Shown here piece by piece: positions 1 to 6,881 of a stretch of 6,881 nucleotides of DNA; the first letter of the stretch is position 1, and the number at the start of each line of letters is the position of its first letter. Where the stretch lies: assembly GCA_015494035.1 (NCBI GenBank), contig WGBZ01000188.1, positions 1 through 6,881 on the forward strand, read 5' to 3'. The DNA comes from Lysobacterales bacterium (lineage in GTDB: Bacteria; Pseudomonadota; Gammaproteobacteria; Xanthomonadales; Marinicellaceae). The position numbers and the translations under genes are program-made. The notes beneath the pieces are model-generated. The model had not been told where the DNA came from and ran no database searches. It saw only the letters and a list, made by a program, of their open reading frames with translations.

Positions 1-834
1 CTTTTTTTTTTGTCCGCGCGATAAAATTTTCCGGGCCTCTCCTGGCCCTGCCATGATTCGCACGTCCATGCGATGCGGCCCCACTGTGATGGCACCATAG
101 CGGACATGCTGCTCATCGTGATGTAAAAGCTCACCCAGTAATTCTTTTTCTTTTTTCCACCCACTGCGGTAGTGCAATTGAATATCTGCTGCCTGCAACA
201 AGCCGCTATTCCAACGTGAACCACACTGTTCAAGCAGTCGCTCAAAAACGTCGCGTCGCTGGCCATCCAAAGCGGTACCGGTCTCGGCCAGTTGCTCATA
301 CCAAAAATGACGGTCAGTTAAACTGCCGTCGCCTTGTTTCAACATGGCGTTGGCCTGTTGCAGCAGGTAGCGGTATTTTTTCCAGATAAGCAAGTGATCG
401 GGTTTCACGTGAAACGTCAGCCAATCCAGAAAACGCCGTTTAGTTTCCGGCGGGGAATCCACGAAGTGATAAGAGCCACTGTGGATGGCCACCACAGGCA
501 ACAGCAGCGAAATGGGCGTAATGCCTTTGAGGGTCTTTTCCTGGAGGCGTGCCTTGACAACACCCTGCTTGTCTTTAGACACGCCAAGTCGGTATTGGTT
601 GCCCGCCTGGAGGCTTTCAGCAAAGACCGACAAGGATGTCTGTCCGTGGGTAATCATGTTCTGTATGCCACCGGGGCGAAAGGACTTGCCGCTGGACAAA
701 AAATAGATGGCTTCAAGGAAAGAGGTTTTTCCAATGCCATTGGGCCCGGTCAGGACATTGAGCCCATCAACAGGTTGCCAATCACACTCGTGAAGACTGC
801 GAAAATGACGTGTGCGCAAGCGCTTCAGGTGCAT
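1..834 (-). CDS. recF: RecF, DNA replication and repair mediator (3' end cut off by window)
   Basis: RecF is a cytosolic SMC-like ATPase that binds gapped DNA at stalled forks and, with RecO and RecR, helps load RecA. The minus-strand frame is open for all 278 codons from ATG at 834 to the window edge; RecF is usually about 360 residues, so roughly the last 80 are missing. Visible motifs are an N-terminal strand with HFRSL (residues 10-14), Walker A GPNGIGKTS (30-38), FLEAIYFLSSGKSFR just after it, GPHRMDVRI near residue 255, and the ABC signature LSRGQ (271-275). The start is fixed by an in-frame TGA seven codons upstream and by the fit to the family N-terminus. A purine-rich ribosome site GAGAAGG (838-844) sits only 3 bases from the ATG, which is close. 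The gene lies downstream of dnaN as is usual, but the gap is 240 bp because a MITE-like element has inserted there. A run of ten A residues at the truncated end gives QKKK after the signature. Confidence 0.96.
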   Translation of the reverse strand, partial: MHLKRLRTRHFRSLHECDWQPVDGLNVLTGPNGIGKTSFLEAIYFLSSGKSFRPGGIQNMITHGQTSLSVFAESLQAGNQYRLGVSKDKQGVVKARLQEKTLKGITPISLLLPVVAIHSGSYHFVDSPPETKRRFLDWLTFHVKPDHLLIWKKYRYLLQQANAMLKQGDGSLTDRHFWYEQLAETGTALDGQRRDVFERLLEQCGSRWNSGLLQAADIQLHYRSGWKKEKELLGELLHHDEQHVRYGAITVGPHRMDVRIMAGPGEARKILSRGQKKK

Positions 835-873
835 GAACCTTCTCAGCGAGTTTCAGAGTAAACGGAGGCCGCC

Positions 874-902
874 GGATTAGCTCAAAATTGACTGACTAAT
901 CC
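874..902. repeat. Perfect 7-bp inverted repeat in the dnaN-recF gap
   Basis: GGATTAG (874-880) and CTAATCC (896-902) are perfect inverted repeats around a 15-base loop. The structure lies between recF and the left MITE-like element, in sequence that was there before the insertion. No T-run follows on either strand, so it is not a standard intrinsic terminator. It could be an RNA hairpin in the dnaN-recF transcript or a protein-binding site. Its function is unknown. Confidence 0.5.
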
Positions 903-914
903 AGTTCTATCTAA

Positions 915-1074
915 GGAGCTTCTGATTGAATCTGATGCGAGCAGATTGTCGTGAAAAATCGTTCAGTTCAAGGCGCAAACCGCACGCAATAACCAGCTAT
1001 TGTGAAGGTTTGCAACGCAGAAATGGACGATTTTACGCCGCAAGATGCCGTGTCACGATTCAATCAGAGGCTCC
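915..1074 (+). mobile_element. MITE-like element, copy 1 (160 bp, non-coding)
   Basis: This is a non-coding 160 bp element. Its left end reads GGAGCTTCTGATTGAATC and the reverse complement of its right end GGAGCCTCTGATTGAATC, so the terminal inverted repeats match at 17 of 18 positions. It is flanked by direct CTAA repeats at 911-914 and 1075-1078, a 4 bp target duplication. Read on the plus strand it aligns end to end with the reverse complement of 2380-2541; by eye there are about 16 substitutions and one 2 bp gap, with a 42-base identical run in the core. No open frame of useful length is present, so any movement would need a transposase encoded elsewhere. The YTAR-type duplication resembles that of the IS5 group; that link is inference. 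The right-hand CTAA includes the reverse complement of the dnaN stop codon, so the insertion left the DnaN protein intact while widening the dnaN-recF gap from 76 to 240 bp. Confidence 0.85.
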
Positions 1075-2181
1075 CTAAAGGCGCAAAGGCATAATGATCT
1101 GGCGACAGCGATTGTTATCCGGGTCTCTCACCACGCAGCTGCTGGTGGCGTCCTTGAAACTGAACAACACATTTTCACTGTCCAGGCTGTTAATCGCATC
1201 CAGCAGGTAATTGACGTTAAACCCGGTACCCAGCTCAGTGATATCGGTTTCCACCGCCAGTTCTTCTTCCGATTCTTCCTGTTCAGGGTTGTATCCGATC
1301 AAAACAAGTTTATTAGGAGAAATTTTAAACTTAACGCCCTTGTATTGTTCATTGGACAGGATCGAAGCACGCTGGAACGCAGACCGGGCCTGCTCCTTGT
1401 TAACCTGCATGGTGAGATCGATGTCCAGGGGAATCACCAGGTTGTAGTCGGGAAAACGACCATCGATGAGCTTGGAGGTGAAGGCGGTTTGGCCCAGGGT
1501 GGCGCTGATATGGTTGCGGCCAATGTTGATCTGGATAAATTCCGGCGCGTCCTTGAGTAGTTTCTGTAACTCCAGCACCCCTTTGCGGGGAATAATGATC
1601 TGGTGTTTGACGCTTTCGCTATGCGAAAAGGGCGCCTCAGCCAGGGCCAGTCGATGACCGTCGGTGGCCACTGTGCGAATGGTGTTTTCATCCAGCTCCA
1701 GCAGCAGCCCGTTGAGAAAATACCGCACGTCCTGGCTGGCCATGGCAAAAGCGGTTTGCTGTAACAGGCGGATCAGGTCATCAGTCTTTACCTGGAAGCT
1801 GTCCACGGCCTGAACCCCTTCAATCAAGGGGTATTCATCAGCGGGCAACGAAGCGAGGCTGAATCGGCTTCTGTTGGCGCTGACGGTAACCTTGGGGCTG
1901 TTTTCAGCCTGGGTGATGGAAATCAGCGAACCATCGGGCAACGCCTTGCAAATATCAAACATTTTACGGGCCGGTATGGTGGTTTCACCAGGCTGGTGAA
2001 CTTCCACCGGCAAGCCACTGCGCATTTCCACTTCCAGGTCGCTACCGGTCACGGTCAGGTGGTCGTTTTCGGCTTTAAAGCAAAAGTTTCCCAGAATGGG
2101 CAGTGTCTGTTTCTTTTCGATCACCCCGATGGTTTGTCCCAGGGCGTGGAGTAAGGTTTCTCGCTGTGCTGTTATTTTCAT
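1075..2181 (-). CDS. dnaN: DNA polymerase III beta sliding clamp
   Basis: DnaN forms the homodimeric ring that encircles DNA and tethers Pol III and other clamp-binding proteins through its hydrophobic pocket. The predicted protein is 368 residues, close to the 366 of E. coli. It starts MKITAQRE and shows family landmarks: FLNGLLLEL (155-163), TDGHRLA (173-179), LIDGRFPDY (238-246), and a C-terminal QIIMPLRL where MPMRL is more common. These cover the three tandem clamp domains without truncation. The ATG at 2181 has only a weak purine-rich site (AAAGA) upstream. The gene lies between two inverted copies of a MITE-like element, and its TAG stop (1077-1075) is part of the target duplication of copy 1. 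A 378 bp gap from dnaA, holding the candidate origin and MITE copy 2, suggests dnaN has at least partly its own promoter; this is inference. Confidence 0.98.
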   Translation of the reverse strand: MKITAQRETLLHALGQTIGVIEKKQTLPILGNFCFKAENDHLTVTGSDLEVEMRSGLPVEVHQPGETTIPARKMFDICKALPDGSLISITQAENSPKVTVSANRSRFSLASLPADEYPLIEGVQAVDSFQVKTDDLIRLLQQTAFAMASQDVRYFLNGLLLELDENTIRTVATDGHRLALAEAPFSHSESVKHQIIIPRKGVLELQKLLKDAPEFIQINIGRNHISATLGQTAFTSKLIDGRFPDYNLVIPLDIDLTMQVNKEQARSAFQRASILSNEQYKGVKFKISPNKLVLIGYNPEQEESEEELAVETDITELGTGFNVNYLLDAINSLDSENVLFSFKDATSSCVVRDPDNNRCRQIIMPLRL

Positions 2182-2201
2182 TATCTTTATAAAAACCAGT
2201 A

Positions 2202-2231
2202 GTTATAGGCTTGGAACAAGTCCGTGGATAA
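2202..2231 (-). promoter_or_regulatory. Possible dnaN promoter overlapping a DnaA box
   Basis: On the minus strand TATAAC (2207-2202) is a 5/6 match to a -10 element. TTATCC (2231-2226), 18 bases upstream, is a poor -35 (3/6) and is part of the DnaA box at 2223-2231. A start near 2195 would leave a leader of about 14 bases. If real, DnaA bound at the box would occlude the promoter. The evidence is weak and other AT-rich hexamers nearby could serve. Confidence 0.28.
2223..2231 (-). promoter_or_regulatory. DnaA box, one mismatch (R1-like)
   Basis: The minus strand reads TTATCCACG, one base from the consensus TTATCCACA. It is the box nearest the AT-rich side and has the orientation of E. coli R1 relative to the unwinding element. 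Confidence 0.75.
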
Positions 2232-2236
2232 GCGCT

Positions 2237-2249
2237 TAAGTGATTGATT
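2237..2249 (-). promoter_or_regulatory. IHF binding site (consensus match)
   Basis: The minus strand reads AATCAATCACTTA, a full match to WATCAANNNNTTR. It starts 5 bp from the DnaA box at 2223-2231, as the E. coli IHF site follows R1. IHF bending here would bring the boxes together with the unwinding region. The consensus is loose, so the match gains weight mainly from its position. Confidence 0.6.
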
Positions 2250-2287
2250 TTAAGGCAAAAGAAGCGCCGAGTGCAAAAGGATTAAGC

Positions 2288-2296
2288 TGTGGATAA
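2288..2296 (-). promoter_or_regulatory. DnaA box, perfect
   Basis: The minus strand reads TTATCCACA, the exact high-affinity DnaA consensus. It lies in the middle of the candidate origin and faces the same way as the R1-like box. Confidence 0.88.
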
Positions 2297-2333
2297 GCTG
2301 TGTTTAAGTTTAGCGGCTGTTTTTATCCCCGAC

Positions 2334-2342
2334 TTATCCACA
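2334..2342 (+). promoter_or_regulatory. DnaA box, perfect (R4-like)
   Basis: The plus strand reads TTATCCACA, the exact consensus, opposed to the box at 2288-2296 with 37 bp between them. It is the strong box farthest from the AT-rich end, the place and orientation of R4 in E. coli. Confidence 0.88.
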
Positions 2343-2379
2343 GCTTGCCCACAGGTATTGAGCCATGTTGTTCATCTAG

Positions 2380-2541
2380 GGAAGCTCTGGTCGAATCGTG
2401 ACACGGCGCCTTGCGGCGTAAAAGCGCCCATTTCTGCGTTGCAAACCTTCACAATAGCTTGTGTTATTGCGTGCGGCTTGCGCCTTGAACTGAACGATTT
2501 TTCACGACAATCTGCTCGCGCCAAATTCAATCAGAGCTTCC
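2380..2541 (-). mobile_element. MITE-like element, copy 2 (162 bp, non-coding)
   Basis: This is the second copy of the element at 915-1074, in inverted orientation. Its left end reads GGAAGCTCTGGTCGAATC and the reverse complement of its right end GGAAGCTCTGATTGAATT, so 15 of 18 terminal positions match. Direct CTAG repeats at 2376-2379 and 2542-2545 form the 4 bp target duplication, again fitting YTAR. No transposase or other open frame is inside. The target differs from the CTAA of copy 1, so the two copies arrived by separate insertions rather than as the ends of one composite transposon. It lies 14 bp past the dnaA stop and 34 bp from the last perfect DnaA box; without it and one CTAG the dnaA-dnaN gap would be 212 bp. 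Transcripts from dnaA into dnaN must pass through it, and its paired ends could form a hairpin in that RNA. Confidence 0.85.
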
Positions 2542-2559
2542 CTAGTGACAATACAAGGC

Positions 2560-3909
2560 TTATTCCGTGAGCAGATTGATGAGTTTTTGCCTGTCTTCGG
2601 CGAAATCGGGTTCCTCGTTAAACAACTGTTGCATTTTGCGGCAGGCATGCAGCACCGTGGTGTGATCGCGGCCGCCGAAGGCCTCGCCAATTTCCGGCAG
2701 GCTTTTGTCCGTGAGTTCCTTGGCCAGGTACATGGCCAACTGGCGGGGCCGTGCAATGGAGCGGGTGCGTTTTTTGGAAAGCAGGTCAGAAAGACGAATG
2801 CCGTAGTAATTGGCCGTGGCTTTCTGAATGTTTTCAATGGTGACCTGACGGTGGTGAATGGTGAATAGTTCACGCAGTGTCTGCTTGGTAAATTCAATGT
2901 CGATGGTGGCGCCGGTAAAGCGTGCATTGGCCCAAAGGGTGTTGAGCGCGCCTTCCAGCTCGCGAATATTGGAGCGCAATTTTTTGGCAATGTAAAAAGC
3001 CACCTGGTCGGAAATGTTGATGCCCTGCTGGCGTGCCTTCTGTAACAGGATGGCCACTCGGGTTTCGAAATCCGGCGGGTCAATGGCCACGCTCAGGCCC
3101 CAGCCCAGCCGGGATTTAAGGCGGTTCTTCAAGCCATTGACCTCTTTCGGGTAGCGGTCACAGGTGATGATGACCCGTTGCTTGAGTTCAAGCAGGGAGT
3201 TAAAGGTGTGAAAGAACTCTTCCTGGGTGCGCTCCTTGCCGGCAAAAAACTGGATGTCGTCAATCAACAGGGCATCCACGGAACGAAACTGCTCCTTCAA
3301 CTGGTCCATTTCCTGATTTTTAATGGCACGAATGGTGGCGTTTACAAACTGTTCGGAATGCGTGTAGTAAACAATGGCGTTGGGCTGCAGTTCCAGAATG
3401 CGGTTGCCAATGGCGTGCAGCAGGTGGGTTTTGCCCAGCCCGGTGGATCCATACAGCAGCAAGGGATTGTATTCCACCTGGGGTTCTTCGGCGATCTGCA
3501 GGGCTGAATGCTTGGCAATGGTGTTGGACTGACCTTCAACAAAGTTATCAAAGGTAAAGCGTGGGTCGATGTTGGATTGCAAGCGCGCCTGCGGGCGTTC
3601 CGGCAAGGCACTGGGCCGTTTGCGTTTTGGCAGGCTGCCATCGGCACTCAAATGCAGCGTGACCTCACAGGGTTGCTGGCGGATTTCATTGCAGGCGGCG
3701 CGAATCAGGGGCAGGTAATTATCACGCACCCGCTGTGCCACGATTTCGTTGGGCGCAAAAAGATCCAGCCCGTTGTCTGTTTCCGTGAAACGCAGGGGTT
3801 TGAGAAAAAGGGCGATATCACTGCTGTCGATTTCCACCTGAAGGCGATTGACGCATTTATCCCAAAGGGTTGGTTGTTCCTTGTTGCTGGTGTCTGTTTT
3901 GGCATTCAT
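2560..3909 (-). CDS. dnaA: Chromosomal replication initiator DnaA
   Basis: DnaA is the AAA+ initiator that binds DnaA boxes, assembles on oriC as an ATP-bound filament, melts the origin and recruits the DnaB helicase. The 449-residue protein has all four domains: domain I with LWDKC (residues 15-19), a short basic linker (about 90-110), an AAA+ core with Walker A GSTGLGKT (154-161; GGTGLGKT is more usual), Walker B LLIDDIQFF (214-222) and the box VII arginine in SRLGWGL (R267), then domain IV with the box-binding signature GGRDHTTVLH (412-421). The ATG at 3909 is chosen because it places domain I near the N-terminus as in relatives. The frame stays open 39 codons further upstream, but that extension looks unlike DnaA. 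The ribosome site (AAGAA) is weak. dnaA diverges from rpmH, and no convincing dnaA promoter could be picked by eye. Confidence 0.98.
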   Translation of the reverse strand: MNAKTDTSNKEQPTLWDKCVNRLQVEIDSSDIALFLKPLRFTETDNGLDLFAPNEIVAQRVRDNYLPLIRAACNEIRQQPCEVTLHLSADGSLPKRKRPSALPERPQARLQSNIDPRFTFDNFVEGQSNTIAKHSALQIAEEPQVEYNPLLLYGSTGLGKTHLLHAIGNRILELQPNAIVYYTHSEQFVNATIRAIKNQEMDQLKEQFRSVDALLIDDIQFFAGKERTQEEFFHTFNSLLELKQRVIITCDRYPKEVNGLKNRLKSRLGWGLSVAIDPPDFETRVAILLQKARQQGINISDQVAFYIAKKLRSNIRELEGALNTLWANARFTGATIDIEFTKQTLRELFTIHHRQVTIENIQKATANYYGIRLSDLLSKKRTRSIARPRQLAMYLAKELTDKSLPEIGEAFGGRDHTTVLHACRKMQQLFNEEPDFAEDRQKLINLLTE

Positions 3910-4086
3910 AGTGTTTTTTCTTGCGGTGTTTGAAGGTCCGTTCCAACACGTGTGACCCATGGAGGCAGATTTTTCGAAGTGGCGGCTAAACCAGCTTGTG
4001 TCATTCAGGCGAATTTCAGGCGGCAAGGTTCAGGACAGAGAAGAGAAAACCGGCCGGCCAACGCGGCCTCAAAAACCGCTTTGCCC

Positions 4087-4115
4087 TTGAAAATACACGC
4101 AAAAACGGGTATGCT
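4087..4115 (+). promoter_or_regulatory. Sigma70-type promoter for rpmH-rnpA-yidC
   Basis: TTGAAA (4087-4092) and TATGCT (4110-4115) are spaced by 17 bases, the optimal distance, and each matches four of six consensus positions. Transcription would start near 4122, giving a leader of about 130 bases before rpmH. It is the best promoter-like pair seen upstream of the ribosomal protein gene. Confidence 0.68.
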
Positions 4116-4152
4116 TCACCACCTTTTGAGGAAGTGCTGTGCCTGCCATCTG

Positions 4153-4206
4153 GCCCGTTCTGATGTTTCGGGCAAGAAAACCAGCGGCCCGGCGGTTCCT
4201 TTTTTT
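4153..4206 (+). promoter_or_regulatory. Possible attenuator in the rpmH leader
   Basis: Hairpin A pairs GCCCG (4153-4157) with CGGGC (4169-4173). Hairpin B pairs AACC-A-GC (4179-4185, bulged A) with GCGGTT (4192-4197) and is followed by seven T (4200-4206), like a weak intrinsic terminator. A second GCCCG (4187-4191), the loop of hairpin B, could pair with the same CGGGC. Alternative folds are therefore possible. Stems are short, and regulation is inference. Confidence 0.35.
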
Positions 4207-4252
4207 GTTGTAAGCAGCCCTTACCACAGCGAATTCAGACGGAAAGAATACC

Positions 4253-4393
4253 ATGAAAAGAACTTATCAACCCAGCAAAATCAAGCGCGCCAGAACTCAC
4301 GGTTTTCGTGCCCGCATGAAAACCGCCGGCGGCCGTGCCGTGATTAATGCACGCCGTGCCAAAGGCCGTAAAAGACTGACTGTTTCCGGTTAA
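4253..4393 (+). CDS. rpmH: Large ribosomal subunit protein bL34
   Basis: L34 is a small basic protein of the 50S subunit, bound within 23S rRNA. The 46-residue product begins [18 protein letters not shown] and ends GRKRLTVSG, matching the family's MKRT(Y/F)QPS start and the usual 44-46 length. Arg and Lys make up about a third of the residues. A clear ribosome site GGAAAG (4241-4246) stands 6 bases before the ATG. It is the first gene of the rightward cluster, read from the promoter at 4087-4115. The hairpin at 4422-4463 probably lets more L34 than RNase P protein be made. Confidence 0.97.
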
Positions 4394-4418
4394 ATCCAGC
4401 CAGTAACCGAAACCACAC

Positions 4419-4463
4419 AAGGCAGCCGGCGGGAACAAACCAACCCGGTGGCTGCTTTGTTTT
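4419..4463 (+). terminator. Intrinsic terminator or attenuator between rpmH and rnpA
   Basis: GCAGCCGGCGGG (4422-4433) pairs with CCCGGTGGCTGC (4444-4455) around a 10-base loop: ten Watson-Crick pairs, one G-U and one mismatch, extended at the base by A-T pairs. TTTGTTTT follows directly (4456-4463). This is a standard Rho-independent shape. It lies 28 bases past the rpmH stop. No promoter was seen between it and rnpA, so it is more likely a partial terminator that lowers rnpA-yidC expression relative to rpmH. Confidence 0.72.
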
Positions 4464-4521
4464 CATCCTGGCCGGGAAAAACCGGTGCCCTGTTCTTTCG
4501 CAACACCGGCCACAACGTTCG

Positions 4522-4956
4522 ATGACCCCCACCGGAAAAAACACGTCACAGCCAAGTCCTGAACCAACGCCTGTAGGCGCGACGTTCCCCAAGACTGCCC
4601 GCTTGCTGGATAAAAAACAGTTTGACCAGGTTTTTTCTCAAGCCCTGAAAGTCTCCGACAGGCATTTCCTGATTCTGATGCACCAGCGAGCCAAGACTCC
4701 CGGCGAAAAAATCGCCGTGCCACGCCTGGGGCTGATTGTCTCCAAAAAAGTGGACAAACGGGCCGTGGGGCGAAATCGGATCAAACGCCAGGTACGGGAA
4801 AGTTTTCGCCAGCAACAGCAGCTGCCTGGGTGTGATTTCGTCGTGATCGGCCGGCCGGCAGCCAGCCAGGCGACCAATACCGAATTGCGCCAGAGCCTCG
4901 ATCGCTTGTGGCAACAGGCCGGTCTCAAATTCAACCAACGCAGAAATTCATCATGA
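4522..4956 (+). CDS. rnpA: Ribonuclease P protein component
   Basis: RnpA (C5 protein) binds the RNase P RNA and helps it recognise pre-tRNA 5' leaders. The 144-residue product shows FPKTARLL (22-29), the start of the conserved fold, then RLGLIVSKKVDKRAVGRNRIKRQVRESFR with the RNR arginine-rich helix (R84-R96), then DFVVIGRP (105-112). About 20 Pro/Thr/Ser-rich residues precede the usual N-terminus (E. coli is 119 residues). No other ATG, GTG or TTG in this frame lies between 4522 and the conserved start, so the extension is probably real. There is no good ribosome site before the ATG. The stop overlaps the yidC start (ATGA, 4953-4956), so the two are likely translationally coupled. Confidence 0.95.
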   Translation: MTPTGKNTSQPSPEPTPVGATFPKTARLLDKKQFDQVFSQALKVSDRHFLILMHQRAKTPGEKIAVPRLGLIVSKKVDKRAVGRNRIKRQVRESFRQQQQLPGCDFVVIGRPAASQATNTELRQSLDRLWQQAGLKFNQRRNSS

Positions 4957-6659
4957 ATAACACCCGCCCTCTTCTTTTTGCCGCCCTGTTTTTTCTCGGC
5001 TTTGCCCTGTACCAGAACTGGCAACAGGATTATGGCAGCCAGCCGACAGCAGGCAGTGACAGCTCACAAGCCGCTGAGAAAACAACCTCAGCCAGCGAAA
5101 GTGTGCCATCAATGGATGAGGCACCGCAGGCCAAAACCGGACAGCAAAAGGAAGAAAAACCGGAAAAGTCCCCACTGTTGGCAGACGGAGAAAAAACGCC
5201 AGAAACTTCTCGTGGCAGGCTGGTGGAAATCAATAACGGCGTATTGAAACTGAAAATTGACACGCAGGGCGCGGGCATCAAATACGCTGAATTGCTGGAC
5301 TACCCGGTGGAAAAAGGCGCCGACACCAACGTGGTGTTGATGAATGATGTGAAAGGCGATCGCTATTACGCCCAAAGTGGCCTGGTGTCCAATGCACCGG
5401 CCCCTGATCACCGGCAGGTATTTGAAACCCCCCATGAGAGCGTGGATGCCACCGGCACAGCCGTCGATATTCCTTTTAGCTGGGAAAAAGACGGGGTCAA
5501 AGTCACCAAAACCTATCACGTTGAGCCCAATTCTTACGTGATCTCCGTCAAACAGACGGTGGAAAACCAGAGCGGCCAGCCCTGGACGGGATACGCATAT
5601 CAACAATTGCAGCGCAATAACCCCTGGGAAGGCAAGAAAAGCGGCTTTACTGACCCCGGCCGCATGTCGCTGAAAGGCGCGTCTTTTTACGACCAGGAAG
5701 AAGGCTACACCAAAGTGCCTTTCAAAGACATGAAGGAAAACGCCGAAGAGGGTGAGCCGCCGGTGGAAGCCACCGTCAATAAGGGCTGGATTGCCATGGT
5801 GCAACACTATTTCCTGTCGTCTATTATCGACGACAAGGAACCATTGAAAGTGCAAACGCGTTACCTGCCGGATTCACCAACCCCTTATCTGATCCGCTTC
5901 CTGACCCCGACCCGCACCGTGCAACCTGGCCAACGCCAGGATTTTGAAGCCACATTGTTTGTGGGGCCAAAACTGCAGAAAGTATTGCCCACGGTGGCCG
6001 AAGGCCTGGAACTGACCGTGGACTACGGGATTTTCACCGTGATTGCCAAGCCGCTGTTTTCGGTCTTGTCCTTCATTTATTCCTTTGTGCTCAACTGGGG
6101 CTGGTCAATCGTCATTCTGACCATTCTGATCAAGCTGGCCTTTTTCAAACTGACCGAATCCCAGTACAAATCCATGGCCCGCATGCGCAAGCTGCAGCCA
6201 CGCATTCAAACCCTGAAAGAGCGCCACAAGGGCAATCGTCAGCGTTTCAACGAAGAAATGATGAAGCTGTACCAGAAAGAAAATGTCAATCCGCTGGGCG
6301 GCTGTCTGCCCATGTTGGTGCAGATCCCGGTCTTTATTGCCCTGTACTGGGTTCTGCTGGAAAGTGTGGAACTGCGTCAGGCGCCGTTTATCCTGTGGTT
6401 GCAGGATCTGTCCAGCCCCGATCCCTATTATATTCTGCCGGCCATCAATGCCGCGGCCATGTACATGACACAGCGCCTCTCACCCACGCCCGGCATGGAC
6501 CCTGTGCAACAGAAAGTGATGAAGTTCATGCCACTGGGCTTCTCCATCATGTTTGCCTTCTTCCAGTCTGGCCTGGTGCTTTACTGGGCGGTCAACAGCA
6601 GCTTGTCGCTGTTGCAGCAATGGGTGATCACCAAGCGCATTGAAAAACAGGCCAACTGA
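4953..6659 (+). CDS. yidC: Membrane protein insertase YidC
   Basis: YidC inserts and folds inner-membrane proteins, alone or with SecYEG. The 568-residue protein (E. coli 548) has an N-terminal membrane segment (about 5-21), a Ser/Glu/Lys/Gln-rich linker (about 27-85), a large periplasmic domain P1 (about 85-370), and the conserved insertase core with [14 protein letters not shown], the cytoplasmic hairpin ([18 protein letters not shown]), [34 protein letters not shown] and SGLVLYW. The positive charge in the hydrophilic groove is K394 where E. coli has R366. K399 replaces the usual proline in the FPLT motif, and Q538 replaces the usual proline in FP(S/A)GLVLYW. ATG 4953 is chosen over an ATG at 4908 because it gives the family's [12 protein letters not shown] start and an ATGA overlap with rnpA. 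No yidD lies between. Confidence 0.97.
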
Positions 6660-6696
6660 ATCCACTGAGCCTGAACGCCCGGCGCAATCACCCAAT

Positions 6697-6881
6697 ATGA
6701 ACGACACCACAGACACCATCGCCGCCATCGCCACCGCGCCAGGGGTGGGCGGCGTGGGTATTGTGCGCGTGTCCGGGCCGCAGGCCGCGCAAATAGCCAG
6801 GGCCATTACCGGCACGGTGCCGCCGCCCCGGCAGGCGATCTTCAGGCCGTTTCGCTGGCCAGCAGCCACGCAATCCGAAGA
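6697..6881 (+). CDS. mnmE: MnmE tRNA modification GTPase (N-terminus only)
   Basis: MnmE with MnmG makes the 5-carboxymethylaminomethyl-type modification at the wobble U34 of certain tRNAs. The first 61 codons are present before the window ends. They match the start of the N-terminal folate-binding domain: [11 protein letters not shown] (residues 6-16), [11 protein letters not shown] (18-28), then a typical IARAITG. The residue in PGxGG is Val (V17), where Arg is common. The GTPase domain and C-terminal Cys motif are outside the window. The start lies 37 bp past yidC and has no strong ribosome site, but the fit to the family N-terminus supports it. Following yidC is the usual position in gammaproteobacteria. 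Confidence 0.93.

Follow-up and report, generated by a model that had tools for sequence, protein, structure and literature searches.

Bacterial MITEs are usually viewed as the debris of insertion sequences (ISs), and one kind, the Correia elements, is flanked by TA. ISs of the NF033581 (IS5_4) group have the same class of ends as the family described here and in part the same YTAR target duplications, but they are about 1.2 kb long and carry a transposase. The BrickBuilt element of Porphyromonas gingivalis and the Neisseria ATR are MITEs derived from IS5 and, like our family, are non-coding and multi-copy with IS5-type ends (PMC4596501). The ends given there for BrickBuilt, GAGACCTTTGCA, are close to those of the Marinicella branch of our family, GAGACCTCTGCA; in contrast, BrickBuilt, with 19 segments in the studied strain, has an interior of 23-nt tandem repeats, while ours is a hairpin of about 160 bp conserved across genera (PMC4596501). 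Correia, ERIC, QMITE1 and QMITE2 elements are likewise short and occur in dozens to hundreds of copies, and the last two, QMITE1 of 300-400 bp with 2-3 nt repeats and QMITE2 of 150-190 bp with 7-9 bp repeats, are drawn as hairpin folds like ours; in the parts of these accounts that concern structure, we met none with both the YTAR duplication and the core, and it is on their descriptions that we set them apart (PMC10969869, PMC5896051). The MITEs of Candidatus Thiomargarita nelsonii are also gammaproteobacterial and very numerous, and one type forms long hairpins, but the direct repeats given in the relevant section are TATAG or 10 bp rather than YTAR (PMC4853749). We found no published account or name for our element in the open-licence literature, where its end sequences led to nothing relevant other than the Porphyromonas account; a name may exist in ISfinder.

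We consider it highly probable that the two segments analyzed here are separate MITE insertions, moved in trans by an IS5-type transposase, and that they belong to an old superfamily of hairpins that was likely selected as a single strand.

Two copies of the element beside dnaN

The window is the whole stretch of DNA that was analyzed, 6,881 nucleotides in length. We take the genes on its minus strand to be dnaA, dnaN and recF, in that order, and those to the right on the plus strand to be rpmH, rnpA, yidC and the start of mnmE. An initial annotation had reported two inverted copies of a 160-162 bp element at about 90% identity with a 42-base identical core, each with terminal inverted repeats and its own 4 bp duplication (CTAA, CTAG), and all of this was recovered when we measured it. 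Copy 1 (915-1074, plus strand, 160 bp) and copy 2 (2380-2541, minus strand, 162 bp) are identical at 144 of the 162 positions of a global alignment (88.9%), with one 2-base gap and a longest identical run of 42 bases. Their terminal inverted repeats, GGAGCTTCTGATTGAATC / GATTCAATCAGAGGCTCC, are about 18 bp long (915-932 and 1057-1074 in copy 1). CTAA stands on both sides of copy 1, at 911-914 toward recF and at 1075-1078 toward dnaN, and CTAG on both sides of copy 2 (minus strand), at 2376-2379 toward dnaN and at 2542-2545 toward dnaA. Neither copy contains a transposase gene, the length being too small for one. A predicted hairpin spans nearly all of each, with an energy as RNA of -86.0 kcal/mol for copy 1 (z -11.9) and -79.6 kcal/mol for copy 2 (z -8.0). 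In the core of copy 1 (968-1021, plus strand), the conserved TCAAGG (968-973) lies opposite AACGCAGA (1014-1021).

Copy 1 is placed exactly at the stop codon of dnaN, antisense to both dnaN and recF: the stop TAG is at 1075-1077, within the duplication, which reads TTAG on the dnaN strand. The open frame of dnaN (1075-2181, minus strand), flanked by both elements, is intact. Copy 2 is sense to dnaA and dnaN and separates the end of dnaA from a group of DnaA boxes. Two of these boxes, at 2288-2296 and 2334-2342, are perfect (TTATCCACA), and one, at 2223-2231, has one mismatch; the cluster that they form (2223-2342), between the two elements, is a candidate origin; a fourth match, also with one mismatch, falls within dnaN. 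The initial annotation was right to call the element MITE-like, while its remark that insertions are rare in so conserved a cluster is needless, as both insertions lie outside coding sequence. The first 300 bases of dnaN (1882-2181) are 71-77% identical to the congener G002 (L081) and the remainder 90-94%, as if the 5' part of the gene had been replaced in one of the two genomes.

Copies of the family and their insertion sites

When the genome that contains the window (G000; 2.14 Mb in 386 contigs, completeness 88%) was scanned with a 28-position core pattern at up to three mismatches, it gave 172 matches, against 0 for the reversed pattern. This greatly exceeds chance, and the multi-copy family predicted at the outset does exist; at 160 bp each, these matches would make up about 1.3% of the assembly. 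BLAST gave at least 73 matches, with 40 of 278 candidates scored, at 44 separate places; the other 29 rows are on the opposite strand and repeat places already counted, because the element is a palindrome. In 87 stretches (247 kb), nearly all picked because they hold copies, a profile search located 134 copies, of which 112 are full length. For the 108 full copies with flanks, the median identity to the consensus is 93%, and the window copies are at 92.5-92.6%. As for recent activity, no pair among the 108 reaches 99% identity, the highest value being 97.5%.

Seven contigs of G000 (C22, C346, C274, C81, C91, C335 and C360) start or stop in or at a copy; the family is therefore a likely cause of breaks in the assembly, and there may be more copies than we counted. 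Short derivatives that keep both ends were seen at L156:3487-3561 (75 bp), G000:C346:4321-4374 (54 bp) and L038:1502-1617 (116 bp). Tandem copies with one common junction of 4-6 bp, at G000:C374:9201-9538 and C314:4015-4335, look as if one element had entered the duplication of another.

Flanks with YTAR had also been predicted. This motif stands to the left of 74 of the 108 full copies, to the right of 69 and on both sides of 55, and in 45 of these 55 pairs the two sides are identical, compared with an expectation of 27%. Counting any sequence, identical 4-mers flank 51 of the 108 copies and are lacking at 57; identical 5-mers flank 2. For elements of other genomes, identical 4-mers, mostly YTAR, were found in 10 of 19 cases and were lacking in 9. 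Copies in Marinicella have 5-bp duplications in 13 of 18 cases and 4-bp duplications in 2; the branches thus differ in their partner or in the way it works.

Both window sites are empty in congener G002, with a projected gap of -4, that is, one duplication fewer, and the family is present elsewhere in that genome. The end of dnaN, CGCCTTTAG, is the same in the two genomes; in the window it is followed by the element and then TTAG again, and in G002 directly by the flank. On the dnaA side of copy 2, the CTAG of the window aligns to GCAG in G002 with no gap. A second congener, G001, has neither window element, and BLAST with a window copy matched nothing anywhere in it. The placement of 14 of 105 G000 sites on G002 stretches gave 8 empty, 3 filled and 3 other, proportions that are biased by the choice of these stretches, nearly all of them picked for holding copies. 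The clean empty sites are the two of the window, C267 and C315; two at C72 and two at C243 are adjacent members of tandem copies and are not clean. At C72, the copies at L004 and L031 have common flanks, and the insertion therefore looks shared. Some insertions thus look older than the split of G000 and G002 and the two in the window younger, unless they were exactly lost.

Two inverted copies only 1.3 kb apart and 89% identical might have arisen by an old inverted duplication around dnaN, with no mobility involved. To this reading we give practically no credence: the core matches across the genome, the 4-bp duplications, the empty sites in G002 and the lack of either element in G001 all refute it, and they exclude the outcome named beforehand as fatal to a mobile element, that is, no further copies and the same segments fixed in relatives. 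Inverted copies that share a 42-base run could also recombine and flip dnaN together with the DnaA boxes, as an invertible switch. The order of recF, dnaN and dnaA is identical in the window assembly and both congeners, however, and two insertions of a many-copy family explain the arrangement, which makes the switch very improbable. Taken together, the copies, the duplications and the empty sites show this to be a MITE family, and the two window segments to be separate insertions of one multi-copy, non-coding element.

Where such elements land was examined by codon-usage gene prediction on the fetched segments, which classified 94 of the 108 copies, the other 14 being too close to an edge. Fifteen of the 94 were called inside a gene. 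In 23 of the 94 (2 of them also among the 15), the TAR of the duplication coincides exactly with the stop codon of an adjacent gene, as at dnaN, and in two of these landings it ends both genes of a convergent pair. The free YTAR sites of these segments comprise 24 at a stop codon, 150 intergenic and 300 genic; stop codons set against other non-genic sites give odds of 2.5 (p 0.009), and a test that used open reading frames only, with 23 of 72 against 73 of 441, points in the same direction. Copies outside genes lie between convergent genes in 28 cases, tandem genes in 46 and divergent genes in 4, with 1 unclear, compared with 32 convergent, 101 tandem and 22 divergent among all neighbouring gene pairs. 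Selection against insertions in genes and promoters accounts for this bias, and no special targeting step is needed. An insertion in the last codon duplicates the stop codon, because YTAR contains TAA or TAG, and dnaN thus keeps its own stop; landings of this kind would be harmless, which would explain why many survive. At two further sites in G000, C166_2373 (1505-1664) and C109_1 (1086-1245), the stops of convergent genes would have shared one YTAR, and each gene has its own copy of the stop once the element is inserted.

The same distribution might be read as a sign of domestication, in which copies are kept as hairpins at mRNA 3' ends for stability or termination and mobility is only historical. 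Besides the convergent and stop-codon bias, the copies at tandem sites are sense in 29 cases and antisense in 17, and the fold is very stable. Against this, the stop-codon landings have no significant orientation preference (16 sense, 9 antisense, p 0.23), copy 1 runs antisense to both dnaN and recF, and a search of Rfam 15 gave no match at the gathering threshold for the window or for any of 11 relative loci, and none up to E 1 for 880-1110.

The hairpin and its strand

A scan of named genomes returned at least 63 stretches bearing the core. Among those listed, 29 are from the G002 record, and the others are from Marinicella, Methylophaga, Chromatiales, Thiotrichaceae, a Solemya symbiont, Hydrogenovibrio and unplaced gammaproteobacterial or proteobacterial MAGs. 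Of 39 valid sister elements, 37 are 159-163 bp long; the extraction sought ends within a limited distance and misses longer forms by design. We aligned 20 of the 39 with the two window copies (alignment A2), leaving out L118 and L119 (175 and 182 bp); a further alignment that held both strands of most elements (A3) was kept out of the pair counts.

RNAalifold predicts 62 pairs on A2, 43 of which have double changes that preserve pairing, and bases in the internal loop of the hairpin are conserved. Under the named structure, 95.2% of the cells pair, compared with 75.7% after shuffling and at most 41.8% after sliding. The covariation is 0.563, compared with 0.200 shuffled, a control that leaves the relatedness among elements in, and at most 0.106 slid. 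All 22 elements have TCAAGG, and AACG is almost invariant among them; of 19 further genomes, 13 retain TCAAGG, and AGG, AAC, AATAG and TATT are invariant in these 19.

A covariance model extended the range of the family. Of 369 genomes sampled in the class, it matched 104 at E 1e-3 (81 of 272 genera) and 55 at 1e-10, the window's own genome included; its E-values are rough, and weaker matches are counted by score alone. A phylum-wide search at 1e-8 matched 50 of 398 genomes, 15 in the class and 35 in one family outside it (f217). BLAST with a window copy matched 9 of 61 genomes, its own included, and these are different samples that do not allow a direct comparison with the 104 of 369.

Several elements have insertions in the apical loop (L115, L163 and L168; L144 and L169; L173, L174 and L199), and the loop module CTCTCTCGCTTCGCGATTCACCTTGTAGC, or a near variant of it, is common to three different MAGs. 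Forms of 226 and 291 bp in Marinicella carry a second hairpin.

Judged by sequence comparison, the window element is a member of an old superfamily of about 160 bp, and the interior is likely a hairpin maintained by compensatory changes rather than an IS remnant. One caution applies to selection on the fold, as correction of the palindrome by template switching could likewise yield compensatory changes.

The fold also distinguishes the two strands. In A2 and among the copies of G000 we assigned the strand from the sequence; for the 19 elements from genomes outside model building, the covariance model chose it. As RNA, the plus strand is more stable than its complement by 7 to 30 kcal/mol in all 22 elements of A2; it is the more stable in 106 of the 108 G000 copies, and the same strand is in all 19 of the outside elements. 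Under DNA parameters the plus strand folds better in 21 of the 22, the exception being window copy 2, which has no preference. Considering only pairs predicted on both strands, departures to GU outnumber those to AC by 44 to 11 in the 22 elements and by 35 to 5 in the 19; counted by pair position, there are 20 with GU and 9 with AC, which is only suggestive of an asymmetry. Within G000, variants in at least 4 of 90 copies comprise 13 GU and 5 AC, and rare variants 53 GU and 47 AC, the rare substitutions being strand-symmetric. Because the common variants lean toward GU while the rare ones are balanced, we read this as selection on the spreading source lineage followed by free decay of the landed copies, with the caveat that the counts are weakened by shared descent. 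Given that one strand is predicted to fold better than the other, selection likely acted on the spreading lineage for folding in single-stranded form, either as RNA or as single-stranded DNA; resident copies would then decay, with selection on the single strand gone.

Rare variants that fail to spare pairing in resident copies are a further point against a role at mRNA 3' ends, and together with the orientation and Rfam results above they leave domestication unlikely. A different route to a strand preference would be a Y1 (HUH) transposase that moves the hairpin in the form of single-stranded DNA, as in REP/RAYT-like systems, and the imperfect, strand-specific hairpin with its conserved mismatched bases would suit it. 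To our knowledge, HUH elements make no target duplication; the 4-bp YTAR duplications and the IS5-like terminal inverted repeats of about 18 bp stand against such a mechanism and make it quite improbable.

A probable transposase partner and the spread of the family

The ends of the element and its YTAR duplications are of the IS5 kind. A Marinicella genome (G018, locus L184) contains an IS of 1205 bp whose 335-aa transposase, with the domains DUF772 and DDE_Tnp_1, scores 225.6 bits against NCBIfam NF033581 (cut-off 140). Over 16 bases its left end, GAGACCTCTGCATAAG, agrees exactly with that of MITEs in the same genome, and its right end has two mismatches; past the ends we saw by eye no likeness to those MITEs. 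Another genome, G355, has an IS5_4 gene with the end GGAAGCTCTGATTTATTC at CTAA, 17 of 18 bases identical to a MITE of G355; this IS is known from one end, the other lying beyond the contig edge.

Homologues of the G018 transposase were found in 25 of 101 genomes searched, with none in G000, G001 or G002, which are incomplete assemblies. The search returned 30 loci, many of them cut by contig ends. At L209, L211, L231 and L216, all of the same order, the homologous ISs have GGA-type ends and identical YTAR duplications; at L207 the IS is flanked by two YTAR sequences that are not the same, at L215 both flanks are CTTA, and other loci differ. In 20 MITE-bearing genomes elsewhere, the NF033581 family matched in 9, in 4 of them over the cut-off, and gave no match in the remaining 11.

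The search for a parent IS in G000 itself turned up PF01609 at two places and PF13340 at one, and we rejected the IS5-type copy at C174, which has other ends, TAGTGTCGTCAC. That copy, at L077:1476-2327, sits inside a truncated copy of our family, at CTAG. In 172 loci of G000 (785 kb), no adjacent facing ends were found around an open frame. Plasmid records gave no match to the window element and only chance-level matches to two sister elements, and viral contigs had no exact match to the core.

From these comparisons, mobilization in trans by the NF033581 (IS5_4) group is likely, and the partner of the window's own family was not found in G000-G002. An IS5-family transposase supplied in trans is predicted to bind the ends of about 18 bp and to cut at YTAR; we infer that it came from an NF033581 (IS5_4) IS that is now lost from G000 or missing in its assembly. 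A bolder reading, which may be correct although we lean against it, is that of an old, class-wide, RNA-like MITE lineage in which a folded top strand with its conserved internal loop is needed for spread. Such a lineage would pass from one IS5-type transposase to another by altering its ends alone, with the folded core retained, and its YTAR target would let it enter stop codons and return the stop to the gene.

Set against the usual view of bacterial MITEs, this family has an interior of about 160 bp that different genera and families share, that shows compensatory changes and that prefers one strand, while its ends and the length of its duplications vary by branch. If this is true, some MITEs would be lineages in their own right whose fold is functional, and covariance models would detect such elements where BLAST fails. 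Landing on stop codons, finally, would be a simple and testable reason why such elements accumulate in dense genomes, including next to dnaA and dnaN.
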